Source of the DNA: Sulfurovum sp. bin170
GTDB taxonomy: Bacteria > Campylobacterota > Campylobacteria > Campylobacterales > Sulfurovaceae
Direction of reading: 5' to 3'
Assembly: GCF_010892395.1 (NCBI RefSeq)
Contig: NZ_JAACKB010000210.1
Coordinates: forward strand, 1-10,207
Length of the DNA: 10,207 bases
Below are positions 1 through 10,207 of the stretch, one piece after another. How positions within the stretch are numbered: position 1 is the first letter of the stretch; each line of letters begins with the position of its first letter. The translations under genes and the position numbers were made by a program. The notes beneath the pieces were generated by a model. That model ran no database searches. It was not told where the DNA came from and was given only the letters and a program-made list of their open reading frames with translations.

Positions 1-3
1 ATT

Positions 4-31
4 TTGATATTCACTCTTTTTATGTTAAAAT
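4..31 (+). promoter_or_regulatory. Possible sigma-70-type promoter for the export genes
   Basis: A TTGATA hexamer (4-9) lies 16 bp upstream of TAAAAT (26-31), which is preceded by TG at 23-24 (extended -10 form). A start near position 38 would give a leader of about 50 nt before the ATG at 91. The region is very AT-rich, so chance matches are likely, and a gene upstream of the window could also read through. Confidence 0.3.
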
Positions 32-76
32 ATAAATAAAATAGAATAGAATTAACTAGATGGTTAATGATTTTAA

Positions 77-81
77 AAGGA
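77..81 (+). promoter_or_regulatory. Ribosome binding site that fixes the start of the Wza-like gene
   Basis: AAGGA sits 9 nt before the ATG at 91. The in-frame ATG at 67 has no purine-rich site before it, and starting there would put eight extra residues ahead of the lipoprotein signal peptide. Confidence 0.6.
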
Positions 82-90
82 AATATAGAG

Positions 91-870
91 ATGAAGAGAG
101 TTATATTATATATAATAATATTGATAAACCTAACAGCATGTAGCATAAAAGAGGAGTTTGTTCTTTTTAATCAAAGTCCATCTATACAAGATGGTAGCAG
201 AGCAGAGAATCTGAATCGTACTATGGAGACAACCTATATTGATTCTGCAAAATTTGAATATAAGATTCGTCCACACGATAGAGTATCCATTATCACATAT
301 AAACGACCAGAGCTTAGTACCAATAATGGAACTTTAGGTACAGATGGTGGTTTGGGTCAAGGGTTGCTTGTTAACTCCAATGGAATCATCAGATTGCCAC
401 TTATCGATGATGTAAAAATCGCAGGATTAACGCAACCAGAAGCTCAACATAGGTTAGAGAGTAGATTTAGAGAGTATCTTCGACATCCAAGTATACAGGT
501 AGAGGTTGTGAATAAAAGAGCATTTATTCTTGGTGAGGTAAACAATCCTGGGCCTATAGAGCTTAGAAATGAGCAGATTCCACTTCTACAACTACTCTCT
601 GTGGCGGGTGATTTGACAAGAGGTGCCAACAGACAATCTATCATGATACTAAAGAATTATGGAGATAGTGTACAGACAAAGATTATAAGTCTCACCGATG
701 CAAACTCTATCGCAACAGCAAATCAGATGATTCGTCCTAATGATATTGTATATGTTGTTCCAAAAGGTATGGCTGTGTTTAACAGTAAAGTGGGTGAAAT
801 TAATCCAATTTTTCAGCTTATCACCAATGCCCTGACACCATTTCTTACTATTAGACTATTATCACAATAA
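91..870 (+). CDS. Polysaccharide export outer-membrane lipoprotein, Wza-like (short form)
   Basis: This is a predicted outer-membrane export channel subunit for capsule or exopolysaccharide. The 259-residue product starts with a lipoprotein signal peptide: Lys-Arg, a run of Ile/Leu, then the lipobox Leu-Thr-Ala-Cys with the acylated cysteine at residue 17. A Poly_export domain spans about residues 54-139 (YKIRPHDRVSI, then NSNGIIRLPLI and TQPEAQHRL). One SLBB domain follows at about 142-192 (ILGEVNNPGPIEL, then LLQLLSVAGDLTRGA). A hydrophobic/amphipathic stretch at about 237-255 near the C-terminus may be the membrane-spanning helix known from E. coli Wza. That protein has about 379 residues and further ring domains, so this is a shorter form with a single SLBB domain. 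The Wzc-like gene starts 8 nt after the stop, so the two are very likely co-transcribed. The ATG at 91 was chosen over 67 because of the ribosome binding site and the signal peptide. Confidence 0.9.
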   Translation: MKRVILYIIILINLTACSIKEEFVLFNQSPSIQDGSRAENLNRTMETTYIDSAKFEYKIRPHDRVSIITYKRPELSTNNGTLGTDGGLGQGLLVNSNGIIRLPLIDDVKIAGLTQPEAQHRLESRFREYLRHPSIQVEVVNKRAFILGEVNNPGPIELRNEQIPLLQLLSVAGDLTRGANRQSIMILKNYGDSVQTKIISLTDANSIATANQMIRPNDIVYVVPKGMAVFNSKVGEINPIFQLITNALTPFLTIRLLSQ

Positions 871-878
871 GAGATGCG

Positions 879-3164
879 ATGATAAGCAGAAGTAAACAGA
901 AAACAGAAGAGAATCCTCTTGTAGAGCTATTTTCAACCATTAAACCCTACAAGTGGTCAATATTCTCAATCACAGCCATATCGGCTATATTGACTCTTCT
1001 GTATCTATATTTTCAGCCATCAATATATGAGTCTTATGCCATTATCAAAATCAAATCTGAAACTAGAGGAGGGGAGAGACTGCGAGATATTGACCCCCTT
1101 AGTAGTGCTTTGTCAATATCGGGTAATAGTGAAGTTGACCAAGAGTTAGCTATTTTAAAGACTTTCTATACAAATAACAGAGCTATTGAGAGACTGGCAA
1201 ATAAAAAACCTATTGAGAAAATAGATCTAAAAATACAATATTTTAAAGAGGAGGGTTATAAGGAGGTTGAGATATTTTTAGAATTTCCGATTGATATTAG
1301 AGAGATAAAATTTTTTAATAAGGATATTTTAGGTGAAAAAATAAAACTCATACCTGCAGGTGATGGCTTTCGCATCAAGATAGATGATACTATAGCTTCA
1401 GAAATTTATAACTATGGAGAGAGTGTTAAAACAAATAAATTTAGATTTATTGTTGATAAAAAATCCAAATTAAAAAAACCAATATATTTTAAATTTAATG
1501 GCAATAATAGGAATATATATGAGAAGATAATTAGAAAAAATCTAAAAGTATCCAGACTAAATGAGAATGTCTCTCTCATAAAAGTTGCCTATCAAGACAC
1601 CTCCCCATCCAGAGCTACGGCATATATTAATGCTCTAGTAGATGTATATATAGCACAAAGTATAAAAGACAAGAGTAAAAAAAACAATAAGATATTGGAT
1701 TTTATCGAGGAGCAATTGGGTAATACAGGAAAAAAATTGAAGTTATCAGAGAGTCAACTCGAAGAGTATAGAGTCTCAAACTCTGTTATTGAACCATCTA
1801 TTCAATCAGAAGCACTTATAAACAGACTTAGCACTGTTGAGGTTGAACTCTCTGAAAATAGTATAAGAGAGAGACTAATCTCAAATCTACTAACATTTGT
1901 AAAACATAATAAAAATCTTGATAGTATTACCCCCACTCTGCGTGAACTTGAAGATGAGCCTACCATTAGAGTTATAGAGAGACTACAAGACCTGCAAAGA
2001 AGAGCAAGTGAACTAAGAAGAGATTTTACAGAGAAACACCCTGATTTGAGAGCTGTACGAAGAGATATAGCCAGAAGCAAGAGAACCATTTTGTTAAATA
2101 TAGAGAGTCTAAAATCCAATATATCAGCTAGAAAGAAAGATTTAATCTCTCTAAAAAAAGAGTATGAAGAGAGTCTAAAAACTCTACCAACAAAAGAGAA
2201 ACAGCTTATCGGATTAAGACGAAACTATGAGGTAAATTCGAAGATGTACTCATATCTTCTTGAGAAAAAATCAGAAAATGAGATGAAAAAAGTAGCAACT
2301 ATTTCTGATTATGAGATAGTTGATAGAGCCTATTCAAACGGTATACCCATTAAACCAAAAAGGTTATCAAGCTTAGTGATTTTCACCCTGTTTGGCTCTG
2401 TCTTTGCTGTGTTATTATCCCTTTTGCGTAATTTTATGATTAATAGAGTTCAAAATATAAAGGAGGTTGAACGCCTTACTACTTTGCCTATATATGGCTC
2501 TTTACCTATCACAGCAGATACAGGATTTGAGATTTCAGATCATCCAGAGTCAAAGTTATCAGAGAATTTTCGTAGCATACGGACAACTCTTCAATTTATA
2601 CGGAAAGTTGACAAAAGTAATATAATTTTAGTAACATCCAATGCACCCAAAGAGGGAAAAACAGTAATAACAGCAAATCTGTGTGCTATATTTCAGATGG
2701 CAGACTACAGATCTATTGTCATAGACCTAAATCTATATAGACCAGAAATTCATAACTACTTTAACATAACCAATGACAAAGGGATAAGCGACTATCTTCT
2801 AAACAAACGCGATAAGATTGAAGATATTATCCTACCCACTGCCTATCCAAACCTAGATATTATTACAGCTGGACACAGTGTAACAAATCCCTCTGATTTG
2901 ATTCTATCTGACAAACTGGAGTCGCTTATAGCTAGGCTAAAAAAGGAGTATGATTTTATATTTATAGATACTGCTCCATTCTCTATGGTAGCCGATACGC
3001 TATATCTCATGCAACATGCTGATATAAATCTCATTGTTATACGAGAGCAGATTGCTAAAAAATCATTTGTCTCTAACTTAGAAGATATGGTAAAACAGCA
3101 TGGTATTAAAAATGTTGGATTGGTTATTAATGGAACTACTGAACTCCTATCTGATAGTATCTGA
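879..3164 (+). CDS. Wzc-like polysaccharide co-polymerase with BY-kinase-type ATPase domain, lacking the tyrosine-rich tail
   Basis: This inner-membrane protein (761 residues) is expected to partner the Wza-like channel and control polymer length and export. The N-terminal Wzz domain has a first membrane helix at about residues 26-46, a long periplasmic region with coiled-coil character (about 260-450), a GNVR-like segment (about 437-475) and a second helix at about 497-518 preceded by PIKPKR. The cytoplasmic ATPase domain has an E-x2-R-x2-R oligomerisation motif (E562, R565, R568), a Walker A loop SNAPKEGKT (587-595), a Walker A' strand [10 protein letters not shown] (613-622) and Walker B FIFIDTAP (693-700). 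Two features are odd. The Walker A' motif has Asn618 where families such as E. coli Wzc have a second Asp. The protein also ends in [15 protein letters not shown] with no C-terminal tyrosine cluster, which is the usual autophosphorylation site. The last 29 bp overlap the end of ugd on the other strand. The family assignment is secure; kinase activity is doubtful. Confidence 0.9.
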
Positions 3165-4461
3165 ATCCACTTTTTGCTAAAGTATCTCTGTTGTATTGGT
3201 TACGCCCATCAAAGATAATAGCATTTTTAAGTCGTTTCTTCATCTCTATAAAGTCAGGACTTCTAAACTCTTTCCACTCTGTTAATAGGATAAGAGCATC
3301 TACATCAGAGAGGGCTGTATATTTGCTATCAACATACTCTACACGCTCATTACCTTTGAGATAAAAGTTCTCTGCTTCGTGTCGTGCTTTTGGGTCATAA
3401 GCTTTAATCTTGGCTCCTCTTTTGGTAAGTTCATTGATAACCACAATAGAACTAGCCTCTCTCATATCATCTGTTTCTGGTTTGAATGCCAATCCCCAAA
3501 CAGCAAATGATTTACCCTCCAAGTTCTCTCCAAACTTTTTAACAACCTTATCTGAAATCACTCGCTTCTGTGCATAGTTTACCTCTTCAACAGCGTCAAG
3601 AATTTTAGGTATATATCCATAATCTTTGGCTGTCTTAGCCAGTGCCTGTACATCTTTTGGGAAGCAGGAACCACCATATCCACAACCAGGGTAGATAAAA
3701 GAGTACCCAATCCGACTATCACTTCCTATACCATTACGAACTTGATTGACATCTGCTCCAACTCTCTCACAGATATTGGATATCTCATTCATAAAAGAGA
3801 TTTTGGTAGCCAACATCGCATTTGCTGTATATTTAGTCATCTCAGCAGACTTGATATCCATAGAGATAAACCTGTCATGACTTCGTGTAAAAGGTGAATA
3901 TAACTCTTTCATGACATCAATAGCCTCTTGTGAATCAGCTCCAATTACAACACGGTCAGGCTTCATAAAATCCTCAATTGCTGCACCCTCTTTTAGAAAC
4001 TCAGGATTTGAAATAACATCAAAAGTCAAATTTGAACTGCGAATATCAAGTTGGGTTTGAATCATCTCTTTTACCTTATCGGCAGTACCTACAGGAACAG
4101 TACTTTTATCAATTACAAACATATGATGCTTCATATTTTCACCAATTGACTTTGCTACGGCAAGGACATATTGTAAGTCAGCACTTCCATCCTCTCCCAT
4201 AGGTGTACCAACAGCGATAAAACAGATATTTGAATTATCCAGAGCCTCCTTAATATCGGTAGTGAATTTGATACTCTTTTTTTTATAGTTTTCTAAAACC
4301 ATAGTCTTTAAACCCGGTTCATAGATGGGAATTTTCCCCTCTTTTAGTTCGGCTACTTTTTTCTTATCAATATCTACACATATTATACTGTTTCCCATCT
4401 CTGCAAAACATACTCCACTAACCAAACCTACATATCCTGTGCCTATCACACTTATTCTCAT
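3136..4461 (-). CDS. ugd: UDP-glucose 6-dehydrogenase
   Basis: This cytoplasmic enzyme oxidises UDP-glucose to UDP-glucuronic acid with two NAD+, supplying a uronic acid for capsule or other surface glycans. The 441-residue product is full length for the family. It begins [12 protein letters not shown] with the Rossmann motif G7-x-G9-x-x-G12. Other family motifs are FIAVGTP (81-87), STVPVGT (120-126), SNPEFLKEG (151-159) and the [17 protein letters not shown] helix (210-226). The catalytic cysteine is C266 in GGSCFPKD, and the C-terminal UDP-binding domain begins with [15 protein letters not shown] (322-336). The ATG is preceded by AAAGG with a 6-nt spacer. It is the last gene of the minus-strand set but lies 240 bp beyond the phosphoglycosyl transferase gene, behind a hairpin-repeat region, so it may be expressed partly separately. 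Its last 29 bp overlap the wzc-like gene, yet its own C-terminus (FRYYQIGVQ) looks normal. Confidence 0.97.
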
Positions 4462-4503
4462 CTAATACCTTTTTATTTTTTTATTAAAATTCTTCCAAAG
4501 TTA

Positions 4504-4546
4504 GGAACCGATGGCTTTAGCCTCGTCATGTTCGGGACTAAAGTCC
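4504..4546. repeat. Palindromic repeat, copy A
   Basis: This copy matches copy B (4628) and copy C (6612) over more than 40 bp. Its left arm is CGA, bulged T, GGC, loop TTTA, GCC, TCG (4509-4525). Its right arm is GGAC, loop TAAA, GTCC (4535-4546). Unlike B and C, it lacks the closing CCGATTCC; the next CCGATTCC comes after the variant arm, at 4599-4606. Confidence 0.85.
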
Positions 4547-4581
4547 AATACCATTGAATTAAGCTTTTTTTAAACCAAATA

Positions 4582-4609
4582 GTTCGGGTGTAAACACGCC
4601 GATTCCGAA
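4582..4609. repeat. Variant arm of the palindromic repeat (GTG/CAC inner stem)
   Basis: The arm is TCGG (4584-4587), GTG, loop TAAA, CAC, bulged G4598, CCGA (4599-4602), followed by TTCC. It keeps the outer stem, bulge position and loop of the copy B right arm, while two inner base pairs are swapped with their partners. Confidence 0.7.
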
Positions 4610-4627
4610 AATGCAGATTGCATATAA

Positions 4628-4700
4628 GGAACCGATGGCTCTAGCCTCGTCATGTTCGGGACTAAAGTCTCCGATTCCAAATAAGTTTTGCAAGAAGTCT
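4628..4700. repeat. Palindromic repeat, copy B, with shared flank
   Basis: The core is 4628-4678, bounded by GGAACCG and CGATTCC, which are imperfect inverted repeats. The left arm (4633-4649) has loop TCTA instead of TTTA. The right arm (4656-4674) is TCGG, GAC, loop TAAA, GTC, bulged T, CCGA. The flank containing GTTTTGCAAG (4685-4694) is also present beside copy C, with a 1-nt length difference, so the repeat unit is about 73 bp. Confidence 0.85.
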
Positions 4701-4701
4701 A

Positions 4702-5370
4702 TTATAAATAACCTTTTAACTCTTTTGAAACAGTTGGTAGATTACTGAAAACTCTCTGATATACTCTACTTTTTGAAAATAGAACAACCCAAACAGTCAG
4801 AACGATTAGCTTCATATATGTTGATATACCTTGATTTGCTACATACCACTGCTCTAGCTCACCTTTATAAGGGGCTATAATATTATCATAAAATTTCAAT
4901 CTATCAACTTTATTGTCATCTAACATAGACTCTTCATCTCTAAAGATAATAGAACCGATACCTGAAAGACCTGGTTTTACCTCAATAATTGCATTTTGTG
5001 ATTTTTTTGGAAAAGCAAAAAAGCAACGCTTGGTTTGAGGTCTTGGGCCTATAACACTCATATTTCCTATTAAGATATTTAGAAGTTGAGGTAACTCATT
5101 GATTTTTGTTTGTCGTAAAAATTTACCAAAAGGTAGTACTCTTGAGTCACCTTTAACTGTAATCGTTTGAGTTCCCATACTTGGGCTATCTTTTAGCATC
5201 GTAGCAAATTTAAATAGTCCAAACATATCACCATTTTTACCTACTCTTTGCTGTATATAAAAAATCTCACCCTCTCCTGTAAATCGTAAAACTATCATTA
5301 CTGGAATTAAAAAAGGCGAAAAAACCATTAACGCTAATCCTGAAAAAAATATATCAAATAATCTTTGCAT
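4702..5370 (-). CDS. Phosphoglycosyl transferase (bacterial sugar transferase, small PglC-like form)
   Basis: The product is predicted to transfer a sugar 1-phosphate from a UDP-sugar to undecaprenyl phosphate at the inner membrane, the first membrane step of glycan assembly. At 222 residues it has the size of the small monotopic class. It opens with a hydrophobic re-entrant helix (about residues 5-29, LFDIFFSGLALMVFSPFLIP). It then has the family signatures YIQQRVGKNGDMFGLFKFATM, DSRVLPFGKFLR (75-86), NELPQLLNILIGNMSVIGPRP (91-111) and KPGLSG (132-137). The C-terminal region holds a further hydrophobic stretch (about 186-199). The position of the catalytic Asp-Glu dyad of PglC reads Asn91-Glu92 here. 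AGGA lies 7 nt before the ATG, and the ATG follows the dehydratase stop codon by 2 nt, so the two are translationally linked. The neighbouring dehydratase and aminotransferase suggest a 4-amino-4,6-dideoxy-HexNAc donor; the actual substrate cannot be read from the sequence. Confidence 0.92.
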   Translation of the reverse strand: MQRLFDIFFSGLALMVFSPFLIPVMIVLRFTGEGEIFYIQQRVGKNGDMFGLFKFATMLKDSPSMGTQTITVKGDSRVLPFGKFLRQTKINELPQLLNILIGNMSVIGPRPQTKRCFFAFPKKSQNAIIEVKPGLSGIGSIIFRDEESMLDDNKVDRLKFYDNIIAPYKGELEQWYVANQGISTYMKLIVLTVWVVLFSKSRVYQRVFSNLPTVSKELKGYL

Positions 5371-5372
5371 AA

Positions 5373-6575
5373 CTACATCCTATTGTCTAAAAATTTACCA
5401 GTCTCTTTGTGACCAAAGTCTGGAATCATTCTAAAAAAGAGCTCAATTGTCTCCTCTTTAGCCCATCTATCTTGCTGTTTAATATTCTCTATTTTTGATA
5501 AAAAGTACTCTAACTTTTTCTCATCAAATATAGGTTCATTTTTTATTACTCCTAAATTTTCAAATCTATCCATATCCAAAATCTCTTTGTCGGTAAAAAA
5601 CTCTTCAAAATCTTTCTCACCTGTAGTATCACTCTCAAAGAAATAGCAAGGCCACTTTTTTGAATTTTGAATTTTGAATTTTGAATTTTGAGTAAAAAAA
5701 CTTCTTGCTTCATCCTCTGTTTTGCAAATATATGGTTCATAGCCAATCTCTTCAAGATATTTAACAGCAATATCAGCAAATGAGATAAGATGTAGTTTTT
5801 CACTCAACTTAGGAAAAAATATGTCTCTATTCTCTCCAAGCAGACAGCTCATCAGACAAAGCTCTCCTGACTCCTTTGGTGTTACAAAATATCGTTTAAT
5901 ATCAGTAGGAGCGGAGAGTGGTTGTCTCTTTTGGATACGCTGATTAAATCCATGGAGCAAAGAACCATCACTAAAAGCTACATTGGCAAATCGTGCTGTT
6001 GAGATTGGAATATCCAAACTCTTTTGCATCAAAAACATCTCCATAATGCGTTTGGATGCCCCCATCATATTGACAGGATTGGCAGCCTTATCCGTTGAGA
6101 CACAGAAGTATTTTTTGACACCATGCTTTTTTGACTGCTCAATGGTTTTGATGGTATTTTCGATATTGACCTCAATCATTCTCATCAATGTAAAGGGGTC
6201 TTTTTCACTTCTTACATGTTTTAGAGCCGAGAGATTTAGTACGAAGTCATACTCTCCGTCAGACTTGATAAAAGCATCATAAGCCCTACTAGCAACATCT
6301 AGTGCAAAGGTTCTGAACTCACCATCAATATAACCTAGAGAGCTTCGTATATCTCTAACTAGCTCAACCATATTGTTTTCACTAATATCAACCACATGCA
6401 GTTTTTTAGGATTGCGTCTAAAAATCTCTTTGGTAACAGCCTGTCCGATACTTCCCGCACCACCAATAACTAGAAATGAGGAACTCTCGACAATAGAGCT
6501 TAACTCTTCACCAAATCTCTGCATATCTTCATCAAACAGTTCATCCTCTCGACCGATTAAATTCAGTATATTCAT
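5373..6575 (-). CDS. UDP-GlcNAc 4,6-dehydratase-like SDR (soluble PglF/CapD/LegB type)
   Basis: Members of this extended SDR family convert a nucleotide-activated GlcNAc to its 4-keto-6-deoxy form, the substrate of the aminotransferase encoded just upstream. The 400-residue product has the NAD(P) motif GGAGSIG (38-44), VVDISE (61-66), LNLSALKHV (113-121) and STDKAANPVNMMGASKR (160-176). Thr161-Asp162-Lys163 and Met171...Lys175 have the same spacing as the PglF catalytic residues, where Met replaces the usual SDR Tyr. No membrane helices are present, so this is the short cytosolic form. Residues about 290-310 contain QNSKFKIQNSKK, encoded by five heptanucleotide units, in a poorly conserved-looking C-terminal part. 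A strong AGGAGG lies 8 nt before the ATG, inside the last codons of the aminotransferase gene, whose stop is 1 nt upstream. Whether the substrate is UDP-, CDP- or GDP-linked is not determined. Confidence 0.9.
   Translation of the reverse strand: MNILNLIGREDELFDEDMQRFGEELSSIVESSSFLVIGGAGSIGQAVTKEIFRRNPKKLHVVDISENNMVELVRDIRSSLGYIDGEFRTFALDVASRAYDAFIKSDGEYDFVLNLSALKHVRSEKDPFTLMRMIEVNIENTIKTIEQSKKHGVKKYFCVSTDKAANPVNMMGASKRIMEMFLMQKSLDIPISTARFANVAFSDGSLLHGFNQRIQKRQPLSAPTDIKRYFVTPKESGELCLMSCLLGENRDIFFPKLSEKLHLISFADIAVKYLEEIGYEPYICKTEDEARSFFTQNSKFKIQNSKKWPCYFFESDTTGEKDFEEFFTDKEILDMDRFENLGVIKNEPIFDEKKLEYFLSKIENIKQQDRWAKEETIELFFRMIPDFGHKETGKFLDNRM
5658..5692. repeat. Heptanucleotide tandem repeat inside the dehydratase gene
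   Basis: There are four perfect TTTTGAA units (5658-5685) and a fifth, TTTTGAG (5686-5692), all inside the coding region. Because 7 is not a multiple of 3, gain or loss of one unit shifts the reading frame. Confidence 0.95.
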
Positions 6576-6576
6576 G

Positions 6577-7806
6577 CTACTTACCTCCTAATATTTTTTT
6601 TGCTAAACTATGAACCGATGGCTTTAGCCTCGTAATGTTCGGGACTAAAGTCTCCGATTCCAAAGAGTTTTGCAAGTTGTCTAAACTTTTTTTGAGACTT
6701 TCACACACCAAATCAACCTCATCAAATGTCATGGTTGGATAGAGTGGGAGAGTCAGTTCTCTAGTTGCAATATCCTCAGCTATAGGAGCAGAGTTCAGTC
6801 CAATCTCTCTAAATGCTCTGAAATCTTTAAATGCAGGATAGTGAATAGAGGATTGAATCCCCATCTCTTTGAGTCGTCCAATAAGAGCTACTCTATCTAT
6901 CCCATGGTTTAAAAGGATTGGAAAAATATGATATACCGACTCAATATTTGTCAAATCTCTAAATGGAATAGAGAACTCTTTGACCTCTGATAGATTTGCG
7001 ATATATCGCTCCACCAAAAGTTTTCTACTACGGTTTGCATCATCCAATTTATCAAGTTGCACGAGTCCCAAACTAGAACGCATCTCATCAATACGATAGT
7101 TAAGTCCTGACTGTGCAATATCATAGGTGATGGCTCGTCCTTTGTGTCTATCTAGTGTAAGGGCTGTCATCCCATGACTTCTAAAGTACTTTGCCTGTTG
7201 GTCAAGTTTCTCACTTTTGGTGGTCAACATCCCACCCTCTCCAACAGATAGATTTTTATTGGTAAAGAAGCTAAAACATCCATAATCACCAAATGTTCCA
7301 CAAGCTTGACCTTTGTATTTCGCATCAGGGGCATGAGCACAATCTTCAATAAGAGCAATATTCTGTCTGTTACAAAGCTCTACAATCTCATCCATCTCAC
7401 ATGGATAACCAGCAAAATGAACCAAAATAAGAGCTTTTGTCTTATCAGTAATCTGCTCTTCTATAGTCTGTGCGGTGATATTCCAGTTATTATAATTGCT
7501 ACAATCAGCAAGTATGGGTGTGGCTCCCACCATTCGAACCACATTAATATCAGCCACAAAAGTAAGAGCAGGGATAATCACCTCATCACCAGATTTAATA
7601 TCCAGTGCCAAGAGTGCCATATGAAGTGATGCTGTTGCACTAGATACTGCTGTAGCGTAAATATCTCCACCTAACATATCAGCAAACTTATCCTCAAACT
7701 CTTTTGTCTTTTCACCCATAGTTATCCATCCACTATCAACTATATCTTTGACAGCTTCACTCTCTCTATGGTCGTAATTTAGTTTAAACAGTTGTACTTT
7801 CCACAT
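6577..7806 (-). CDS. DegT/DnrJ/EryC1-type PLP-dependent sugar aminotransferase with a repeat-derived C-terminal tail
   Basis: The product is predicted to transaminate the 4-keto sugar made by the neighbouring dehydratase to a 4-amino-4,6-dideoxy sugar, as PglE or LegC do. Of 409 residues, about 1-374 form the usual family fold. Motifs include SGWITMGEKTKEFE (25-38), SSATASLHMAL (55-65), IEDCAHAPDAKYKG (153-166, Asp155 expected to contact the PLP ring nitrogen) and SFFTNKNLSVGEGGM (179-193, Lys184 expected to bind PLP). It ends with family-typical ELTLPLYPTMTFDEVDLV (350-367). Residues about 375-399 (including SLESETLVPN and RLKPSVHS) are encoded by palindromic repeat copy C, followed by LAKKILGGK, whose codons carry the ribosome binding site of the next gene. 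AGGAG lies 6 nt before the ATG, and the glycosyltransferase stop is 1 nt upstream. The fold and active site look intact; the tail is probably not needed for catalysis, which is an inference. Confidence 0.92.
   Translation of the reverse strand: MWKVQLFKLNYDHRESEAVKDIVDSGWITMGEKTKEFEDKFADMLGGDIYATAVSSATASLHMALLALDIKSGDEVIIPALTFVADINVVRMVGATPILADCSNYNNWNITAQTIEEQITDKTKALILVHFAGYPCEMDEIVELCNRQNIALIEDCAHAPDAKYKGQACGTFGDYGCFSFFTNKNLSVGEGGMLTTKSEKLDQQAKYFRSHGMTALTLDRHKGRAITYDIAQSGLNYRIDEMRSSLGLVQLDKLDDANRSRKLLVERYIANLSEVKEFSIPFRDLTNIESVYHIFPILLNHGIDRVALIGRLKEMGIQSSIHYPAFKDFRAFREIGLNSAPIAEDIATRELTLPLYPTMTFDEVDLVCESLKKSLDNLQNSLESETLVPNITRLKPSVHSLAKKILGGK
6584..6589 (-). promoter_or_regulatory. Strong Shine-Dalgarno for the dehydratase gene, inside the aminotransferase tail
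   Basis: AGGAGG with an 8-nt spacer to the ATG at 6575. It is formed by the Leu-Gly-Gly codons near the end of the aminotransferase gene, so translation of the two genes is probably coupled. Confidence 0.75.
6611..6682. repeat. Palindromic repeat, copy C, embedded in the aminotransferase coding sequence
   Basis: The core (6612-6661) matches copy B base for base except for loop TTTA, one A for C in the central spacer (6634) and the first base. The left arm is 6616-6632 and the right arm 6639-6657. The flank GTTTTGCAAG (6667-6676) matches copy B. The whole unit is read through in frame, without a stop, by the aminotransferase gene. Confidence 0.9.
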
Positions 7807-7807
7807 T

Positions 7808-8947
7808 TTATACTCCTATTTTTTTATATACATTATGATAATTCTCAACTACTCTATCTAGGTCAAACTCTTCCACTTTAACTTTTGCATTTTTTTGATA
7901 TATCTCTAGCTTATCTCTGTTCTCAGCCATATATATCATCTTGCTACAGAGATCTTTTTCATTCTCTATCTCCATTAATTTACCGTTATACTCATCGGTC
8001 ACAACATCTTTACACCCTGGCATATTCGTTGTAATTAATCCTAATCCCATAGCTGATGCTTCCAACAGTACTCTTGGAACGCCCTCTCTATAGTAAGTTG
8101 GCAGTACAAAAATATCTGAAAGTGAGAGTAGCTCTTTTATATCTTCTCTTCTACCTAAATAGTTTACGAAATCACCATAAGCCTCGATCTCTTCAAGTTT
8201 AATTGACTCATCTGTATCAAGTTGACCTACCAATAGAAAGTTATATCTATACCCCTCTTCATAGCACAACTTCGCAGCTTTAAGATAGGTCAAAATTCCT
8301 TTCTGTTTTACCATTCGACTAACTAGAATAAATGTTTTTTGACTCTTATCAATCGACAACTCTTCTACCAATTTTTCTACTCTACTTTTATCAATTTCTG
8401 TGCTAAAGTTTTGCAAATCAATACCACTACTCTTGATAGTTTTTGATTTATCTTCAGCAGATAGGTTGTGTTGTGAAAAATATTTAGCATCATCATCATT
8501 TTGAAATATAGTAAAATCAACTCTTGGCTTAATTGATTTTTGAACAATATTATAGACTTTTGTTAGAAGCCTATTTTTTAGATTATCTTCTGTAAATATA
8601 CGCCCCATACCTGTAATAGTTCTACTTACCTTAATATTTTTCAGTCCAATTGAAGCTAGTGGCAAAAATATTGTAGGTTTAGTATCAAACGCATGAACAA
8701 TAGTATTCTCCTCTTTCTCTTTTAAAATTTTTCGTAGATTCAAGATAGATTTTATATCACTAAATGCTCCAAATTCTCTACTAAAACTATACTGCTCATA
8801 ATCAATACTGTTTTGAATAAACTTATCCTCTTTTTCTGTACCAATAATATTGATGTTGTAACCAAGTTTTATAAATTTTTTTGAAATCTCTATACGGCTA
8901 CTGACATCCTCTCCCCCTAAAAATATTAAATTTGTCTCTCTTACCAT
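7808..8947 (-). CDS. GT4-family glycosyltransferase (PglA-like)
   Basis: This is a predicted GT-B-fold, retaining glycosyltransferase acting at the cytoplasmic face of the inner membrane, adding a sugar to the lipid-linked intermediate made by the phosphoglycosyl transferase. The 379-residue product has an N-terminal acceptor domain (about 1-190) with NLIFLGG, VHAFDTKPTIFLPLA and RTITGMGRIF. The C-terminal donor domain has FILVSRMVKQKG (206-217), FLLVGQ, YLGRREDIKELLSLSDIFVLP and YREGVPRVLLEASAMG. The last of these contains the E-x7-E motif of the family (Glu288, Glu296). The start at 8947 is set by GGAGG with a 5-nt spacer. A start at 8983 would add 12 residues without such a site and lengthen the overlap with the upstream gene. 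The first 7 bases overlap the end of the AsnB-like gene (ATGGTAA). The overall pattern resembles Campylobacter PglA, but donor and acceptor specificity are unknown. Confidence 0.9.
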   Translation of the reverse strand: MVRETNLIFLGGEDVSSRIEISKKFIKLGYNINIIGTEKEDKFIQNSIDYEQYSFSREFGAFSDIKSILNLRKILKEKEENTIVHAFDTKPTIFLPLASIGLKNIKVSRTITGMGRIFTEDNLKNRLLTKVYNIVQKSIKPRVDFTIFQNDDDAKYFSQHNLSAEDKSKTIKSSGIDLQNFSTEIDKSRVEKLVEELSIDKSQKTFILVSRMVKQKGILTYLKAAKLCYEEGYRYNFLLVGQLDTDESIKLEEIEAYGDFVNYLGRREDIKELLSLSDIFVLPTYYREGVPRVLLEASAMGLGLITTNMPGCKDVVTDEYNGKLMEIENEKDLCSKMIYMAENRDKLEIYQKNAKVKVEEFDLDRVVENYHNVYKKIGV

Positions 8948-10207
8948 TTTTTCCTCCACATAACATATACCATTATCATCCATATAAAAGTTGGATTCTC
9001 TATTTTCCCATTTTTCAGATCTTCACTAATTTTTTTTAAAGAGGACTCTTTAATAATTGCATCCTCTATTAATATCTTATTCTCTAAAGCACTGAGTGCC
9101 TCCTCTTTTAACTCATTTAGAATCCAAAATTTCAGAGGCACTGTAAAGCCTGATTTTGGTCTATCTGTTATGCTTTTGGGTATATATCTATTAAGTACTT
9201 TACGCAGAAGATATTTCCCATCGCCATCTTTATACTTAATATCTGAAGGAACCCTAGCCATATACTCCGCTATTCTATGGTCAAGAAGAGGTTCACGCCC
9301 CTCCAAAGAGAGACTCATCGTAGCTCTATCTACTTTGCAGAGAACATCATCTACCATAAATGTTTTATAATCCATTGCCATCATCTGGTCAATTGTGTCT
9401 AGGTTACTATTCTTTTTAAAATCTCCAAATGAGACTTTTTCAAAATTTTTAAATGCTCCATCGACCAGAACATCATCTAAAAAACTAGCTTCTACTACTG
9501 AACTAGCTCTAATGAACATCTCTTCTGAACTATTGGAATTAATCATATTTTTGAATTTTTTGAATTTATCAGCAATATTTGACTCTTTTTTCGATTTTGG
9601 AAGCAGTGAATTTAAAAAAGTCACACTAGTTTCATTTAGCGTGTTTGCAACTATTTTCAAAACTCTATATCTGAATCTGAATTTTGATTTTCTCAGTGCT
9701 TCTATCTTTTTTATTGCAAAATATTTGCTATAACCGAAAAAGACTTCATCCCCACCATCTGCAGAGAGTGCAACAGAGACATCTTTTTTGGCTAGTTGAG
9801 AGACAATCATTGTAGGTAGTGCAGAGTCATCAGCAAAAGGTTCATCCCAATGGTAGCTAAGTTTGTCTACTAGTTTTAACATATCATCTGCCGTGCAGTA
9901 GTATTCTGTATGGTCTGTTCCTAGATAGTTAGCAATTTTTTTCGCATCATTGGCTTCATTGAACTCTTTTTCCATAAATCCAATGGTAAAAGTTCTGATT
10001 TTCTCTTTACTATTTTTCTGTAGAAGTGCTGTCACAGTGGAGCTATCATACCCTCCACTTAGAAAAACGCCAACAGGAACATCAGATACCATTCTAAGTT
10101 GACAAGAGTCGATGATTAAATCCTCTAAATCATACAGAATCTCATCTTCACTTTTTTTATTTTTCTCCATAGAGTAGAAGTCATAAATATCCCAATATTT
10201 ATAAATA
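8941..10207 (-). CDS. asnB: Asparagine synthase-like amidotransferase, synthetase domain (5' end outside the window)
   Basis: The visible 421 residues are the C-terminal, ATP-dependent synthetase half of a class-II (AsnB-type) amidotransferase. The frame stays open to the right edge (the residues before the internal Met at 10168-10170 read IYKYWDIYDFYS), so the real start and the N-terminal glutaminase domain should lie beyond 10207. Visible motifs are the PP-loop SGGYDSS (10039-10059), SADGGDEVFFGY (canonically SGDGGDE, here Ala for Gly), CKVDRATMSLSLEGREPLLDHR and RPKSGFTVPLKFW. The family makes asparagine from aspartate. Members inside O-antigen and capsule clusters, such as WbpS, are linked to amidation of uronic acids, and a ugd gene in the same locus fits that role. 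Its last 7 bases overlap the glycosyltransferase start. The family call is secure, the glycan role is inference, and the gene symbol denotes family only. Confidence 0.88.
   Translation of the reverse strand, partial: IYKYWDIYDFYSMEKNKKSEDEILYDLEDLIIDSCQLRMVSDVPVGVFLSGGYDSSTVTALLQKNSKEKIRTFTIGFMEKEFNEANDAKKIANYLGTDHTEYYCTADDMLKLVDKLSYHWDEPFADDSALPTMIVSQLAKKDVSVALSADGGDEVFFGYSKYFAIKKIEALRKSKFRFRYRVLKIVANTLNETSVTFLNSLLPKSKKESNIADKFKKFKNMINSNSSEEMFIRASSVVEASFLDDVLVDGAFKNFEKVSFGDFKKNSNLDTIDQMMAMDYKTFMVDDVLCKVDRATMSLSLEGREPLLDHRIAEYMARVPSDIKYKDGDGKYLLRKVLNRYIPKSITDRPKSGFTVPLKFWILNELKEEALSALENKILIEDAIIKESSLKKISEDLKNGKIENPTFIWMIMVYVMWRKKW
8953..8957 (-). promoter_or_regulatory. Ribosome binding site that fixes the glycosyltransferase start
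   Basis: GGAGG followed by five A residues and ATG at 8945-8947. It lies within the last codons of the AsnB-like gene and argues for the shorter 379-residue product. Confidence 0.7.

Follow-up and report, generated by a model that had tools for sequence, protein, structure and literature searches.

Rickettsia palindromic elements (RPEs) are described, in the cited passages of PMC10969869, PMC3733652, and PMC4316617, as short palindromic repeats that have entered numerous unrelated protein genes in frame and that occur in intergenic DNA as well. MITEs derived from insertion sequences (IS) include RUP, Nezha, and QMITE (named in passages of PMC3733652 and PMC5896051), and in-frame fusions of MITEs are occasionally reported in the cited passage of PMC10969869. 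The GTAG and CGTC families of REP/BIME elements are portrayed in the cited passage of PMC3733652 as inverted pairs of short hairpins with tandem arrays and intragenic copies, and the same passage notes REP dimers nested in longer palindromes in A. variabilis and H. neapolitanus as well as CGTC repeats in Sulfurovum NBC37-1.

The repeats studied here share traits with all three. Like RPEs, as far as these are covered in the cited passages, they are palindromic and are found in frame in unrelated protein genes as well as between genes; like MITEs, they are short, multi-copy, bounded by two inverted ends and a target duplication, and devoid of a transposase; and like REP/BIME elements they pair short hairpins in inverted orientation and include tandem arrays and intragenic copies. 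The likeness to RPEs, which belong to another phylum, is one of description rather than of sequence comparison, and the complete unit described here is bounded by transposon ends and a target duplication and is matched by an IS that shares those ends, whereas the RPE passages of PMC10969869, PMC3733652, and PMC4316617 give no such partner. In contrast to the MITEs named above, the elements measure just 90/91 nt, carry a REP-like hairpin pair as payload, and in their commoner form have a length that together with the duplication is a multiple of three. They differ from REP/BIME elements in having no conserved GTAG or CGTC tag and no link to RAYT that we could see.

The window, i.e., the whole stretch of 10,207 nucleotides that was analyzed, holds three copies (A, B, and C) where a sequence-only reading had placed them, A and B in one spacer and C in one open reading frame (ORF). 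The boundaries given in that reading, a unit of about 73 bp with GGAACCG/CGATTCC ends, need correction: GGAAC and ATTCC are ends, but of a 51-nt core, and the mobile unit is larger: 4486 to 4700 holds both A and B as well as a third arm lying between the two, and 6593 to 6682 holds C. The inverted ends of the core are complete in B, while A is without the right one. Copies A and B supply the two cores of a single compound element with ATT/ATT flanks, and the features are as follows.

4483 to 4485, no strand: left target-site duplication of the compound element, ATT, identical to 4701 to 4703
4486 to 4502, plus strand: left terminal inverted repeat, decayed, with 5 mismatches to AGACWTCTTKCAAAACT
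4504 to 4545, plus strand: core A, with two hairpin arms, its right end cut off by nested sequence
4545 to 4581, plus strand: nested within the core, the left end of a second palindromic element of the CCAATGCCAATGAATTA type, a sequence that recurs in other compound copies
4582 to 4606, minus strand: third REP-like arm (GGAATCGGCGTGTTTACACCCGAAC on the minus strand), also in contig C87 and other compound copies
4628 to 4678, plus strand: core B, the complete 51-nt core GGAACCG...CGATTCC
4684 to 4700, minus strand: right terminal inverted repeat of the compound element, exact AGACTTCTTGCAAAACT
4701 to 4703, no strand: right target-site duplication, ATT, overlapping the stop codon (4702 to 4704) of a sugar-transferase ORF
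6577 to 7806, minus strand: DegT/DnrJ/EryC1 aminotransferase ORF (PF01041) reading through element C
6590 to 6592, no strand: left flank of element C, AAT (right flank, 6683 to 6685, AAA; two of three bases agree)
6593 to 6682, plus strand: element C, a 90-nt MITE that with a 3-nt duplication forms a 31-codon in-frame insertion
6611 to 6661, plus strand: core C, 51 nt
6666 to 6682, minus strand: right terminal inverted repeat of element C, 1 mismatch

The third arm at 4582 to 4606 is absent from the earlier finding.

In its full form the unit is a MITE of 90/91 nt. Inverted repeats of 17 bp (AGACWTCTTKCAAAACT) close it on either side, and the target duplication is 3 bp long and mostly ANT. Two-ended copies are 88 to 93 nt long, contain no transposase gene, and enclose the palindromic 51-nt core, which is built from two inverted arms, each a hairpin, and whose termini GGAA and TTCC are nearly invariant among 66 aligned copies. 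The 17-bp ends were found at 130 places in the host at up to 2 mismatches, versus 5 for a reversed control. Identical 3-bp flanks border 48 of the 69 two-ended copies, 43 of the 48 being ANT, while re-pairing the flanks 20,000 times gave a mean of 12.7 and a maximum of 24 identical pairs; where both flanks read ANT, the N matches in 43 of 46 copies. Other target duplications (TA and TANTA), judged by eye, were dropped, since ANT together with symmetrical ends suits the majority of copies. The case for selection that keeps the terminal inverted repeats paired is weak, as their paired fraction was reached in 39 of 500 shuffles, which is what decaying ends predict.

IS5-family elements of 903 to 917 bp that are bounded by the same 17-bp ends and duplication were found in G023 and G032, two genomes of the same genus, and in G079; the 17-bp ends are exact in all three. 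The elements of G032 and G023 are both 903 bp long, the former flanked by act/act and the latter with its left end where a contig stops. G079 has seven IS copies of 915 to 916 bp, each with identical 3-bp flanks that are all aat or att, plus an eighth place with act/act. The transposase gene of G032 is split in two frames, which match NF033581 (IS5 family) with E values of 3.7e-35 and 1.6e-12, both under the cut-off for the whole protein, 140 bits; PF13359, PF01609, and HTH_Tnp_4 score over their cut-offs. The ends and the target duplication of the MITE and of the IS are identical, the element is dispersed, and empty sites exist. It is very likely that the repeats are non-autonomous MITEs that depend for their movement on the DDE transposase encoded by an IS of the IS5 family. 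This enzyme would recognize the 17-bp ends and duplicate 3 bp (ANT) at insertion, and we infer that it itself carries out the transposition of the MITE. Against this model stands the finding that the host assembly (83% complete, 462 contigs) yielded no IS5-type transposase, with zero matches to PF01609 and PF13359; multi-copy IS are easily lost from assemblies as fragmented as one of 462 contigs. In addition, 21 of the 69 two-ended copies are without identical flanks, copy C has flanks that agree only in part, and the MITE model alone leaves the bare cores described below unexplained. In G023 and G079 the IS is present and a match to the core is absent.

As a 33-nt pattern, the core occurs at 76 places in the host assembly at up to 3 mismatches, in both orientations (reversed-pattern control, 0), and core matches were obtained in 16 of 100 genomes and in 16 of 34 genomes of the same genus, the host being counted each time. 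These searches of the host and its relatives bear out the earlier suggestion of a dispersed element, with copies far beyond three places. The tally of core or element places reached 163, 80 in the host and 83 in other loci, and splits into 69 two-ended, 50 one-ended, and 44 without either end (recounted by contig position); within the retrieved stretches, as distinct from the whole assembly, 79 cores were found at up to 4 mismatches. The copies share ancestry, and the tally includes some orthologous copies in named loci (e.g., L147/L165/L176 and L156/L161), so that the counts are not independent. Copies A and B lie only 124 nt apart, as they might if local duplication had produced all three copies, but the assembly-wide spread in both orientations, the presence of the core across the genus, and target duplications at unrelated sites refute this origin, to which we assign virtually no probability.

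The sequence-only reading had taken REP elements moved by RAYT as the nearest known class. The anatomy of the core is indeed REP-like, its two inverted hairpins sharing a conserved GGAAYCG foot, and RAYT genes are common in relatives (a match in 41 of 60 genomes, 20 over the cut-off); a core-type dimer lies about 200 nt or less from a broken IS605-like pair on contig C87, and in G032 an IS5 element adjoins a RAYT-family gene (L210 and L232). However, 30 RAYT-family loci, one per genome, were examined for flanking copies of the palindrome (20 of them over the family cut-off; the host places C28 and C404, which are RAYT-like, lie outside this sample), and no convincing case emerged, as neither arm was found within 5 mismatches save for a single 5-mismatch match in L248 that we judged chance-like. 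The host RAYT on contig C32 is flanked by a palindrome of its own, a different, GTAG-tagged one (GTAGGTTCGGTAACACCGAAC), while neither core end carries a conserved GTAG, the 66 aligned copies ending in nearly invariant GGAA/TTCC. A CGTC tag was likewise rejected, since the candidate position reads CGTC in only 21 of the 64 copies having the anchor (5 of 69 were dropped), with CGTT in 24, CGTA in 10, and others in 9. Moreover, the copies end in IS5-family terminal inverted repeats with an ANT duplication, and mobilization as REP/BIME elements by a RAYT (Y1) transposase appears very improbable. The core may still be related to the CGTC family noted for Sulfurovum in the cited passage.

The two-arm hairpin architecture proposed earlier is supported by covariation. 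In the second arm, two pairs account for 7 compensatory cells across the 66 copies (61 A-U against 5 G-C, and 62 C-G against 2 G-C). None of 500 shuffles (0 of 500) matched this cell count, while 26 of 500 matched the number of compensatory pairs and 189 of 500 that of further pair types. The alternative of a single long hairpin, which is the single-strand energy minimum, has zero compensatory cells and was rejected as the conserved structure. These compensatory changes, and the position of the compound element directly after the stop codon of a gene, would also suit a structured regulatory RNA or terminator family that is kept for its hairpins and dispersed incidentally. Target duplications and empty sites speak for transposition instead, and both orientations are represented among the copies within ORFs whose functions are unrelated, which makes such a family very improbable as the main explanation; the hairpins may have a side role in RNA.

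Within genes, the length of the MITE becomes important. Element C and a 3-nt duplication form 31 in-frame codons near the end of the DegT aminotransferase, and all 7 of 7 close DegT orthologues are without it; similarly, 31 inserted residues of TrmB are missing from 29 of 29 aligned orthologues, and further in-frame copies were found in a tail protein and other unrelated protein genes. Whichever way it is turned, the commoner form of 90 nt usually has one open frame, and because 90 + 3 nt equal 93 nt, or 31 codons, a gene that receives it can gain 31 residues and stay in frame. Copies whose length is divisible by three lie in ORFs of at least 150 codons in 14 of 38 cases, versus 1 of 31 for other lengths (Fisher p = 0.0006), a pattern repeated in other genomes, although at least six of the 14 (L020, L024, L029, L056, L127, and L160) are at or before a probable start and may be non-coding. 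With at least 30 open codons required on each side, the counts are 6 of 38 versus 0 of 31 (p = 0.023), and with at least 50 they are 4 versus 0 (p = 0.085). Judged by the predicted proteins, some copies sit inside genes with the frame intact, adding 31 amino acids. Insertion without a frameshift would let the elements persist in coding sequence, as RPEs do.

The 51-nt core (17 codons) is also found bare, without either end, at 44 of the 163 places, in genes and in other outer contexts. In an HrpB alignment of 60 proteins (query included), 7 carry it, all at one site; it is present in CopA, and in PTS enzyme I it has replaced resident codons rather than forming a clean insertion. Bare cores may arrive by trimming of the MITE or by mobility of their own. 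Their number, the sharp fall in similarity beyond GGAA...TTCC, the shared HrpB site, a tandem array in L129, and cores with other outer ends (AAGTACCTACCC) would fit an independent mobile coding palindrome, RPE-like or an untagged REP dimer, for which IS5-type ends are one of several vehicles. Yet neither a target duplication nor a transposase was found for bare cores, the replacement in PTS enzyme I is one that trimming of a larger insert could produce, and the TA from ACTAGGAACC of the MITE survives in many bare copies (T 0.64, A 0.50, partly explicable by an AT-rich background), so that we hold an independent core to be possible but doubtful. A bolder and slightly less likely proposal is that the core might be a self-spreading, protein-coding palindrome of 17 codons that rides several unrelated transposase vehicles (IS5-type, AAGTACCTACCC-type, and nested CCAATGCC-type), the 90-nt IS5 vehicle being held at whole-codon length with its 3-bp duplication. 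If true, this would be a peptide module that transposes, brings diversity to conserved proteins, and has a known mobilizer.

To return to the MITE moved by an IS5-family transposase, the element behaves, by analogy, like RPEs, but with a candidate transposase partner in sight. Because an RPE-like element with transposon ends, a target duplication, and a matching IS is present here, the RPE question may become testable in another group of bacteria, and the simple arithmetic of 31 whole codons would offer a route by which MITEs enter genes without a frameshift.

The three repeat copies that the sequence-only reading described, A (4504-4546), B (4628-4700) and C (6611-6682), are present at these positions of the window. 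The gene annotation confirms that A and B occupy a spacer, between the UDP-glucose/GDP-mannose dehydrogenase and bacterial sugar-transferase genes, and that C lies in a coding region, inside the DegT aminotransferase ORF. The suggestion of a dispersed element was borne out as well, as the 33-nt core of the repeats is found at 76 places (39 + 37) in the host assembly with at most 3 mismatches and the reversed pattern at none. In the window, A and B turn out to be both cores of one compound element:

4486-4700: compound element (215 bp) with the target duplication ATT on each side, the right ATT overlapping the sugar-transferase stop codon
4545-4581: left end of a second palindromic element, between cores A and B, of the CCAATGCCAATGAATTA type in other copies
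4582-4606: third hairpin arm, between cores A and B
6593-6682: element C, 90 nt, flanked by AAT and AAA

The second palindromic element, with ends CCAATGCCAATGAATTA and TAATTCATTGGCATTGG, is also nested in the core at four other loci (L089, L097, L101 and L103) and there, as in the window, lies at or adjoins the arm palindrome GGCTTTAGCC or GACTTTAGTC. Elsewhere in the window, the epimerase/dehydratase ORF (5373-6575) contains a perfect heptanucleotide tandem repeat, TTTTGAA (5658-5691, 4.9 copies). Because its unit length of seven is not divisible by three, a change in copy number would switch the frame, and phase variation is possible.

The two-arm architecture proposed for the core is supported by substitutions among its copies. 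Read as two hairpins, the 66 aligned copies have 99.0% paired cells, and arm 2 shows seven compensatory cells, at two pairs. In 500 shuffles the count of seven cells was never reached, but two such pairs were reached 26 times and the observed number of pair types 189 times. The same test on a single long hairpin gave no compensatory cells. The substitutions thus favour two arms, although the long hairpin is the energy minimum of the single strand, so that both folds are possible.

When the copies were aligned with their flanks, a larger palindrome emerged, AGACWTCTTKCAAAACT - A - 51-nt core - short spacer - AGTTTTGMAAGAWGTCT, which with its 17-bp inverted ends and a 3-bp target duplication has the form of a MITE. 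The end motif occurs at 130 places with at most 2 mismatches, versus 5 for the reversed control. Among 163 distinct cores in the stretches examined (80 in the host and 83 at other named loci, counted by contig position), both ends are present at 5 or fewer mismatches in 69, one end in 50 and neither in 44. The two-ended copies measure 90 nt (37 copies), 91 nt (29) or 88, 92 and 93 nt (one each). Their flanking 3-mers are identical in 48 of 69 cases (23 of 31 in the host), while 20,000 re-pairing trials gave a mean of 12.7 and a maximum of 24. ANT, where N is any base, accounts for 43 of these 48 identical pairs, and of the 46 copies with ANT on both flanks, 43 have the same middle base on the two sides.

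Several two-ended copies sit in frame within genes. Close to its end, the aminotransferase gains 31 codons from element C and a 3-nt duplication, downstream of which the frame and stop codon continue and a ribosome-binding site for the next gene can be recognized by eye; the element is absent from 7/7 close orthologues (68-80% identity). A 31-residue insert in TrmB is likewise absent from 29/29 aligned orthologues, and its DNA reads GAGTTTCC-ATT-element-ATT-TGAATCTG versus GAGTTTCCTTTTGAATCTG in a relative. Other in-frame cases are a phage-tail protein (L028), a GntR/aminotransferase regulator (L131), a penicillin-binding-protein-like ORF named by eye (L137) and two C-terminal extensions (L040, L049). 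At locus L106, a two-ended copy lies between a UPF0227 region and an HD-domain region and may therefore mark a gene fusion. ORFs of at least 150 codons hold 14/38 copies of length divisible by three versus 1/31 others (p = 0.0006), with the limit that six of the 14 (L020, L024, L029, L056, L127 and L160) may not be coding, because they lie at or before the probable start. Under stricter criteria the association is suggestive but not strong, at 6/38 versus 0/31 with at least 30 open codons on both sides (p = 0.023) and 4/38 versus 0/31 with at least 50 (p = 0.085). One frame is open end to end in 32/37 forward and 29/37 reverse readings of the 90-nt form and in 3/29 and 24/29, respectively, of the 91-nt form, which is no proof of selection because the copies share ancestry.

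Cores bare of both end motifs, beyond whose GGAA and TTCC sequence similarity drops, may be either trimmed MITEs or independent arrivals. In HrpB, an 18-residue peptide of the core type occupies one site in 7 of 60 aligned proteins (the best 60 of 120 matches listed, query included; 5,647 hits overall), where the other 53 have 4-7 residues, and two proteins (P0008 and P0035) resemble partial remnants. In CopA (60 proteins aligned; 444 hits), no protein but the query has 20 residues at the site of its core. P0149 has a core peptide of almost full length a few columns away, and shorter core-like peptides, such as LESETLVPN, LESEAFAPN and GSDGFSL, occur in the same loop of several homologues; those found in P0146, P0149, P0154, P0158 and P0131 may be what is left of earlier insertions, in both orientations. 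In PTS enzyme I, the core peptide is absent from 18/18 aligned orthologues, and the core replaced resident codons with a net gain of 12 residues relative to the nearest relative.

As to a possible mover, the RAYT transposase put forward earlier finds no support. The RAYT profile NF047646 matches 41/60 genomes, above its cut-off in 20, and at 30 RAYT loci, one per genome with host places C28 and C404 left out, no core arm was found within 5 mismatches save one chance-like hit (L248). The end motif was seen at one of these loci, L232 in genome G032, because an IS5-family element itself adjoins that RAYT-family gene. At L210 and L232 (G032:C52), this element lies directly upstream of the gene, which has one in-frame stop codon. 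The host RAYT gene at L037 (G000:C32, 5399-5917) is bordered by GTAG-tagged palindromes of its own, GTAGGTTCGGTAACACCGAAC, and resembles an ordinary RAYT-REP unit; at L038 (G000:C352, 440-1350) there are two RAYT-family genes in opposite orientations, one cut short. A core-type dimer close to a broken IS605-like pair on contig C87 is taken as coincidence, since core copies are so numerous.

The MITE ends instead recur on IS5-family elements. The transposase profile DDE_Tnp_1 has no match in the host assembly and is present in 42 of the 100 genomes searched (host included), and 1 of 30 such loci examined, L194 in G079, carries the end motif without mismatch on each side. In G079 there are seven copies of 915-916 bp, each with the same 3 bp (aat or att) on its two flanks, and at an eighth place the element measures 917 bp and has act on both sides. 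Further 903-bp elements with exact ends occur in G032 and G023, two genomes of the host's genus, the G023 element beginning at a contig end; in both, the transposase is divided between two frames that overlap. The G032 frames match NF033581 (IS5 family), each below the whole-protein cut-off, as well as HTH_Tnp_4, DDE_Tnp_4 and DDE_Tnp_1. At its right end, the 91-nt MITE equals the G079 element for six bases (CATTTG) past the 17. ANT is the target duplication of the ISL2 group of IS5. G023 also carries a sister IS (L218, L219) with ends AGACTTCTTGCATAACC and att flanks.

The core was found in 16/34 same-genus genomes, host included, and in 0/66 others. A scan of named matches, which may omit the host's own records, gave 74 stretches from Sulfurovum-type and other Campylobacterota metagenome assemblies and one contig labelled Lutibacter; by these matches the host is probably a relative of Sulfurovum. 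Core and IS are both present in G032, the core and a one-ended IS fragment in G020, and the IS with no core in G023 and G079. Four loci (L044, L048, L065 and L175) show the core with other, variable outer ends, AAGTACCTACCCAAAATTAATTT ... TACTT, a possible third vehicle, and a Sulfurovum MAG (L129, reverse strand, about 2650-2930) has four core units in tandem at 78-bp spacing.

Among the titles listed from the open-licence literature on MITEs, insertion sequences and palindromes in Sulfurovum, Campylobacterota or Epsilonproteobacteria, none describes this element. In-frame coding palindromes are a kind already known, having been described in Rickettsia and among the REPs of several species (PMC10969869, PMC3733652, PMC5896051, PMC4316617). 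Within the open-licence literature searched, a coding element of RPE-like type that has IS5 ends and an IS5 partner appears to be new.
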